Assembly (NCBI GenBank): GCA_017407995.1 | Contig: JAFQVM010000031.1 | Location: 20,093 to 84,092 of the forward strand | From: Clostridia bacterium | GTDB lineage: Bacteria; Bacillota; Clostridia; Oscillospirales; Acutalibacteraceae | DNA length: 64,000 nucleotides | Reading direction: 5' to 3' | In this document: positions 1-64,000 of the stretch, one piece after another | Layout: every line of letters starts with the position of its first letter | How positions within the stretch are numbered: position 1 is the stretch's first letter | The notes under the pieces: model-generated | What the model was told of the DNA's origin: nothing | Database searches by the model: none | What the model saw: the letters and a program-made list of their open reading frames with translations, nothing else | Program-made: the position numbers and the translations under genes

Positions 1-51
1 AGTTATCTTTTCAATTTCTTTGTCAAGTTCAAGCTGATAGTTCTTCTTCAT
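1..51 (-). CDS. N-terminal fragment of an unidentified protein
   Basis: The gene runs off the left edge. Seventeen residues are visible (MKKNYQLELDKEIEKIT). A strong ribosome binding site (GGGGGTGA, about 57-66) precedes the ATG at 49-51. It lies downstream of the gltX-glnS operon on the same strand but behind a good terminator (91-136), so it is probably a separate unit or expressed by read-through. Too little is present to name a family. Confidence 0.7.
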   Translation of the reverse strand, partial: MKKNYQLELDKEIEKIT

Positions 52-90
52 GCCGTCACCCCCCTATATATGATAACTCTCTTAAAAGAA

Positions 91-136
91 AAAATCAACA
101 AAAACAGCGGATATGCTCTTGTGTGCATATCCGCTG
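91..136 (-). terminator. Intrinsic terminator of the gltX-glnS operon
   Basis: A perfect 12-bp stem (105-116 with 125-136) is followed on the minus strand by a T-rich run (91-104 read in reverse). It lies just past the stop codon of the 188-residue membrane protein. Confidence 0.85.
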
Positions 137-142
137 CAGTCA

Positions 143-709
143 TTAAGTTTTCTCCTCTTCTGCCTCTGCTTTCTTCTTTTTTGGTTCTATATTCGCAAAA
201 GTTGTCACAAGCAAGAATTTAGAAATAAACCTTATACCATCCGTCATAAAAACATGATATTCGGCTCCGCCTGTGGTATCACCGAAAGTATTACCCAGCA
301 CCATGCCGAGGTCAATCGAATTTTCCAAAATCACATCGGAAAGTCCAAAAAACACCAGGTTTGCCACAAAGAACAAAGCTATTCCTATCCACGCAATACA
401 TTGTATTGCCTTGCGCTTATATGACACAATGCTCATTACAAATATCGTCGCTGCTGACAGCAAGGTCAGCACAAAAAGCACTGCAAAAGCTATTGCATAC
501 GGCATTATGAGTTTAAAGGTTTGTGAAAGTTCGTCTGCACTGTTCGGGTTGTTTACAAGAAGTTCAATCAGCTGCTTTATGCTCAAGTTGTCCGGGAAAT
601 AAACTTCTTCAGGAGTTACAACATAATATCTGAAAGCTCCTACAAAAAATGCCCAAGGAAATACAGCAAAAGAAAAAATTGCTGTAAGAACGCGACCTAA
701 AATTTTCAT
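143..709 (-). CDS. Small integral membrane protein, unknown function
   Basis: A 188-residue protein of no recognised family. Hydrophobic segments near residues 8-28, 68-92, 103-125 and 158-172 suggest three to four membrane spans. The tail is highly charged (KKKKAEAEEEKT). It is the last gene of the gltX-glnS transcription unit: its start lies 17 nt past the glnS stop and a strong terminator follows it. The ribosome binding site is weak (GGTGTG), so it may depend on coupling to glnS. Co-transcription with tRNA synthetases does not by itself indicate a role in translation. Confidence 0.75.
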   Translation of the reverse strand: MKILGRVLTAIFSFAVFPWAFFVGAFRYYVVTPEEVYFPDNLSIKQLIELLVNNPNSADELSQTFKLIMPYAIAFAVLFVLTLLSAATIFVMSIVSYKRKAIQCIAWIGIALFFVANLVFFGLSDVILENSIDLGMVLGNTFGDTTGGAEYHVFMTDGIRFISKFLLVTTFANIEPKKKKAEAEEEKT

Positions 710-726
710 CTCTTCACACCCTTAAC

Positions 727-2391
727 TTATTTACCCCACGAGGAGTTAAGTGCAACTGTTCTGTTTATTACGATATTGTCAGGTGTACTGTTCTTGTCAA
801 CGCAGAAGTAGCCCTGACGCATAAACTGGAATACATCACCGGGCTTGCAGTCACGAAGTCCGCCCTCAAGCAGACAGCCCTCAAGTACCTTGAGTGAGTC
901 GGGGTTGACGTTTTCAAGATAGTCGCCCTCTCCATCTTCACCTGCAGGATTCTCGGTGTTGAACAGTCTGTCATAGAGCAGAATAGTGGCTTTTACATTG
1001 TCAACAGCACTTACCCAATGCAGAGTGCCTCTGACCTTTCTGCCGTCGGGCGATTCACCGCCACGGCTCTCGGGGTCATAGGTGCAGTGAAGGCAAGTAA
1101 CCTCACCGTTTTCATCTGTATCATATGAGTTACAGGTTACAAAATATGCGCCCTTAAGTCTTACCTCATTACCGGGATAAAGTCTGAAATACTTCTTAAC
1201 CGGCTCAGCCATAAAGTCCTCACGCTCAACATAGAGCTCTCTTGAGAATGTTACGGCTCTCTTGCCGAGTTCGGGCTTATCGGGATTTATCTCAACCTCA
1301 ATAGTCTCAGTCTTGTCCTCAGGATAGTTCTCAATAACAACCTTCAAAGGATTTAGCACAGCCATGGCACGGGGAGCGTTCTTATTAAGATTGTCTCTTA
1401 CGCAAGCTTCAAGCAGACCGTAGTCCACAACGCTGTAAGCCTTGGAAACACCTACACGGCTGATAAAATCACGCACAGCCTCTGCAGGATATCCTCTGCG
1501 GCGCATACCGCAAAGAGTTACCATGCGGGGGTCATCCCAACCGTCAACAATACCTTTTTCAACTAATTCAAGGCACTTACGCTTACTGGTTACGCAGTAG
1601 TTGAGGTTAAGACGTGCAAACTCTATCTGACGGGGCGGCTCTTCAAAGCCGATATTTTCAACAAACCAATTATAGAGAGGTCTGTGATTCTCAAACTCCA
1701 GCGAGCAAAGAGAATAAGTGACCTTTTCAGCAGCATCCGAAAGAGGATGAGCAAAGTCATACATCGGATATACGCACCACTTGTCACCTGTCTGATGGTG
1801 GGGCACATGAGCGATTCTGTAAATAACGGGGTCACGCATATTGATATTGGGGCTTGCCATATCAATCTTTGCACGAAGCACCTTTTCACCGTTAGCAAAC
1901 TCGCCGTCTGTCATACGCTTGAACAGGTCAAGGTTCTCTTCAACAGAACGTTCACGGTAGGGGCTGTTTTTTCCGGGCTGAGTTAGAGTTCCTCTATACT
2001 CACGAATCTCTTCGGGAGACAGGTCGCACACATATGCCTTGCCCTCTCTTATTAGCTTCAATGCGCACTCATATAGAAAATCAAAATAGCTTGATGCATA
2101 GTAAACTTCGTTCCACTTGTAACCGAGCCACTCGATATCCTCTTTGATAGCGTCGACATACTCAACATCCTCTTTTGAGGGGTTGGTGTCATCAAGACGG
2201 AGATTACATATTCCGCCGTACTTTTCCGCTGTGCTGAAATCGATGCAGATAGCTTTTGCGTGACCTATATGCAGATATCCGTTAGGCTCCGGAGGGAATC
2301 TCGTCTGTATACGGGTGTTGACCCCTGCTGCAAGGTCTTCATCTATAAAATCGGTTATAAAATTCGAATTGAGGTTTGTATTTTCTGACAT
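727..2391 (-). CDS. glnS: Glutaminyl-tRNA synthetase
   Basis: Class I synthetase that charges tRNA-Gln with glutamine in the cytoplasm. The 554-residue length matches bacterial GlnRS. The HIGH signature is at residues 41-44 inside [14 protein letters not shown], the substrate-binding stretch [10 protein letters not shown] is at 211-220, and the KMSKS-type loop is VTSKR at 267-271. A C-terminal beta-barrel anticodon-binding region follows. AAGGA sits upstream of the ATG. It lies directly downstream of gltX (20-nt gap) and is probably co-transcribed. GlnRS is not universal in Firmicutes, many of which make Gln-tRNA by amidation of Glu-tRNA. Confidence 0.96.
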
Positions 2392-2411
2392 GAATTTTCA
2401 TTCCTTTCTGA

Positions 2412-4082
2412 TTAACTTTCGTACTTTTCGATAGCGTTTTGGATTCTTGACAACACACGTTGTCGTCCAATCAGCCTAATTATGGAATGAAGGTCGGGTG
2501 TGTTTCTTCTTGAAGTAATTGCAAGTCTTATAACAGTTGAAACATCACCTACGTGACCCTTGAATGCATCGGGATTCTTCTTGTACTCCTTGACATTCGG
2601 AGTAAAGCCCAGCGGCTCGCAAATCTCTTTGATTTTGGCAAACCATGTATCCTTGTCATCATCTATATCAAACACTTCAAGATACTTTTTGAGTATAGCA
2701 GCAGCATCCGCTGAACTGATGTTTTCAGGCAAAGTATAATCAGGGGTATAGATTTCATCATAGAAATACTCTACGAAGTCCTTGACCTGATTCCAGCTTG
2801 CAATATCCTTTCTGGGCTTGGGACAATCACGGTCAATAGAGAAGATGCCAACTGCATAATCCTCATCTGCCGTAAGCAGTGAATAAAGTTCGCTGTCATA
2901 CTCCTTTGACCAAGCTAATATATTATTAAGAATCTCTCTTGAACTCATCTTGGATATTATATTCTTGCTGACATCATTGAGCTTTGCCATATCAAACAGA
3001 CATCCGCTGACACTCATCTTTTTAAGATTGAACGGGAATTCCCAACAAGATGTATCGGGGTTCGCTCTGCGCCAATCCTCAAAGTTTGAGTTGAGAAGAG
3101 TCATAATATACTCTATAACACTCTCTTTAGGATAACCCTGCTCAACAAAGTAACTGACAGCCGCTTCGGGGTCCTTACGCTTTGAGAGCTTGCGCTTTGC
3201 ACCTGTCTCCTCGTCTATCTTCATAACCTGAGGAGTGTGAGCATACTTGGGTGCTCTGAAACCGCAAGCTTTAAACAAAGCTATGTGCTTGGGAACAGAG
3301 GATATCCATTCCTCACCACGGATAACGTGAGTTGTACGCATATAGTGGTCATCGCATGCATGGGCAAAATGGTATGTCGGTATGCCATCGCTCTTCAAAA
3401 GAACCTCATCTATAACATTCTCAGGCATCTCAATTTTGCCACGGATTATATCGTCAAAAAAGATTCTCTTATCTTCATCACCGTCAGAACGGAAACGCAG
3501 AACATACGGTTCACCCGCCTCAATACGTCTTTTCTGCTCTTCAAAGCTCAAATCACGGCACTTTGCCCACTTTCCAAAGTAACCTGTTATAGCTGCTCCG
3601 CCGTTCTCCTGCTCTGCACGGGTCTGGCTAAGCTCGTCCGCAGTGCAAAAGCAGGGATAAGCCTTACCCTCTTCAACAAGCCTCTTTGCAACAGCGTGAT
3701 ACACTTCAACTCTCTGGCTCTGAGTATACGGACCGTATTCGCCGCTCTCTGTTCCAAAGCCCGTAACGCCCTCATCAAAGCTCATGCCAAAGTTTTTAAA
3801 GCCGTTGATAATAGCGGACACACCGTCTTCAACCTCACGTTTTTTATCGGTATCTTCAATACGGAGATAGGTAATGCCTCCGCTTGCACGTGCGGTAAGC
3901 ACATCAACAAGCGCACCAAACAATCCGCCGATATGGAGATATCCCGTAGGGCTGGGTGAAAATCTCGTCACTCTCGCACCCTCAGGAAGATTTCTCAAAG
4001 GATATTTCTTTTCACAATCCTCAGGAGTCAGCCCTCCGTTGCCGAACAACAGCTCGGCAAGTCTCTTATTATTATCCGTCAT
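2412..4082 (-). CDS. gltX: Glutamyl-tRNA synthetase
   Basis: Class I synthetase that attaches glutamate to tRNA-Glu. The 556-residue product has the HIGH-type motif as HIGG (50-53) in FSPSPTGYLHIGG and the KMSKS-type motif as KLSKR (298-302). I chose the ATG at 4082 because GGAAG lies 8 nt upstream; an in-frame GTG at 4091 overlaps that site and would add three residues. At 556 residues it is longer than the usual ~480, with an N-terminal extension of about 35 residues before the Rossmann core. It is first gene of an operon with glnS, behind a good promoter at 4128-4157. Confidence 0.95.
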   Translation of the reverse strand: MTDNNKRLAELLFGNGGLTPEDCEKKYPLRNLPEGARVTRFSPSPTGYLHIGGLFGALVDVLTARASGGITYLRIEDTDKKREVEDGVSAIINGFKNFGMSFDEGVTGFGTESGEYGPYTQSQRVEVYHAVAKRLVEEGKAYPCFCTADELSQTRAEQENGGAAITGYFGKWAKCRDLSFEEQKRRIEAGEPYVLRFRSDGDEDKRIFFDDIIRGKIEMPENVIDEVLLKSDGIPTYHFAHACDDHYMRTTHVIRGEEWISSVPKHIALFKACGFRAPKYAHTPQVMKIDEETGAKRKLSKRKDPEAAVSYFVEQGYPKESVIEYIMTLLNSNFEDWRRANPDTSCWEFPFNLKKMSVSGCLFDMAKLNDVSKNIISKMSSREILNNILAWSKEYDSELYSLLTADEDYAVGIFSIDRDCPKPRKDIASWNQVKDFVEYFYDEIYTPDYTLPENISSADAAAILKKYLEVFDIDDDKDTWFAKIKEICEPLGFTPNVKEYKKNPDAFKGHVGDVSTVIRLAITSRRNTPDLHSIIRLIGRQRVLSRIQNAIEKYES

Positions 4083-4127
4083 TAGCCGCACTTCCGTTTC
4101 AAAAAAGTATACACTACAAAACTATAC

Positions 4128-4157
4128 ATTATATTATTGCAGAAATTCCCTTTTCAA
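4128..4157 (-). promoter_or_regulatory. Promoter of gltX-glnS
   Basis: Read on the minus strand: TTGAAA (4157-4152), an 18-bp spacer, then TATAAT (4133-4128). The transcript would start about 40 nt upstream of the chosen gltX ATG. Confidence 0.7.
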
Positions 4158-4210
4158 TCAAGTAAAGTTCAATAATTTCTTTAATAAAACTGTAAAAGTT
4201 TGTTTTACCA

Positions 4211-4239
4211 TTGATTTTTTGTCTATTTTGTTTTATAAT
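4211..4239 (+). promoter_or_regulatory. Promoter of the lipoprotein gene
   Basis: TTGATT (4211-4216), a 17-bp spacer and TATAAT (4234-4239) form a near-consensus sigma-A promoter 77 nt before the ATG. It is divergent from the gltX promoter. Confidence 0.75.
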
Positions 4240-4315
4240 CGAGTTAGTTTGTGTGTGCACTGATGTTTGCAGCACAACAAAAATCTTAAAAAGATAACTA
4301 TTTGGAGGTAAAACA

Positions 4316-5221
4316 ATGACAAAGAGAATTCTTGCACTCGTTATGGCTCTGTGCCTTGTTTTCGCTCTTGCAGCCTGCAACAACGGCGGCAATGATGATG
4401 AGACCACCACAGGTGCTGCAGACACAGCAGTTAACGGCGAAACAGTTGTCGATACAGCAGCAAACAACGAAACCGAAGCTGCTTCAGGTGACACAACCGA
4501 TGTATCCGCAGACGCTTCTACAGAAGCTGCTTCAGAGAACGAAACAGAAGCTGCTTCTCAGAATGAGGCAGACGCTCCCGCTAAAAAGCCTCAGACAACT
4601 GCTGAAATCCTTGAGTATTTCAACACAGCTATCAACAAGGTAAAGCCCAACTCAAAGAGCATTACTTGCAAATACCTCAAGAACAGCCAGGCCGGCAGAG
4701 CTGAACTCGGCAATCTTCCCGGATTTATTCAGGACATGGCAAACGACCTGATTTCCAGCAACATGGGTGAAGATGAGGCAAAGAAAAACAAGACTGTTAC
4801 ATCTGCTGCTGAAAAGAACGCATTGTTCGCTGTTGAAAACCAGTCATGGTCAAGCAAGCTCGGCGTTAATAACATTCAGAGCGCTACTCTTAAAGAGTCC
4901 AACGGTTCTTACATAATCACAATCAACGTTAAGCCCGATGAAGCAAGTGCTAACATATCATATGGTGCAGGCAATACTCCCAAAGCTTTCTCAGTTGTTA
5001 CCCCTAAGAGTATTACTGATAATGCAGGCCCTGCTGCAAGCATTATTAAGGATGTAAACATTGGTTACCGTAACGGTAAAATCGTTGCTACAATAGATGC
5101 AGCAACAGGTAATGTTACAGATGTTGATTACTACTTCGAGTGGAACCTTAAGCTTACCGCTGTCGGTATTAACGTTTCAATCTGGTTCGGCATCAACCAG
5201 GTATTCTCAATCGCTTGGTAA
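4316..5221 (+). CDS. Secreted lipoprotein, unknown function
   Basis: A 301-residue protein with a type II signal peptide: a basic start, a hydrophobic core and the lipobox LAAC with the lipidated cysteine at residue 21. It is followed by an 80-residue linker rich in Ala, Thr, Glu and Asp with repeated EAAS units, typical of surface lipoproteins that must span the wall. The C-terminal ~190 residues form a globular, beta-rich domain I do not recognise. GGAGG at 4304-4308 fixes the start. It is monocistronic or coupled weakly to the following gene. I infer an exported, membrane-anchored protein; the ligand or enzyme activity is unknown. Confidence 0.85.
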   Translation: MTKRILALVMALCLVFALAACNNGGNDDETTTGAADTAVNGETVVDTAANNETEAASGDTTDVSADASTEAASENETEAASQNEADAPAKKPQTTAEILEYFNTAINKVKPNSKSITCKYLKNSQAGRAELGNLPGFIQDMANDLISSNMGEDEAKKNKTVTSAAEKNALFAVENQSWSSKLGVNNIQSATLKESNGSYIITINVKPDEASANISYGAGNTPKAFSVVTPKSITDNAGPAASIIKDVNIGYRNGKIVATIDAATGNVTDVDYYFEWNLKLTAVGINVSIWFGINQVFSIAW

Positions 5222-5237
5222 GATAACAAACATAATT

Positions 5238-5260
5238 GAGGCAGGAAAAGCTCCTGCCTC
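5238..5260. terminator. Stem-loop after the lipoprotein gene
   Basis: A 9-bp perfect stem (5238-5246 with 5252-5260) with a 5-nt loop. It is followed by A-rich rather than T-rich sequence on the plus strand, so termination may be partial and read-through into the next gene is possible. Confidence 0.45.
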
Positions 5261-5293
5261 AAAAATATTCTAAAAAGATAAGGATGACACAAA

Positions 5294-5869
5294 ATGAATA
5301 AACCTGTTCTTATTGAAACATCTGCACGTCACGTTCACGTATCCGCTGAACATCTCGCAATTCTCTTCGGTGAGGGTTATGAGCTCACTCCTAAAAAGGA
5401 CCTCTCTCAGCCCGGTCAGTTCGCTTGTGAAGAGCGTGTCGCCGTTATCGGCCCCAAGGGTAGCTTCCCCGGAGTATCCATTCTTGGTCCTGTCCGCCCT
5501 GCAACTCAGCTTGAGATTTCTCTTACAGATGCACGTTCAATCGGTGTTGTCGCTCCCATCAGAGAGAGCGGTGATATTGAAAACAGCGGTGCTTGCAAGC
5601 TTGTAGGCCCCAAGGGCGAAGTTGAAATCGACTGCGGTGTTATCGCTGCAAAGAGACATATACACGCCACCCCCGAAGATGCTGAGAAATACGGCCTTGA
5701 GGACAAACAGATTGTCAGCGTAAAAATCGATTCAGACGGACGTTCACTCGTTCTCGGTGATGTTGTTGTCAGAGTAAGCCCGAAGTTTGCTCTTGCAATG
5801 CACATTGATACTGACGAATCCAACGCTGCCGGTGTTACACCCGGAATGATGGGCGAAATCATCGCATAA
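5294..5869 (+). CDS. pduL: PduL-type phosphate acyltransferase (phosphotransacylase)
   Basis: Interconverts acyl-CoA and acyl-phosphate, usually propionyl or acetyl. The 191-residue protein has the two family half-motifs containing metal-binding histidines: SARHVHVS near residue 10 and AKRHIHATPEDA near residue 120. The PduL domain begins within a few residues of the start, with no extra N-terminal encapsulation peptide, and no microcompartment shell genes are nearby. A housekeeping role in acetate or propionate formation is therefore more likely than a compartment role. No acetate kinase gene is in the window. AAGGATG precedes the ATG and a strong terminator follows. Confidence 0.9.
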   Translation: MNKPVLIETSARHVHVSAEHLAILFGEGYELTPKKDLSQPGQFACEERVAVIGPKGSFPGVSILGPVRPATQLEISLTDARSIGVVAPIRESGDIENSGACKLVGPKGEVEIDCGVIAAKRHIHATPEDAEKYGLEDKQIVSVKIDSDGRSLVLGDVVVRVSPKFALAMHIDTDESNAAGVTPGMMGEIIA

Positions 5870-5886
5870 CAAATACACATTATATT

Positions 5887-5919
5887 AAGGACTGCTTACA
5901 AGCAGTCCTTTTCTTTTTG
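5887..5919 (+). terminator. Intrinsic terminator of pduL
   Basis: An 11-bp complementary stem (5887-5897 with 5900-5910) is followed by a T-rich run ending at 5918. Confidence 0.85.
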
Positions 5920-6014
5920 AATATAAAAATATTGTCGAAAATCACTACCACACATTGAAAATTAAATATTATTATGATATTTTATTGGTGAAAGATGTAA
6001 ACGGAGGGGTTTTT

Positions 6015-6428
6015 ATGTGGTTTGTGTTAGCTCTTTTATCGGCAGTATTTGCAGCTTTGACATCAATTCTCGCCAAAGTAGGCATTAACGGTGTCGACTC
6101 AAATCTGGCTACTGCAATACGTACTATGGTCGTAGTTGTAATGGCATGGGCTATGGTGTTCATCACAAATGCACAAGGCGGGTTTGCGGAAATCAGCAAA
6201 AAAAGCTGGATTTTCCTTATTCTGTCAGGTCTTGCGACGGGAGCATCTTGGTTATGCTATTATAAAGCACTACAAATCGGGGACGTTTCAAAGGTCGTGC
6301 CTATTGATAAACTAAGCGTAGTTATAACACTGATTTTAGCCTTTGTTTTCCTGCACGAAAAATTTACTCCCAAGTCACTTGTAGGCACCCTGCTGATTGC
6401 CGCAGGCACTTTAGTTATGGTGTTGTAG
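6015..6428 (+). CDS. EamA-family (DMT superfamily) transporter, single domain
   Basis: A 137-residue protein with one EamA unit of four to five membrane segments, about half the length of the usual ten-helix transporters, so it probably works as a dimer. The ALSAVFAALTSILAKVG start and the C-terminal VFLHEKFTPKSLVGTLLIAAG stretch are typical of the family. The ATG at 6015 is chosen because GGAGGGG (6003-6009) lies 5 nt upstream; an earlier in-frame start lacks a site. The next gene follows after 15 nt, so the two are likely an operon. The substrate is unknown; small metabolite or amine export is usual for the family. Confidence 0.85.
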   Translation: MWFVLALLSAVFAALTSILAKVGINGVDSNLATAIRTMVVVVMAWAMVFITNAQGGFAEISKKSWIFLILSGLATGASWLCYYKALQIGDVSKVVPIDKLSVVITLILAFVFLHEKFTPKSLVGTLLIAAGTLVMVL

Positions 6429-6443
6429 TAAGGAGTTTTTGTT

Positions 6444-7037
6444 ATGATAAAAAATATTTTAAAAACCACAGCCGTACTGCTTGGCTCTCACGCCGTCATA
6501 TTTACTGCCGCCGCAATAAAGGCAGGAAAGGACAGCCTGAGCGACAAATTCTGTAACGTTGTAATTATCTTGGGTTGCAAAGTTAACGGAGATACACCAA
6601 GTGAAAATCTGGTTTCAAGAATAGAGCGTGCCGCTGAATATCTCAAAATGCATCCCTGCTGTATCGCAATTGCCACAGGTGGCAATTTTAGAGACGGCCA
6701 AAAAATTTCTGAAGCACAGGTGATAAAGGACGGGCTTATAAATCTCGGCATTGACCCTGAGCGCATCATCCTTGAAGAATCCGCTAAAACGACATATGAA
6801 AACTTTGAAAACTGCATTAAAATTATAGACTCTCTCAATCTTGAAAATCCCATCGTAGGCATACTCTCAAATGACTATCATCTGTTCCGTGCAGGGCTGA
6901 TAGCCGAGGATTCGGGACTTCACAACACTGTTAAAATAGGAGCAAAATCTCCCAACCCAATAGCGAGTTACGCCAGGGAAAATCAAGTCATTTTTGAGGT
7001 CTGGGGGAAGCGGCTCAAAAAAATTTTTACAAAATAA
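6444..7037 (+). CDS. YdcF/SanA-like DUF218 protein
   Basis: A 197-residue protein with an N-terminal hydrophobic anchor (residues ~8-26) and a DUF218 domain. Family motifs seen are VVIILGCKVNGDTPS, ATGGN followed by EAQVIKDGLINLGID, LEESAKTTYENFEN and SNDYHLFRAG. Members such as E. coli SanA and YdcF are linked to envelope integrity, and the fold resembles nucleotide-binding Rossmann proteins, but the reaction is not established. AAGGAG (6430-6435) supports the start. It is likely co-transcribed with the EamA gene and ends at a strong two-way terminator. Confidence 0.88.
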   Translation: MIKNILKTTAVLLGSHAVIFTAAAIKAGKDSLSDKFCNVVIILGCKVNGDTPSENLVSRIERAAEYLKMHPCCIAIATGGNFRDGQKISEAQVIKDGLINLGIDPERIILEESAKTTYENFENCIKIIDSLNLENPIVGILSNDYHLFRAGLIAEDSGLHNTVKIGAKSPNPIASYARENQVIFEVWGKRLKKIFTK

Positions 7038-7042
7038 AAACT

Positions 7043-7070
7043 AACACCCACCGAAATCGGTGGGTGTTTT
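7043..7070. terminator. Bidirectional intrinsic terminator
   Basis: An 11-bp GC-rich stem (7043-7053 with 7058-7068) is flanked by T-run on the plus side and A-run on the other side, so it can stop transcription from either direction. Confidence 0.85.
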
Positions 7071-7080
7071 CATGTTTTAA

Positions 7081-7535
7081 CCTAACAACATATCCATATA
7101 GCTTTTGAAGTTTGCGAACATGCCTGGCTCAGCTGTTTCAAGCTCAGGACAAAGCTCGTTAATTATATCTATGTAACTCGTGCACTTATATCCGTCAATA
7201 AGCACGATAGCTTCAGAATCGGACTGCTTGAGCTGATAGTCAAGCTCAAAACTTTATAGCTGGTGTTAACTGTTACAAGTACACCGCCCATTTTTGCGCT
7301 GCCGAAGAAGGTTAGCAGCCATGCAGGCACGTTAGTTCCCCAGATAGATATATATGAGCTTTTTTAGACCTAATGCCATGAAGCCTCTTGCTATAAATTC
7401 ACACTCTTTATTAAACTCTTTCCATGTTCCGAAATAGTCTCTGTCAGTGTAATCAATCATGTTGTCATCGAGATACTTCGCTGCCATTTCAGCAATCTGC
7501 TGTCCCAATGTCTTTTCCAGAAACTTCTACTGCAT
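7081..7535 (-). pseudogene. Decayed acyl-CoA synthetase (AMP-binding) N-terminal remnant
   Basis: No open frame spans this 550-bp gap, but joining three minus-strand frames gives a convincing AMP-binding ligase N-terminus. From an ATG at 7533-7535 the reading is Met-Gln-stop-LysPheLeuGlu, then TLGQQIAEMAAKY, later WKEFNKECEFIARGFMALG. After a frameshift near 7360 it continues WGTNVPAWLLTFFGSAKMGG and VLVTVNTSYK. After another near 7250 it continues YQLKQSDSEAIVLIDGY and YIDIINELCPEL, ending at 7081. The remaining ~400 residues are gone. An in-frame amber codon, at least two frameshifts and truncation mark it as dead. An intact but different ligase lies at 22794-24479. Confidence 0.85.
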
Positions 7536-7609
7536 TGAAACCGATACTTTCTTCGTTTTTTTCCCTTAAGGACGATTTTTATTTTTAATCGCAACGGTCA
7601 TTTGCAAAA

Positions 7610-8179
7610 TTAATATGTTCTCTCGCATATCTCATTGATTTTATCACGCAGAGCAATAAAATCCTCAAACGCATCGGGCTTCTGACGTGGGTTTCGCAGA
7701 AGCGATGCAGGGTGATATGTGCCCATAAATAGTCTGCCGTCTATTTCATAGAACACACCGTGTTCCTTTGTGACCTTGAAATCCTTTGAGATATAACGTT
7801 GAGCCGCAATTCTGCCTACACACACGACTATCTTCGGATTCATCATTTTTATCTGAGCGTCAAGCCAGCCTGCGCAAGCCTCCTGCTCCTCAGGAAGCGG
7901 GTCACGGTTCTGCGGAGGTCTGCACTTGACGATGTTTGCAATATATATGTTCTTGTCACGGTAGAGGTCAACGGTCGCCATGAGTTTATCAAGAAGCTGA
8001 CCGCTGCGTCCAACAAAGGGCTCACCTTTCAAGTCCTCTTGCTGACCGGGACCCTCGCCTATGAACATTACTTCAGCATTCTCATTGCCCACACCGAATA
8101 CAACATTTGTACGTGTATCGGCAAGCGGACATTTATGGCAATCCATACAGCTCGACTTAAGCTCTGCCCAACTATTCAT
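7610..8179 (-). CDS. Uracil-DNA glycosylase, family 4 (iron-sulfur)
   Basis: Removes uracil from DNA as the first step of base-excision repair. The 189-residue protein carries the 4Fe-4S ligands expected of family 4: CxxC at C14 and C17, then C86 and C102. The catalytic-pocket motif GEGPG is at 41-45 followed by QQED, and the HPAS motif is at 156-159. The start is the ATG at 8179 with AAAGGA 8 nt upstream; an upstream ATG at 8188 abuts that site too closely. It lies downstream of carB but behind a terminator, so it may have its own weak promoter or rely on read-through. Confidence 0.94.
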   Translation of the reverse strand: MNSWAELKSSCMDCHKCPLADTRTNVVFGVGNENAEVMFIGEGPGQQEDLKGEPFVGRSGQLLDKLMATVDLYRDKNIYIANIVKCRPPQNRDPLPEEQEACAGWLDAQIKMMNPKIVVCVGRIAAQRYISKDFKVTKEHGVFYEIDGRLFMGTYHPASLLRNPRQKPDAFEDFIALRDKINEICERTY

Positions 8180-8212
8180 AATAATCATCCTTTCGGATTT
8201 TTATGTCAACTC

Positions 8213-8250
8213 AAAACGCCGCTTTAAGGCAAGGTCACCCTAAAGCGGCG
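8213..8250 (-). terminator. Intrinsic terminator of carB
   Basis: A 10-bp stem (8217-8226 with 8241-8250) with a 14-nt loop, followed on the minus strand by TTTTGA. It sits 15 nt past the carB stop. Confidence 0.75.
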
Positions 8251-8265
8251 CATACATATTATTTG

Positions 8266-11200
8266 TTATGCTTTCTTTTCAAAAACTCCCGCTATATCGG
8301 TAACTGTTATATTCTCAGGTGCGACTATCTTGGTGCTCTCCAAAAGAACACGTGCCGCATCAAGAGAGGTTAAGCAAGAGGTACCTGCTTCAACAGCAAG
8401 TCTTCTTATTTTAAATCCGTCTCTGTTTTCAAGTCTGCCGTGAGTAGCGGTGTTAATAATCAGTGAAACTCCGCCTTCGTGCATCATATCCATGATATTC
8501 GGGCTCTCGCCTGTAATCTTGTTGACAAGCTTTGCCTCAATGCCGTGTCTTGCAAGAGCCTTCTGTGTGCCGGGTGTTGCATAGAACTCAAAGCCGACAT
8601 CACTAACACTCTTGATTATCTCGCAAACTTCCTCTTTATCCTTATCGCAAACGGTGACAATAACCTTACCGTCTCTGGGAAGAGTAACTCCGCCACCCTC
8701 GAAAGCCTTAAGGAGTGCCTCATTGTAGTTCTTAGCAACGCCGAGAACTTCTCCGGTTGACTTCATTTCAGGACCAAGGTAGGTATCTGCACCTGTAATC
8801 TTCTCGAATGAGAAAACAGGAAGCTTAATTGCGTAATAACCGCTGTCCTTATAAAGGCCTGTGCCGTAACCAAGGTCTTGAAGTTTTCTGCCGAGCATAA
8901 CCTGGGTTGCAAGTGAGATTGCAGGAATACCTGTAACCTTACTGATATAAGGAACTGTTCTTGATGAGCGGGGGTTAACCTCGATTATATAAACCTGCTC
9001 GTCCTTAACGATAAACTGTATGTTCATCATACCGATAACCTCAAGTGCTGAGGCGAGACGGCGTGTATAGTCAACAATTGTATCCTGAACTTTCTGGCTC
9101 AGAGAAACAGCCGGATAAACTGAAATCGAGTCACCTGAGTGGATACCCGCTCTGTCGATATGCTCCATGATACCGGGGATAAGGATATCGCTGCCGTCGC
9201 AGATAGCGTCGACCTCAACTTCCTGACCCATTATATACTTATCAACAAGTACCGGGTGCTCCTCAATCTCCTTGACTGTGCGTGTGATAATACCCATAAA
9301 CTCACGGATATCGTCATCGGACACCGCTATCTGCATACCCTGACCGCCGAGAACGTATGACGGGCGGACAAGTACAGGATAACCGAGTGAATGTGCAACA
9401 AGAAGTGCCTCCTCCTCGGTGAATACTGTCTGACCCTTGGGACGTGTGATGTCGCAAAGCTCAAGAATTGCATCGAAACGCTCTCTGTCCTCTGCGGCGT
9501 CAACCTTATCAGCATCAGTACCGAGAATCTTAACACCAAGGTCGTTGAGTGTCTTTGTAAGCTTGATTGCTGTCTGACCGCCGAACTGAACAATAGCACC
9601 GTCCGGCTTTTCAAGCTCAACTATATTTGTAACATATTCGGGAGTAAGCGGCTCAAAATAGAGCTTGTCCGAAATGTCGAAGTCTGTCGAAACGGTCTCA
9701 GGGTTGTTGTTGACGATAATGGCCTCACAGCCCGCTTTCTTAAGAGCCCAGACGCTGTGAACAGAACAGTAGTCAAACTCGATACCCTGTCCAATACGGA
9801 TGGGACCTGAACCGAGAACAAGAACTTTCTTGCGGTCGGTTGTGGGGTCAACATCGTTTTCAAAGCCGTAGTCTGAGTAGTAATACGGTCTTTGTGCGTC
9901 AAAAACTTCAGCACAGGTATCAACCACACGGAAAGACGGTACAATGCCCCACATCTTACGCATGTTCTTGACAGCAGTTGCTGTGATACCGACGTTCTTA
10001 GCTATCATATTATCGGTAAAGCCCATTCTCTTAGCCTTGAGAAGAGTTTCCTTATCGGAGATACCTGCGCTCAGGCGCTTCTCCATCTCAACAATAGCAA
10101 GGATTCTGTCAAGGAACCAGGGGTTAATTTTTGTAATATTATAAACTTCATTTACAGTAACGCCGTTGTAAAGAGCGGCTGCTACAGTGTAAATTCTCAA
10201 GTTGTCGATATTCTTAAGCTGCTCACGAAGCTCGTCTGCACTCTTTGCGACAAACTCATCAATAAGAAGGCTCTCACGGTTTTCCTCAAGTGAGTGGACA
10301 GCCTTGTGAAGTGCTGACTCGAATGAGTGAGAGATAGACATAACCTCACCGGTAGCCTTCATCTGTGTGCCGAGGGTACGCTTTGCAGTAACAAACTTTT
10401 CAAACGGCCACTTCGGGAACTTAACAACACAGTACTTCGGAGCAGGCTCAAAGCCGGCAAGTGACTTGCCTGTATCGGGATTTACTATCTCGTCAAGACC
10501 CAGACCCAAAGCAATCTTCGATGTAACCTTAGCTATCGGGTAACCTGTTGCCTTGGATGCGAGTGCGGAAGAACGTGAAACTCTGGGGTTAACCTCGATT
10601 ACCGCATACTCTGATGTGTCGGGATGAAGAGCGAACTGAACATTACAGCCGCCCTCAATCTTAAGCGCTGTAACTATATTCATAGCTGAATCGTGCAGCA
10701 TTTTAAGGTCTTTCTTTGAAAGAGTCTGGCAGGGAGCAACAACTATCGAGTCACCTGTGTGAACGCCGACAGGGTCAACGTTTTCCATGTCGCAGACAGC
10801 TACGCAGTTGCCCTTAGCATCACGCATGGTTTCAAACTCAATCTCTTTCCAGCCGGATATACACTTTTCAATGAGCACCTGATTAACACGTGAAAGGCGG
10901 ATTCCGTTTGAAGCAATTTCATGAAGCTCCTCAGGGTTGTCCGCTATACCGCCGCCTGTACCGCCCAGAGTGTAAGCGGGTCTGACGATAACGGGGTAGC
11001 CGATTTTCTCGGAGAAGTCAAGAGCATCCTCAACGGTTTCAACAACGAGAGAGTCAATACACGGCTCGCCGATGCTCTCCATAGTGTCTTTGAAATCCTG
11101 TCTGTCCTCAGCCATACGGATAGTGTCTGCCGATACACCGATAAGACGTGCGCCGTACTTTTCGAGAATTCCTTTCTCGTCAAGTTCCATGGCGAGGTTA

Positions 11201-11484
11201 AGACCTGTCTGTCCGCCGAGAGTAGCAAGAACGGAGTCGGGGCGCTCACGTTCAATTATCTTTGTTAGAGTCGGAATATCCAAGGGCTCGATATAAACCT
11301 TATCAGCTATATCGCCGTCGGTCATAATCGTTGCGGGGTTGGAGTTTGCAAGAACGACTTCAACACCCTCCTCCTTAAGAGAACGACAAGCCTGTGTTCC
11401 TGCATAGTCAAATTCTGCAGCCTGACCGATGATTATGGGGCCTGAACCTATAACCAGAACTTTCTTAATTCGTTTATCAACCAT
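8266..11484 (-). CDS. carB: Carbamoyl-phosphate synthase large subunit
   Basis: Makes carbamoyl phosphate from bicarbonate, ATP and ammonia delivered by CarA, for arginine and pyrimidine synthesis. At 1072 residues it is full length: two ATP-grasp halves each beginning with a VLVIGSGP/VLVLGSGP nucleotide-binding turn (IGQAAEFDYAG; IGQGIEFDYC), an oligomerisation region between them, and a C-terminal MGS-like allosteric domain. The ATG at 11484 is chosen because GGGGAGAG precedes it at about 10 nt and the protein then starts like other CarB; an earlier in-frame start at 11520 has no site. carA is not adjacent, which is unusual. A short reading frame overlaps its start (11477-11629). Confidence 0.96.
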   Translation of the reverse strand: MVDKRIKKVLVIGSGPIIIGQAAEFDYAGTQACRSLKEEGVEVVLANSNPATIMTDGDIADKVYIEPLDIPTLTKIIERERPDSVLATLGGQTGLNLAMELDEKGILEKYGARLIGVSADTIRMAEDRQDFKDTMESIGEPCIDSLVVETVEDALDFSEKIGYPVIVRPAYTLGGTGGGIADNPEELHEIASNGIRLSRVNQVLIEKCISGWKEIEFETMRDAKGNCVAVCDMENVDPVGVHTGDSIVVAPCQTLSKKDLKMLHDSAMNIVTALKIEGGCNVQFALHPDTSEYAVIEVNPRVSRSSALASKATGYPIAKVTSKIALGLGLDEIVNPDTGKSLAGFEPAPKYCVVKFPKWPFEKFVTAKRTLGTQMKATGEVMSISHSFESALHKAVHSLEENRESLLIDEFVAKSADELREQLKNIDNLRIYTVAAALYNGVTVNEVYNITKINPWFLDRILAIVEMEKRLSAGISDKETLLKAKRMGFTDNMIAKNVGITATAVKNMRKMWGIVPSFRVVDTCAEVFDAQRPYYYSDYGFENDVDPTTDRKKVLVLGSGPIRIGQGIEFDYCSVHSVWALKKAGCEAIIVNNNPETVSTDFDISDKLYFEPLTPEYVTNIVELEKPDGAIVQFGGQTAIKLTKTLNDLGVKILGTDADKVDAAEDRERFDAILELCDITRPKGQTVFTEEEALLVAHSLGYPVLVRPSYVLGGQGMQIAVSDDDIREFMGIITRTVKEIEEHPVLVDKYIMGQEVEVDAICDGSDILIPGIMEHIDRAGIHSGDSISVYPAVSLSQKVQDTIVDYTRRLASALEVIGMMNIQFIVKDEQVYIIEVNPRSSRTVPYISKVTGIPAISLATQVMLGRKLQDLGYGTGLYKDSGYYAIKLPVFSFEKITGADTYLGPEMKSTGEVLGVAKNYNEALLKAFEGGGVTLPRDGKVIVTVCDKDKEEVCEIIKSVSDVGFEFYATPGTQKALARHGIEAKLVNKITGESPNIMDMMHEGGVSLIINTATHGRLENRDGFKIRRLAVEAGTSCLTSLDAARVLLESTKIVAPENITVTDIAGVFEKKA

Positions 11485-11629
11485 TGTTAACGACTCTCCC
11501 CTGTTTTTTTTTATTTTCACAAAGCGGTGATGAAAATCCTGCGTTTGAGTGGCGTCCGCTTATCTCAATACAGCGCCAACTTCGCACGCTGATTTTTACT
11601 GCTTTTCCTAACTTCTTATTATACATCAT
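11477..11629 (-). CDS. Possible 50-residue leader peptide overlapping the carB start
   Basis: An ATG-ATG start at 11629/11626 has AGGAAG 5 nt upstream and opens a 50-codon frame whose TGA stop lies 5 nt inside carB, so its translation would pass over the carB ribosome binding site. The peptide (MMYNKKLGKAVKISV...) is basic and resembles nothing I know. It could couple carB translation to upstream ribosomes or act in attenuation, or be a chance frame. No terminator hairpin that would complete an attenuator is evident in the leader. Confidence 0.35.
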   Translation of the reverse strand: MMYNKKLGKAVKISVRSWRCIEISGRHSNAGFSSPLCENKKKQGRVVNNG

Positions 11630-11739
11630 ATATACTTCCTTTATTTTCAGTATAAGAAATATGTACTATTAAAAATTTTTGTTGCTATTGCGTCTGTTTC
11701 TGTACGTTTTGCATAATAAAGGTATAAAAGACAGATATT

Positions 11740-11794
11740 TGTATAAAAAATAAGGTGAATTATTATTCGGACAACACGAATAATAATTCACCTA
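11740..11794 (-). terminator. Intrinsic terminator of ribF
   Basis: A 17-bp perfect AT-rich stem (11753-11769 with 11777-11793) begins inside the ribF stop codon and is followed on the minus strand by a TTATTTTTTAT run. Confidence 0.85.
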
Positions 11795-12688
11795 TATGCA
11801 CGATAGAAAATTATATTTCAAAAACACATCTTTCGCCTTTTTAGCATCAACGGCAATTTGATTTCCGAGTTCCTCCAATGAATTGAAAACACGCTCGGGA
11901 CGAATATATTTTATGAGCTTAACCTCAATATTTTTACCGTAGAGGTCACCGGAAAAATCCATAATACAAGTTTCACTGCGCAAATCATCACAAGTAAAGG
12001 ACGGACGTCTGCCGATATTTGTAACAGCGGGGTGAAGCTGACCGTCAACGAATACAGCAGAAACATAAACACCAAACTTGGGAACAATAAACCCGTCAGG
12101 AAAATTCTGATTAATAGTCGGAGCTCCGATAAGTCTGCCACGTCTGTCACCGCTGACAACAACAAAATCGTAAGAAAACTCTCTGCCGAGCATAGCATTT
12201 GCTGACTCTATATCACCATTTTGAAGAGCTTCACGGATTCTTGTAGAGCTGACAGCTACTCCGTCATATTCGATTTTTTCTGCCACCTCACAGGCTATGT
12301 CAAACTCGCCGCAAAGCATTGAAAGTTCACTTGAATCCGCCTTTGCGCCGCAGCCGAAATGATAATTATATCCGCAGCACACGGCACCTGCATTAAGCTC
12401 TTTGCAGAGAATCTCGCTTACAAACTCACGTGCAGAAAGACCCATTATACTCTCAAACGAAACTTTCTTTATCTCCAAGCCGAGAGACGTAAGCATCTCA
12501 TCACGAGCCTGCACTGTCATCAGCTCAGCAGGAGCGCCCGCTCCCGCAACGCTCATCGGGTGAACATCAAAAACAAGGGCACACGGAACATAGCCCAAAC
12601 TTTTAAAAGAGAGAGCCTTATTTATAACCGCCATATGTCCGAGATGCAGTCCGTCAAAACTGCCCAGCGCCACAGCGTATTTTTTCAT
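11792..12688 (-). CDS. ribF: Bifunctional riboflavin kinase/FAD synthetase
   Basis: Converts riboflavin to FMN and FMN to FAD. The 298-residue product has the N-terminal nucleotidyltransferase domain with GSFDGLHLGH (residues ~8-17) and STRIREAL near 150, and a C-terminal riboflavin kinase domain with GAPTINQNFPDGF and ETCIMDFSGDLYGK. The ATG at 12688 follows GGAGGGAG; an in-frame ATG at 12706 contains that binding site and is unlikely. It follows typA after 26 nt and is probably co-transcribed with it, ending at a terminator embedded in its stop codon. Confidence 0.95.
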   Translation of the reverse strand: MKKYAVALGSFDGLHLGHMAVINKALSFKSLGYVPCALVFDVHPMSVAGAGAPAELMTVQARDEMLTSLGLEIKKVSFESIMGLSAREFVSEILCKELNAGAVCCGYNYHFGCGAKADSSELSMLCGEFDIACEVAEKIEYDGVAVSSTRIREALQNGDIESANAMLGREFSYDFVVVSGDRRGRLIGAPTINQNFPDGFIVPKFGVYVSAVFVDGQLHPAVTNIGRRPSFTCDDLRSETCIMDFSGDLYGKNIEVKLIKYIRPERVFNSLEELGNQIAVDAKKAKDVFLKYNFLSCI

Positions 12689-12714
12689 AAAGCTCCCTCC
12701 TTTCAAAAAATTTC

Positions 12715-14535
12715 TTATTTGCCTCTGAACTGCTGTTTAAGTCTCTGCTCCTTTGAAAGAACTCGTTTACGCAATCTCAGCGACTGCGGTGTTACTTCAA
12801 GCAGTTCATCATCTTTTATAAACTCCATGCACTGTTCAAGGCTCATATTGCTGTGTGGCACAAGCCTCAAAGCGTCGTCAGAGCCTGATGCACGGGTATT
12901 TGTCAAATGCTTGTTCTTGCAGACATTGCATACAATATCCTCATTTTTAGCACATTCGCCAACTATCATACCCTCGTAGACCTCAACGCCTGCAGGAATA
13001 AACAGACGTCCTCTGTCCTGAGTATTAAACAGACCGTAAGCTGTGCTGACACCCGTTTCATGCACGACTATTGAGCCACGCTCACGGGTTGAGATATCTC
13101 CCTTGTAAGGCTCATATCCGTCAAAGAGCTGGTTCATTATGCCGTTACCGTTGGTATCTGTCAAAAACTCCGAGCGGTAACCGATAAGACCTCTCGACGG
13201 AATCCTGAATTCAAGATGTGTAGAGCCTCCGTCACGGGTGCCCATATTTATAAGCTCACCTTTACGTGAACCGAGCTTTTCAATAACAGCTCCTACATAC
13301 TGCTCAGGAACTTCAACAATAAGAAGCTCCATAGGCTCGCAGGTTACACCGTCAATCTCTTTGAGAATAACTTTCGGACGTGAAACCTGGAATTCATAGC
13401 CCTGGCGGCGCATGGTTTCGATAAGAATAGACAAGTGAAGTTCGCCACGTCCCGAAACCTTAAAAGTATCGGTGGTTTCCGTCTCCTCGACACGCATACT
13501 GACGTTGGTTTCAACCTCTTTAAACAGCCTGTCCCTGATATTTCGTGAAGTTACAAACTTGCCCTCACGACCCGCAAACGGACTGTCATTGACAATAAAG
13601 TTCATCGATATTGTCGGCTCATCTATCTTAATAAACGGCAGTGGCTCAACACAGTCAGGAGCGCACGCTGTTTCACCGATATTCAAATCGCTGATGCCCG
13701 ATATACATACGATATCGCCCGCCGAAGCATTCTCAACTTCAACACGGTTAAGACCCTCAAACTGATACAGGCGGGACACCTTGACATTTTGAGTTGTACC
13801 ATCCGTCTTACAGAGGACTATTGACTGGTTTTTCGCTACCTTACCACGCTCAACACGTCCGACACCGATTCTTCCGATATAGTCATCATAGTCAAGGCTT
13901 GAGAAAAGTATCTGCAAAGGCTCGTTGGCATCACCTGCAGGTGGCTCGATATGCTCAAGAATAGCATCGAGCAGCGGTCGCATATCGCCCGAACGGACAT
14001 TTTCATCAAGAGACGAATATCCGTCTCTCGCCGAAGCGTAGACCACAGGAAAATCAAGTTGGTCTTCATCTGCGCCAAGGTCAATAAACAAGTCTATAAC
14101 CTCGTCAACAACCTCTGCGGGTCTGGCATTCGGACGGTCTATCTTGTTTATGACAACAAGCACTTTCTTTTTGAGACCGAGTGCCTTTTTAAGCACAAAA
14201 CGTGTCTGCGGCATACAGCCTTCAAAAGCATCAACAAGCAGTAAAACACCGTCAACCATCATCAGTATGCGCTCAACCTCGCCACCGAAATCAGCATGGC
14301 CGGGAGTGTCAACGATATTTATTTTGACATCGTTATAGTGTACGGCTGTATTCTTTGAAAGAATGGTTATTCCACGCTCACGTTCGAGGTCATTGGAGTC
14401 CATAACACGGTCCTGAACTTGCTCGTTTGACCTGAATATACCGCTCTGTTTGAGCATCTCATCAACAAGTGTGGTCTTACCGTGGTCAACGTGAGCTATA
14501 ATAGCAATATTTCTTAAATTCTTTTCTGAGGACAA
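12715..14535 (-). CDS. typA: Ribosome-associated GTPase TypA/BipA
   Basis: Translational GTPase of the EF-G family that acts on ribosome assembly and stress adaptation. The 606-residue length is typical. G1 is AHVDHGKT (14-21), followed by the RGITI switch I, DTPGH (G3) and NKID (G4). The C-terminal half carries the TypA-specific LIGYRSEFLTDTNG stretch. The start is a TTG at 14533-14535, with AGGTGA exactly 6 nt upstream; no ATG is available before the G1 motif region, so TTG is the best choice. It heads a typA-ribF unit. Confidence 0.95.
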   Translation of the reverse strand: MSSEKNLRNIAIIAHVDHGKTTLVDEMLKQSGIFRSNEQVQDRVMDSNDLERERGITILSKNTAVHYNDVKINIVDTPGHADFGGEVERILMMVDGVLLLVDAFEGCMPQTRFVLKKALGLKKKVLVVINKIDRPNARPAEVVDEVIDLFIDLGADEDQLDFPVVYASARDGYSSLDENVRSGDMRPLLDAILEHIEPPAGDANEPLQILFSSLDYDDYIGRIGVGRVERGKVAKNQSIVLCKTDGTTQNVKVSRLYQFEGLNRVEVENASAGDIVCISGISDLNIGETACAPDCVEPLPFIKIDEPTISMNFIVNDSPFAGREGKFVTSRNIRDRLFKEVETNVSMRVEETETTDTFKVSGRGELHLSILIETMRRQGYEFQVSRPKVILKEIDGVTCEPMELLIVEVPEQYVGAVIEKLGSRKGELINMGTRDGGSTHLEFRIPSRGLIGYRSEFLTDTNGNGIMNQLFDGYEPYKGDISTRERGSIVVHETGVSTAYGLFNTQDRGRLFIPAGVEVYEGMIVGECAKNEDIVCNVCKNKHLTNTRASGSDDALRLVPHSNMSLEQCMEFIKDDELLEVTPQSLRLRKRVLSKEQRLKQQFRGK

Positions 14536-14570
14536 AGGAATTCACCTGTTTCGTTAGTTTGAATTACGGC

Positions 14571-14615
14571 AACATTTCTCCGGCAATAATAAAGTTATTA
14601 TTACCGGAGATGTTT
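14571..14615. terminator. Long stem-loop between the GPH symporter and typA
   Basis: A ~20-bp nearly perfect stem (14571-14592 with 14595-14615, one A:C mismatch) and a 2-nt loop sit downstream of the symporter stop. No clear T-run follows on the minus strand, so it may stabilise or process the transcript as much as terminate it. It also lies in the 5' region of typA. Confidence 0.5.
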
Positions 14616-14631
14616 ATCTTATATGTTTTTA

Positions 14632-16128
14632 TTACTCTGCAATAACAAGGCCTTCTGCCTCACGCTTTGCTTTAAGGTCTTGGAGCATCTTCTCTTTCTC
14701 CTTACCCGAAATCTTATAGAAGAACATCGGGAGAGCACAGAGCAGCATGCTGACACCCGGAACAAGAGATACGAGTGAGAACATTGCAAATCTCTGCTCA
14801 GCGGCGATATCGAGAGCCGACTTTATAGCCTCGGACGAAAGCATTGCAGAGGGGTCCATTTCCATAACCATATACATTACAATAATTCCGGCATTTGCAA
14901 AAGCGTTGCCGATTTTGTTTATAAAGCCCTGGCATGCGGCACCGAGTCCGTTCTCTCGGTATCCTGTGTTAAGTTCCATATAGTCAAGGCAGTCACAAAT
15001 CATTGCGTAGCAAAGAACATTGATAACGCCGAGCGGGATACACTGGATAAGAATAAACGGAGTGCATATCAAGAGATTATTGAACTGCCAACCGATAAAG
15101 GTTGTGAAAAGGCTTGCAACAAAGCCTAAAAGGCATGTTGTGATAACAATCTTCTTGTAGTCAAACTTCTTCATAAGATAAGGCATAAAGAGGGTTGTTC
15201 CGAACATACCGACTATGGCACAAACCTGAAAGATGGTTTTAACCAGGCTTACGCTGCTTTCAATAGCAGCAGTACGCTCTGCCAAAGACATTGTTTCAGT
15301 AAGTTCGGGACCTATGTAGAAAGCGTAACGTGCAACGTGAACCGCCGCCGCCTGAACCATATATCTTCCGCTGGAGAGAACGCCCATAAGAACGACAAGC
15401 ATAAGCGGCTTACACTTGAAGATTCTTGAAAGGCTTGAAGGCTCACCGGGCTTCTTCTTTTTGTCAGGAAGAACGACTCTTTCCTTGATATGGAAATATG
15501 AGTTTACATATAGTATACCGCCGAGTACAACCGCCGCAATTGCAATAACAAGATACTTTGACTTGTTGAATGCAATCGGATTTGTATCCTCGCTGATGAA
15601 CAAAGTAAGAACCAAAGGAACTATAAGGAAGAATACCTCAGGAAGTGCTGAGCCGATACTGTTGATAATCTTCGTAAAGGAGATTACTCCTCCTCTTTCC
15701 TTTGCATCGGGTGTCATAACATTGGGAATGCCCCAGAACGGAACATCCGCCACAGTGTATGACATACCCCAAAGGATATACACGACAGCCGAGAATATCA
15801 TAAGAGGAACCATATCCAATTTCGGACTGCAGTACATGAGCAGAGTCAGAATCGAAATTACAGGTGTCGCAAATATAATATACGGCTTCATTTTGCCCCA
15901 CTTAGTGGTGTGGCGGTCAACTATCATACCCATCATCGGGTCGTTAATAGCATCCCATACTCTCGCACCCATCATAAGTGCAAGAATAAATGCAAGGGGA
16001 AGCTGAAGAACATTGACGTAGTAGTCAGTGATGTAGCTTGACATCATGGCGTAAATCATACCCTGACCGCCTGCACCTAAAGCGTACATCCACAATTCTT
16101 TTTTGCCGACGTATTTTTTATTTTCCAT
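14632..16128 (-). CDS. GPH-family sugar:cation symporter
   Basis: A 498-residue, twelve-helix transporter of the glycoside-pentoside-hexuronide family (MelB type). The family signature WDAINDPMMGMIVDRHTTKWGKMKPY lies near residues 60-85. It imports glycosides, pentoses or hexuronides with Na+ or H+ across the cell membrane. The ATG at 16128 follows AAAGGA; an upstream in-frame TTG contains that site. It starts 37 nt after the GNAT-oxidoreductase fusion and is probably in the same operon, suggesting its substrate feeds that enzyme. A second, distantly similar GPH symporter is at 55373-56860. Confidence 0.9.
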   Translation of the reverse strand: MENKKYVGKKELWMYALGAGGQGMIYAMMSSYITDYYVNVLQLPLAFILALMMGARVWDAINDPMMGMIVDRHTTKWGKMKPYIIFATPVISILTLLMYCSPKLDMVPLMIFSAVVYILWGMSYTVADVPFWGIPNVMTPDAKERGGVISFTKIINSIGSALPEVFFLIVPLVLTLFISEDTNPIAFNKSKYLVIAIAAVVLGGILYVNSYFHIKERVVLPDKKKKPGEPSSLSRIFKCKPLMLVVLMGVLSSGRYMVQAAAVHVARYAFYIGPELTETMSLAERTAAIESSVSLVKTIFQVCAIVGMFGTTLFMPYLMKKFDYKKIVITTCLLGFVASLFTTFIGWQFNNLLICTPFILIQCIPLGVINVLCYAMICDCLDYMELNTGYRENGLGAACQGFINKIGNAFANAGIIVMYMVMEMDPSAMLSSEAIKSALDIAAEQRFAMFSLVSLVPGVSMLLCALPMFFYKISGKEKEKMLQDLKAKREAEGLVIAE

Positions 16129-16165
16129 AAAAGCCGTCCTTTCTCGCAATTTATTTATAAAGCAT

Positions 16166-17989
16166 TTATTTCTTGCTCATTTCCTCACGGAACTTTTCCT
16201 GAAGTCGAAGATAGGTTTCTTCAGGGATATCGGGATTACCCTTTGAATAGCCGGGGATAAACATATCACCTGCAACCTTGGGGTCAGTGCAGCGGGTATC
16301 GTTCCTCCACTTTTCACGCTCCTCAGGGTTTCTCATATTGGGAATTTCAACGGGGATTCCGCCCTCAAGCGCCGAGAAATACGCAAACATTCCGGGCAGG
16401 AACATATCCATCGCCTCGTAAACATCGATAACATCTGCATTCTCTCTGCCTCTGAGTGCCTCAATCACATGATGCATCAGGTAATAGTCAGCTCCGCCGT
16501 GACCCGATGACTCTGCAAGACGTGAAAGGGCATCTCTCGTCGAAATGTTGACCGGCTTTGAATTGTTGTCTCCCTCGTTTTCGTCGCAGTTGACAAAGAG
16601 AGTCTGAACATCGCCATTTTCCTCATCCTCACGGGAGCTTTCCATTCTGCCCTTTGAACCGTTGATTGAGAACCATATCGAGTGACCTGCACAGCCTACG
16701 CCGTGGACACTCTTAAGAATTCCGCCGTTTTCGAGAGTTATTATCTCAAGTCCGATGGGTGCAGCCTTTGCACCCATGCGGTACATTCTGTCGTTATAAG
16801 CGACCTCAAATCCGCTGACCTTAACAGGTCTTAAACCAGTGATGTGAATAAGCGGTCCGATTGAGTGAGTACAGTAGTAGCAAGCGTGCATAAGGTTGCG
16901 CCAGTGGTCGGGCTTGCCCTGCGTGTGCATATGCCAATCCGCCTCGCAGTTGTGCATATATTCACCCTCGCCGTACTCAAAGTTACCAAGAACTCCCTCT
17001 TCGTAAAGCTCTTTCATCTTCTTGGGAGCGGGCATATAGCAACAGTTTTCTGCAAAGAAATATTTTTTACCCGTCTTTTCAACTGTCTCAACAAGTTCAA
17101 CAGCCTCTTTCATCGTCTGAACGGGGAGTACTTCGCTGATGACATTGTGACCCCTGTTAAGAGCTTTGATAGCAAAAGGTGCATGCTCTGTTGCGTAGTT
17201 CGCAAGCACAACGGCATCCATATCGTGATTGAGGAATTCATCAAAATCATCATAGAAAGTGATATCTTCCCCTTCATAATCTCTTTTTGCCAAATCCAGC
17301 ATAGGAATATAGTTGTCACAGATTGCAACCGTTTTAGCTCCCTTAACGCTGCGGCAGTACTCAACCATACTTCTGCCTCTGCCTACACCCAATACACCGA
17401 TTTTAATTGTGGGAGCCTTTTCTAATTTCCTGCAAAAGCTGCAATCCTCGTTAACCATGTCAACGCTGTCAACACAAAGCTCTGCCAGCACCCACTCCCA
17501 GCGCTCTTTCATTCCCTCGTCATATTCAACAGGAATAAAGCCTGCCGAAAGATAACTCTTAACAGCGCCTTTGCGCCACTCATCGGTGGTAAGATAGATA
17601 TAATCAACACCCTGAGCATTGAGCTTTTTAACAGCCATATTATTAATATATTTACCAAGGCCCTTGCCTCTGAACTCGGTTTTTATTCCGACCATATGTA
17701 CCTGTCCGATATTTTTGTCAGGATGATATATAGCTGTTATTGTGCCGACATGCTCTCCCTCATAATCAAGAAAAAACACATCGGTTTCGGGTACGCAGAA
17801 ATCTGCATCTATTATGCTGTCATCAAAAGCAGTCTCATCTGCATCATCGCCGACAAGACCATTCTTACAGCACTCCACCCATGCCATTTTGTCTGAAACA
17901 TCTTTGTAGTTAGAGAATGAATATCCCTCAGGCAAAGTAAGGTCCGCTATGGGAGTGCCTGCAAGCCAATACATTTTTAACTGAGCCAA
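16166..17989 (-). CDS. GNAT acetyltransferase - Gfo/Idh/MocA oxidoreductase fusion
   Basis: A 607-residue two-domain protein. Residues ~15-165 form a GNAT N-acetyltransferase with the acetyl-CoA motif RGKGLGK (107-113) and the C-terminal TTDEWRKGAVKSYLSAGF. After a short cysteine-containing linker, residues ~195-600 form an NAD(P)-dependent sugar oxidoreductase of the Gfo/Idh/MocA family with GVLGVGRG (198-205) and the SEVLP variant of the EKP motif. The start is a TTG at 17989 with AAAGGTGA 5 nt upstream; a GTG at 17998 is inside that site. I infer a cytoplasmic enzyme modifying and oxidising a sugar or amino sugar, but the two reactions and substrate are unknown. It is linked to a GPH symporter and an SDR gene. 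Confidence 0.85.
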   Translation of the reverse strand: MAQLKMYWLAGTPIADLTLPEGYSFSNYKDVSDKMAWVECCKNGLVGDDADETAFDDSIIDADFCVPETDVFFLDYEGEHVGTITAIYHPDKNIGQVHMVGIKTEFRGKGLGKYINNMAVKKLNAQGVDYIYLTTDEWRKGAVKSYLSAGFIPVEYDEGMKERWEWVLAELCVDSVDMVNEDCSFCRKLEKAPTIKIGVLGVGRGRSMVEYCRSVKGAKTVAICDNYIPMLDLAKRDYEGEDITFYDDFDEFLNHDMDAVVLANYATEHAPFAIKALNRGHNVISEVLPVQTMKEAVELVETVEKTGKKYFFAENCCYMPAPKKMKELYEEGVLGNFEYGEGEYMHNCEADWHMHTQGKPDHWRNLMHACYYCTHSIGPLIHITGLRPVKVSGFEVAYNDRMYRMGAKAAPIGLEIITLENGGILKSVHGVGCAGHSIWFSINGSKGRMESSREDEENGDVQTLFVNCDENEGDNNSKPVNISTRDALSRLAESSGHGGADYYLMHHVIEALRGRENADVIDVYEAMDMFLPGMFAYFSALEGGIPVEIPNMRNPEEREKWRNDTRCTDPKVAGDMFIPGYSKGNPDIPEETYLRLQEKFREEMSKK

Positions 17990-18020
17990 GAAAATCACCT
18001 TTTATATTGTTTTAATTGCT

Positions 18021-18052
18021 AAAAATTTGGGAGCTGAAAACCAGCTCCCAAA
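18021..18052 (-). terminator. Intrinsic terminator of the SDR gene
   Basis: An 11-bp stem (18026-18036 with 18042-18052) is followed on the minus strand by AAATTTTTAG, between the SDR gene and the fusion gene. Read-through could still join them. Confidence 0.75.
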
Positions 18053-18061
18053 GACTTAAAA

Positions 18062-19081
18062 TTATTCGCCTTTCATCTCAAGGAGCTTTGCTGTGCCATC
18101 ATATACTGCCTGACTTACCTTGATTGAATCTGTAATAGCGGACTTGATATCGTCCTCTGTTGCGCCAAGCTCCTCGCTGTACTTTCTGTCGATGAATAGA
18201 TTAAGAGCCATGATATCTGCAAGTCCGTCAACATCGATACCGCTCTCAATACCCTTTGCAGCATATTCCTTCTTAACGCCGCCAAGACCCATACGCATCA
18301 TCCAGGGAGCAACACTGATAATTTTTCTGTCTTCTCCCATGCCTCTTGCAGCATAAACGATTTTAAGGAACTCTTTCCATGTCATGTTATACATACTGAT
18401 AGGCCAGGCCTTTGCACCCTTAGACTGCTCTGCAGCGCCGACGATAACCTGACCGACCTGACGGACTGTAAGCATAGCTGTACCGCCGCCGGGATACATT
18501 GTGAAAGGAAGCTTATCCATTCTCTTAATCTGCTCAATAAGGATAACCCAAACGGGCTTTCTGCCGGGCTGAGTGCCGAAGATATAGGGCAGCTCAAGGA
18601 CAGCAACATCAAAATTCTCATCAGCAAAGGAGAAAGCGACTTCCTCCTGGTCGATACGGCTTCTTATGTAAGGATGCTTCTCTGTAAGCTTCATGTCCGG
18701 ACGCTCTTTTGCAAGGTATGCAAAGTATGAACCGAGGATAACGGCATTCTTCATACCGACTTCCTTACAAAGCGGAAGAATTCTCTTAAGAGGCGCAATA
18801 TTATACTTGTAGTATGCGTCATAGACAGGTGCAGGGAACTCAACTCTCTCGTCAATACCCGCTGCGAAAACAAAGCAGTCATAGCCCTGCATCATAGCTT
18901 TGATTTCATCGTCTGTCTTTTCATAGATGTTACAGAACTCCAACTCCATCTCCGCAGGAATGGGAGCACCTTCGGGAAGAGGCGGCAGAGCAACGCTCTT
19001 TACTTCGTGGCCTCTTTCAATAAAAATTCTCGCAGCTTCACAGCCGAGAAGACCTGTTCCGCCAATCATAAAAACTTTCAT
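18062..19081 (-). CDS. NAD(P)-dependent epimerase/dehydratase (extended SDR)
   Basis: A 339-residue protein with an N-terminal Rossmann fold: MKVFMIGGTGLLG with GGTGLLG at residues 7-13. Extended-SDR features follow, including an acidic end of beta-2 region, the AGID loop and an FGTQPGRKPVW stretch in the substrate half. I do not see a clean YxxxK catalytic pair, so it may be a divergent or non-classical member. GGAGG lies 7 nt before the ATG. It is read in the same direction as the GNAT-oxidoreductase fusion and GPH symporter and probably acts on the same sugar, though a terminator separates them. Confidence 0.85.
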   Translation of the reverse strand: MKVFMIGGTGLLGCEAARIFIERGHEVKSVALPPLPEGAPIPAEMELEFCNIYEKTDDEIKAMMQGYDCFVFAAGIDERVEFPAPVYDAYYKYNIAPLKRILPLCKEVGMKNAVILGSYFAYLAKERPDMKLTEKHPYIRSRIDQEEVAFSFADENFDVAVLELPYIFGTQPGRKPVWVILIEQIKRMDKLPFTMYPGGGTAMLTVRQVGQVIVGAAEQSKGAKAWPISMYNMTWKEFLKIVYAARGMGEDRKIISVAPWMMRMGLGGVKKEYAAKGIESGIDVDGLADIMALNLFIDRKYSEELGATEDDIKSAITDSIKVSQAVYDGTAKLLEMKGE

Positions 19082-19119
19082 ACCATAACCTCCAAAAAAG
19101 CTGTCATTAGTTACCTTTA

Positions 19120-19149
19120 ATTATACTTTATTAAAGCAACGGTAGTCAA
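19120..19149 (-). promoter_or_regulatory. Promoter of the SDR gene
   Basis: On the minus strand TTGACT (19149-19144), an 18-bp spacer and TATAAT (19125-19120), about 40 nt before the ATG. Confidence 0.7.
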
Positions 19150-19195
19150 GCGTTATTTGGCATATTTTACACATTAGGCACAGCTTTTATGACAG

Positions 19196-19229
19196 ACAAA
19201 AATAAGGCGGCAGAATATTCCGCCGCCTT
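19196..19229 (-). terminator. Intrinsic terminator of the 54-residue protein gene
   Basis: An 8-bp GC-rich stem (19204-19211 with 19222-19229), whose loop is itself a GAATATTC palindrome, is followed on the minus strand by ATTTTTG. Confidence 0.75.
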
Positions 19230-19236
19230 GTCAAAA

Positions 19237-19401
19237 TTATAGGTCATCCGCATCCTGAACAGGCTCGCTGCCGTCCATAGCTAATCCTGTATAGCTGCCA
19301 AGGACATCTATCGGTATTTCTCCGGGTCTGTTCACCGGGTCATCAAACTGCGGGATTCGTTCAAGCTGTTTCTTTTTATCTTTTTTCTTGTCTTCGTCCA
19401 T
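19237..19401 (-). CDS. Small acidic protein ending in PVQDADDL
   Basis: A 54-codon gene. AAGGAG lies 8 nt before the ATG at 19399-19401, and its own terminator follows the stop by a few bases. The N-terminus is lysine-rich (MDEDKKKDKKKQ), followed by a short IPQFDDPVNRPGEIP stretch, a GSYTG turn and the acidic tail PVQDADDL. There is no membrane segment or cysteine. The complete gene signals make it a real gene. I have the impression that similar short proteins with GSYTG and QDADDL elements occur in other Clostridia, but cannot verify this here. Function unknown. Confidence 0.75.
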   Translation of the reverse strand: MDEDKKKDKKKQLERIPQFDDPVNRPGEIPIDVLGSYTGLAMDGSEPVQDADDL

Positions 19402-19485
19402 ATTAAATCTCCTTTATTTTAGTCAGTAATATTGTCTGCAATATCGACAAAAAAATTCACAAAAACAAAGCACAATCGCAAAAAG

Positions 19486-19514
19486 TTGAAAAGCAGCAAT
19501 GTTTTTGATAAAAT
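19486..19514 (+). promoter_or_regulatory. Promoter of the mltG-like gene
   Basis: TTGAAA (19486-19491), a 17-bp spacer and TAAAAT (19509-19514), 26 nt before the ATG. Confidence 0.65.
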
Positions 19515-19540
19515 GATAAAAAAGCTCAAGGAGACAAAAG

Positions 19541-20353
19541 ATGAGATTTTTTAAAAAGATTTTTTCGGCCGTGCTCGCCATAACATTTATGTTTACTCTT
19601 TGCTCTTGCATAGCTCGCAGAGTCCCCGAAAACGAGCCGACCCTGCCGCCGACAGTGCGCATAACCTTTCCCGAAGGTTCTTCCGTCACACAGACAGCAG
19701 AGCTACTCAGTCAAAATGGAGTATGCACAGTTGACGAGTTTATCGCAGCCGTAAACAATACAAGCCTTAAAAACGACTTCGTTTCGTCAATTGAAAATCC
19801 TGACGAACGTCCGTTTCTTCTTGAGGGATACATCTTCCCCGACACATATGATTTTTATGTCGGAGAGGGCGCTGAGAAAGCACTGTCACGGTTTCTTGCA
19901 AATACCCAAGCCAAACTCACGGAAGATATGTATAAACGAGCAAAAGAGCTCGGTTTTACAATGGACGAAATTCTTACCATAGCCTCAATAATCCAAGAGG
20001 AATCGTTCGCCGTCGAAAGCATGAAAAACATTTCGTCGGTACTGCATAACCGTCTTAAATCTGACAGTTTCCCCAAACTTCAATGTGATGTTTCGATTTT
20101 TTATTTAAACCTATATGTAGACCCATATGTTTTCGAAGAAAGAAAAGGCTCCTTTGACACCTTTTATGATACTTACAACCGTAACGGACTTCCCGCAGGA
20201 CCCATAACCAACCCTGGAGTTGCTGCTATAAATGCCGCACTCTATCCCGCTGATACAGATTACTATTTCTTCCTTACAGACGAAAACCAAAACTATTACT
20301 ATGCCGAAACCTTTGCACAGCACTTAGAAAACCGTAAAATTGCCGGGGTGTAG
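19541..20353 (+). CDS. mltG: Short MltG-like endolytic murein transglycosylase, lipoprotein form
   Basis: MltG cleaves nascent glycan strands at the outer face of the membrane. The 270-residue protein has the family motifs LEGYIFPDTY (94-103), the catalytic-glutamate stretch ASIIQEE (148-154) and the C-terminal YNRNGLPAGPITNPG. It is shorter than the ~340-residue E. coli enzyme and lacks a full LysM-like N-terminal domain. Instead of a transmembrane anchor the N-terminus looks like a lipoprotein signal with C23 (LCSC) as the likely lipidated residue. AAGGAG precedes the ATG. The next gene follows after 16 nt. Confidence 0.88.
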   Translation: MRFFKKIFSAVLAITFMFTLCSCIARRVPENEPTLPPTVRITFPEGSSVTQTAELLSQNGVCTVDEFIAAVNNTSLKNDFVSSIENPDERPFLLEGYIFPDTYDFYVGEGAEKALSRFLANTQAKLTEDMYKRAKELGFTMDEILTIASIIQEESFAVESMKNISSVLHNRLKSDSFPKLQCDVSIFYLNLYVDPYVFEERKGSFDTFYDTYNRNGLPAGPITNPGVAAINAALYPADTDYYFFLTDENQNYYYAETFAQHLENRKIAGV

Positions 20354-20369
20354 CATTTGGAGGTGCGAT

Positions 20370-21413
20370 ATGGAAAAATATGTTGAAAACGAAACGATTA
20401 TATCAATATTACAGTTATATGGTTTTGACGAAAAAATATCAGAGCAAAAATCATACATTCACTATATAGGCAAAAATAAGCGCATTAAAATTATTTTTCG
20501 TGTCACTCTTAAGAGCGGACGAATGTTCGTTATCAAAATTCTGCGTGAAAGGAAAGACATCATTAAAGAACGTCAGAAAATCGAGAGTCAGAGTATTTTT
20601 TCCGAATTTATGCGCAGCAAGGGAATCAAAACACCTGCCAGACATTCGGCAAACGGAAAATATTGCAACGAATTCATCTATCATCGCACTCCTTGCCATG
20701 TAACCGTGGAGGATTGGTGCGGCGAGGAAATCGAAGAAATAACTACCGATATTGCATATCAAATCGGAGAGCTGATGGCACAAATGCATATACTCTCACT
20801 TGATAACAAGTGCGAAATCGGGTGCGGCACGCTGTTTTCTGCCGCTTATGAAAACGATGTGGATGCGTATTCTGATTTTTGTAAAATTTGCAAAAACCGA
20901 AAGCTTGACGGGGCAACAGTAAAGCAGATAAAAACACTTCGTGAGGAAAAGCTTGAGCGTATCCGCAAAGAATGGGATACTCTTCCAAAATCTGCCGTTC
21001 AGGGAGACATCTCTGTCAACAACCTCGTTCTTGACACAGACGGTCTTACCGTTTTCGATTACAACAATGCAGGCGATGAAGTCCTTGTCTCCGATTTAAT
21101 TCTTGAAGGTTTGCTGACCGCCTATGAAATGGACCTTCCAGACGGAGTGCCTGAATCTTATCGAGAGGAGATATTTCCCGCTTTTTTGAAAGGGTATCTT
21201 TCCGTAAGACCTTTAAGCGATTCTGAGCGGGATATTGCATGGGACATTTACACTCTGTATCACGGGCTGTGGTTTTCAAGGGTTCTGCACAGGGACGATT
21301 GTCTGGAAGCATTGGTAAAAAAACACAACTACGAGGCCGCCAACAAACTGCTTCATAAAATGCTTACAGATATGACAGAATCAAACAACGGTATGTTCGC
21401 ACAAAACGCTTAA
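20370..21413 (+). CDS. Aminoglycoside phosphotransferase/choline-kinase-fold protein
   Basis: A 347-residue protein of the APH superfamily, which uses ATP to phosphorylate small hydroxylated substrates. The Brenner-type catalytic loop is QGDISVNNLV, with the catalytic Asp and metal-binding Asn, followed by the magnesium-binding FDYNNAG. The N-terminal lobe has the beta-hairpin and lysine region (RMFVIKILRERKD). The usual HGD is QGD here. GGAGGTG at 20359-20365 fixes the start. It overlaps functionally with the mltG transcript, being only 16 nt downstream. The substrate is unknown; resistance is not implied by the fold alone. Confidence 0.82.
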   Translation: MEKYVENETIISILQLYGFDEKISEQKSYIHYIGKNKRIKIIFRVTLKSGRMFVIKILRERKDIIKERQKIESQSIFSEFMRSKGIKTPARHSANGKYCNEFIYHRTPCHVTVEDWCGEEIEEITTDIAYQIGELMAQMHILSLDNKCEIGCGTLFSAAYENDVDAYSDFCKICKNRKLDGATVKQIKTLREEKLERIRKEWDTLPKSAVQGDISVNNLVLDTDGLTVFDYNNAGDEVLVSDLILEGLLTAYEMDLPDGVPESYREEIFPAFLKGYLSVRPLSDSERDIAWDIYTLYHGLWFSRVLHRDDCLEALVKKHNYEAANKLLHKMLTDMTESNNGMFAQNA

Positions 21414-21414
21414 T

Positions 21415-21451
21415 AAAAAGACCGACATGAGAAAATCATGTCGGTCTTTTT
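21415..21451. terminator. Bidirectional intrinsic terminator
   Basis: A 16-bp stem (21415-21430 with 21436-21451) whose ends are A5 and T5 runs lies between convergent genes. Confidence 0.85.
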
Positions 21452-21461
21452 ATTTTGACTG

Positions 21462-22694
21462 TTAAGCTTGTTTTTGTCTTGTAGCAACTATCCGCATAGC
21501 GATAATCATTCCGCACAGCGGGAAGAGTGCCGCCAACAGCATACCGATTTTCAGCCCTAACTGTTCGGGTGCAAGTGCAAGGTTTTGAGCAAATGTTATC
21601 AGCTTTTCATTTTCAACAAAAATGTCGGTAACAACCCCCACAAGCTGAGGTGATACAGATGCACCGAGGTCTCCGCCTGACGCCATCATAGCGTAGATGA
21701 ACACTCCTCCTGTAGGAAAACGTTTCGCCGCCACCACAAGGTTTCCGGGCCACAGCATAGATGTACAAAGGCCTGTAAAAGCACAAGCAACAAGACCTAC
21801 AAGAGGGATATTTGTCAAAGCACATATAACATAACAAGCAACGGCACCTGCAAAGCCTGCCAACAATACCCGCTCGACATTTTTACCGATTTTAGCATAG
21901 AGAGTACGTCCTGTTGCCAGCATCAGCGCAAACAGTGCCACTCCGAACACGTCGCCCCAAACTTTTGGAATATTGAGTGCCTGTTCAAGATAGCCTGAGC
22001 TCCACTGTGCCATTGTACATTCTGCCGCACCGCCAAAGAAAATAGCTAAAACGCACAGCCACATCCCCTTATCTTTGCAAAGCGACAGCGCACCCGATGT
22101 CTTTTCCGGGGTTTCCATGGGCGGAATCTCCGCTTTTGCAAACAGCAAGGTAGATGTCAACGGAATAAGCGCAAAAAGCAGCGGCAACACAATCCAATTT
22201 TCCTTGCCGAATGCGAACAAATATAATGTACTGACTATAATCACGCCAACTACACCCCATGCATAGATGGAGTGAAGTTTGCTCATCTCACGGTCGGGGT
22301 CCTTAGCGGGGATGGCCGCAATAACAGGACTTATTAAGACCTCTGCGAGTCCTGACGACGCAGAAAAGATAACTGTTCCTAACACCAATCCCGCATACAC
22401 GGCATTTGGGAACAACGTCGGCGACAGAGCATAAACCACCAAGCCCGCCACCGCAATAGCAGGGGTGATTTTGACAGTCAGCGGAATATTGAATTTATGT
22501 GAGAAAAATGAAAACAGCAGGTCAATCCCCAGCTGGGTTATGAAGTTTATCAGCACCAACATACCGAGGAGCGAATACGACACTCCGTATAAAGCATGAA
22601 AGGTGATAAAAAGCAGCGGAGAAAGATTTCCAACAACCGACATGGTAATATTTGTGGTGTAGCAAGCCGCTTTGAGGCGTGTGTATTTATTCAT
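21462..22694 (-). CDS. MFS transporter
   Basis: A 410-residue transporter with twelve predicted helices and an arrangement like the sugar-type MFS permeases (FucP/YfkF-like). The central loop between the two six-helix bundles (residues ~195-215, PPMETPEKTSG) is short. The ATG at 22694 follows AAAAGG at 8 nt spacing; the GTG at 22703 overlaps that site. It is monocistronic, with a shared terminator at its 3' end and the terminator of the upstream ligase at its 5' side. Substrate unknown. Confidence 0.85.
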   Translation of the reverse strand: MNKYTRLKAACYTTNITMSVVGNLSPLLFITFHALYGVSYSLLGMLVLINFITQLGIDLLFSFFSHKFNIPLTVKITPAIAVAGLVVYALSPTLFPNAVYAGLVLGTVIFSASSGLAEVLISPVIAAIPAKDPDREMSKLHSIYAWGVVGVIIVSTLYLFAFGKENWIVLPLLFALIPLTSTLLFAKAEIPPMETPEKTSGALSLCKDKGMWLCVLAIFFGGAAECTMAQWSSGYLEQALNIPKVWGDVFGVALFALMLATGRTLYAKIGKNVERVLLAGFAGAVACYVICALTNIPLVGLVACAFTGLCTSMLWPGNLVVAAKRFPTGGVFIYAMMASGGDLGASVSPQLVGVVTDIFVENEKLITFAQNLALAPEQLGLKIGMLLAALFPLCGMIIAMRIVATRQKQA

Positions 22695-22752
22695 ATACTT
22701 CACCTTTTCTCGTAAATTGAAAGCATTATAGCACAGAAAAATAAGATTGTCG

Positions 22753-22786
22753 ATAAAAAAACAGAGCCGTCTGTACAGCTCTGTTT
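22753..22786 (-). terminator. Intrinsic terminator of the acyl-CoA ligase operon
   Basis: A 9-bp stem (22759-22767 with 22778-22786) is followed on the minus strand by a run of seven T residues. Confidence 0.85.
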
Positions 22787-22793
22787 CTATTAT

Positions 22794-24479
22794 TTACTGA
22801 TTGTTAAGCTTCTGCATATCAGCAGCCCTTATAGCTGTACGCATTATCTTACCGCTGCTCGTCTTTGGAAGCTCTTTAACAAACTCAACCACACGGGGAT
22901 ATTTATAAGGTGCGGTGGCATGCTTGACGTGGTTCTGAATTTCTTTAATCAGCTCATCACTCGGCTCATAGCCTCTTGCGAGCACTATTGTAGCCTTAAC
23001 AACCTGGCCTCTGTCAGGATGCGGAAGAGCCGTAACAGCGCACTCAAGTACGGACGGATGCTCCATCAAAGCACTCTCAACCTCAAATGGTCCTATACGG
23101 TATCCCGAACACTTTATAACGTCATCGTTTCTGCCGACAAACCAGAAATATCCGTCAGCATCACGCCATGCAGTGTCGCCTGTATTGTAATATCCGAACT
23201 TAAAGCTCTTTGCCATTGACCCGTCATCTTTCCAATACTCACGGAAAAGACCCGTCGGATGACCTTGGTCAACCCTTATGCATATTGAACCGACTATACC
23301 GTCTTCACATTTATTACCGTCCTCATCGAGCAAAGCTATATCATAACCAGGAGCGGGCTTGCCCATTGAACCAGGTTTTATATCGACCCAAGGGTAGTTC
23401 GCAAGCAGCACGGAGCTTTCAGTCTGACCAAAGCCCTCATATATTCTGAGCCCCGTCAATTTTTCAATCTGATTGAAAACTTCGGGATTGAGCGGCTCAC
23501 CTGCAAGGCAGGCATGCTCGATATAGCTGAAATCGTATCCCGACAAATCTTCTTTAATAAGGAATCTGTAAATTGTAGCAGGAGCACAGAATGTCGACGG
23601 ACGAATTCTGTTCATTGCCTCAAGCATATCGATGGGATGGAACTTCTCAGTGTCATAAGCGCCGATTGCCGCACCGCATATCCACTGACCGTATATCTTG
23701 CCCCATGCAAACTTAGCCCAACCTGAGTCGGTCTGAGTCATATGTATTTTATTCTCCTGAACGCACTGCCAATATTTTGCAGTAGTTATCTGACCGAGTG
23801 CAGAGGAGTAATCATGGCGTACCATTTTAGGCATTCCGCTTGTGCCTGATGAGAAATAAAGCAGAGCAGTATCTGTAACAACAGTGCGTTTTTCAGGGTC
23901 AGTCGGGCGCTCGAACTCTGTTGAATACTCGCCGATAACACTCCGGTAATCGATAGCGCCGTCAACTGCCACATCGCCGACAGTTACATAGTGCTCAAGA
24001 TTCGGACACTCAGGCAAAGACTCACGCACGTGCATTACAACATCCTCATCGCTGACAGTTATAAGCATTTTGACACCCGCTGCGTTTATACGGTAGACAT
24101 AGTCCTTCTTCATCAGCTGGAACGATGCGGGAATAACTACCGCACCGAGCTTATGAAGCGCTGTTATGAGAAACCAGACCTCAGGACGTTGCTTCAAAAC
24201 GAGCATGACTATATCGCCCTTTTTAACCCCTTTATCCATAAGGAAGTTTACGGCACGGTTACTGTTCTCTTTAATATCTTTAAAAGTAAAACGTGCCATG
24301 TCGCCTGCGTCGTTCGTCCATACGAGAGCAAGCTTCTCAGGCTCTATATCAGCCCAAGCATCAACAACGTCAAAGCCGAAGTTGAAGTCATCGGGTACGT
24401 TTATTTTAAAATTCTCTTTCATGTCCTCGTAGCTGTCAAATTCAAAGCGAGGACAAAATCGCTTTATTATCTCATTCAT
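22794..24479 (-). CDS. AMP-forming acyl-CoA synthetase
   Basis: Activates a carboxylic acid with ATP and CoA. The 561-residue protein has the adenylation motifs YFSSGTSGMPKMV (P-loop), AGEPLNPEV, YEGFGQTES, YNTGD and WFVGRNDDVIKCSGYRIGPFE, and the C-terminal catalytic lysine in KTSSGKIMR. The N-terminus (FNFGFDVVDAWADIEPEKLALVW) resembles medium-chain or benzoate-type ligases rather than acetyl-CoA synthetase. It lies 29 nt downstream of an XRE-cupin regulator gene, a pairing often seen in Clostridia, suggesting control by its substrate or product. The exact acid cannot be assigned. Confidence 0.92.
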   Translation of the reverse strand: MNEIIKRFCPRFEFDSYEDMKENFKINVPDDFNFGFDVVDAWADIEPEKLALVWTNDAGDMARFTFKDIKENSNRAVNFLMDKGVKKGDIVMLVLKQRPEVWFLITALHKLGAVVIPASFQLMKKDYVYRINAAGVKMLITVSDEDVVMHVRESLPECPNLEHYVTVGDVAVDGAIDYRSVIGEYSTEFERPTDPEKRTVVTDTALLYFSSGTSGMPKMVRHDYSSALGQITTAKYWQCVQENKIHMTQTDSGWAKFAWGKIYGQWICGAAIGAYDTEKFHPIDMLEAMNRIRPSTFCAPATIYRFLIKEDLSGYDFSYIEHACLAGEPLNPEVFNQIEKLTGLRIYEGFGQTESSVLLANYPWVDIKPGSMGKPAPGYDIALLDEDGNKCEDGIVGSICIRVDQGHPTGLFREYWKDDGSMAKSFKFGYYNTGDTAWRDADGYFWFVGRNDDVIKCSGYRIGPFEVESALMEHPSVLECAVTALPHPDRGQVVKATIVLARGYEPSDELIKEIQNHVKHATAPYKYPRVVEFVKELPKTSSGKIMRTAIRAADMQKLNNQ

Positions 24480-24508
24480 TTAAACTTAATCCTTTCGGTA
24501 TGCGGATA

Positions 24509-25057
24509 TTACTCGTTAATAACGGTCAAAAATCTGGTCTTACCCTCCACCGCAGCCTGACCGTGCGGCAAGTTGGGGTCGAAATAGATACAGTCACCCT
24601 CATTGAGGATAAACACGTTCTTACCCACAGTGACCTTCATTTTCCCTTCAAGAACAAGATTAAATTCCTGACCACCGTGCATTACAAGCGCAGGTTCATG
24701 CTCCTGTACCTCAAGTGTTACGAGCATGGGTTCCATCTGGCGGTTCATAAAGTTAAAAGCAAGGCTCTCGATATTATAGCCCGCATATCGGTCAATTTTA
24801 ACGCCGTCTCCCCGTCTGACTATCGAATAGCTGTTCATTCGGGGTGATTCGCCTGTCATAAGGACAGTGCAATCCGTACCAAGGACATCCGCAATCTCAT
24901 ATAACGTACTTACAGGAATATCCTTTTCTCCCGACTCGTACATCTCATATTCTTCTCTTGTGACTTTCAGCTTCTCCGACATCTCCGATACCGAGATATC
25001 CAAAATCTCTCTAAGCTCTTTTATGCGCTTGGGAATCTGTAAAAGCTCACTGTTCAT
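24509..25057 (-). CDS. XRE-family regulator with C-terminal cupin domain
   Basis: A 182-residue transcription regulator. Residues ~9-63 form a lambda-repressor-type helix-turn-helix (IKELREILDISVSEMSEKLKV...), and residues ~110-180 a cupin_2 sensor barrel (HGGQEFNLVLEGKMKV; GDCIYFDPNLPHGQ) with histidines able to bind metal or ligand. The ATG at 25057 follows AGAAGGG; earlier in-frame starts lack a site. It is the first gene of a two-gene unit with the acyl-CoA ligase and probably regulates that operon and itself; an inverted repeat lies by its promoter (25146-25160). Confidence 0.9.
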   Translation of the reverse strand: MNSELLQIPKRIKELREILDISVSEMSEKLKVTREEYEMYESGEKDIPVSTLYEIADVLGTDCTVLMTGESPRMNSYSIVRRGDGVKIDRYAGYNIESLAFNFMNRQMEPMLVTLEVQEHEPALVMHGGQEFNLVLEGKMKVTVGKNVFILNEGDCIYFDPNLPHGQAAVEGKTRFLTVINE

Positions 25058-25110
25058 TGCGTACCATCCCTTCTGAATATTTAGATATATCAATGTAGCT
25101 TATTTTTAAT

Positions 25111-25139
25111 ATTTTACTCCTACGAAGCTTTTTTTTCAA
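25111..25139 (-). promoter_or_regulatory. Promoter of the XRE-cupin/acyl-CoA ligase operon
   Basis: On the minus strand TTGAAA (25139-25134), a 17-bp spacer and TAAAAT (25116-25111). Confidence 0.65.
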
Positions 25140-25303
25140 GACTTACCGATAAAACATCGGCAAATAAAATTAATTTTCCTGAATTTATGCAAAAAAATAT
25201 CTGTCAGACTTTGCTTATGTGGTAATTGCAACCAAATATCCACCCTCATTTTTCAGCATTTTACCGTTTTTTACGCCAAACAAATAAACTTTTTTAAAAA
25301 GCC

Positions 25304-25332
25304 TTTATTCTTTAAGATTTCTATTGTATAAT
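25304..25332 (+). promoter_or_regulatory. Likely promoter of zapA
   Basis: TATAAT (25327-25332) with a poor -35 match TTTATT (25304-25309) at 17 bp, 56 nt before zapA. Confidence 0.5.
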
Positions 25333-25387
25333 AAAATAGTAAAAATGTGCGCTGTAACAATTAAGCGCAAAAGAGAGGGTCTTAAAG

Positions 25388-25726
25388 ATGGAGAAAAATA
25401 AAGTCAAATTAAGCATCTGCGGTTCAGATTATATCATCAGCACTGAGGAAGATGTCAAATACATGCTTGAGCTCGGCGACGAATTGGACACCAGACTGGG
25501 CAAAATAATCAGAGAAAATCCCCGTATTTCAATAACACAGGCAGCCGTTCTCGCTGCACTTGAATATGCTGATGCTGAGAAGAAAGCCGCTCAGACAGCT
25601 GAAAATCTTCGCTCACAGATTCAGGAATACCTTGAGGATTCCGCCAGAGCAAGAACAGATGCAGAAATATCAAAGCGTGAGGCAGAGAGACTTTCAAAGG
25701 AACTCGCCGCATACAGAAACAAGTGA
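25388..25726 (+). CDS. zapA: Cell division protein ZapA
   Basis: ZapA promotes bundling of FtsZ filaments at the division site. The 112-residue protein has the N-terminal ZapA globular domain (KVKLSICGSDYIISTEEDVKY style) and a C-terminal coiled coil rich in Ala, Glu, Arg and Lys (residues ~60-110). GAGAGGG precedes the ATG. The stop codon overlaps a GTG that could start the next gene, so translation of the two may be coupled. Some clostridial relatives are longer at the coiled coil, but the length is in the normal range. Confidence 0.88.
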   Translation: MEKNKVKLSICGSDYIISTEEDVKYMLELGDELDTRLGKIIRENPRISITQAAVLAALEYADAEKKAAQTAENLRSQIQEYLEDSARARTDAEISKREAERLSKELAAYRNK

Positions 25727-25734
25727 AACATAGC

Positions 25735-27792
25735 ATGACAAAGTCGAAACCCGAAATACTTGCTCCTGCAGGCTCATTTGAATCGCTTATCGCCGCAGTT
25801 CGCTGCGGTGCTGATGCCGTGTATCTCGGAGGCAGAGAGTTAAACGCACGCCGCAATGCCGCAAACTTCAGCGACGAGGAATTGGCTCAAGCTGTCGAAT
25901 ACTGCCATGCACGTGGAGCAAAGGTATATGTTGCGCTCAATACCCTTGTGCGTGACGATGAAATCAAAACGGCCATGAAAGCCATAGAGTGCGCCTGCAA
26001 CATCAAAGCAGACGCACTTATTTTACAGGATATCGGTTTAGCCTCTCTTGCTCAGAAAGCGGCTCCCGATATGCCGTTGCACGCCTCAACACAGATGTCT
26101 GTTCAGACGTTGGACGGCATCAAGCTTTTGGGGGACCTCGGTTTTTGCAGAGCCGTGCTTCCACGTGAACTTTCAAAAAGAGAAATAGAGATTATAGCAA
26201 AAGATTCACCCATTGAGCTGGAAATGTTCGTCCACGGAGCACTGTGCATGTGCCTTTCGGGTCAATGTCTGTTAAGTGCCGTGCTCGGCTCCCGCAGCGG
26301 AAACAGAGGACTGTGCGCACAGCCGTGCCGCCTGCCTTTTACATGCGAAAACGGAACAGGACACGATTTGAGCTTAAAGGATATGTCGCTCGTTGAAAAT
26401 TTAAAAGAACTTTCGGATATAGGAATAGCATCTTTTAAAATAGAGGGCCGTATGAAGCGACCCGAATATGTAGCCGCCTCTGTCACCGCCTGCCGCTCAA
26501 GCCTTGACTCAAAAGACCCTAAAGAATATGAACACGCTCTTGAATCCGTTTTTTCACGTTCAGGCTTTACATCAGGGTATTATGACAGCAAGCTCGGAAG
26601 AGATATGTTTGGTATTCGCCGCAAGGAGGACGTAACAGCCGCAAAGGATGTTCTCCAGCCTCTCGCTGCACTCTACGACGGTGAAAAGCCGCTTATAAAA
26701 GTTGATATGAAGTTTACTGCAAGGGATGACAGCCCCGCAGGACTCACCGTCACGGCAAAAGACAAGACAGCAAAAGTCGTTGCCGAAAACCTGCCGCAAA
26801 AGGCTTTGAACCGTTCGGTAACAGGTGAAGAAATCTCCGCACGCCTTGCAAAATGCGGTTCTACACAGTTTTTTGCAGGAAATATAGAAACAGCAATTGA
26901 CGACGGATTATATATCAGTGCAGCTGAAATCAATGCGCTGCGGCGTCAAGCCCTCGAAAAACTTGAAGAAAAAATATCCGCAAAGCCCGATATGCCTTTC
27001 TATGCACCCGATTTAAACATTGTGCGCAGACAAGGCAAAAACAGAGGCTTTGTAATAAGGGTTAAAAATGCAAATCAGCTGCCCACAGATTTGAGCGGTG
27101 TACGCAGGGTAGTTTTACCTCCTGATACCCCCGCAGAAATAATTTTAAAACTTAAAGCTCTGAAAATCCAGCCCGCAGCGGAAGTACCTGTCGCTATATT
27201 CGGCGGTGCGAAAAGAGTTTATGACTCGCTCATAAAAGCAAAACAAAACGGCATTTCGCTTGCCGCTGTTGGCAATCTGGACGGTGTCGCCATTGCAAAA
27301 AAGGCAGGCATGAGCGTGTGTGCCCTGTCGGGAATCAATGCCTTTAACAGCTTTTCTCTTGACAGGCTGAAATTCTTAGGAGTAACAGATGTCATACTTT
27401 CAACCGAGCTCAAACTTACCCAGTGCTCGGCTCTCGGCAGCACATTACCCAGAGGTGTTTTCGCCTACGGCAGAATTCCCCTTATGCAAGTAAGAAACTG
27501 TCCTGTAAAAAACGGCAAGACTTGCACCGAATGTAAGCAGACAGGTTCAATAACCGACAGGATGGGCATAAACTTCCCGATAGAATGTAGCGCATACGGG
27601 TCAACTGTTCTAAACAGCGTACCCCTGATACTTTCAGACAAACAAGCACAGTTTAACTTTGCAGACTTCTCTCTTCTTCGGTTTACAACCGAAACCAAAG
27701 AGCAATGTGAAACTGTACTGAACAACTATAGAAAAGGAACATCACCCGAATCCGACTTTACCCGAGGACTCGCTTTTCGTGGAGTCGAATAA
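25735..27792 (+). CDS. U32-family peptidase/RNA-modifying protein (YhbU/RlhA type)
   Basis: U32 members include putative collagenases and the E. coli RlhA and TrhP RNA hydroxylation factors. The 685-residue protein opens with PEILAPAGSFESLIAAVRCGADAVYLGG, the family hallmark, and has the cysteine cluster CMCLSGQCLLSAV...GNRGLCAQPCR near residues 175-200. A second domain (DUF3656-like) fills residues ~280-560 and a late CPVKNGKTCTEC motif suggests a bound cluster or metal. No clear ribosome binding site exists: the ATG at 25735 or a GTG at 25723 overlapping the zapA stop are both possible, consistent with translational coupling. Confidence 0.88.
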   Translation: MTKSKPEILAPAGSFESLIAAVRCGADAVYLGGRELNARRNAANFSDEELAQAVEYCHARGAKVYVALNTLVRDDEIKTAMKAIECACNIKADALILQDIGLASLAQKAAPDMPLHASTQMSVQTLDGIKLLGDLGFCRAVLPRELSKREIEIIAKDSPIELEMFVHGALCMCLSGQCLLSAVLGSRSGNRGLCAQPCRLPFTCENGTGHDLSLKDMSLVENLKELSDIGIASFKIEGRMKRPEYVAASVTACRSSLDSKDPKEYEHALESVFSRSGFTSGYYDSKLGRDMFGIRRKEDVTAAKDVLQPLAALYDGEKPLIKVDMKFTARDDSPAGLTVTAKDKTAKVVAENLPQKALNRSVTGEEISARLAKCGSTQFFAGNIETAIDDGLYISAAEINALRRQALEKLEEKISAKPDMPFYAPDLNIVRRQGKNRGFVIRVKNANQLPTDLSGVRRVVLPPDTPAEIILKLKALKIQPAAEVPVAIFGGAKRVYDSLIKAKQNGISLAAVGNLDGVAIAKKAGMSVCALSGINAFNSFSLDRLKFLGVTDVILSTELKLTQCSALGSTLPRGVFAYGRIPLMQVRNCPVKNGKTCTECKQTGSITDRMGINFPIECSAYGSTVLNSVPLILSDKQAQFNFADFSLLRFTTETKEQCETVLNNYRKGTSPESDFTRGLAFRGVE

Positions 27793-27809
27793 CAGAAAGG
27801 ACGATATTC

Positions 27810-28253
27810 ATGCAAACCCTTAAAATGAAAAAAGTGCGTGAAAACGCAATCATCCCGAAAAGAGCTACGCAGGGAAGTGCAGGGCTTGACCTGTGCGCAT
27901 GTATTGAAGAACCGCTCACCGTCAAAGCAGGCGAACGTGCTGTAATACCCTCAGGCATAGCAATAGCACTTGACAGCAATGAGATTGTAGCTCTTGTATT
28001 CGCTCGCAGCGGCCTTGCGATAAAACACGGCATATCACTTTCAAACTCCGTAGGAGTTATTGACAGTGACTACAGAGGTGAAATCTGCGTAGGCATAATC
28101 AACACCTCCCGTGAGGATTATACAATCAACCCCAACGAGCGCATAGCACAGCTTGTGCTGACACCCGTAATACCCGCAGAACCGATTGAGGTCGATGACC
28201 TTGATGAAACCGAGAGAGGCGTCGGCGGCTTTGGCTCTACCGGCAGACAATAA
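27810..28253 (+). CDS. dut: Deoxyuridine triphosphatase
   Basis: Hydrolyses dUTP to dUMP, keeping uracil out of DNA and supplying the thymidylate pathway. The 147-residue trimeric-type enzyme has all five motifs: GSAGLDLCA, FARSGLAIKHGI, GVIDSDYRGEI, ERIAQLV and the C-terminal RGVGGFGSTG. GAAAGGA precedes the ATG. It follows the U32 gene by 17 nt. Its function complements the uracil-DNA glycosylase at 7610-8179. Confidence 0.96.
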   Translation: MQTLKMKKVRENAIIPKRATQGSAGLDLCACIEEPLTVKAGERAVIPSGIAIALDSNEIVALVFARSGLAIKHGISLSNSVGVIDSDYRGEICVGIINTSREDYTINPNERIAQLVLTPVIPAEPIEVDDLDETERGVGGFGSTGRQ

Positions 28254-28254
28254 A

Positions 28255-28298
28255 ATAAAAAAGCGGTGTTTCCAACAGATGGAAACGCCGCTTTTTTA
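28255..28298. terminator. Bidirectional intrinsic terminator
   Basis: A long stem (28257-28275 with 28279-28298, one G:T pair) with A- and T-runs at its ends lies between dut and the convergent 31-residue peptide gene. Confidence 0.85.
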
Positions 28299-28311
28299 TA
28301 ACTGTATTATT

Positions 28312-28407
28312 TCACCACTGTTTTAATTTAAAAAACATCACAACGCCGACAACAGCAGTAACCAAAACGGTACCTACTGCAACAAAAACCTTAAATCCTT
28401 TGCTCAT
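28312..28407 (-). CDS. 31-residue single-span membrane peptide downstream of pncB
   Basis: A 32-codon frame starts with ATG at 28405-28407, preceded by AGAGGTG at 7 nt, and ends just before the shared terminator. After MSKGFKVF, about 18 uncharged residues (VAVGTVLVTAVVGVVMFF) form one membrane helix, followed by KLKQW, consistent with an N-in or small bitopic peptide. It begins only 15 nt past the pncB stop on the same strand, so it is probably the last gene of that transcript. Function unknown; a regulatory or accessory micropeptide is possible. Too short for most gene callers. Confidence 0.65.
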   Translation of the reverse strand: MSKGFKVFVAVGTVLVTAVVGVVMFFKLKQW

Positions 28408-28422
28408 AAATATACACCTCTG

Positions 28423-29880
28423 TCAAATTTTACCGTTAGCAGCAAGCAGACGCTGTTTTTCGTCCCAAAGCTCCTGAGAAAGGTCAACAAAGTAGTTGTG
28501 AGGATTCTCAAAACGCAGGACCTCATCCCACAGAGTATCAATCTGCTCAGAGCAATACTTTCTTATAGTTTCAAGCGGCGGACATTCGTATATGAACTCA
28601 CCGTCTTTGAAAAGCTGTACCATCAACGGCTTTGCAACGTAGTTTTCCGCTGTCTTACGCTTCCACGTAAAGTTCGGGTCAAACAGTTCATACGGCTTAC
28701 TGTCATCCACAACCTCACGGTTGAGCGTAACAAGGTCAGCTATAGCCTTTCCTGTCTCCTTATCAAACAGTCTCCACGGCTTTTTAAAGCAAGGAGTTGT
28801 TATCTTCGTGACATTCTCGCTGAGTTTGATTTTCGGCTCAATCTTACCGTCTTTCTCAATAGCGACAAGCTTATAAACACCGCCGAGAGTCGGACTTGAA
28901 GACGAGGTAATCAGTCTTTCACCGACGCCGAAAGAATCGACCGCCGCACCCTGCAAAAGCATATCACGGATTATATATTCGTCCAAGGAGTTAGACGCAA
29001 CAATTTTACAGTCTTCAAAACCTGCTTCATCAAGCATTTTTCGTGCCTTACGTGAAAGATAGGTTATATCGCCGCTGTCTATTCTTATGCCCTTGGGTCT
29101 GAAACCTCTGGGCAAAACCTCTCTCTTAAATGCCTCAATAGCGTTGGGAACACCCGACTTTAATGTATTATAAGTGTCAACCAGCAAGGTGCAGTCGCTT
29201 GGATACTCACGGGCATAGGCGCAAAAAGCATCGAGCTCGCTGTCAAAAAGCTGTACCCAACTGTGAGCCATCGTTCCGAGTGCCGGCACTCCGAACATCT
29301 CATCGGAAATCGTACAGGCTGTTCCTACACAGCCGCCTATATACGCTGCACGTGCTCCGTAAACCGCAGCATCAAAGCCCTGTGCACGCCTTGAACCGAA
29401 CTCCATTATAGCCCGTCCTTTTGCTGCTCTGACTATACGGTTCGCCTTGGTTGCAATAAGACTTTGATGGTTTATGCAAAGCAAAACCATGGTCTCTATA
29501 AACTGAGCCTGAATCATCGGGCCTTTGACTGTCACAATAGGCTCACCTGGGAAAATCGGAGTTCCCTCCGGCACAGCATAGACATCGCAGGAAAACTTAA
29601 AGTTTTCAAGATAGTCGAGAAAGTCCTGCGAAAATCCCCTTGAACGCAGATATTCTATATCATCCTTTGTAAAAGACAAATTTTTCAGATAATCGCACAG
29701 CTGCTCGACGCCTGCCATTATAACGTATCCGCCGGAATCGGGAACTGTCCTGAAAAACATATCGAAATATGCAGTTTTATCTCCCATACCGTTTTTAAGA
29801 TACCCGTTAGCCATTGTCAGCTCATAAAAATCAACAAGCATGGTCAGGTTTCGTTCATAAGAAACATTGCTTTTTTCCAT
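28423..29880 (-). CDS. pncB: Nicotinate phosphoribosyltransferase
   Basis: Makes nicotinate mononucleotide from nicotinate and PRPP in NAD salvage. The 485-residue length fits the family. Seen motifs include the N-terminal DFYELTMANGYL, EFGSRRAQGFDAA, the MAHSWVQLFDSE stretch containing the phosphorylatable histidine, and the phosphate-binding IRIDSGDITYLSRKARK. AAAGGG precedes the ATG. NAD synthetase (nadE) is elsewhere in the window (47448-49361). A 31-residue membrane peptide lies at its 3' end. A 10-bp inverted repeat overlaps its promoter. Confidence 0.95.
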   Translation of the reverse strand: MEKSNVSYERNLTMLVDFYELTMANGYLKNGMGDKTAYFDMFFRTVPDSGGYVIMAGVEQLCDYLKNLSFTKDDIEYLRSRGFSQDFLDYLENFKFSCDVYAVPEGTPIFPGEPIVTVKGPMIQAQFIETMVLLCINHQSLIATKANRIVRAAKGRAIMEFGSRRAQGFDAAVYGARAAYIGGCVGTACTISDEMFGVPALGTMAHSWVQLFDSELDAFCAYAREYPSDCTLLVDTYNTLKSGVPNAIEAFKREVLPRGFRPKGIRIDSGDITYLSRKARKMLDEAGFEDCKIVASNSLDEYIIRDMLLQGAAVDSFGVGERLITSSSSPTLGGVYKLVAIEKDGKIEPKIKLSENVTKITTPCFKKPWRLFDKETGKAIADLVTLNREVVDDSKPYELFDPNFTWKRKTAENYVAKPLMVQLFKDGEFIYECPPLETIRKYCSEQIDTLWDEVLRFENPHNYFVDLSQELWDEKQRLLAANGKI

Positions 29881-29949
29881 AGTTTCATCCCTTTTCCGGC
29901 AGCGAATTACTCCACTGCCAATGTGCTATATCTTTGCTTTACAATATAA

Positions 29950-29991
29950 ATTATTGCATAAATTTTTACAGTAATGCAATAATAATTTCAA
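29950..29991 (-). promoter_or_regulatory. pncB promoter with overlapping inverted repeat
   Basis: On the minus strand TTGAAA (29991-29986), a 17-bp spacer and TAAAAA (29968-29963). A perfect inverted repeat, ATTATTGCAT (29950-29959) and ATGCAATAAT (29974-29983), places one arm in the spacer and the other just downstream, as expected for a repressor operator. The regulator is unknown. Confidence 0.5.
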
Positions 29992-30055
29992 AAGATAATT
30001 ACCTTTTGATAAAACATTTTTCGTTTCACTATATCAATTATTTATTGCAAATATC

Positions 30056-30084
30056 TTGAAAAAATATTTTTGCTGTGTTATAAT
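30056..30084 (+). promoter_or_regulatory. Strong promoter of the small XRE gene
   Basis: TTGAAA (30056-30061), 17-bp spacer, TATAAT (30079-30084). The transcript would have a leader of about 125 nt before the ATG, unusually long here; the leader holds no obvious terminator hairpin. Confidence 0.75.
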
Positions 30085-30216
30085 GCAAAAAAGTCAAGTT
30101 TTTCCAAAAGATACTAAAAGTATACAAAACATTACATCTTGTAAAACTTTTCGTATTATTGTTTAGGTGAAATCTGCTGGTTAGGCGGCGGTTTTAACAT
30201 ATAGGAGGTAGAGAAT

Positions 30217-30456
30217 ATGAGAATAAGAAAGCAGGCTCTCGGCGACAGAAACATTATAGGCGCAAAAATCGAACAGAAGAGAAAGAGTATCGGAATGAAG
30301 CAGAAGGACCTTCTTACCCAGCTTCAGATTAAGGGAATCGACCTTAACGCATCAGGTCTTTCCAAGCTTGAAGGACAGCTCCGTTACGTTACTGATTTTG
30401 AACTCAAAGCAATCTCAGAAGTGCTCGGAATGACATACGAAGAGCTTCTCGGTTAA
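30217..30456 (+). CDS. Small XRE-family DNA-binding protein
   Basis: A 79-residue stand-alone helix-turn-helix protein of the lambda-repressor/Cro type: IIGAKIEQKRKSIGMKQKDLLTQ forms helices 1-2, LNASGLSKLEGQLR the recognition helix region, and LKAISEVLGMTYEELLG the final helices. No sensor domain. AGGAGGT precedes the ATG, and the promoter is near consensus, suggesting high expression. Monocistronic with its own terminator. It is divergent from pncB by 336 bp. Target genes unknown; autoregulation is plausible. Confidence 0.85.
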   Translation: MRIRKQALGDRNIIGAKIEQKRKSIGMKQKDLLTQLQIKGIDLNASGLSKLEGQLRYVTDFELKAISEVLGMTYEELLG

Positions 30457-30466
30457 TTTGATTTTT

Positions 30467-30503
30467 AAAGAAAGAACTGTATTGAATACAGTTCTTTCTT
30501 TTT
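30467..30503 (+). terminator. Intrinsic terminator of the small XRE gene
   Basis: A 16-bp stem (30467-30482 with 30486-30501) leads into a T-run; its U-rich arms on the opposite strand may also end the convergent zinc-ribbon gene. Confidence 0.8.
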
Positions 30504-30508
30504 ATACC

Positions 30509-31186
30509 TTAATTCTTATTGAGCTTCACAACATATGCAACTGCTTCGCACAGTACTGAAAAAGATACGAAGGCGCACATTGTTATAAGCGACCATTTCA
30601 GGTCAACTGCGCCAAACATATTTGTGTCAAATATAACCTCAACGCAGATAAGGAAAACTGCTATCTCAGCTGAGATGAGCGCAGGTAAATGGACACCCTT
30701 TGCGATACCTTTCGAAACCAGAACCGAAGTCACCGCAACCAGTGCACAGACTACCAGGCAAAGCGGTACAGCGTAGCTGTAATACCAATCGATTATTCCC
30801 ATCATCTTCGCTATATACAAAAGATACAGCGAGAGCGTCACAAAACATATAACAGCAGTGACTGTAGGCGGGGTTATACGCAGCACAGGAAGCACCAGGA
30901 ATACCCACGCAACAGCGATTGCTCCCAAAACATATCCTGCCCAAAATTTTTCACTTGAGCTCAAAAGGTTGGCAACCGTGCATATCATTGCAGGAAAAAC
31001 CATCAGAGCTGTAAATATTGCGGCATAGCTTTTTGCCGTTTTAGATGCTAATCCAAAACCATATTTCTTCTTTGCAGGCTCAGTATTAACTACAGTTGCT
31101 GCAGGAGCCTGTGCCTCATTTGCTCCGCATGACGGACAGAGACCTGTACTCTCATCAAGAACTGCTCCGCACTTTGTGCAATACAT
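30509..31186 (-). CDS. Zinc-ribbon membrane protein, unknown function
   Basis: A 225-residue protein. The N-terminus is a zinc ribbon, CTKC (residues 3-6) and CPSC (17-20), followed by a flexible Ala/Pro-rich stretch and six membrane segments between residues ~50 and 220. This architecture, a cytoplasmic zinc ribbon fused to a small polytopic domain, is common in Firmicutes, but the role is not known. AGGGGTG precedes the ATG. Monocistronic, with a promoter at 31231-31259 and the repeat element at 31271-31551 immediately upstream. Confidence 0.82.
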   Translation of the reverse strand: MYCTKCGAVLDESTGLCPSCGANEAQAPAATVVNTEPAKKKYGFGLASKTAKSYAAIFTALMVFPAMICTVANLLSSSEKFWAGYVLGAIAVAWVFLVLPVLRITPPTVTAVICFVTLSLYLLYIAKMMGIIDWYYSYAVPLCLVVCALVAVTSVLVSKGIAKGVHLPALISAEIAVFLICVEVIFDTNMFGAVDLKWSLITMCAFVSFSVLCEAVAYVVKLNKN

Positions 31187-31230
31187 AAAAACACCCCTTA
31201 TATATAAAGTTTGAAAATTTGCTTAGCTTT

Positions 31231-31259
31231 ATATTATCACATAAGGCAAAAAAAAACAA
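31231..31259 (-). promoter_or_regulatory. Possible promoter of the zinc-ribbon gene
   Basis: On the minus strand TTGTTT (31259-31254), 17-bp spacer, TAATAT (31236-31231). The inverted-repeat element begins 12 bp upstream of the -35 box. Confidence 0.5.
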
Positions 31260-31270
31260 TCCTTTAAATC

Positions 31271-31551
31271 TTAGGGTGACGGAAGTTGAACACAATACGG
31301 TTTTGGAAGCCGTATTTGCACCAACTCATCGTTAAAAATCCTCGGAATACGAAAGTATTCCTGCGGTTTTTGCCTCAATTTGGCACAAATCCGTCATTAC
31401 AAAACTGCGCAGCACCCAAAACACAAAAGTTTTTGTGCTGTCGGGTGTTTCTCCGGCGAGGGCATACTGACGTATGGCAAGCCGAAAAATGCACGACAGT
31501 GCGAGAAATCTTGCGTTTTGGGCGTATCGAGTTCGACTCCCGCCACCCTAA
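31271..31551. repeat. 281-bp MITE-like element with terminal inverted repeats
   Basis: The ends are imperfect inverted repeats: TTAGGGTGACGGAAG... at 31271 and, on the other strand from 31551, TTAGGGTGGCGGGAG..., matching at 24 of the first 29 positions. The inside contains several hairpins: 31295-31300/31310-31315, 31344-31350/31355-31361, 31422-31428/31431-31437 (nested in 31413-31417/31443-31447) and 31463-31467/31472-31476. No transposase frame. The right end contains a T-arm-like GAGTTCGACTC. No clear target-site duplication was seen. It lies between promoters of two divergent genes. It may be a non-autonomous mobile repeat or encode a structured RNA. Confidence 0.75.
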
Positions 31552-31583
31552 ACAAATTTTAAAGAAAGCGTGTACAACACATT

Positions 31584-32024
31584 ATGAAAATACTTATCGA
31601 TGCCGACGGCTGTCCTGTAGTTGACATAAGCATAGAGGTAGCTAAAGAGTATGACACAGAGTGTATCATACTCTGCGACACCGCACACTTTTTTGAGCGT
31701 AGCGGTGCGAGCACAATAACTGTATCAAAGGGTGCTGACAGCGTAGATTTTAAAATTGTAAATCTTCTGCAAAAGGGCGATATCGTCGTAACACAGGACT
31801 ACGGACTTGCAGCGATGTGTCTTGCTAAAGATGCTTTTGCCATAAACCAAAACGGATTGATTTTTGATACCCATAATATCGATTCATTACTCAACTCCCG
31901 ATACAACGCTAAAAAAGTACGAGCCGCCGGAGGCAGAATAAAAGGGCCGTCTAAAAGACGACCCGAACAGGACAAAGATTTTAGAGAATCACTATGCAAG
32001 CTATGTAAAAATCACAGCAGATGA
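31584..32024 (+). CDS. YaiI/YqxD-family (DUF188) protein
   Basis: A 146-residue protein of the YaiI/YqxD family, a PIN-like fold of unknown activity. Family motifs are the N-terminal ILIDADGCPVV, GADSVDFKIVNLLQKGDIVVTQDYGLA and the C-terminal RAAGGRIKGPSKR. The aspartates in these motifs could bind metal as in PIN nucleases. The ribosome binding site is weak (AAAGAAAG). Its 3' end overlaps the convergent asnA gene by 13 nt, with no terminator between them. The 281-bp element lies 32 nt upstream. Confidence 0.9.
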   Translation: MKILIDADGCPVVDISIEVAKEYDTECIILCDTAHFFERSGASTITVSKGADSVDFKIVNLLQKGDIVVTQDYGLAAMCLAKDAFAINQNGLIFDTHNIDSLLNSRYNAKKVRAAGGRIKGPSKRRPEQDKDFRESLCKLCKNHSR

Positions 32025-33019
32025 ATTCCGTTTTCGTTGCACATTTTAATTGTATCTTCAGGCCAGATAGAGGCTTGAACCTCGCCGACATGAGCTTTAC
32101 CGAGCAAGAATATACACATGCGTGATTGGCCGATTCCGCCGCCCATAGTAAGAGGCAATTCATTGTTCAGAAGTGCCTTCTGGAACGGAAGCTCTGCTCG
32201 CTCAGGACATCCACGCTCATCGAGCTGTCTTTTAAGTGCAGCCGCATCAACTCTGATGCCCATACTCGAAAGTTCCAAAGCCATATCTATAACAGGATAG
32301 TATACTATTATATCTCCGTTAAGGCTCCAATCGTCATAGTCGGGAGCACGGCCGTCATGAATCTTGCCCGAACGCAGTTTTCCGCCTATCTGCATAATGA
32401 AAACCGCACCCTTGTCACGGGCAATAGCGTTTTCACGCTCCTTGGAGCTAAGGTCAGGATACATATCCTCAAGCTCCTGAGTGGTGACAAAGAAGATATC
32501 CTCAGGCAAAACCTTGCCGATAAAATCATATTCTTGCGCCACGTAGTCCTCTGTGTTTTTAAGAGAACGGTATATCGCTCTGACGGCTGATTTTAGAGTT
32601 TCTTCATTTCGCTCTTCAGCGGTGATTATCTTCTCCCAGTCCCACTGGTCAACAAATATAGAATGAATATTATCAGTATCCTCATCACGGCGTATAGCGT
32701 TCATATCGGTATACAGACCCTCACCCGGCTCAAAGCCGTATACAGCGAGTGCCTGACGCTTCCACTTTGCAAGCGACTGAACTATCTCAACTTCACCGTC
32801 ATAGTCCTTAATATCAAAAGATACCGGACGCTCGACTCCGTTAAGAGTATCATTAAGACCGGAATCAGAACGCACAAACAAGGGCGCAGATACACGGGTC
32901 AAATTAAGCTGATGTGCAAGGTCACGCTCGAAAAAGTCCTTTACCTTTTTAATTGCAACCTCTGTCTGTCTGATATCAAGCAGAGAACTGTAGCCGGACG
33001 GCACAAAACTAAAATCCAT
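32012..33019 (-). CDS. asnA: Aspartate-ammonia ligase (asparagine synthetase A)
   Basis: Makes asparagine from aspartate, ammonia and ATP. The 335-residue protein matches AsnA throughout: QTEVAIKKVKDFFE, LTRVSAPLFVRSDSGLNDTLNGVERPV, FDQ-type WDWEKII and the C-terminal LPLTMGGGIGQSRMCIFLLGKAHVGEVQASIWP, a class II synthetase-like motif 3. GGGAAGTG precedes the ATG. Monocistronic. Convergent overlap of 13 nt with the DUF188 gene. Confidence 0.96.
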   Translation of the reverse strand: MDFSFVPSGYSSLLDIRQTEVAIKKVKDFFERDLAHQLNLTRVSAPLFVRSDSGLNDTLNGVERPVSFDIKDYDGEVEIVQSLAKWKRQALAVYGFEPGEGLYTDMNAIRRDEDTDNIHSIFVDQWDWEKIITAEERNEETLKSAVRAIYRSLKNTEDYVAQEYDFIGKVLPEDIFFVTTQELEDMYPDLSSKERENAIARDKGAVFIMQIGGKLRSGKIHDGRAPDYDDWSLNGDIIVYYPVIDMALELSSMGIRVDAAALKRQLDERGCPERAELPFQKALLNNELPLTMGGGIGQSRMCIFLLGKAHVGEVQASIWPEDTIKMCNENGIHLL

Positions 33020-33126
33020 AAAAACACTTCCCAGAAATGAAACTATGCGTCTATGATACCATTATAAATGATTTTAAGCAACAAAAATTTTCAACGAATA
33101 TCATTAAAAAACACGTTTAAAATATA

Positions 33127-33155
33127 TTGACAATTGTTTTTTTTTATGATAGTAT
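33127..33155 (+). promoter_or_regulatory. Promoter of the tRNA-Ser pair
   Basis: TTGACA (33127-33132), 17-bp spacer, TAGTAT (33150-33155), 16 nt before the first tRNA. Confidence 0.6.
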
Positions 33156-33171
33156 AAGTGACGCACTATAC

Positions 33172-33260
33172 GGAGAGATACCGAAGTGGTTATAACGGAA
33201 CGGTCTTGAAAACCGTCGTACGGCAACGTACCGTGGGTTCGAATCCCACTCTCTCCGCCA
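33172..33260 (+). tRNA. tRNA-Ser (UGA anticodon)
   Basis: Acceptor stem GGAGAGA pairs with TCTCTCC, then G and an encoded CCA (33258-33260). The anticodon loop CTTGAAA gives UGA. The long variable arm with its own stem (CGTACGGCAACGTACCG) is the class II feature of serine tRNA, and the T-loop is GGTTCGAATCC. Confidence 0.95.
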
Positions 33261-33295
33261 ATGAAAATAACTAAAATTTATCATATAGTTACCAT

Positions 33296-33386
33296 GGAGA
33301 AGTACTCAAGTTGGTGACGAGGCGCCCCTGCTAAGGGCGTAGGTCGGGTAACCGGCGCGGGAGTTCGAGTCTCCCCTTCTCCGCCA
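33296..33386 (+). tRNA. tRNA-Ser (GCU anticodon)
   Basis: Acceptor stem GGAGAAG pairs with CTTCTCC, then G and an encoded CCA (33384-33386). The anticodon loop CTGCTAA gives GCU, and there is a long variable arm. It follows the other serine tRNA by 35 nt and shares its transcript and terminator. Confidence 0.95.
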
Positions 33387-33425
33387 AAAATACAGGAACA
33401 CCGATTGGTGTTCCTGTATTTTTTT
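33386..33425 (+). terminator. Intrinsic terminator of the tRNA-Ser pair
   Basis: A 16-bp stem (33387-33402 with 33407-33422) followed by a T-run. Confidence 0.85.
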
Positions 33426-33517
33426 GATTGAGACGAGAAATCCCGTGCCGGAGGCAAATATATCTCTGAATCTAAAGCACTATATATTGATAAAATCTGT
33501 TCTTTTTTATCAAAGTG

Positions 33518-33546
33518 TTGACTTTTATATCTCTTTGGAGTACAAT
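33518..33546 (+). promoter_or_regulatory. Promoter of the ion-transporter leader
   Basis: TTGACT (33518-33523), 17-bp spacer, TACAAT (33541-33546). Transcription would start near 33553, giving a leader of about 180 nt before the transporter ATG. Confidence 0.75.
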
Positions 33547-33552
33547 TATCAG

Positions 33553-33734
33553 CGGTCCAAAATAAGTGGTGGAGTCTGTCATAGAATACCGTGTATTCTA
33601 TTTGTTGTGGGCTGTAATTTAGATTGGCATTAGAGCATTTCTTGTTCCGTATGTTTATCCGAATTTCAGGCAGAATCCGCTTTCGGGTTCTGCCTTTTTT
33701 ACAGACACTAAAAAAATTTACAGGAGAAAGAGAT
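33553..33734 (+). promoter_or_regulatory. Structured leader, candidate riboswitch or attenuator
   Basis: The leader contains a perfect 9-bp hairpin (33581-33589 with 33593-33601), about 65 nt of further sequence, and then a complete intrinsic terminator (33668-33700) only 35 nt before the transporter ATG. No open frame ends at this terminator, so it most likely controls read-through into the transporter. It does not match any riboswitch or T-box consensus I can recall. The ligand is unknown; ions are possible given the gene. Confidence 0.55.
33668..33700 (+). terminator. Intrinsic terminator inside the transporter leader
   Basis: A 12-bp stem (33668-33679 with 33684-33695, one T:G pair), loop CTTT, followed by seven T residues to 33700. 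Confidence 0.85.
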
Positions 33735-35108
33735 ATGAGTCCTATTACAATCACTGCACTTGTCATTTTTGCGATAACCTATATCATAATGATGGCATTT
33801 CAGAAAATCAGGCCCTATGTCGCTGTAGGTTCAGCAGTAATCTTTATTGCGTTGGGAATCATCGCATCAGTTAATCCGACCGCTTTCGGAGAAGGATTCT
33901 TCGCACTTGAAAACGGAGGCTATTCTTACGGTTTTACAGATGCGTTGAGTGAAATCGACTGGAACGTTATAATGATGATAGCAGGTACCATGGGTACTGT
34001 TTATCTGTTCATCGAATCAAAGATGCCCCAGTATATGTCCGACGTTCTTATCTCAAAGATGCCCAACATGAAGTGGGCTATCGTAGCTTTGTCTCTGTTT
34101 GCCGGCATTGTTTCCGCTTTTATTGACAACGTTGCTACAGTTTTGATGATAGCTCCCGTTGCACTTGCATTCTGCAAAAAGCTAAATGTTTCACCCGTTT
34201 CATCTATAATCTGTATCGCAATTTCATCAAACCTGCAGGGTGCTGCCACACTTGTAGGTGATACCACATCTATCCTCTTGGCAAAGCAAGCAAACCTTGA
34301 CTTTTCAGACTTCTTCGTAGATACCGGGAAACCCGGCATGTTCTGGGTAGTAGAAGCAGGAGCTCTTGCCAGCGCAGTAATACTTTTCTTCATGTTCCGC
34401 AAGCAGAATGACAAAATCAGCTTTGAAGGTAGGACAAAGGTAGAGGACAAGTTCCCGACTTTCTTACTCCTCGGAACAGTCGTCTCCCTTATCGCTGTTT
34501 CATTCATTCCCTACAAGGATGCAGCAGCAGAAGGACAGTTTTACAAGCCCGACATAACAAACGGTATTATATGTATAGGATTCTTTGTTGTCGGAATCCT
34601 TCGTGAGCTTATCTTTAAAAAGAATACTAAAATCGTCAAAAACGCTTTTAAAGAAATCGACTACTATACCATAGTTCTTCTTACAGGTCTTTTTGTTATC
34701 ATCGGCGGCGTTAAGAGCGCAGGAGTTATCGATGTTATCGGCAGCACAATTGCAAGCCTCGGTTCAGGCTCTGTCTTTGTGGTCTACACGATAATCGTTT
34801 GGATGTCAGTTCTTCTTTCAGCATTCATTGATAATATTCCCTACACCGCAACGATGCTCTCCATCGTTCCCGTTATCGCAATGGATATCGGCATTGACCC
34901 GAAACTCCTCTACTACGGTCTGCTTTGCGGTGCAACCTTGGGCGGAAACCTCACCCCCATCGGCGCCAGCGCAAACATCGCAGGCATCGGCATTCTCCGC
35001 AAAGAGGGCTACGAAGTCAAGAGCACTACTTTCATGAAATTCGGTATACCGTTTACCCTCGCAGCTGTAATTACAGGATACCTTCTTCTCTGGGTAATCT
35101 GGGGATAA
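33735..35108 (+). CDS. ArsB/NhaD-type ion transporter (IT superfamily)
   Basis: A 457-residue polytopic protein of the ion transporter superfamily, whose members carry Na+/H+ exchange, arsenite, citrate or dicarboxylates. Two inverted halves carry the signature helical-hairpin motifs, FIDNVATVLMIAPVALAF with GDTTSIL in the first and FIDNIPYTATMLSIVP with LGGNLTPIGASANIAG in the second. This pattern is closest to NhaD/ArsB and the P-protein group. AGGAG (33722-33726) fixes the ATG at 33735. It is preceded by a leader with an intrinsic terminator, so expression is likely controlled by transcription attenuation. Monocistronic. Confidence 0.88.
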   Translation: MSPITITALVIFAITYIIMMAFQKIRPYVAVGSAVIFIALGIIASVNPTAFGEGFFALENGGYSYGFTDALSEIDWNVIMMIAGTMGTVYLFIESKMPQYMSDVLISKMPNMKWAIVALSLFAGIVSAFIDNVATVLMIAPVALAFCKKLNVSPVSSIICIAISSNLQGAATLVGDTTSILLAKQANLDFSDFFVDTGKPGMFWVVEAGALASAVILFFMFRKQNDKISFEGRTKVEDKFPTFLLLGTVVSLIAVSFIPYKDAAAEGQFYKPDITNGIICIGFFVVGILRELIFKKNTKIVKNAFKEIDYYTIVLLTGLFVIIGGVKSAGVIDVIGSTIASLGSGSVFVVYTIIVWMSVLLSAFIDNIPYTATMLSIVPVIAMDIGIDPKLLYYGLLCGATLGGNLTPIGASANIAGIGILRKEGYEVKSTTFMKFGIPFTLAAVITGYLLLWVIWG

Positions 35109-35121
35109 AAAAGATTATTTT

Positions 35122-35149
35122 AAAGCCGAGCTTACAGCTCGGCTTTTTT
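35122..35149 (+). terminator. Intrinsic terminator of the ion transporter
   Basis: An 11-bp stem (35122-35132 with 35136-35146) followed by a T-run. Confidence 0.85.
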
Positions 35150-35218
35150 GTTTGTGTTAAAAATTTAAAATCCGACAAACGCACACCTTTTCTCACCAAA
35201 AAAATTTAATAAAAAAGC

Positions 35219-35246
35219 TTGACATTTGAAAAAAGAGTACTATAAT
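35219..35246 (+). promoter_or_regulatory. Promoter of the TrpXYZ-like ABC operon
   Basis: TTGACA (35219-35224), 16-bp spacer, TATAAT (35241-35246): two perfect consensus boxes. The leader is only about 55 nt, too short for a T-box. Confidence 0.8.
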
Positions 35247-35305
35247 AAAAATAACACTTTATCGCTTTTATGTGGTAAATCAATAAATTATTGAAGGTGA
35301 TTTCC

Positions 35306-36274
35306 TTGAAAACCGCAAAAAAAGTTCTTGCAATTTTTGTTGCAGCCATCATGGTATGCACAATGTTCGCAGGCTGCACAGATAAAGGTGCAGATTCAAA
35401 AGTTTATAACGTAGGTATTGTTCAGCTCGTTGAGCATGACGCTTTGGATGCTGCGACAGAGGGCTTTATGAAAGCTCTTAAAGATATCCTGGGCGAAGAC
35501 GCTGTCAAGTTCGACCTTCAGAACGGTCAGAATGACAGCCCGACATGCGCAACAATCGCAAACCAGTTTGTTGCAAACGGCGTTGACCTCATCATGGCAA
35601 ATGCAACCCCTGCTCTTCAGGCAGCTGTTGCTGCGACCGCTGATATTCCTATTCTCGGCACATCCGTAACCGAATACGGCGTTGCTCTTGATATTGATAA
35701 CTTTACAGGCACTGTCGGCGGCAACGTTTCGGGAACATCAGACCTTGCTCCCCTTGATGAGCAGGCTGCAATGATTACCGAATGGTTCCCCGAAACAAAG
35801 ACTGTAGGTCTTCTTTACTGCTCTGCAGAGCCCAACAGCCTCTATCAGGTAAATAAGGTTGCTGAGTACCTCAAGAAAGACGGTGTTGCAAGCAAGATGT
35901 ATCCGTTCGCAGATTCAAACGACCTTGCTGCTGTTTGTCAGAACGCTGCTAATGCAAGTGACGTTATCTATGTTCCCACTGATAACACCGTTGCTTCAAA
36001 CACCGGTATAATTGACAACATCTGCCGTCCTGCAGGCGTTCCCATTATCGCAGGTGAATCAGGCATTTGCTCAGGCTGCGGCGTTGCTACTCTTTCAATC
36101 AGCTACTATGACCTTGGCTACACAACAGGCGAAATGGCAGCTAAGATTCTTAAAGGCGAAGCAGATATTTCCACTATGCCAATTGAATATACAACAGCTG
36201 TTAAAAAGTATAATGCAACTATCTGTGCAGACCTTGAGCTTACCCCTCCTGAGGGATATGAAGCAATTTCCTAA
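35306..36274 (+). CDS. ABC transporter substrate-binding lipoprotein (TrpX-like)
   Basis: A 322-residue lipoprotein with lipobox MFAGC and a periplasmic-binding fold of the ABC_sub_bind type (YNVGIVQLVEHDALDAATEGF... ANQFVANGVDLIMANATPALQAA... VTEYG). This family serves tryptophan or tyrosine uptake in streptococci (TrpXYZ) and other aromatic or sugar ligands elsewhere, so the substrate here is only a suggestion. The start is a TTG at 35306 with AAGGTGA at 5 nt; the upstream in-frame TTG at 35291 overlaps that site. It is first of three genes, with an intercistronic stem-loop before the permease. Confidence 0.88.
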   Translation: MKTAKKVLAIFVAAIMVCTMFAGCTDKGADSKVYNVGIVQLVEHDALDAATEGFMKALKDILGEDAVKFDLQNGQNDSPTCATIANQFVANGVDLIMANATPALQAAVAATADIPILGTSVTEYGVALDIDNFTGTVGGNVSGTSDLAPLDEQAAMITEWFPETKTVGLLYCSAEPNSLYQVNKVAEYLKKDGVASKMYPFADSNDLAAVCQNAANASDVIYVPTDNTVASNTGIIDNICRPAGVPIIAGESGICSGCGVATLSISYYDLGYTTGEMAAKILKGEADISTMPIEYTTAVKKYNATICADLELTPPEGYEAIS

Positions 36275-36300
36275 CTTGATTACACTTATTTTTTGAATAT

Positions 36301-36328
36301 CAAGGGAGAATAAATGCGTTCTCCCTTG
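36301..36328 (+). terminator. Intra-operon stem-loop between binding protein and permease
   Basis: A perfect 10-bp stem (36301-36310 with 36319-36328) followed by a broken T-run. It could reduce read-through or protect the upstream mRNA, giving more binding protein than permease. Confidence 0.6.
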
Positions 36329-36428
36329 TATTTCATTTTTGGATTTGTTAGTATTTTAAAGACGGAAAACAGAAAACTTTATTTTACAGAAATTTCCGTC
36401 ACTCTATCACAACCTTTCGGAGGAACTT

Positions 36429-37382
36429 ATGGAAATTCTGGCGTTTTTTGAGAAGATACTAAACGCTCTGCCCGGAGCCTGTTCGCAGGGTTTGATTTGG
36501 GGCGTTATGGCTATCGGACTATTTATTACTTATCGAATTCTTGACGTTGCAGATTTGACAGTTGACGGCTCTTTTGCAACCGGCGGCGCCGTATGCGTTA
36601 TGTTTTTGCTTAACGGCCACAATGTCTGGTTTTCGATTTTTATGGCATTCATAGCAGGTCTTGTTGCCGGTGCGGTTACCGGACTTCTTCACACTTTTAT
36701 GGGTATCCCCGCTATCCTTGCGGGAATTTTAACCCAGTTAGGTCTTTATTCGGTAAACCTGAAGATTATGGGCAAAGCAAACCAGGCAGTAAATGTAAAC
36801 AAAACCGACCTGCTCGTATCCCTGCGCTGGGTAAGAGACTTTGCCATAAACAACCCGATTATTATGGTCTCTGTAATTATCGCTGTGCTGATTGCGATTC
36901 TATATTGGTTCTTTGGAACCGAAATGGGCTGCGGAATAAGGGCAACAGGCGCAAACCTCAACATGAGCCGTGCCCAAGGCATAAATACAAACTTCAACAA
37001 AGTTATCGGAATAATGCTTTCCAATGCACTTGTTGCTGTTTCAGGCGCTCTGCTTTCGCAGTATCAGGGCTTTGCTGATGTCAATATGGGCAGAGGTGCA
37101 ATTGTTATCGGTCTTGCGGCCGTAATTATAGGTGAAGCGATTTTTGGTAAGATATTCAAAAACTTTGCTCTTCGTCTGCTTTCTGTAGCACTTGGTGCCG
37201 TTATATATTACATAGTGGTTCAAACCGTTATTTCAATGGGTCTTGATGCAAATCTACTCAAACTTCTTTCGGCCTGTATTGTTGCGATTTTCCTTGCCGT
37301 TCCCCACTGGAAGAAACAGATAGCCGCAAAAAAAGTGGGAAAGATAAACTCAAACCCAAATGGAGGTGCCGAAAATGCTTGA
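36429..37382 (+). CDS. ABC transporter permease (TrpY-like)
   Basis: A 317-residue permease with eight or more membrane segments of the branched-chain amino acid/BPD_transp_2 type that pairs with ABC_sub_bind proteins. The EAA-like region GCGIRATGANLNMSRAQGIN contacts the ATPase, and the LTVDGSFATGGAV stretch near residue 44 is a family hallmark. GGAGGA precedes the ATG. Its last codons overlap the start of the ATPase gene by 8 nt, indicating coupled translation. Confidence 0.9.
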   Translation: MEILAFFEKILNALPGACSQGLIWGVMAIGLFITYRILDVADLTVDGSFATGGAVCVMFLLNGHNVWFSIFMAFIAGLVAGAVTGLLHTFMGIPAILAGILTQLGLYSVNLKIMGKANQAVNVNKTDLLVSLRWVRDFAINNPIIMVSVIIAVLIAILYWFFGTEMGCGIRATGANLNMSRAQGINTNFNKVIGIMLSNALVAVSGALLSQYQGFADVNMGRGAIVIGLAAVIIGEAIFGKIFKNFALRLLSVALGAVIYYIVVQTVISMGLDANLLKLLSACIVAIFLAVPHWKKQIAAKKVGKINSNPNGGAENA

Positions 37383-38172
37383 AGTAAAGGGTGTATTTAA
37401 AACTTTTAACCCCGGAACAATTAATGAAAAAAGAGCGCTTAACGGCATTAATCTTACGCTCAACGAGGGTGATTTCGTAACGGTTATCGGCGGTAACGGC
37501 GCAGGTAAATCGACACTTCTTAACATGGTCGCAGGCGTTTATCCTGTTGACTGCGGTACTATAAAGATTGACGGAATTGATGTAACAAGACTTGCTGAAT
37601 ACAAGCGAGCAAAATACCTTGGCAGGGTTTTCCAGGACCCGATGAACGGAACCGCCGCCAATATGCAGATTGACGAAAATTTGGCTCTCGCTAACCGCAG
37701 AGGAACTTTCCGTTCCCTTAAACCCGGAATAACAAAGAAGGAAAGAGAATCCTATAAAGAGCTTCTTAAAACTCTCGACCTTGGTCTTGAAACAAGACTT
37801 ACATCTAAAGTAGGCCTCCTTTCCGGCGGTCAGCGTCAAGCGTTGACCCTGCTCATGGCAACTCTAAAAAAGCCGAAGCTTTTACTGCTCGATGAGCACA
37901 CCGCCGCTCTCGACCCAAAAACAGCGGCAAAGGTTCTTGAGATAACTGAGGATATAGTCAGCAAAAATAACCTTACAACAATCATGATAACTCATAATAT
38001 GACAGACGCTATCAAAACCGGCAACCGTCTGATTATGATGAATAACGGCAGAATCGTTTTTGATGTCTCCGGCGAAGAAAAGAAAAATCTTACCACTGCT
38101 GACTTGCTTCAAAAATTCAAGATGTCAACAGGTCATGAACTTGATAATGACAGAATGTTTCTTTCCGAATAA
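37375..38172 (+). CDS. ABC transporter ATP-binding protein (TrpZ-like)
   Basis: A 265-residue ATPase powering the importer. Walker A is GGNGAGKST (~residues 38-46), the signature LSGGQRQALTLL, Walker B LLLLDEHTAALD and the switch histidine in MITHNM. The ATG at 37375 follows GGAGGTG, and an in-frame ATG at 37360 contains that site. The gene overlaps the permease by 8 nt and is closed by a strong terminator. Confidence 0.93.
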   Translation: MLEVKGVFKTFNPGTINEKRALNGINLTLNEGDFVTVIGGNGAGKSTLLNMVAGVYPVDCGTIKIDGIDVTRLAEYKRAKYLGRVFQDPMNGTAANMQIDENLALANRRGTFRSLKPGITKKERESYKELLKTLDLGLETRLTSKVGLLSGGQRQALTLLMATLKKPKLLLLDEHTAALDPKTAAKVLEITEDIVSKNNLTTIMITHNMTDAIKTGNRLIMMNNGRIVFDVSGEEKKNLTTADLLQKFKMSTGHELDNDRMFLSE

Positions 38173-38173
38173 C

Positions 38174-38206
38174 AAAAAGGTGCAGGCTTTGAGACCTGCA
38201 CCTTTT
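38174..38206 (+). terminator. Intrinsic terminator of the ABC operon
   Basis: A 12-bp stem (38175-38186 with 38195-38206) ending in a T-run. Confidence 0.85.
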
Positions 38207-38290
38207 CATATTGTGATTAAACCTTAGAAACATAATTGTCTGCCAAATAGTTCTTTGTGTATTTTTATGTTTTATTGTGCAAATCAGGTG

Positions 38291-38319
38291 TCGACAAGCA
38301 AGTGAAAATATGGTACACT
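38291..38319 (+). promoter_or_regulatory. Promoter of the propeller/barrel - rpe - rbsK group
   Basis: TCGACA (38291-38296), 17-bp spacer, TACACT (38314-38319), 39 nt before the ATG. Confidence 0.65.
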
Positions 38320-38358
38320 GTCAACATTGTAAAATATTTCAAGAAAGAGGGCAAACAC

Positions 38359-40533
38359 ATGAAAAAACCTACACTCCATTTTGGAGAATTCAAGCAGTAC
38401 GACAAAACTTTCATCACAGAAGAAAACGGCATAGACGCTGGAAATGTGCTGTCCGTTGCTTTTGAGGGTGAAGCTCTTTATATTGCTCAACCCGACTGTC
38501 TTGTTGAATATACTGACGGTAAAACAAAAAAGATTGCCGCAAAGGTATCAAAGCTTTTCTCAAGAAACGGCAGACTTTTTGCCGCAGTTAAAAATTCTCT
38601 TGCTGAAATTAAAAAGGGCAAACTCAAGAAAATTGCAGACTTTGATTCCCCTGTTGTCGATATCTCTGTAGCTCTTGACAAATCAGTCTGGCTTATTACA
38701 GAAACTGAACTTTTCCTCATGGAGAACGATGAGTTCAAAAAGATAGTAAGTCTTCCCGAAGAAACAGTCTGCCTTGCGGCTCTTGACAATAAATCCAAGT
38801 ACGGTGAGACCGTGTATATCGGTTCTAAAGTCGAGGGGCTTTTGTCAATGAAGGGCAAGCGCCGCCATTGGGCAGAGCTTATCCCTGAGGTTACAGGTGT
38901 TTTGAGTCAGAAAATCAATTGTATTGCAATTGACGCTTTAGGTCATCTGTGGGTTGGCTCCGACGAAGGACTCAACATCTATGACGGCAGAAACTACTGG
39001 TTCAACGGCAATGACTTCTACTCTGTTCCCGACGGTTCATTCAACGATATGTTCTTTGCTGCTGACGGCAAAAAATACTTTGCAACAAACACAGGTGTTA
39101 TCACCCTTATCGAAGGTAAAATTTCATATTTTTCATATGGCGTCTGGCTTATGCATCCCACAGTCACAAAGATTGCGGTATCTGACAGCGGCACAATAGC
39201 AGCAGTTACACCCAGAGGCATCAGCCTCATCACCTCGAAGTACATGACTCTCGAGGAGAAGGCAAACCACTTTGATGAACTTGCGGATAAATACTATGTC
39301 AGAAATGAAGGCTATCAGGTTTCCAGAACGCTTCGCAAATACGGTGATATGGATTCCGGTTGGCTTCCCAACTCAGATAACGACGGACTCTTTACAGGTC
39401 TTTACTGTGCAAGTCAGTGTTTCCGTTACAAGGCAACAGGTGACGAAAAGGCAAAATCCAACGCAAAAAGAGCTGTTGAGGCTATGATAAAGCTCACCGA
39501 AATCACAGGCAAACCCGGATTTACGGCAAGAGCAACAAGATACTCTCATGAAGAGAATTTCGGTACAGAGAGCAGAGAAGAATGGCATTATTGCGAAAAC
39601 AACCCCGACTGCGAATGGCTTGGCGAAACATCGAGCGATGAAATGACCGGCCACTATTTCGCATACGGAATTTACTATGACCTTGTTGCAGACAAAGAGG
39701 AAAAGAAGAAAATAGCAAAGGTCGTAAAGACAATCACGGACCACATTCTTGAAAACAATTTCCACCTCACCGATGTTGACGGCGTCCCCACCACATGGGC
39801 AAACTGGGAACCCGACCTTCTCAACAATGACGACAGATGGTTCTACGAGAGAGGAACCAATTCACTTGAAATACTTTCTTTCCTCAAAACCACCTACCAC
39901 GTCACAGGCGATGAAAAGTACAACGAAGTCTTTGACATGCTTATAAAGAAGCATCACTATGCTATGAACTGCATACAGTACAAGTTCGAGGATGCTCACG
40001 TTGCACACATCGATGACCAGCTCGACTTTATAAACATCTATCCCCTCCTTGTTTATACAGCTGATGAGTCTCACAAGGAAATTTTCAAGATGGGACTTAC
40101 TCATCACTGGGCATACGAAAGAGTTGAGCGTTCACCGCTGTTCAACATCATCTACGGTGCGTTGACGAGCAACAACTGTGACATTGAAAACGCAGCAAAG
40201 TCCCTTGCAGAGATGAATCTCGACCTTGTAAGATGGCCTGTTTATAACAGCTACAGAAAAGATATCGTATGGGATACAGAGCAGGAGGAGCTTGGTGTTC
40301 CCGCACAGCTCAAGTACCCTGTCGAGTACTCTTCAAGAGTTCTTGTTCACTACGACGGCAATCAGTTTGTATGCGATTCAGGTGTTGAAGAGTTCGTAGA
40401 CATAAACAGCAAAACGGTAAACCGTACTGTAACTCTTCCCGGTGCCGAAGCTACCGGCATGAGAGCAATGATGCCTTACATCTACCTCCTTCCATACTGG
40501 ATGGGCAGATATCACGAGCTTTTAGGTGACTAA
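38359..40533 (+). CDS. Beta-propeller plus (alpha/alpha) barrel protein, probable glycan-related enzyme
   Basis: A 724-residue protein with no signal peptide, so cytoplasmic. Residues ~1-290 are repeated short beta units of the two-component-regulator propeller type (for example LGHLWVGSDEGLNIYDGRNYW). Residues ~300-724 are helical with many Trp, Tyr, His and Asp-rich turns (SGWLPNSDNDGLFTGLY, EEWHYCENNPDCEWLGETSSDE, HIDDQLDFINIYPL), consistent with an alpha/alpha six-hairpin barrel as in glycoside hydrolases and epimerases. I do not recognise a catalytic family. AGAGGG precedes the ATG at 38359; the upstream in-frame start lacks a site. It leads genes for an epimerase and a sugar kinase, suggesting sugar breakdown. 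Confidence 0.7.
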   Translation: MKKPTLHFGEFKQYDKTFITEENGIDAGNVLSVAFEGEALYIAQPDCLVEYTDGKTKKIAAKVSKLFSRNGRLFAAVKNSLAEIKKGKLKKIADFDSPVVDISVALDKSVWLITETELFLMENDEFKKIVSLPEETVCLAALDNKSKYGETVYIGSKVEGLLSMKGKRRHWAELIPEVTGVLSQKINCIAIDALGHLWVGSDEGLNIYDGRNYWFNGNDFYSVPDGSFNDMFFAADGKKYFATNTGVITLIEGKISYFSYGVWLMHPTVTKIAVSDSGTIAAVTPRGISLITSKYMTLEEKANHFDELADKYYVRNEGYQVSRTLRKYGDMDSGWLPNSDNDGLFTGLYCASQCFRYKATGDEKAKSNAKRAVEAMIKLTEITGKPGFTARATRYSHEENFGTESREEWHYCENNPDCEWLGETSSDEMTGHYFAYGIYYDLVADKEEKKKIAKVVKTITDHILENNFHLTDVDGVPTTWANWEPDLLNNDDRWFYERGTNSLEILSFLKTTYHVTGDEKYNEVFDMLIKKHHYAMNCIQYKFEDAHVAHIDDQLDFINIYPLLVYTADESHKEIFKMGLTHHWAYERVERSPLFNIIYGALTSNNCDIENAAKSLAEMNLDLVRWPVYNSYRKDIVWDTEQEELGVPAQLKYPVEYSSRVLVHYDGNQFVCDSGVEEFVDINSKTVNRTVTLPGAEATGMRAMMPYIYLLPYWMGRYHELLGD

Positions 40534-40583
40534 AAATTTGTAACACGTAATTCTTTTCAGTCTTATACAAGGAGTAATTGATA

Positions 40584-41246
40584 ATGGATAAACTTCTGTC
40601 TGCCTCCGTAATGTGTGCAGACTTGACAAGACTGCAGGACTCAATTTTCGAACTTGAAAATGCAGGTGTTGATTATTTACATATTGATATAATGGACGGC
40701 AGCTTTGTCCCGAATATCACTTTAGGCTTTGATTTAGTCAATGCTATCAAATCAATTGCAAGTATCCCCCTTGATGTTCATATGATGGTCAACGAACCGT
40801 CACGGTTTATTGACAGGATGAATCTGGATGAGCGAGATTACCTGTGCGTACACTATGAAGCTGATATTCACGTTCAACGCACACTGGCGCAAATCCGTGA
40901 TAAGGGATGCAAAACAGGACTGGCTCTCAATCCTCAAACTCCGCTTGACAGTTTAGAATATCTTACCGATTATATCGATATGGCTCTTATCATGACTGTC
41001 AGCCCCGGATTTGCAGGCCAGAAGCTCTTTGAAGGAGCGCAACGCAAAACGCAACAGGCACGTGAACTGTTGGACAAATGGGGATGTTCGCATATCCCCA
41101 TTGAGGTTGATGGAAATATAAGCTTTGAAAACGGCAAAAAACTCAGCCGTTGCGGCGCTGATATTTTTGTTCTGGGAACAAGCAGCTTGTTTATAAAAGA
41201 TAAAGAGATGAAACAGTCTGTCCGAGATTTCCGTGCAGTGCTGTGA
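40584..41246 (+). CDS. Ribulose-phosphate 3-epimerase family protein
   Basis: A 220-residue TIM-barrel epimerase. Motifs seen: LSASVMCAD at the start, DYLHIDIMDGSFVPNITLG with the metal-binding His and Asp, LDVHMMV, MTVSPGFAGQ and IEVDGNI. These match ribulose-5-phosphate and allulose-6-phosphate 3-epimerases; the latter is likely when the gene sits beside a sugar kinase in a catabolic group. AAGGAG lies 9 nt before the ATG at 40584. It ends just before the kinase gene, whose site overlaps its 3' end region. Confidence 0.9.
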   Translation: MDKLLSASVMCADLTRLQDSIFELENAGVDYLHIDIMDGSFVPNITLGFDLVNAIKSIASIPLDVHMMVNEPSRFIDRMNLDERDYLCVHYEADIHVQRTLAQIRDKGCKTGLALNPQTPLDSLEYLTDYIDMALIMTVSPGFAGQKLFEGAQRKTQQARELLDKWGCSHIPIEVDGNISFENGKKLSRCGADIFVLGTSSLFIKDKEMKQSVRDFRAVL

Positions 41247-41263
41247 TGTTGCGGAGGATGCTT

Positions 41264-42175
41264 ATGTATAGTAATATTCACGCTGCAGTCGTGGGAAGCA
41301 TCAATATGGATTTAATCCTCAATATGGAAAAAGTTCCTCAGGCAGGCGAGAATTTGTTAGGCACAAGTTATAGCTATGCAAACGGCGGCAAGGGTGCAAA
41401 CCAAGCTATCGGGCTGTCTCGGCTTGGTGCAGATACAAAATTAATAGGCAAAGTTGCAAATGATGCAAACGGCCAAAAACTTCTTCAAAATCTGCGTAAT
41501 AATAATGTAGATGTCTCAGGCGTATCCTTAGCAGGGTCTCAGACAGGACTTGCGGCAATTATGCTTGACGGAGAGGGCAGAAACCGTATTGTTGTGTATG
41601 AGGGAGCCAATGCCGAAATAAACCCCGTCGAAGCGGCACAATGCATAAAAGATGAACTCGACCTTTTGCTTGTTCAGTTTGAAACCAGAGAAGAGGTAGT
41701 TGTTCAATGTGTAAACCGTGCCATAGAGAAACAAATTATAACAGTCATAGACTGCGGCCCCGCCAAGCCCTTCGCTCTTGAAAAGATGCATGGAGCTACA
41801 ATAATCACCCCAAATGAAAGCGAAACAAAAATGTTAACGGGAATATTTCCGTCTGATGAAAATACTATTCTTGAGTCTTCAAAAGTCCTTATGGAAAGAA
41901 GTAAATCAAAATTTATTGTACTCAAGTTGGGAGACAGAGGCTGCTCTGTATGGGACGGAAAAGATTTGCGCATAATGTCCGCTTACCCCAGTAAGGTTGT
42001 TGACACCACAGCAGCAGGAGATTGCTTTACAGCAGCTATGGCCTTGGAGTTCAAGCGCAGCGGCGACATCCATGCTGCTTGTGATATCGGTAATAAGGCC
42101 GGCAGTATAGCCGTCAGCCGCATGGGTGCCGAAGCATCTATGCCTACAGTTAAAGAAATTTTAGATTTCGCATAA
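41264..42175 (+). CDS. Ribokinase-like PfkB carbohydrate kinase
   Basis: A 303-residue PfkB kinase most like ribokinase: GSINMDLIL at the start, the sugar-binding NGGKGANQA, and the active site DTTAAGDCFTAA with the catalytic aspartate. Phosphorylates ribose or a similar pentose or hexose. GGAGG lies 6 nt before the ATG at 41264; an earlier frame start at 41243 lacks this. Last gene of the propeller/barrel-epimerase-kinase group; together they suggest release, phosphorylation and epimerisation of a sugar. Confidence 0.9.
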   Translation: MYSNIHAAVVGSINMDLILNMEKVPQAGENLLGTSYSYANGGKGANQAIGLSRLGADTKLIGKVANDANGQKLLQNLRNNNVDVSGVSLAGSQTGLAAIMLDGEGRNRIVVYEGANAEINPVEAAQCIKDELDLLLVQFETREEVVVQCVNRAIEKQIITVIDCGPAKPFALEKMHGATIITPNESETKMLTGIFPSDENTILESSKVLMERSKSKFIVLKLGDRGCSVWDGKDLRIMSAYPSKVVDTTAAGDCFTAAMALEFKRSGDIHAACDIGNKAGSIAVSRMGAEASMPTVKEILDFA

Positions 42176-42184
42176 TTAATAGAC

Positions 42185-42221
42185 AACACCGCAGTTGAAA
42201 ATATATCAACTGCGGTGTTTT
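42185..42221. terminator. Intrinsic terminator after the ribokinase gene
   Basis: A 14-bp stem (42185-42198 with 42206-42219) followed by a T-run; it also lies downstream of the convergent HAD gene. Confidence 0.85.
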
Positions 42222-42255
42222 ATATATAAAAGTCAAAATGCGATGCTATATATGT

Positions 42256-42996
42256 TCATTTTAAATTTCTCAAATACTCCTTTAGCACATTCCAATGATT
42301 AACTGTAAGATATTCGCCTCGTCCTCCGTCAGTACGCTTTTCAAACGACAGCTCAGATTTCTCATCAAGAAGCACAGGTGTCATACTGCTGTTTTTTGCA
42401 CCATCGACGTCGGGGATTCTTCCGTCTCCGCAATACCAGCAATCGGCAGGCTCAAGATGTGCATAACAGGCTGCAGCGGTAAAAATATTCTTAGCGGGCT
42501 TTGTAAAAAGCAAATCGGCGCTCGTGAGGCAAAACTCCATCTTCGCTGTAGGAATCCAACGCTTAATTGCAAGAGCAAGACTCTCACCGCTCATCATGTT
42601 GTTGCTTATAACGGCTGTACGAATTGAAAGAGCTTCGATTTCGGCAAGCAATTCGGGTACTCCGTCGATAACGTTCCTTGTTGAGTTGTACCTGTCAAAA
42701 AGTTCTTCCTGCTCTTCCATTGAAATATCAAAATGAAGCCCTGTGTGCATGGTTGCATATTTTATAACCGCAGACAACGGAACATCCAGAGTTATGCCCG
42801 ACTTCGACTTCAGGCCGCTCATCTCATCCATATATTCATCCCAAAGAGCAGCAAGCGTACAAGCATCTGTTACATCTGGATTGTCAGCTGCAAGTCTCAG
42901 CTTTTCAAATCCGTCAACAGGACAGCACTTCCCGTCATTAAAGAGTGTCCCGCCCACATCAAACAGTATCATTTTCGGTTTTTTGTTATAGGACAT
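42256..42996 (-). CDS. HAD-superfamily hydrolase
   Basis: A 246-residue phosphatase-like protein. HAD motif I is LFDVGGTLF, with the second aspartate of DxDxT replaced by Gly as in many HAD subgroups, motif II is VISNN, motif III is the lysine in TKPAKNIF and motif IV is GDGRIPDV. The cap domain lies between motifs I and II. GTGAGG lies 6 nt before the ATG at 42996. Monocistronic. Substrate unknown; a nucleotide or sugar phosphate is typical. Confidence 0.85.
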   Translation of the reverse strand: MSYNKKPKMILFDVGGTLFNDGKCCPVDGFEKLRLAADNPDVTDACTLAALWDEYMDEMSGLKSKSGITLDVPLSAVIKYATMHTGLHFDISMEEQEELFDRYNSTRNVIDGVPELLAEIEALSIRTAVISNNMMSGESLALAIKRWIPTAKMEFCLTSADLLFTKPAKNIFTAAACYAHLEPADCWYCGDGRIPDVDGAKNSSMTPVLLDEKSELSFEKRTDGGRGEYLTVNHWNVLKEYLRNLK

Positions 42997-43111
42997 TAGA
43001 TGCCTCACCACCTTAGCTTTTTCACAATATATCATACTTCTGTGTAGGTTTCAACAATTATATCTATCACCGGCTAACCCTACGGCCGAAGGTTTATCCT
43101 TATTTCATAAT

Positions 43112-43141
43112 AAAAAAACAGCTTCGACTAAAAGTCGAAGC
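43112..43141 (-). terminator. Intrinsic terminator of tRNA-fMet
   Basis: An 8-bp stem (43121-43128 with 43134-43141) followed on the minus strand by a run of seven T residues. Confidence 0.85.
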
Positions 43142-43150
43142 CTTTTCTTT

Positions 43151-43226
43151 TGGTTGCGGAGGAAGGACTTGAACCTTCGGCCTCCGGGTTATGAGCCCGA
43201 CGAGCTACCAACTGCTCTACTCCGCG
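43151..43226 (-). tRNA. Initiator tRNA-Met (CAU anticodon)
   Basis: The acceptor stem CGCGGAG opposite CTCCGCA leaves C1 unpaired with A72, the bacterial initiator feature. The anticodon loop CTCATAA gives CAU, flanked by three G:C pairs (GGG/CCC), another initiator mark. CCA is encoded at 43151-43153. Confidence 0.95.
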
Positions 43227-43253
43227 ATATATTTTCTTTCGCTGTGTTACTAT

Positions 43254-43281
43254 ATTATACACATTTTTCTGAGAAATGCAA
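43254..43281 (-). promoter_or_regulatory. Promoter of tRNA-fMet
   Basis: On the minus strand TTGCAT (43281-43276), 16-bp spacer, TATAAT (43259-43254). Confidence 0.65.
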
Positions 43282-43362
43282 GCCCTTTTTAAAAAAAGTT
43301 TGATATTTAACATAGCGACAATACAACTTCTTAAAAAGCGACATAAAACTTTTTAAAATCCC

Positions 43363-43391
43363 TTGACAAAAACATATGAATGGACTATCAT
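43363..43391 (+). promoter_or_regulatory. Promoter of the arsR-copZ-cadA operon
   Basis: TTGACA (43363-43368), 17-bp spacer, TATCAT (43386-43391). The first operator (43374-43393) covers the spacer and -10 box. Confidence 0.8.
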
Positions 43392-43425
43392 ATGAGTATA
43401 CAGACATATGAACGGAGGCTCATAT
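43374..43425 (+). promoter_or_regulatory. Two ArsR/SmtB operators
   Basis: Two 20-bp inverted repeats of the form ATATGA-N8-TCATAT lie at 43374-43393 and 43406-43425, starting 32 bp apart. Such ATATGAA repeats are the usual sites of CadC/CzrA-type sensors. The second overlaps the ribosome binding site, so bound repressor would block both RNA polymerase and elongation. Confidence 0.8.
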
Positions 43426-43426
43426 A

Positions 43427-43774
43427 ATGAAACACAATCACGACGCTGTTCTTGACAAGGTACGTCACGACCTGCCAACCGATGAACTGTTGTTTGACCT
43501 GTCGGACCTATTCAAAATCTTCGGCGACACAACCAGAGTAAAAATTCTATACTCGCTGTTTGAGTCAGAGATGTGCGTTTGCGCTATCGCCGAACTGCTC
43601 GGCATGACCCAGTCCGCAATATCGCATCAGCTAAAAACCCTCAAAGATGCCAACCTTGTAGGCAACCGACGTGAAGGCAAGACAATATACTATTTTCTTT
43701 CAGATGACCATGTGCGCACCATAATTGCACAAGGCTTTGAACATCTGATTGAGGAGAGGAATGATAAAAAATGA
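43427..43774 (+). CDS. ArsR/SmtB-family metal-sensing repressor (CadC-like)
   Basis: A 115-residue winged-helix repressor that leaves DNA when it binds metal. The recognition region is GMTQSAISHQLKTLKDANLV. It has both known metal sites: EMCVC (C50, C52) as in the CadC alpha-3 site, and the alpha-5 site with D94, H95 and H106. This suggests sensing of Cd, Pb or Zn. The gene overlaps the next by 4 nt (ATGA) and precedes a matching P-type ATPase. Two operators are at 43374-43425. Confidence 0.93.
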   Translation: MKHNHDAVLDKVRHDLPTDELLFDLSDLFKIFGDTTRVKILYSLFESEMCVCAIAELLGMTQSAISHQLKTLKDANLVGNRREGKTIYYFLSDDHVRTIIAQGFEHLIEERNDKK

Positions 43775-43989
43775 GAAAGATATATAAGCTCGAGGACCTC
43801 GACTGTGCCAACTGTGCAGCAAAAATGGAAGCTGCAATAAAGAAAATCGACGGAGTAGAATTTGCATCGGTAAATTTTCTAAGCCAAAAACTCACTATCG
43901 AAGCCGACGATGTGATTCTTAATGACATACTTAAAAAGGCTGCTAAAGCCATCAAAAAAATCGAGCCCGATTGCAGAATCATTTTTTAA
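43771..43989 (+). CDS. Heavy-metal-associated domain protein (CopZ-like)
   Basis: A 72-residue HMA-domain metal chaperone with the metal-binding LDCANC (C12, C15). In many cadmium/zinc ATPases this domain is fused to the N-terminus; here it is a separate protein and the ATPase begins without it, so it may deliver metal to the pump in trans. The ATG overlaps the repressor stop (ATGA), and the ATPase follows after 12 nt. Confidence 0.92.
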   Translation: MRKIYKLEDLDCANCAAKMEAAIKKIDGVEFASVNFLSQKLTIEADDVILNDILKKAAKAIKKIEPDCRIIF

Positions 43990-44001
43990 GAAGGCGATTA
44001 A

Positions 44002-45840
44002 ATGAGCAGAAAACAAAAAAAGGTTCTTGTGAGGATTATCGTTGCCGCTGCACTTTGTACTGTGGCTTTGATGCTACCTATTGACGGACTGTGGAAGCTT
44101 TTAGCATTTGCTGTACCGTATCTTATAATCGGATACGATGTTTTGTGGGGTGCCATACGTAACATACTTCACGGTCAGGTGTTTGATGAGAAATTTTTAA
44201 TGTCGGTTGCCACTATCGGAGCCTTTGCGATAAAAGAATATCCTGAAGCGGCAGCCGTAATGCTTTTCTATCAGATAGGCGAACTGTTCCAAAGTATCGC
44301 TGTGGGCAAAAGCCGAAAATCAATTGCTGCGCTGATGGACATAAGACCCGATTATGCAGTCGTTACTCGTGACGGCGAAGAAATCACTGTATCTCCCGAA
44401 GAAGTCGAAATCGGAGAAATTCTGATAGTTAAACCGGGTGAAAAAATCCCGCTTGACGGCGAGATAACAGACGGGCATACCACTGTCAATACCGCAGCAC
44501 TCACAGGCGAAAGTTTACCTGTTGACAAAGCTGTCGGCGACAAAGTAATCAGCGGGTCAATAAACCTCAGCGGAGTGATACGATTAAAAGCTGAAAGCCG
44601 TTATGAGGAAAGTACTGTTTCAAAGATTCTGGAGCTTGTTGAGAACGCCGCAGAGAAGAAAGCCCGTGCTGAAAGTTTCATCACCCGCTTTGCCCGCTAT
44701 TACACTCCCTGTGTAGTAATAGGCGCTGTATTGCTCGCAGTTGTTCCTCCGCTGTTCTTCTCACAGGACTGGAGTGCTTGGATTAACCGTGCGCTGATTT
44801 TTCTTGTCGTATCGTGTCCTTGTGCGTTGGTGGTTTCAGTTCCGCTGTCATTTTTCGGCGGCATAGGAGGTGCATCTCGTGAGGGCATTCTCATAAAAGG
44901 CGCCAACTATCTTGAAGCCCTCTCAAAAATTGATACAATCGTTTTTGATAAAACAGGAACACTGACAAAAGGTACTTTCACAGTAAATGAAATACATGCT
45001 GAAAATATAACAAAAGCAGACCTTCTCAGTATTGCTGCGGCAGCGGAAAGCTATTCAAACCATCCCGTAGGCGAATCTATAATCAGAGCACACGGCGGTA
45101 AGATTGACAAAAACCGCATAGGAGAAGTCAAAGAGCTTGCAGGCATGGGGCTCCAGGCAAATGTCGACGGCAAAACATACTTTGTCGGCAACGGTGCGCT
45201 TATGGACAAAGTAAACGCTGACTGGCAAGACTGTCATCTCGCAGGAACTGTTATTCACATAGCTGAAAGCAACAAATATCTCGGCCATATTGTCATAAAC
45301 GACGAGATAAAGAATGATTCAAAGGATGCCGTTTTACAGCTAAAGTCTCTCGGCATCAAAAACACGGTTATGCTCACAGGAGACAGCGAAAGTGTAGCAC
45401 AGAACGTCGGTAAAGCCGTCGGAATTGACTGTATACATTCTGAACTACTGCCCGCTCAAAAGGTGGAAAAAGTTGAGGAACTGCTGTCGCACGGCTGCAA
45501 AACTGCCTTTGTCGGTGACGGCATAAATGATGCACCTGTACTGTCGAGAGCAGATGTCGGAATAGCAATGGGAGCTTTGGGCAGCGATGCGGCTATTGAA
45601 TCAGCAGACATTGTTCTCATGGATGATAAGCCATCCAAACTGCCGAGAGCTATAAAAATCGCACGCAAAACAATGAATATCGTTCGTCAGAACATCTGCT
45701 TTGCACTTGCGGTCAAAGCCATTATACTAATCCTCGGTGCTTTCGGAATTGCAAACATGTGGACTGCCGTTTTCGGTGATGTCGGTGTCATGGTGTTGGC
45801 GATACTCAATGCCATGAGGGCTATGATAAAGATAAAATAA
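44002..45840 (+). CDS. cadA: P1B-type heavy-metal ATPase (Cd/Zn/Pb efflux)
   Basis: A 612-residue pump. TM metal site CPC (272-274), phosphorylation site DKTGT (316-320), TGES near 168-171, the SNHPVG histidine-proline motif and GDGINDAPVL hinge are all present. The N-terminal HMA domain usual in CadA/ZntA is missing and is supplied as the separate 72-residue protein. C-terminal helices lack extra cysteines. Context and CPC motif indicate Cd, Zn or Pb export rather than Cu. AGAAGG precedes the ATG. Ends at a two-way terminator. Confidence 0.94.
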   Translation: MSRKQKKVLVRIIVAAALCTVALMLPIDGLWKLLAFAVPYLIIGYDVLWGAIRNILHGQVFDEKFLMSVATIGAFAIKEYPEAAAVMLFYQIGELFQSIAVGKSRKSIAALMDIRPDYAVVTRDGEEITVSPEEVEIGEILIVKPGEKIPLDGEITDGHTTVNTAALTGESLPVDKAVGDKVISGSINLSGVIRLKAESRYEESTVSKILELVENAAEKKARAESFITRFARYYTPCVVIGAVLLAVVPPLFFSQDWSAWINRALIFLVVSCPCALVVSVPLSFFGGIGGASREGILIKGANYLEALSKIDTIVFDKTGTLTKGTFTVNEIHAENITKADLLSIAAAAESYSNHPVGESIIRAHGGKIDKNRIGEVKELAGMGLQANVDGKTYFVGNGALMDKVNADWQDCHLAGTVIHIAESNKYLGHIVINDEIKNDSKDAVLQLKSLGIKNTVMLTGDSESVAQNVGKAVGIDCIHSELLPAQKVEKVEELLSHGCKTAFVGDGINDAPVLSRADVGIAMGALGSDAAIESADIVLMDDKPSKLPRAIKIARKTMNIVRQNICFALAVKAIILILGAFGIANMWTAVFGDVGVMVLAILNAMRAMIKIK

Positions 45841-45846
45841 TATACG

Positions 45847-45884
45847 AAAAAACAGCCTGCTGAAAAACCAACAGGCTGTTTTTA
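45847..45884. terminator. Bidirectional terminator
   Basis: An imperfect stem built on ACAGCCTG (45852-45859) and CAGGCTGT (45872-45879) with A- and T-runs at its ends, between convergent cadA and nitroreductase genes. Confidence 0.8.
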
Positions 45885-45885
45885 T

Positions 45886-46443
45886 TTACTCTATTACTTT
45901 GTAATGGCTCTCATCTCTGGGTTTTTGCTCAGGTGTTTCGTCGGGCACGCCGATTGCAACACCTATCATAAACTTATAGTCCTCAGGAATATCAATCGCC
46001 TTGCGCCACTTCGCACCCTGTGTTTTATCCTCAAACAGTGCTCCGACACTTGCAACTATGCAGGTTCCCAAGTCTATTCCCTTTGCTGCAATACAGATAT
46101 TTTCAACCATTATACCTGCATCCATCTGGCTGTTACCCTCTGCGAATATGACCGCAAAAACAGGCGCATTGTGATAAAAGGGATTCTTGTACCAATATGT
46201 ATGAACAGGAGTTTCCCATCCGACTATATTTTTAAAGTCAATCTGCATCTCTTTGAGCATATCCGCATTTTTTATAAAACGGACATGACATGGTTGAGAA
46301 TTCCTGCCGCTTGGCGCCATCATTGCCGCTGCCATAACAGTATCCATCTGTTCATCTGTCAGCATCTGAGGCAAATATTCTCTTATAGTCTGCCTTTCCA
46401 GCACCGCTTGAGTTACAGGATTTTTAATAGCCTTATCAAACAT
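45886..46443 (-). CDS. Nitroreductase-family protein
   Basis: A 185-residue FMN-dependent oxidoreductase fold. The N-terminal ERQTIREY (RSIRxF type) and APSGRNSQP bind the flavin phosphate, and MVENICIAAKGIDLGTCIV forms the dimer and substrate channel. The in vivo substrate is unknown. Its ATG follows the upstream gene's TAG directly, with AAGGAGG inside that gene, so it is translationally coupled to the foldase-like lipoprotein and belongs to the nadE operon. Confidence 0.92.
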   Translation of the reverse strand: MFDKAIKNPVTQAVLERQTIREYLPQMLTDEQMDTVMAAAMMAPSGRNSQPCHVRFIKNADMLKEMQIDFKNIVGWETPVHTYWYKNPFYHNAPVFAVIFAEGNSQMDAGIMVENICIAAKGIDLGTCIVASVGALFEDKTQGAKWRKAIDIPEDYKFMIGVAIGVPDETPEQKPRDESHYKVIE

Positions 46444-47430
46444 CTACGCAACCTCCTTGAGAGCTTTCTTTATAATTCGGTCCTCGGTCTCTGCCTCGAA
46501 AAGGCTTGCATACACTTTTAAAAGCAAATCGAAATCTTTTCCGTGCATACTTTTTAAGCAGTCGCCACGGTATCTCTCATAATATTGTTTTGCGTCATCA
46601 CTGTCGGCCTTCTCACGGGCTACGAGGAACGCATAGTCATCAAACATGAGCACAGCGTAGTCGCCCGACTCAAGCGCCTTGACCTTTTCAAAAAATCCTT
46701 CCGGATATGAGTTTGCATCCTTTTTGATAAACTGAAGCTCAGCAGATACCGTTGAGTCCGGATGCTGTATGGAATACTGCTCTACTATTTCGCTCATCGA
46801 CTGACCGTTTTTAATCTTTTCAGCGAGCGAATCAAGCTCGGTTTTTACAGCCTCTTTTTCTTCGTCAGTCATCGCTACAGTATTTCCATCCTTGTCCGTC
46901 TTACTGAGATAGACGCTAACCGCTCTGAAATAGGTGTAATTTTCATTGTAAAAGGCTTCCACTTCTTCTTCGGGCACCGCATACTCGCCGCCCTCGTCGA
47001 AGACATAGTAGAACAGTCTGTCTCGGTTGGCCTGAGATGTCATTATCTTCATAAGAGTCTGTTTGGAGATTCCCAGTTCCTCATAGTAGTGAGAAAATAC
47101 TCGCCAGACATTGTTAAGGTTTTCAGATGCCGCAGATTTCTCTGAAGATGAAAGCGTTATATCCGCATCGTTAAGCCAAGTGTTGACTGCTACATATTCT
47201 TTGCAAAGGTCCACTGCCGCTTGCGTAATTTCAGATGAATCAGCCTTTTTATCAAGTCCGTACTTTTCAGGGGATGACTTGACTGTATCAAGAAAATATA
47301 AAAAGGTCTCATAATCTATCTCGGCACCCGAAATATTCACTGCAGTCTTATTCGCGGGAGAACAGGCAGCCAGTGAAAACATCATGGCCGCACATATAAG
47401 AAAAGCGAAAATGCGTTTTAGGTTTTTCAT
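46444..47430 (-). CDS. PrsA/SurA-like foldase lipoprotein
   Basis: A 328-residue lipoprotein with a lipobox LAAC (C23). A helical N-terminal chaperone region is followed by a divergent parvulin-like segment (KIKNGQSMSEIVEQYSIQHPDSTVSAELQFIKKD... GFFEKVKALESGDYAVL), resembling the PPIC domain of PrsA. Such proteins help fold exported proteins at the outer membrane face. The parvulin core looks degenerate, so isomerase activity is uncertain. AAAGGA precedes the ATG; nadE ends 17 nt upstream and the nitroreductase gene abuts its stop. Confidence 0.8.
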   Translation of the reverse strand: MKNLKRIFAFLICAAMMFSLAACSPANKTAVNISGAEIDYETFLYFLDTVKSSPEKYGLDKKADSSEITQAAVDLCKEYVAVNTWLNDADITLSSSEKSAASENLNNVWRVFSHYYEELGISKQTLMKIMTSQANRDRLFYYVFDEGGEYAVPEEEVEAFYNENYTYFRAVSVYLSKTDKDGNTVAMTDEEKEAVKTELDSLAEKIKNGQSMSEIVEQYSIQHPDSTVSAELQFIKKDANSYPEGFFEKVKALESGDYAVLMFDDYAFLVAREKADSDDAKQYYERYRGDCLKSMHGKDFDLLLKVYASLFEAETEDRIIKKALKEVA

Positions 47431-47447
47431 ATATTAAATCCTTTCGC

Positions 47448-49361
47448 TTAAAAATCGAGCCATACCGATGAATCGGCATCGGAGGGCATACGCCAATCCC
47501 CTCTCGGCGACAAGCTTACGGAGCCCACCTTAGGGCCGTCCGGTATGCAGGAGCGCTTAAACTGTTGAGAGAAAAAGCGCTTAATAAACAGTTTGAGCCA
47601 TGCGGCAATCTGCTCTTTCTCATAAACACCTTCAAAAGCTCTGCAGGCCATGAAGAAAATCTTGTCCGGCGAAGTACCGAAGCGCTGAAAATTATAAAGG
47701 AAGAAGTCATGCACCTCATAAGGACCAAGCGTATCCTCAGTCTTCTGAGCAATTTTTCCCTCTTTATCGGGAGGAAGCAGCTCAGGGCTTACGGGTGTTG
47801 CAAGTATGTCTGCGAGCACTTCACCCAATTCGCCGCCTTTTTGTTTTGCAACGTAATCTATAATATACCTGATAAGCGTCTTAGGAACAGAGCAATTTAC
47901 TGAGTACATACTCATATGGTCTGCATTATATGTGCACCAGCCGAGAGCCAGCTCCGACAAGTCGCCTGTACCGACAAGTATGGCACCATCATTATTTGCC
48001 ATATCCATGAGTATCTGTGTGCGCTCACGTGCCTGGACATTTTCATAAGTCACATCAAGCATATTCATATCGTGACCTATGTCCTGCATATGCTGAGTAC
48101 ACGCAGGAACTATATCAACTTCACGCAACTCGGCGCCGATACACTCGGTTAGTTTAACTGCACTGGACTTTGTACGCTTAGTTGTACCGAAGCCGGGCAT
48201 CGTCACACAAATAATATTCGATTTGGGAAGCCCCAGCAACTCCATTGTACGGTCTGCAACGAGCAGAGCGAGCGCAGAATCGAGGCCACCCGATATTCCC
48301 AAAATTGCTTTCTTAACACCTATATGCTCCATGCGCTTTGCAAGAGCTGCCGACTGAATATTGAGAATCTCTCTACAGCGTTCATTTCGTTCCTTTTCAT
48401 CCGAGGGCACAAACGGATGAGCATTAAAACTTCTGTCCATCTGTTCCTCGTAAAGTTCAGGCAACGTGACAGACACACGGTGAATATCGGATTTCACAAA
48501 ACGTGTTGCGTTATCGTAAAACTCGCTGTCACGGCGGAGTGCGTCAAGTTTTTTTACATCTATACAAGCGGTCACAAATGAACCGTCACGCTCAAAGCGT
48601 TCATTTTCAGCAAGAATAGCACCGTACTCCGATATCATGCAAGCGCCCGAGAACACCAAATCAGTCGTACTTTCTCCCACACCTGCAGAAGAATACACAT
48701 ATCCGCAATAGCACTGTGCGCTAAACTGCTCTACAAGTGATTTTCTGAAATTATTCTTAGTTACTGTCTCGTCGGATGCGGAGAGGTTTACTATAATATT
48801 AGCCCCGCTCAAAGCCAAAACACTGCCGGGGGAAATCGGCATCCACATATCCTCACAGACTTCTACGCCTATCACGGCTCCGTTTTGAGCACAGAAAAGC
48901 ATATCGCCGAACGGAACTTCCTCACCGCAAAGGCAGACACTTTTACAAACGGCAGTAAGACCTGACTCAAAATGCCGTTTTTCGTCATATTCATTATAAT
49001 TGGGTAAAAAGCTCTTAGGCACAACGCCCAACAGCTTTCCCGACTGAAATACTACAGCGCAGTTATAAAGTCTTGAGCACGCACGCACAGGCATGCCGAC
49101 TACGCACAAAGCAGCAATGTCAGCAGTTTTGAGAAGCAATTTTTTAAGCGCTTTTTCACAAGCCTCAATAAGCCTGTCCTGCGAAAAGAGGTCGCCGCAC
49201 GAATAGCCTGATATACACAGCTCCGGCAGAGCTATCACTTGTGCTCCCGTCTGTGCAGCCTTTTCTATGACTTCAATCATCTTATCAACATTTTTATCGG
49301 GGTTGGCAACCGTCACACGTGGACTTACCGCTGCCGTCTTTACAAATCCGAAATTTAACAT
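47448..49361 (-). CDS. nadE: Glutamine-dependent NAD+ synthetase
   Basis: Makes NAD from deamido-NAD, ATP and glutamine. The 637-residue protein is the two-domain type: an N-terminal nitrilase-fold glutaminase with PELCISGYSCGD, VPKSFLPNY and the cysteine in GVEVCEDMW, and a C-terminal ATP-pyrophosphatase domain with ISGGLDSALALL and GTGDLSELALGW. The ATG at 49361 is preceded by AAAGGAA; a GTG at 49370 overlaps that site. It is the first gene of an operon with the foldase and nitroreductase. Confidence 0.95.
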   Translation of the reverse strand: MLNFGFVKTAAVSPRVTVANPDKNVDKMIEVIEKAAQTGAQVIALPELCISGYSCGDLFSQDRLIEACEKALKKLLLKTADIAALCVVGMPVRACSRLYNCAVVFQSGKLLGVVPKSFLPNYNEYDEKRHFESGLTAVCKSVCLCGEEVPFGDMLFCAQNGAVIGVEVCEDMWMPISPGSVLALSGANIIVNLSASDETVTKNNFRKSLVEQFSAQCYCGYVYSSAGVGESTTDLVFSGACMISEYGAILAENERFERDGSFVTACIDVKKLDALRRDSEFYDNATRFVKSDIHRVSVTLPELYEEQMDRSFNAHPFVPSDEKERNERCREILNIQSAALAKRMEHIGVKKAILGISGGLDSALALLVADRTMELLGLPKSNIICVTMPGFGTTKRTKSSAVKLTECIGAELREVDIVPACTQHMQDIGHDMNMLDVTYENVQARERTQILMDMANNDGAILVGTGDLSELALGWCTYNADHMSMYSVNCSVPKTLIRYIIDYVAKQKGGELGEVLADILATPVSPELLPPDKEGKIAQKTEDTLGPYEVHDFFLYNFQRFGTSPDKIFFMACRAFEGVYEKEQIAAWLKLFIKRFFSQQFKRSCIPDGPKVGSVSLSPRGDWRMPSDADSSVWLDF

Positions 49362-49403
49362 CAGCTTCACTTTCCTTTGCGAAGATATTCCAGATATACA
49401 GAT

Positions 49404-49434
49404 ATAGTATATACTATTTCACTGCTCAAATCAA
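49404..49434 (-). promoter_or_regulatory. nadE promoter with overlapping palindrome
   Basis: On the minus strand TTGATT (49434-49429), 17-bp spacer, TATACT (49411-49406). A 14-bp palindrome ATAGTATATACTAT (49404-49417) covers the -10 box in the gap between divergent nadE and the symporter gene and could be an operator for either gene. Confidence 0.65.
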
Positions 49435-49460
49435 TTATTTTTAAGCGGAGGGTGTGCGTT

Positions 49461-50831
49461 ATGGAATTTTTTGTTTCCGCTGTTAAATCGCTCAACGCCG
49501 TACTTTGGGGTCCGCCCATGCTTACGGGCTTTATCGGCACGGGACTTTTGATGAGTGTACGCTCGAAGTTTTTTCAAATAACTCACATGAAAAAGTGGAT
49601 GAGTGAGACTCTCGGCGCAATATTTAAATCAAAAGCGACACGCAAAGCGGGAGAAAACTCAATCTCGCAATTTCAAGCTCTTTCAGCAGCTCTTGCCGCC
49701 TGTATAGGAACAGGAAACATAGTAGGTGTATCAACCGCCCTTTGTGCCGGCGGACCCGGCGCCGTATTCTGGATGCTGCTTTCCGCAACTCTCGGCATGA
49801 TGACAGCCTGCGCCGAAAATATACTCGGCATAAAATACCGATACCGTGACGAAAAGGGTGAATGGATGGGCGGTGCCATGGTATATATGGAGCGTGGGTT
49901 GGGTTTTAAAAAAATCTCAAAGATTTTCTGTGTGCTTCTTGTAATATCCTCGCTCGGCATAGGCAACATGACTCAGGCAAACTCCATGTCGCAGGCACTG
50001 TCAGATTCCTTTTCTTTTAATCCCTACATAGTAGGTGCTATATCAGCCGTTCTGGTTTTTGCCGTTATAACAGGCGGTATAAAACGCATCGCCGCTGCTG
50101 CAGAAAAGCTTATTCCGGCAATGACGGTTATCTTCACGCTCGCCTGCGCTGCCGTTATTATAAAAAACTACCGTTCATTGCCCAACGTAATAGCTATGAT
50201 TTTCAATGAGGCTTTTTCGCTCAAAGCTACCGCAGGAGGAGTTGCCGGATACGGTATTGTGAAAGCCGCCCGATACGGTATATCCCGTGGTGTTTTTTCA
50301 AACGAAGCGGGCCTTGGCAGCACAGCAATCATTCACGCAGCAGCAGAAACAGACTCGCCTGCCACTCAGGGCTATTGGGGAATATTAGAGGTATTCCTTG
50401 ACACTGTAGTCATGTGCACCGTCACCGCCGTGACCATTCTTATTTCAGGAGTCTGGAGCCCCAACGGCACACTTAACGGCGTATCTCTGTCCGCTGCGGC
50501 TTTTGCCTCGGTTTTCGGAAAATCAGGTGAATTTTTCATCTGTATAAGCGTGTGTGTTTTCGCCTTTGCAACGCTAATAGGCTGGTCATACTACGGAAAG
50601 AGAGGGGTCGAATATCTGTTAGGCAGCCGTGCGGCTAAAGCATACAACGCCGTCTATGCAGCTGCCGTATTTTTAGGATGTGTTCTCGATTTAGAACTTG
50701 TGTGGGAATTGTCTGACCTTGCAAACGGACTTATGGCAATTCCAAACCTCATCTCTCTATGCTTGCTGTCAGGTGAAGCCATGAGATTACTCAAAGCCGA
50801 TAATCCCTCATACAGGTTAAAACGCAATTGA
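49461..50831 (+). CDS. Sodium:alanine symporter (AGCS family)
   Basis: A 456-residue amino acid importer with ten or more helices. Family signatures include the N-terminal WGPPMLTGFIGTGLLMSVRS, GTGNIVGVSTAL(C)AGGPGAVFWM, and ARYGISRGVFSNEAGLGSTAI. Probably imports alanine or glycine with Na+. GGAGGGTG precedes the ATG at 49461; the longer in-frame frame lacks a site. The promoter of the next gene overlaps its stop codon. Confidence 0.93.
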   Translation: MEFFVSAVKSLNAVLWGPPMLTGFIGTGLLMSVRSKFFQITHMKKWMSETLGAIFKSKATRKAGENSISQFQALSAALAACIGTGNIVGVSTALCAGGPGAVFWMLLSATLGMMTACAENILGIKYRYRDEKGEWMGGAMVYMERGLGFKKISKIFCVLLVISSLGIGNMTQANSMSQALSDSFSFNPYIVGAISAVLVFAVITGGIKRIAAAAEKLIPAMTVIFTLACAAVIIKNYRSLPNVIAMIFNEAFSLKATAGGVAGYGIVKAARYGISRGVFSNEAGLGSTAIIHAAAETDSPATQGYWGILEVFLDTVVMCTVTAVTILISGVWSPNGTLNGVSLSAAAFASVFGKSGEFFICISVCVFAFATLIGWSYYGKRGVEYLLGSRAAKAYNAVYAAAVFLGCVLDLELVWELSDLANGLMAIPNLISLCLLSGEAMRLLKADNPSYRLKRN

Positions 50832-50856
50832 TTTAAAACTGTAAATAATGTATAAT
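50828..50856 (+). promoter_or_regulatory. Promoter of the first PHP gene
   Basis: TTGATT (50828-50833), 17-bp spacer, TATAAT (50851-50856). The -35 overlaps the stop codon of the symporter gene. Confidence 0.7.
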
Positions 50857-50888
50857 AAAAAAGGAATTAAAATCTGGAGCGTGAAAAC

Positions 50889-51878
50889 ATGGAGCAAAAG
50901 AGAGTCTGGCTCAAGGGTGATACTCACCTGCATACCACTAATACCGGTGGAGTTCTTACGCCAAAAAAGATGATAGAAAAATGTAAAAAACGAGGCCTTA
51001 ACTTTATATTCATCACCGACCACAACTACAACGCAGTCGGTGACAGTTCGTATTATGACGGTGATTTTTTGATAATTCCGGGGGAAGAATACACCGGAAA
51101 AAATGGTCACATGAATGTCTGGGGCAGCAACTGTCCGCACTTGAGCAAAGAGCGTCCAACCGAATATGAACAGTACATACAAGTAGCAAAAGATGCACAT
51201 GAGAACGGTTGCATGGTATCTGTCAATCACCCTTTTTGCAAAAGATTCGGTTGGCGTTTTGAGCTTGAAAATTTTCCCATGGACTCAGTAGAAGTCTGGA
51301 ACGGTTCAATGGACATTGATAACATAACCGCTTTGGAATGGTGGCACAAACAACTGCTTAACGGCAGCAGACTACCCCTTGTCGGAGGCAGCGACTATCA
51401 CCGTGATTACTTTATTACCGATTGGCTTGCAAATCCGACAACATATGTCTATGCAAAGTCTAATACAGAAAAGGATATTCTTTTTGCACTCCGTCACGGC
51501 AACTCATTTGTAACAAATTCTCCTACATCCACAAAGATTGTTCTTTCATGCGGCGAGTTTGTTATGGGTGATGAGGTCGAGCTAAGCGATGACACCGAGG
51601 TAACGCTAAACGTTGAGGAGCTAAAAAAGGGAATGCGTGTTCAGATTTTCAACAACGATGAGATTATTCATGAATACAAAGCAGAAAAAACAGGCAATTA
51701 CACAGCTACCGTCAAAGATTTGAAAAAGGGGTTTGTCCGTGCACAGGTGCTTTACGATTACACAGGAATCATGCTGTTTATATATAAATTGGCAATAAGG
51801 CTTTGGCAACCACTTGATTCAAAGCTTCCTATTCCATCATTTGCATGGTGCATAACAAACCCTCTTTATCTTGTATAG
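50889..51878 (+). CDS. PHP-domain metallohydrolase (CehA/McbA type), copy 1
   Basis: A 329-residue protein of the PHP superfamily, metal-dependent phosphoesterases. Metal ligands visible: DTHLHT (11-16), TDHN (43-46), the EE of PGEEY (66-67), NHPF (113-116) and GSDYH (167-171). Residues ~220-280 form a beta-sandwich-like tail. No signal peptide. A ribosome binding site GGAGCG precedes the ATG. A paralogue lies directly downstream. Activity is likely phosphoesterase-like; the substrate is unknown. Confidence 0.9.
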   Translation: MEQKRVWLKGDTHLHTTNTGGVLTPKKMIEKCKKRGLNFIFITDHNYNAVGDSSYYDGDFLIIPGEEYTGKNGHMNVWGSNCPHLSKERPTEYEQYIQVAKDAHENGCMVSVNHPFCKRFGWRFELENFPMDSVEVWNGSMDIDNITALEWWHKQLLNGSRLPLVGGSDYHRDYFITDWLANPTTYVYAKSNTEKDILFALRHGNSFVTNSPTSTKIVLSCGEFVMGDEVELSDDTEVTLNVEELKKGMRVQIFNNDEIIHEYKAEKTGNYTATVKDLKKGFVRAQVLYDYTGIMLFIYKLAIRLWQPLDSKLPIPSFAWCITNPLYLV

Positions 51879-51966
51879 ATAAACGAGAGCATTGTGTGGC
51901 AAATATAATTGCCTTTAACAGAAAAACATATAATAAAAAAGGAATTAAAATCTGGAGCGTGAAAAT

Positions 51967-52959
51967 ATGGAGCAAAAGAGAATTTGGCTCAAGGGTGATA
52001 CCCATCTGCATACCACTAACAGCGACGGTATCAGAACACCCGAACAGCTTATAGGAGACTGCAAGAAAAGAGGACTGGACTGGATAATCATTACCGACCA
52101 CAACTACAACACCATCGGCGAAAAGTCATACATGGACGGAGAATTGCTGGTCATCCCCGGTGAAGAATATACAGGCGACAACGGCCACCTTAATATATGG
52201 GGAAGCAACTGCCCGCCCATTGACAAGGATAAACGCCCGACTGAATATGAGCAGTACACACTCCTTGCACAAAAAGCCCATGAAAACGGCTGCACGGTTT
52301 CCGTCAACCATCCGTTTTGTAAAAAATGCGGCTGGCATATGGAGCTTGAAGGCTTTCCGATGGACTCAGTCGAGGTCTGGAACTCCCCTCAGCATATCGA
52401 TAACATGACCAATCTTGACTGGTGGCATAAACAGCTTTTAAAGGGCAGACGGCTTCCGCTTGTAGGCGGCAGCGACTATCACCGTGACTACTATGTGACA
52501 AAGCTTCTTGCAAGCCCGACTACATATGTCTATGCAAAATCCAACACCGAAGAAGATATTCTCACAGCTCTTCGCCGAGGCAACTCATTTGTAACCAACT
52601 CCCCAAAATCCACAAAAATCATTCTCTCCTGCGGTGATGCTGTAATGGGTGACGATGTTGAATTAACAGATGACACCGAAGTTACCCTTGCAGTCGAGGG
52701 TATGAAAAAAGGTATGTGGGTACAGATTTTCAACAACGACGAAATCATCTATGAGTACAAGGCGACTGCAAAAGGCAACCACACAGCTACTGTCGGCGAC
52801 CTGAAAAAGGGCTTTGTACGTGCGCAGATTCTCTATGATTACACACCTATAATGAGGTTTGCCTATAAGCAAATAGTCAAGCTCTGGCAGCCGGCAGATG
52901 CGAAACTTCCTATTCCGTCATTTGCATGGTGCATGACAAATCCGCTCTATCTTGTATAA
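51967..52959 (+). CDS. PHP-domain metallohydrolase, copy 2 (tandem duplicate)
   Basis: A 330-residue paralogue of the preceding protein, with the same ligand motifs (DTHLHT, TDHN, GEEY, NHPF, GSDYHRDY) and the same C-terminal SFAWCMTNPLYLV. The two proteins look roughly three-quarters identical. The 5' flank is also duplicated: about 40 nt before each ATG, including TATAAT and GGAGCGTGAAAA, are nearly identical. The copies differ most around residues 17-60 and 82-90, so substrate preference may have diverged. Confidence 0.9.
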   Translation: MEQKRIWLKGDTHLHTTNSDGIRTPEQLIGDCKKRGLDWIIITDHNYNTIGEKSYMDGELLVIPGEEYTGDNGHLNIWGSNCPPIDKDKRPTEYEQYTLLAQKAHENGCTVSVNHPFCKKCGWHMELEGFPMDSVEVWNSPQHIDNMTNLDWWHKQLLKGRRLPLVGGSDYHRDYYVTKLLASPTTYVYAKSNTEEDILTALRRGNSFVTNSPKSTKIILSCGDAVMGDDVELTDDTEVTLAVEGMKKGMWVQIFNNDEIIYEYKATAKGNHTATVGDLKKGFVRAQILYDYTPIMRFAYKQIVKLWQPADAKLPIPSFAWCMTNPLYLV

Positions 52960-52964
52960 TAACT

Positions 52965-52994
52965 TAAGGGACTATCCTATTGGGTAGTCCCTTA
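52965..52994. other. Stem-loop between convergent genes (first of two)
   Basis: TAAGGGACTATCC pairs with GGGTAGTCCCTTA around a TATT loop (one T:G pair). No T-run follows in either direction. Confidence 0.6.
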
Positions 52995-53012
52995 GCATTT
53001 GAAAAGGAAAGT

Positions 53013-53046
53013 ATGAGGGGGCTATCCGTTTGGATAGCCCCCTCAT
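53013..53046. terminator. Perfect 15-bp stem-loop between convergent genes
   Basis: ATGAGGGGGCTATCC (53013-53027) pairs with its complement at 53032-53046 around GTTT. On the minus strand it is followed by a T/C-rich stretch (ACTTTCCTTTTC). Strong, but no canonical T-run; likely ends or protects both transcripts. Confidence 0.6.
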
Positions 53047-53066
53047 GGGAGTAATTTAGAAGAAAA

Positions 53067-55310
53067 TCAGTTGGGTTTTTTAATCTGATTGAGCTGTGCG
53101 TTAAGAGCAAGAAGCTGTTCTTTTGTGAACTTGATTCCTGCTGTGCTGAGCAGTCCTGTAAGTCTGAGAACTGTGAAACCGCCCATCATCTGCATCATGG
53201 CCTCGTTCATCTCGAAGCCCGCTGCCATGTCACTGCTTGCAGCAGCTCCCTGAAGCTTGCTCATAAGTCCTCCGAATACAGCCATACCCTCAGGACAAGA
53301 AACGATATCGCTCATCTTATCGTTGAGTGAGAAATAGCCCTCAGGAGCGGTGATATCAAACCAGTTGAGAATAGCACCCTTCTCCTTGAGTCTGTAGCTC
53401 TCATTAAATGTGTCAACCTTGCGGATAAAGCTCTCGTCCTTGCAGTCGCCCGCAACAGCAAGAAGCTTTGACTCTCCGTTATTGGGAACATCAAAATAGA
53501 AGAAATGCTCTGCGCTCTCTTTCTTACCAAGACTCTCGCCGTTGACGAAGAGTTCAACCTCAGGAAGATTTGAGTATACTGTAACCTTTGTCACATCCTC
53601 AACACGGTCAATATAGCGCTTGCCGCAGATGTGAACAAACGGGTCGTCTGAAAGCCATGCTTTATATGCATAGAAGGAATCCTTCTTATATTTACGGTCA
53701 AAGGTGATAAGTCCCTTGTGGTTCTGTCCGTTCTCGCCGCCCTCGTTTCTTGCGTCAGCGCCGAAGTCAAACATATTCCAGACATGAGTTGCCCAGATAT
53801 AGGGTCTTGAATAGAGCTGTTTTATAAGCTCTTCGTGGTAATATGCCTGATACTCTTCAGTGTAGTCGCCCTGTATCGGATTTGAAGTATGCCAATCAAG
53901 GGCCTCACAGCCGTACTCACTCATACCGACAGGAATATTCGGATACTCCTTGTGGAAGTTGTCAAACCACGGGCCGTTCATGGAAGTATCTCCGCCGTAC
54001 CAGCCGAAGTAGTGGTTATGGGAAACCACATCGGGAATCTGAATATACGGGTCATGGATATCGCACATAGAAACAACTGCAATAGTTGTAAGTCTTGTCT
54101 TATCCATCTCATGAACAAGGTCATTGAGAACTTTGTGGTTATCGATAAGGTCATCATCTGAGCCGCTCATGCTAATCTCGTTCGAAAGACCCCATACAAC
54201 AATACTCGGATGGTTGTAGTTTTGAATGATAAGCTCTTTCATCTGTGAGATAGTATTCTCACGTGCTGTAGGCATGTGCTTTGAGATATATGGAATCTCA
54301 GCCCAGATAACAAGACCTTTCTCATCGCAAAGGTCATAGAAATACTGGTCATGCTGATAGTGAGCAAGACGAATCGTAGTAGCACCCATTTCGCATATAA
54401 GCTCCATATCCTCCTCGTGATGCTCGGGAAGAAGTGCATTGCCTATGCCCCATCTGTCCTGATGGCGGGACACGCCTCGAAGCGGATAGCTCTCCCCGTT
54501 AAGGAAGAAGCCCTGCTCAGGGTCAATTTTAAATGTGCGGCAACCGAATCTTGTGCTGATATTGTCAAGCACAGTATCACCGTCAACGAGCTGGGCACAA
54601 GCTGTATAAAGGTACGGGTCCTTCTTACCGTTCCAAAGGTGAACGTCCTTGATTTCAAGAACTACTTTTGTATCCTTAACATCACCTGTTGCCTGAGCGA
54701 CAGTATTGCCGTCACGGTCAGCTATTGTATAAACAACCTTCTGACCGTCCTTTGCATTGGTGAGATAAACCTCAACCTCAACCTTTGCATCAGTACCCTC
54801 GATAGCAGGAGTAACTTTTATTCCGGGTCCTCCGTAATAGTCAAGGTCAAAGTGAGACTCGCTGACAGCAATGATATTTACATCACGGTAGAGTCCGCCG
54901 TAGAAAGTGAAGTCTGCCATCTGGGGATAAACTGTCTCATTCGGGCTGTTGTCAACAACTATTGCAATAACTGTATTGTCACCCATAGACTCGGTTATAT
55001 CTACACGCCAGGTAGAATATCCGCCGTCGTGGTGTGCGAGCTTTTTACCGTTTACGTATGCATCAGCAGAAGAGTTCGCACCACGGATTTCAAGATAGTA
55101 TTTATCCGCTGCAGGAATCTCCTCTTTATCGAGTTCCTTTACATAGCAGCAGGTGCCACGGTAATAGTCGTTGCCGCCATCCTGACCGTCGATGCCGTTC
55201 CATGAGTGCGGAACATTAACAAAGTTCCACTTCTCAGGAACAGATGCAGGAATTTCAGAAAAATCCTTTGAAAAAGCCCATTTTCTGTTGATGTTGATTA
55301 TTCTTCTCAT
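53067..55310 (-). CDS. Glycoside hydrolase family 2 (beta-galactosidase/glucuronidase type)
   Basis: A 747-residue cytoplasmic glycosidase: N-terminal sugar-binding jelly roll (VNVPHSWNGIDG; YYRGTCCY), immunoglobulin-like domain, and TIM barrel from ~residue 265. The acid/base is E378 in WGLSNEIS and the nucleophile E465 in GMSEYG. A C-terminal extension (~residues 640-747) includes a DUF4982-like and a helical tail. The ATG at 55310 follows AAGGAG. It is downstream of a GPH symporter in one operon and divergent from an AraC regulator, indicating import and cleavage of a beta-galactoside or beta-glucuronide. Confidence 0.93.
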   Translation of the reverse strand: MRRIININRKWAFSKDFSEIPASVPEKWNFVNVPHSWNGIDGQDGGNDYYRGTCCYVKELDKEEIPAADKYYLEIRGANSSADAYVNGKKLAHHDGGYSTWRVDITESMGDNTVIAIVVDNSPNETVYPQMADFTFYGGLYRDVNIIAVSESHFDLDYYGGPGIKVTPAIEGTDAKVEVEVYLTNAKDGQKVVYTIADRDGNTVAQATGDVKDTKVVLEIKDVHLWNGKKDPYLYTACAQLVDGDTVLDNISTRFGCRTFKIDPEQGFFLNGESYPLRGVSRHQDRWGIGNALLPEHHEEDMELICEMGATTIRLAHYQHDQYFYDLCDEKGLVIWAEIPYISKHMPTARENTISQMKELIIQNYNHPSIVVWGLSNEISMSGSDDDLIDNHKVLNDLVHEMDKTRLTTIAVVSMCDIHDPYIQIPDVVSHNHYFGWYGGDTSMNGPWFDNFHKEYPNIPVGMSEYGCEALDWHTSNPIQGDYTEEYQAYYHEELIKQLYSRPYIWATHVWNMFDFGADARNEGGENGQNHKGLITFDRKYKKDSFYAYKAWLSDDPFVHICGKRYIDRVEDVTKVTVYSNLPEVELFVNGESLGKKESAEHFFYFDVPNNGESKLLAVAGDCKDESFIRKVDTFNESYRLKEKGAILNWFDITAPEGYFSLNDKMSDIVSCPEGMAVFGGLMSKLQGAAASSDMAAGFEMNEAMMQMMGGFTVLRLTGLLSTAGIKFTKEQLLALNAQLNQIKKPN

Positions 55311-55334
55311 GAAAATTTCTCCTTGTTTAAAGCA

Positions 55335-55360
55335 TATCCGGCAGAACAAGCTGCCGGATA
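55335..55360 (-). other. Intercistronic stem-loop between the symporter and GH2 genes
   Basis: A 10-bp perfect stem (55335-55344 with 55351-55360), loop of 6, no T-run. Probably a stability or processing element rather than a terminator. Confidence 0.55.
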
Positions 55361-55372
55361 GTAATATTTTAA

Positions 55373-56860
55373 TTATTCAACAGTTGCTGTCTCAGCAGCG
55401 TGTCTTGCATCAAGTTCTTCAGTCATCTTTGCAAGAGTCTTCTTATCAAGATTATAAATGAATGTGATGCTGACAAACATCAGTACAGCGCTGAAGAGGT
55501 AAAGACCTGCAACGAGCCAGCACATATTGGCTGCGGTAGCTGCACTTTGTCCCTCTGTACCAAGCTCGGAAATATAACCGAGGGCACCCATTATAAGCAG
55601 CACGATAGACGGTCCAATGCCCTGTGCGAGCTTACGGAAGAATGAGTGGAGTGAATAAACAGTACCTTCCTCACGCTTGCCTGTTTTCCACTCGTTGTAA
55701 TCGATAGCATCTGCCATAAGGGCCCAAGATACACAGGTGTAGACACCCAAACCAATACCGAAGATAGAAAGTGCAAGAATATAAACTACAAGAGCCAAAT
55801 TCTTATTGGCAATCATGGGGAAAACCAACATAAGCAGACCGCCAGCCAATGACGCTACTGTACCTGCTGCTGCAGCTTCCTTCTTGCCCCACTTGTTAAC
55901 AATTTTCTTAATAAACGGCATAAATATGAACATCGGCAAGAATCCGATTACTGAAACAAGACCCGAAAGGCTTGCCTTGCCAAAATAGATAGCAAACATA
56001 ATAGATGTTGCTGTTGTTGCTGAGTTCATACCAAGGAACATAGCCATAGCAGCAAGGGTTGCACCGATAGCTGCACGGTTTTTAAAGAAGTTCGCAAAAG
56101 CTTTAAAGATGTTGAACTTCTCGCCCTCGTTTACTTTTACGGTATTATCAGGAACACGGATAGTAATTTTCTTAATCATAAACATAAAAGCGATAAATCC
56201 AAGCACACCCATTATAAGAGCCACCCAGAAAACACGCTCACCAAGCAAAGTTTCAACCTGGACGCCTGTTTCAGGGTTAATTACGGGGTTACCCTGGGCA
56301 TCGACTTCCTTGTGCCAGATAAGCATGGGAAGGATAACCATGGGAATCATGTTTCCGAACATGGAACCGACTGAACGCCATGTTGAAAGCTGTGCTCTCT
56401 CACCGCTGTCCTCAGTTATCAGAGACAGCATTGAGCCGTAAGGAACGTTTGCTACTGTATAGCAAGCATCCCAAATGACGTAACCTGAGATAAAGATGAT
56501 GGTCTTAATGATGAGGCTGGCATTGGGTACGGGAATGAAGCAGAGTGAACCTGCAACTAGCAGACCAATAGCACCAATTAAAATGTAAGTCTTAAACTTA
56601 CCCATCTTGTATGTTCTTCTGTCAGAGTCGATGATGCTGCCGATAAGCGGGTCATTAATTGCATCCCATATCTGCACAATAAGAAGCAGCAAGGAAAGAT
56701 ATTTTGTTTCCAGCATCATAAACGCAAGCCAGAATGTCTGGATAGTACCTTTGAGCGAAAAACTCATGTTACAACCAAAGTCGCCGGCTGCGTATGCAAC
56801 TTTGTCAATCATACCAAACTTGGGATAACCGTTTGCATCCAACGTTTTCGTTTTCTTCAT
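55373..56860 (-). CDS. GPH-family glycoside:cation symporter
   Basis: A 495-residue, twelve-helix transporter with the family signature WDAINDPLIGSIIDSDRRTYKMGKFKTY near residues 62-90. It brings a glycoside into the cell for the GH2 enzyme encoded next. GAGGG precedes the ATG. First gene of the operon, divergent from the AraC regulator 220 bp away. Confidence 0.92.
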   Translation of the reverse strand: MKKTKTLDANGYPKFGMIDKVAYAAGDFGCNMSFSLKGTIQTFWLAFMMLETKYLSLLLLIVQIWDAINDPLIGSIIDSDRRTYKMGKFKTYILIGAIGLLVAGSLCFIPVPNASLIIKTIIFISGYVIWDACYTVANVPYGSMLSLITEDSGERAQLSTWRSVGSMFGNMIPMVILPMLIWHKEVDAQGNPVINPETGVQVETLLGERVFWVALIMGVLGFIAFMFMIKKITIRVPDNTVKVNEGEKFNIFKAFANFFKNRAAIGATLAAMAMFLGMNSATTATSIMFAIYFGKASLSGLVSVIGFLPMFIFMPFIKKIVNKWGKKEAAAAGTVASLAGGLLMLVFPMIANKNLALVVYILALSIFGIGLGVYTCVSWALMADAIDYNEWKTGKREEGTVYSLHSFFRKLAQGIGPSIVLLIMGALGYISELGTEGQSAATAANMCWLVAGLYLFSAVLMFVSITFIYNLDKKTLAKMTEELDARHAAETATVE

Positions 56861-57006
56861 AAATTTCCCTCAACTTTCATAAATTTGACTGTTTGAGCGG
56901 ATTTTCTTTGTTCGATTTGACGAACACATCCAAGGATATTCTAAATGAAATTCAGTTATTTTGTTAGGATTATTTTTGTTTATTTAAGTATTTTTTTTGC
57001 TACATC

Positions 57007-57035
57007 TTGAAATTGTCTAAAAATTGTACGATAAT
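57007..57035 (+). promoter_or_regulatory. Promoter of the AraC regulator
   Basis: TTGAAA (57007-57012), 17-bp spacer, GATAAT (57030-57035), 46 nt before the ATG. Confidence 0.65.
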
Positions 57036-57080
57036 TTATACAGAGACTGGGATAAACTAATCAAAAGGGAGGTTTTTACA

Positions 57081-58313
57081 ATGTTTTACGAGTCAGAATT
57101 ATCCTTTTTTTGCAAAATTCTCAACAATATGCACATAGATACCTGCCTTGTAAACTCCAAAGATTCTCTGCCTAACAGTATCGACCGGGGGCTAAGAACA
57201 TTCCTCAATATGGAAGACAGCTATAAAAACCTTTTTTCTACTCTGTGGCGAAAAGTAGAGCCCAACACTATCTATCGGCTAAGAGACCCGTTTTTCTGCA
57301 GCTACGTCTTTATGCTCCTGCCCAATACCTCTACCGACACCGTCCTTGTTGCAGGACCGTATTTGAGCACAGAGATTACTCACCAAATGCTCATGGAAGC
57401 TGTCGAAAAATACGCTATACCACCTCAAGTGTTTTCACAGATAGAAAAGTACTACGGCAATCTGCCTGTAATTAAAGACGATGCCCAGCTTATACCCATA
57501 TACAACAGCTTCGGCGAGGCTATTTGGGGCAGCATGGAAAAATTTTCCGTAAAAACAACGATTCAGCCGGTTTTGGAGGAAACATCTCCTGACATAATGC
57601 GCACTCTCGCCAACAAAGCCGACGACCCCCTGCTTGCTATACAGATGCTCGAAAAAAGGTATGAAGCAGAGCGCAATCTCATGCAAGCGGTATCACAGGG
57701 CATGACACACAAGGCTGAACAGATATTCAGCAACACCTCAAATCTGAATCTTGAAAACAGAGTAAACGACCCCATACGCAACATTAAAAACTACATGATA
57801 ATCATGAATACGCTTCTTCGCAAGGCTGCTGAGTATGGTTCGGTGCATCCTTTTTACATCGACAAGGTGTCCTCTGATTTTGCAAGAAAAATCGAAATGC
57901 TTTCATCGTCCGATGAGCTTGCAAGCATACAGCGTGACATGATTCACAAATACTGCCGACTTGTCAAGAGGCACTCCATGAAAAAGTACTCTCTGCTGGT
58001 GCAAAAGGTTCTCACAATGATAGATTCCGACCTTACTGCCGACCTGAGCCTCAGCCGTCAGGCGGAGCTGCTCAACGTAAACGCAAGCTATCTTTCAGCT
58101 CTGTTCAAAAAAGAAACCGGCCAGACCCTGACCGAATACGTGACAAAGAAACGAGTTGAGCACGCCGGATTTCTTTTAAAAACCACAAATCTTCAGATTC
58201 AAACCATAGCTCAGCACTGCGGAATATATGACGTAAACTATTTTACCAAAATGTTTAAAAAATATTCCGGCAAAACCCCCAAGGAATATCGTGGAGAGTC
58301 GGTTAAATATTGA
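57081..58313 (+). CDS. AraC-family transcription regulator
   Basis: A 410-residue regulator. The last ~100 residues form the two AraC helix-turn-helix units (LSLSRQAELLNVNASYLSALFKKETGQ and IQTIAQHCGIYDVNYFTKMFKKYSGKTPKEYR). The first ~300 residues are a cytoplasmic sensor region with no membrane segments, unlike membrane-bound YesN-type sensors. GGGAGG precedes the ATG at 57081; an earlier in-frame start has none. Divergent from the symporter-GH2 operon, which it probably activates in response to the glycoside. Confidence 0.9.
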   Translation: MFYESELSFFCKILNNMHIDTCLVNSKDSLPNSIDRGLRTFLNMEDSYKNLFSTLWRKVEPNTIYRLRDPFFCSYVFMLLPNTSTDTVLVAGPYLSTEITHQMLMEAVEKYAIPPQVFSQIEKYYGNLPVIKDDAQLIPIYNSFGEAIWGSMEKFSVKTTIQPVLEETSPDIMRTLANKADDPLLAIQMLEKRYEAERNLMQAVSQGMTHKAEQIFSNTSNLNLENRVNDPIRNIKNYMIIMNTLLRKAAEYGSVHPFYIDKVSSDFARKIEMLSSSDELASIQRDMIHKYCRLVKRHSMKKYSLLVQKVLTMIDSDLTADLSLSRQAELLNVNASYLSALFKKETGQTLTEYVTKKRVEHAGFLLKTTNLQIQTIAQHCGIYDVNYFTKMFKKYSGKTPKEYRGESVKY

Positions 58314-58315
58314 TT

Positions 58316-58350
58316 AAAAAACTTGTCCTCAATCAAGGGACAAGTTTTTT
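58316..58350 (+). terminator. Intrinsic terminator of the AraC gene
   Basis: A 13-bp stem (58316-58328 with 58338-58350) with A6 and T6 at its base. Confidence 0.85.
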
Positions 58351-58376
58351 AATTAATAAAGTTTTTATTAAATCAA

Positions 58377-58404
58377 GTGACAAATAAGAAAAATATGCTA
58401 TAAT
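58377..58404 (+). promoter_or_regulatory. Promoter of the Ig-like/DUF4474 surface protein
   Basis: GTGACA (58377-58382), 16-bp spacer, TATAAT (58399-58404), followed by a leader of about 90 nt. Confidence 0.65.
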
Positions 58405-58502
58405 AACAATAATTTTCCAGCAACTTTTTAAAGGCAGCGGCCCAAATAACAGTGTCCTTAAAAAAAGAAAGCTATCAATGAAAGTTTTGTAGGAGGAACG
58501 AT

Positions 58503-59651
58503 ATGAAAACCAAAAATTTTTTTATTAAGATGCTCTCATTAGTGATTGCTCTTGTGATAGTTGCATCTGTCGCACCGCTGAGTGCATTTGCGGCAGACCA
58601 GGACGAAGCATTAGCAGATGGACATGCACTTGTTCTTACAAGTGAACATCTTTCTGTTACCAGAAGAAGAACAATTCAGATGACAGCTTCCGTTACCAAC
58701 GTTGAAACTCAGCCTAAAATAACTTGGAGTTCTTCAGATGAAAGAATCGCAACCGTTGATGAAAACGGAAAGGTCAGAGGCATAGAGCCAGGCAGAGCAA
58801 TAATTTTCGCAACGGCAGTTGTTGACGGGGAAACTTTAAGCGGCGAATTCGCCATAACTGTTGTTAAAAGAAACAGCTTTTTAAAGAACTTCCTTGAAAA
58901 GCGTCAGGTTCTCAGTTATAAATACAGCTACGTTGACGATTATTATTACACCAACGATAAAGCTGCTTGGCAGCATAATTTCGGTTTCGGAAAAGTTTAC
59001 GATTTCTTTTCACCTTATATCTTGTTAGAATACGACTATATCCGTATTTTCTTCACATACGATGACAAGGACTGGATGCTCCAGATGTGGAAAGGTCAGT
59101 ACGGAATGGTTTTCTATGGCGGCGAAATCGGCATATACAACAGGCCTCATTCCGATAAAGGCGTCAGCTTTTGGACTATGTTCGCTTGTCCCGAAGAAGA
59201 AGACTGGCTTAAGATGGAGATGACTCTCTGGCACCAGAAACTTGATGGCAGATGGAACCGTGAATTCACCAGAGACTACGATTATTACTGGTGGTGCACA
59301 GGCTTTAAAAACGGTCACCTCAGACAGGAAGAACCTGCTGATGAACTTCGTTTGACAGGCAGAATAACTTTCAAAGATGATGAAATGGCAAAGCTTGTTG
59401 CTGACGGATTTGCTGAATGCGGCTTTAAAAGCGGTATCAGCAAAGACGGATTAGGACTCGATGAAATCTATGTGGACGGCAGCGATATCTATTTCTGCTG
59501 GCAGAATATATCGGAAGCAGAAAGCACAATGGCTATAAAAGTTGGCGCCGGATTCCTTGCCGCCTTACCGTTACTGCCACTCTTACCGATTATCCTTCCC
59601 TTCGTCGGAGCATTTTCAATGTTAATTTCTCTTGTTAACCTTATTCTGTAA
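58503..59651 (+). CDS. Secreted protein with Ig-like (Big_2) and DUF4474-like domains
   Basis: A 382-residue exported protein. A signal peptide ends near AFAAD (residue ~32). Residues ~48-120 form a bacterial Ig-like domain (SVTRRRTIQMTASV; ITWSSSDERIATVDENGKVRGI). Residues ~140-345 resemble DUF4474: FGFGKVYDFFSPYILLEYDYIRIFF and WMLQMWKGQYGMVFYGGEIGIY. A C-terminal hydrophobic stretch of about 40 residues (FLAALPLLPLLPIILPFVGAF) may anchor it in the membrane. GGAGGA precedes the ATG. Function unknown; surface display is inferred. Convergent with the LRR protein gene. Confidence 0.82.
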   Translation: MKTKNFFIKMLSLVIALVIVASVAPLSAFAADQDEALADGHALVLTSEHLSVTRRRTIQMTASVTNVETQPKITWSSSDERIATVDENGKVRGIEPGRAIIFATAVVDGETLSGEFAITVVKRNSFLKNFLEKRQVLSYKYSYVDDYYYTNDKAAWQHNFGFGKVYDFFSPYILLEYDYIRIFFTYDDKDWMLQMWKGQYGMVFYGGEIGIYNRPHSDKGVSFWTMFACPEEEDWLKMEMTLWHQKLDGRWNREFTRDYDYYWWCTGFKNGHLRQEEPADELRLTGRITFKDDEMAKLVADGFAECGFKSGISKDGLGLDEIYVDGSDIYFCWQNISEAESTMAIKVGAGFLAALPLLPLLPIILPFVGAFSMLISLVNLIL

Positions 59652-59658
59652 TATGATT

Positions 59659-59685
59659 TATCCCACAGGAGTTATCCTGTGGGAT
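59659..59685 (+). terminator. Stem-loop after the Ig-like surface protein gene
   Basis: An 11-bp stem (59660-59670 with 59675-59685) followed by ATTTAATAT, a weak T-rich tail. Confidence 0.6.
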
Positions 59686-59694
59686 ATTTAATAT

Positions 59695-59740
59695 ATAACA
59701 AAAAGCCTTGTCCGCATTTTGGACAAGGTTTTTTTGATTT
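59695..59740. repeat. Terminator-bearing direct repeat, left copy
   Basis: A 46-nt segment containing the stem CCTTGTCC/GGACAAGG and T/A runs. It nearly equals 62893-62937 (one G/A change and one T indel). Acts as a two-way terminator between the convergent surface protein genes. Confidence 0.85.
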
Positions 59741-59744
59741 CCTC

Positions 59745-62700
59745 TTAACGAGGTATAGCTTTTGTTAATCCAAAAAGCTTTTTAAAAAATGCAACTAATC
59801 TGTGAAAGAATCCTGCTTTAGCAGTCATCTTTTGGGTTGCTGTCTCGCCTATTTGATTTCCCTTGGAATCAACAACCGTGATTGTAAAAGTTGTTTCACC
59901 ACTCGATTTCGCTGTTATCGTGCAAGTCTTTCCATCCTCTGAAACAACATATTCAAAATTATTATTACTCGCCTTCCATTCAATTGTTACACCAGCAGGA
60001 AGATTTCCTATGTTTATCTGAAGCGCTATGCTGTCACCGTAATTTACCGTTGTTCGGTCAGGTTCAATAATAGTAATTTCGCCTATCGATAAGACATCAA
60101 CACTACAAGAAGCAAGACATTCACCATTAGATGAAACAACAGTTACGGTGGCCGAACCTTGCGATACTGCTTTTATATTACCGTTAGAGTCAATTATTGC
60201 TACATTATTGTTATTCGACCGCATAATCATAGGCATTCCGCTTGAGAGAACGGGATTTGTGGTCACCGCTATAGTCGCACTTTCACCTTCAGTAAGGCTG
60301 AGTTCTGATGCACTTAAAGTAACCGTTATAAGCTCATAAGGGATATTATTTTCAACAGCGTAATTATATGCATATGAATTGAGATAGCAGACAATCGTTA
60401 CGTCAGAACCGTCAAAAGCATCTTTACCGATAGTTGTTGCTGTATAAGGAATAATAACTTTATTTAGATTTGCACAGTTGGCAAATGCCATATCATTTAT
60501 CTGTGAAACGCAATAAGGAATCTCTACTGTTTCGATAACCTCGTTGTCCTTAAACGCTCCATAGCCTACAGTAGATATTTCAGACGGCAGAACAATGTTA
60601 GCCGCATTACCGCTGTAGTTATATAAAACTCTGTTCTTAACTTCGAACACCGTTCCGTTTGCTGAATCGGTCAATGCCACAGCCATTCCATTTCTGACAG
60701 CGTAATCATTTGCATAGGAACCGGCTTTACAATGGATTACTGCGTTGTGGCACTCTGAAAAAGCAGAGTTATCTATATTAATAACAGTATCAGGGAGATA
60801 AATATTTTTGAGGTTAGTACAGCCGTTAAAAGCGTACGCAGGAATATTTTTAACTTCTTCACCTATATAAAGGGATTCCACTGCACTGCAACCACTAAAG
60901 CATGTACCATCTTTAAAAGCGCAGTTAATAGCATTGTAATAGATTTGAGCAAGTGATGAACAATTACTAAAAGCATATTCGTCTATTTTCTCAATATTTT
61001 CTGGAATGGTTATTTCTGTAAGGCTTGTACAGTTATAAAATGTGTCTTCACCTATGTTTCTAATATTTTCAGGTAGTATTATTTCAGATAGATTGATGCA
61101 ACCAGAAAATGCAGATCGGCCTATACTCTCAACATTGTTAGGAATTATTATTTCAGAAAGACTACTACAACCACTAAAAGTTCCTGCATTTATTTGCCTA
61201 ACACTCTCGGGTATATGTATATATTCTAAAGCGCTGCATCCTGAAAACGCACGTTCGCCTACAACCTCAAGGTTGCTATCCCCATATATAGTTAAAAATT
61301 TTAATGAGTGGCAGTCATAAAACGCATAAGCATCAATTTCTGTAACGCCAACAGGAACATCAATATCTTCTAAGGAAATACACTCATAAAATGCTTCTTT
61401 CCCTATTTTTTTTAGGTTGCTATTCCAGTTCATATTTACCGTTGTTAATGACCTGCACCTTGAAAACGCTCTGTCCGGTATGGTTTCTACATTATGCCCA
61501 ATACTTACCACAGAAAGATTATAACAACATCCAAAAACTCCGTTGCTTTCTACATCCCCTTCAAACGCTGTACAATTCGTCGCATTAAAAGAAACTTTCT
61601 CAAGATTGACACAACCATAAAAAGCATTTCTTCCTATTCTCGTAACATTTTCTGGAATTATTATAGTTGTAAGTTTAGCACACTCATAAAACGCATTAGA
61701 ATCAATTTCTGTAACACTGTTAGGTATAGCAATACTTTCCAAAGAAATGCACCAACAAAAAGCACCTTCTTCTATTTTTTTCAGTTTGCTTTCCGCACCG
61801 ATATTTACCGTTGTTAATGTCTCACAGTTAATAAAAAGTCTATATGGTATTGTTTCCACATTGTCGCCAATATTTACGAACTTAAGATTAGGACAGTTAT
61901 AAAAAGTCCCATTAGAAGAGCTTGTATTGATACAATTTGTTGCATTAAAATTAACTGTTAGAAGATTTTCACAGTTGCAAAAAGCGCTATTTCCAATTCT
62001 TGTAACACTTTCAGGAATTGTTATTTCTGTAATTGTCGAACAATCTAAAAACGCACTACCAGCTATAGTTAAAGTTCCGTCTTTTATTTTATAAGTAGTT
62101 GATATCTCATTATCCTTCACACCAACCAAGTGCTTTCCTATATAAAGCACACCGTTTTCCCAATTTTCTAACTTGTTGTAATATTTAGTATTATAAAACG
62201 CATTGCTCCCAATCCCTATGTTATCTGGAAGGTTTATATTTTCAAGCTTAACACAGCCATAAAAAGCCTGCCAGTCAATAACAAGCACACTATTAGGAAT
62301 AGTTATACTTGTTATATTTACAAAATCAGCAAAAGCTCTGTACGTAATTGTTGTCAAGCCCTCTTGTATAACAATACTTTCTACAAAATTTTTTAGGGTG
62401 CTATTAAAAACCACATCATAATCCATATAACCCGTTCCACTTATAGTAAGCTCACGAGTTTCAACGTCAAGATTCCATGTGAGGTTTTCTCCACACTTAC
62501 CGCTTGTTGTGCTTGGTACATCCGGTGTAGTTGTATCTTCATCTGCCGCCTCAGTGGTATCTTGGAATGTGTAATCCCCTTCTGTCGTCTCTTCTACCGC
62601 CTCTGTAGTATAGGGATATGTATAGTCACCCTCTGGTGCAGCCTCAGCAGTATAGTCTCCCTCTGTTGTTTCCTCTTCTACGATTGTCGTTGCTTCCTGT

Positions 62701-62801
62701 GCGAAAGTTGCAACAAGTCCATTGTTGAAACTAGAAACAAAGATAACAGCAAAAGCCAACAACGCTATTATTGCAAATAAACTCCTCGGAACTTTTCTCA
62801 C
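59745..62801 (-). CDS. BspA-like leucine-rich repeat surface protein with Big_2 domain
   Basis: A ~1018-residue exported protein. A signal peptide (residues ~1-37) is followed by a Thr/Glu-rich linker with repeated TTEGDYT units, a long array of LRR_5 (BspA/TpLRR) repeats (pattern I.IP.SV..I...AF..C..L) over residues ~105-780, and Ig-like repeats (SELSLTEGESATIAVTTN). The tail FFHRLVAFFKKLFGLTK is an amphipathic aromatic-basic helix that may hold it at the envelope. BspA-like proteins bind host or matrix ligands. The start is a GTG: 62801, with AAGGA about 10 nt upstream, is favoured over the GTG at 62810, which abuts the site. Confidence 0.88.
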   Translation of the reverse strand: MRKVPRSLFAIIALLAFAVIFVSSFNNGLVATFAQEATTIVEEETTEGDYTAEAAPEGDYTYPYTTEAVEETTEGDYTFQDTTEAADEDTTTPDVPSTTSGKCGENLTWNLDVETRELTISGTGYMDYDVVFNSTLKNFVESIVIQEGLTTITYRAFADFVNITSITIPNSVLVIDWQAFYGCVKLENINLPDNIGIGSNAFYNTKYYNKLENWENGVLYIGKHLVGVKDNEISTTYKIKDGTLTIAGSAFLDCSTITEITIPESVTRIGNSAFCNCENLLTVNFNATNCINTSSSNGTFYNCPNLKFVNIGDNVETIPYRLFINCETLTTVNIGAESKLKKIEEGAFCWCISLESIAIPNSVTEIDSNAFYECAKLTTIIIPENVTRIGRNAFYGCVNLEKVSFNATNCTAFEGDVESNGVFGCCYNLSVVSIGHNVETIPDRAFSRCRSLTTVNMNWNSNLKKIGKEAFYECISLEDIDVPVGVTEIDAYAFYDCHSLKFLTIYGDSNLEVVGERAFSGCSALEYIHIPESVRQINAGTFSGCSSLSEIIIPNNVESIGRSAFSGCINLSEIILPENIRNIGEDTFYNCTSLTEITIPENIEKIDEYAFSNCSSLAQIYYNAINCAFKDGTCFSGCSAVESLYIGEEVKNIPAYAFNGCTNLKNIYLPDTVINIDNSAFSECHNAVIHCKAGSYANDYAVRNGMAVALTDSANGTVFEVKNRVLYNYSGNAANIVLPSEISTVGYGAFKDNEVIETVEIPYCVSQINDMAFANCANLNKVIIPYTATTIGKDAFDGSDVTIVCYLNSYAYNYAVENNIPYELITVTLSASELSLTEGESATIAVTTNPVLSSGMPMIMRSNNNNVAIIDSNGNIKAVSQGSATVTVVSSNGECLASCSVDVLSIGEITIIEPDRTTVNYGDSIALQINIGNLPAGVTIEWKASNNNFEYVVSEDGKTCTITAKSSGETTFTITVVDSKGNQIGETATQKMTAKAGFFHRLVAFFKKLFGLTKAIPR

Positions 62802-62836
62802 TGAAAACACGTCCTTTTTTTAAATCTCATATTTCC

Positions 62837-62865
62837 ATTATAGATATTAGCGATTCTTTAGTCAA
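62837..62865 (-). promoter_or_regulatory. Promoter of the LRR surface protein
   Basis: On the minus strand TTGACT (62865-62860), 17-bp spacer, TATAAT (62842-62837). Confidence 0.75.
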
Positions 62866-62892
62866 GTAAAATGTTTTAATAAAATAAAGCGC

Positions 62893-62937
62893 ATAACAAA
62901 AAACCTTGTCCGCATTTGGACAAGGTTTTTTTGATTT
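62893..62937. repeat. Terminator-bearing direct repeat, right copy
   Basis: A 45-nt near-copy of 59695-59740, in the same orientation. It lies 14 nt past the GGGtGRT protein stop and serves as its terminator on the minus strand. Confidence 0.85.
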
Positions 62938-62951
62938 AACTTTTAATCTAA

Positions 62952-63950
62952 TTATTTCATAGCCTCTTCAACTGCAACAGCGCATGCAACAGTAGCACCG
63001 ACCATGGGGTTGTTACCCATACCGATAAGACCCATCATCTCAACGTGTGCGGGAACTGATGAAGAACCTGCGAACTGAGCGTCTGAGTGCATACGGCCCA
63101 TTGTATCTGTCATACCGTAGCTTGCAGGGCCAGCTGCCATGTTGTCCGGATGGAGTGTACGTCCTGTGCCGCCGCCGGAAGCAACTGAGAAGTAGTTCAC
63201 GCCGTTTTCAACACACCATTTCTTGTATGTGCCTGCAACGGGATGCTGGAAGCGAGTGGGGTTGGTGGAGTTACCTGTGATGGAAACACCAACATTCTCA
63301 AGCTTCATGATTGCAACGCCCTCAGGAACATTGTCAGAGCCGTAGCACTTAACATCTGCTCTGGGACCGTTTGAATATGCCTTCTGCTCTGTAACTGTTA
63401 CGGTCTCTGAATAGGGGTCGAACTCAGTCTTGCAGTAGGTGAAACCGTTGATACGGGAGATAATCATAGCAGCGTCTTTACCAAGACCGTTGAGGATAAC
63501 TCTAAGGGGCTTGGTTCTGACTTTATTTGCGTTAAGAGCGATTTTGATAGCGCCCTCAGCAGCAGCAAAACTCTCGTGACCTGCAAGGAAGCAGAAGCAC
63601 TCTGTCTCGTCAGAAAGAAGCATCTTACCAAGGTTACCGTGACCAAGACCAACCTTACGGTTTTCAGCAACAGAACCGGGGATGCAGAAAGACTGGAGAC
63701 CGATACCGATTGCTGCAGCAGCATCAGCAGCTTTAACGCAGCCCTTCTTGATAGCAATAGCACAACCTACTGTGTAAGCCCAAACAGCGTTTTCAAAGCA
63801 GATGGGCTGAGTCTCTCTAACGATTTTATCGCAGTCAATACCCTTTGCAAGGCAAATTTCCTTACATACTTCAACGGAGTTAATACCGTATTCCTTTAAA
63901 GTAGCGTTGATTTTCTCAATACGTCTTTCGTAACTTTCAAATAATGCCAT
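62952..63950 (-). CDS. GGGtGRT family protein
   Basis: A 332-residue protein named for the conserved motif, seen here as SVASGGGTGRTLHPDNMA near residues 262-279. Other family-like stretches are GLGHGNLGKMLLSDETECFCFLAGHESFAAAEGAI and NSTNPTRFQHPVAGTYK. There is no signal peptide. The biochemical role of the family is not established; I recall that it is often next to an iron-sulfur scaffold gene. AAGGAGG precedes the ATG. The upstream gene ends 15 nt before its start, so the two form an operon. Confidence 0.9.
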   Translation of the reverse strand: MALFESYERRIEKINATLKEYGINSVEVCKEICLAKGIDCDKIVRETQPICFENAVWAYTVGCAIAIKKGCVKAADAAAAIGIGLQSFCIPGSVAENRKVGLGHGNLGKMLLSDETECFCFLAGHESFAAAEGAIKIALNANKVRTKPLRVILNGLGKDAAMIISRINGFTYCKTEFDPYSETVTVTEQKAYSNGPRADVKCYGSDNVPEGVAIMKLENVGVSITGNSTNPTRFQHPVAGTYKKWCVENGVNYFSVASGGGTGRTLHPDNMAAGPASYGMTDTMGRMHSDAQFAGSSSVPAHVEMMGLIGMGNNPMVGATVACAVAVEEAMK

Positions 63951-63964
63951 AGTTGGGTACCTCC

Positions 63965-64000
63965 TTACTCTTTACGCGGGTCGATGTACTTATACGCACC
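63965..64000 (-). CDS. C-terminal end of the gene upstream of the GGGtGRT protein
   Basis: The gene enters from the right edge; only the last 11 residues (GAYKYIDPRKE) and a TAA stop at 63965-63967 are visible. Being 14 nt upstream of the GGGtGRT gene it is probably its operon partner; a NifU-like scaffold would fit the usual neighbourhood but cannot be confirmed from 11 residues. Confidence 0.6.
   Translation of the reverse strand, partial: GAYKYIDPRKE

Follow-up and report, generated by a model that had tools for sequence, protein, structure and literature searches.

A probable family of MITE-like foldback elements in Clostridia with a conserved two-armed fold and divergent ends

Introduction

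For a bacterial MITE one expects that the sequence of its ends links it to a single insertion sequence and that these ends are its best conserved part. Among the closest described systems, RUP of Streptococcus pneumoniae is a MITE of 107 bp with TA as its target, for which the accessible text of two reports names IS630-Spn1 as the proposed mobiliser (PMC2229807, PMC3049150), while the Correia/NEMIS elements of Neisseria are described, in the accessible part of the first of these, as giving a base-paired transcript (PMC2229807). Here we describe an element of 281 bp at positions 31271–31551 (plus strand) of a 64-kb window, the whole stretch of DNA that was analysed, with homologous copies of ~280 bp elsewhere in relatives. 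We read it, with a probability of about 0.72, as one copy of a Clostridia family of non-autonomous, MITE-like foldback DNA transposons.

Results

A solitary foldback insertion between two genes

The window copy stands alone as an insertion that separates two divergently oriented genes: a minus-strand gene begins at 31186, 84 bp ahead of the element, and a plus-strand gene begins at 31584, 32 bp past its end, a distance already given in a first-pass annotation of this DNA. It has the terminal inverted repeats of a MITE, the left end matching the reverse complement of the right at 24 of the outer 29 bases; this count, also present in that annotation, was confirmed and proved unique among 2,612,561 combinations of start and span (spans 260–300, whole 64-kb window). 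The repeats make up the two sides of the closing stem described below (P1; 5′ side 31271–31291, 3′ side 31531–31551, both plus strand), each with a terminal TA (31272–31273 and 31549–31550), and GAGTTCGACTC and the end pair TAGGGTG/CACCCTA are present in the window copy. The interior had been described as rich in hairpins. The RNA fold of 31268–31556 has an energy of −114.3 kcal/mol, where shuffled sequences average −74.5 (z −8.2, with none of 200 shuffles equal), and two hairpin arms are conserved among relatives. An internal transposase gene is absent, as is usual for a MITE and as had been claimed: each of the six reading frames is open from end to end in at most two of 35 relatives, and no conserved reading frame was found in the family in any of the six frames of these 35 elements.

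One claim about the setting failed, namely a −35 box 12 bp downstream of the element, where a simple consensus scan of 31100–31700 found no sigma-70-like promoter. A known RNA, whether riboswitch, ribozyme or other, was rejected: Rfam gave no match at gathering score to the element or in 17 related loci, and the seven matches obtained around the element at E up to 10 all lie under their gathering scores. We likewise rejected a cis-regulator of the downstream gene, which is carried by ten genomes, the window genome included; in the nine others the element is absent from the 250 bp upstream, as read by eye.

Dispersed copies and recent movement

The window genome, a draft that is 86% complete, holds a single full copy, together with a lone perfect 20-base copy of the idealised end (G000:C30:80159–80178, L002), which is perhaps a deletion remnant of an element; the window copy differs from this idealised end by two mismatches at its left end and one at its right. 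In relatives the family is dispersed and multi-copy, as MITEs are. A search of the genome and its relatives, as the first-pass annotation had proposed, found matches in 21 of the 45 genomes of the genus, window genome included (E ≤ 0.001). Across the bacterial family, a copy from genome G009 used as query matched at least 19 of 250 genomes, again including that of the window, in at least 14 of 135 genera; these figures are lower bounds, with up to three candidates per genome scored.

The relative G033 carries eight copies that are identical across 280 bp and lie at different sites, each with a unique flank on at least one side, as well as a ninth copy that has diverged. Identical copies at different sites mean that the family moved recently: it is mobile in recent time, and the earlier proposal of a non-autonomous mobile repeat is supported by this relative. 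The first-pass annotation had held that a single copy with neither relatives nor covariation would argue against both a mobile repeat and a conserved RNA; the element is indeed the single full copy in its own genome, but relatives exist and so does covariation. In G009, 14 of 16 copy rows, and in G010, 8 of 10 (one contig being of unstated size), lie at a contig end or no farther than 60 bp from one, as is seen with repeats that assembly leaves unresolved. Phages, plasmids and viral contigs gave no match to the element with one query each, and no account of the family was found in the titles and abstract openings of the literature matches listed.

A conserved Y-shaped fold with compensatory changes

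A set of 45 full-length elements was reduced to 40 by dropping those identical but for the outer two bases, and 35 of them were aligned, leaving out L023 (near L043), L030 (near L078), L028 (internal deletion), L047 (cut by a contig end) and L208 (whose right end enters tRNA-like sequence). These 35 distinct elements have a common Y-shaped fold, in which a closing stem of 21 pairs carries two hairpin arms, D1 (31298–31408, plus strand; GGTTTT ... AAAACTGC) and D2 (31415–31523, plus strand; CACC-AAAA ... TTTT-GGC), and each arm is similar to the reverse complement of the other. The RNAalifold consensus contains 62 pairs, and in 57 of these both sides have changed at least once. Once the full closing stem is included, 71 of 76 pairs have changed on both sides, a value as high in none of 500 shuffles, and 85.2% of cells pair, as against 62.7% in shuffled and 34–48% in slid alignments; the closing stem was added by hand, the interior structure was derived from the very alignment tested, which favours it, and kinship inflates the shuffled comparisons but is retained in the slid controls. 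The pairing excess nevertheless appears to lie far above what an interior structure derived from the alignment should give.

In the closing stem P1, every one of the 21 pairs has changed on both sides and 69.1% of cells are paired; helices 2 and 3 of D1 are paired in 92.7% and 92.5% of cells, with 20 of their 23 pairs changed on both sides, and helices 4–8 of D2 in 84.9–100%. Length is near constant, and the motifs GGTTT, GTTAAAA, GCCTTG, AAACTGC and AGCACC are conserved across the 35 elements. The two-armed fold is well conserved across this MITE-like family, and the examination of fold and covariation suggested with the first-pass annotation showed compensatory change in these 71 pairs.

Compensatory changes of this kind could also stem from mutation and not from selection, in which case the family would be a neutral repeat. 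By template switching within imperfect palindromes, one arm would be overwritten with a copy of the other and the pairing kept, and covariation produced in this way would be strand-neutral; from genus to genus, however, the motifs, the internal loops and the overall length are retained, a point that in our judgement weighs against this explanation and leaves it quite unlikely.

Pairing is strand-neutral

On the strand that a functional RNA is made of, G-U pairs can be accommodated and A-C mismatches cannot. The alignment was folded on both strands and only the pairs common to both were counted, a procedure that replaces a first count on pairs predicted from the plus strand, which is biased to GT. 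In these shared pairs the element has GT 41 and AC 36, with consensus energies of −43.6 and −39.2 on the two strands, whereas a control of SRP RNAs from the same bacterial family (29 of 30 loci, the partial match L243 being left out) has GT 58 and AC 19, with energies of −70.5 and −37.1. The GT-over-AC tolerance expected of a strand-specific RNA is therefore not seen in the element; the near equality of GT and AC points to structure at the level of DNA rather than to one transcribed RNA, and this strand neutrality favours a MITE-like DNA foldback element over a strand-specific RNA. A second control, of tRNAs, comprised only 18 distinct sequences (GT 4, AC 2), too few for this comparison.

The strand counts bear on a rival reading, in which the family is an amplified structured non-coding RNA of ~280 nt, riboswitch-like or a small RNA, with selection acting on the plus-strand transcript. 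Strong covariation, near-constant length and conserved motifs across the 35 elements are what such an RNA would show, and 24 of the 35 sequences fold better on the plus than on the minus strand; D2 alone gives GT 49 and AC 24, counted on plus-strand-predicted pairs and hence biased to GT. We consider this RNA unlikely in view of the shared-pair symmetry, the lack of an Rfam match at gathering score and of a promoter-like site in 31100–31700, and the absence of a common arrangement relative to the downstream gene. Some function of a transcript may remain, because D2 leans to GT and the majority of sequences fold better on the plus strand. Of the structured RNA closed by its ends that had been offered as an alternative at the outset, the closing structure stands, supported by covariation, but the single transcribed RNA does not, given the strand symmetry.

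No tRNA found at the element

The right terminal inverted repeat contains the T-arm-like GTTCGACTC, which in the window copy is spaced from the 3′ end much as in a tRNA, and the ends of this copy make a 7-bp acceptor-like pair; such features had suggested birth from a tRNA, which would make the element a tRNA-derived, bacterial SINE-like retroelement. GTTCGACTC is indeed present as described, but the T-stem pairs in 51.5% of cells as against 49.2% in shuffles, and slid versions do equally well. Two covariation measures of the T-stem do beat most shuffles, with 3 and 32 of 500 reaching the same level, but they are not specific, because sliding by one column gives equal values. The motif GTTCRA is found in the right end of 10 and in the left end of 13 of the 35 elements, and neither ARAGORN nor Rfam, even at E up to 10, finds a tRNA at the element. 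With no tRNA detected and a T-stem that behaves like shuffles, we find the proposed tRNA birth scarcely credible.

Ends diverge more than the core

Among the 35 elements, identity averages 41% over the closing stem and 60% over the interior, so that the ends diverge more than the core, which counts against the MITE reading. Among the first 11 rows, the window copy shares 50–73% of the stem and 64–67% of the interior with seven elements, and 24–33% of the stem and 68–70% of the interior with L022, L211, L192 and L042. Ends and core have separate histories. It is possible, if doubtful, that the element represents a type of mobile DNA for which shape, and not end sequence, decides recognition; the ends could then be replaced wholesale as long as their pairing closes the same fold, and some cellular or recombinase activity would move the folded DNA. 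If so, the repeat R2 described below, alike in architecture but without sequence similarity that could be detected, would represent an independent second case.

The tip of D1 (31334–31371) is made up of an A-tract, the hairpin GGAATAC-GAAA-GTATTCC and a T-tract, and is terminator-like on both strands: counting both strands, two terminator-like structures were found, compared with a mean of 0.7 in shuffles, and A4...T4 surrounds the tip in 31 of the 35 elements. A 24-mer of the tip, in the form found in relatives, occurs exactly in 43 public contig stretches, several from the same genomes, with titles that include Oscillospiraceae, Ruminococcus, Eubacterium, Anaerotruncus and Clostridia; a 19-base tip sequence had no occurrence in the literature matches listed. 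At 15 of 18 examined tip loci the best inverted repeat spans 161–307 bp, and the closing sequences differ.

Several variants were observed alongside the full-length elements. Short forms of 163–169 bp (L108, L109, L121, L111, L090), which occur in Anaerotruncus and other Clostridia, have one arm and the same tip with other closing stems. A related subtype (L094, L096, L112, L127, L129) has the ends GGGCGTGCGG or GGGCGCGC and seems to be inserted between the two arms of an apparent transcription terminator hairpin. Another subtype, L028 of genome G022, has neighbours that by eye resemble the genes near the window element, which we take to be helix-turn-helix and nicotinate phosphoribosyltransferase-like genes at both loci.

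Terminal TA and the neighbouring repeat R2

The window copy and the eight identical G033 copies carry TA at either end; across the 35 aligned elements it is found at both ends in 9, at one end in 14 and at neither in 12. Because identical copies share their ends, this TA may belong to the element. At L053, a single TA left between the flanks puts a signal-peptide gene back in frame, as judged by eye, in agreement with TA duplication, and at L050 the interrupted reading frame fits no added bases, which argues against TA duplication; no true empty site was seen in the draft genomes compared. We rejected the idea that the elements generally insert into hairpin loops: flank complementarity does not exceed control in 32 elements of the window type (matched by 107 of 500 controls) or in the eight G033 copies (485 of 500). 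Only in the seven-copy related subtype is it above control (6 of 500), with two of these copies sharing flanks and the right end of L101 probably misplaced.

A second repeat in G033, R2 (L056, L054, L057), has the ends ACCGAGTGAT...ATCACTCGGT and adjoins six of the nine G033 copies with a single TA in between, being partial in two of the six. Five of the eight identical copies adjoin R2 on one side, and their other flanks differ; the junctions use either end of the element with either end of R2, and a TA also lies beyond the far end of R2 in the four copies, one of them shortened, in which this end is seen. R2 and the element are alike in TA and in a predicted fold with a closing stem and two arms; R2 is 270 bp in length and gives no match to the profile of the element family at E up to 10. 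At G033:C18:11797, a fragment of the left end of the element family is fused to R2-like sequence.

Candidate mobilising enzymes

The search for a partner covered the Y1, DDE_3, DDE_Tnp_1 and rve families in draft assemblies, which can lose insertion sequences. DDE_3 and DDE_Tnp_1 were each found in none of 11 genomes and were rejected. An rve transposase occurs in three of the 11, IS30-like in G004 and G009 and a third in G133; those of G004 and G009 were rejected as partners, with ends unlike those of the element. An autonomous copy in G033, sought through the end sequence with up to three mismatches, was also rejected, since all 18 matches fall within the eight copies (16) or in fragments (2). 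No insertion sequence sharing the element's ends was thus found with the four transposase families and the end pattern in these draft genomes, a result that is no proof of absence, because draft assemblies can lose insertion sequences and many further families exist.

The Y1 transposase, present in 26 of the 45 genomes of the genus, including the multi-copy G009, G014 and G021, bears on the reading of the element as a palindrome of the REPIN kind that a Y1 (RAYT/IS200-type) enzyme mobilises by acting on single-stranded hairpins. The foldback shape and the likeness of the arms as reverse complements agree with it, and compensatory changes are reported for REPIN hairpins in the accessible part of the source (PMC3116915). 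Y1 has no match, however, in the multi-copy genomes G033, G042, G007 and G010, nor in the window genome; it was rejected as the general mobiliser, and a REPIN-like origin appears very improbable.

Discussion

Taking the element as a MITE-like foldback transposon, an enzyme encoded elsewhere in the genome would recognise its paired ends, its folded DNA or both, the latter perhaps as a cruciform or a single-stranded hairpin, and insertion would take place at TA, doubling it. The A-tract, hairpin and T-tract of the D1 tip may halt transcription in both directions, so that insertions are tolerated.

Across many genera the ends drift or swap while their pairing and the inner fold persist, and fresh copies are found without a recognised partner among four transposase families, so that shape-reading by a transposase becomes testable. 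The alignment of 35 members, with its covariation-supported fold, is supplied. Strong covariation alone is no proof of a functional RNA, and here the strand-symmetry test separated the element from a true RNA.

Going by the accessible text of the two reports, RUP and the element are alike in being small, dispersed and non-coding, with paired terminal inverted repeats and TA ends (PMC2229807, PMC3049150); the ends of RUP resemble those of IS630-Spn1, whereas the element is 281 bp long and DDE_3 was found in none of 11 genomes. Correia/NEMIS, as portrayed in the accessible part of the same source, are likewise TA-ended MITEs with inverted repeats (PMC2229807). Compared with them by description, the element has ends that vary more than its core, and it spans at least 14 of 135 sampled genera. 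REPINs share with the element the form of foldback doublets with compensatory changes, according to the accessible part of their description (PMC3116915), but the REPIN/RAYT system requires a Y1 enzyme, and four multi-copy genomes carrying the element have no Y1 gene. The elements described here would form a new MITE-like family, close to RUP and Correia but larger and with exchangeable ends.
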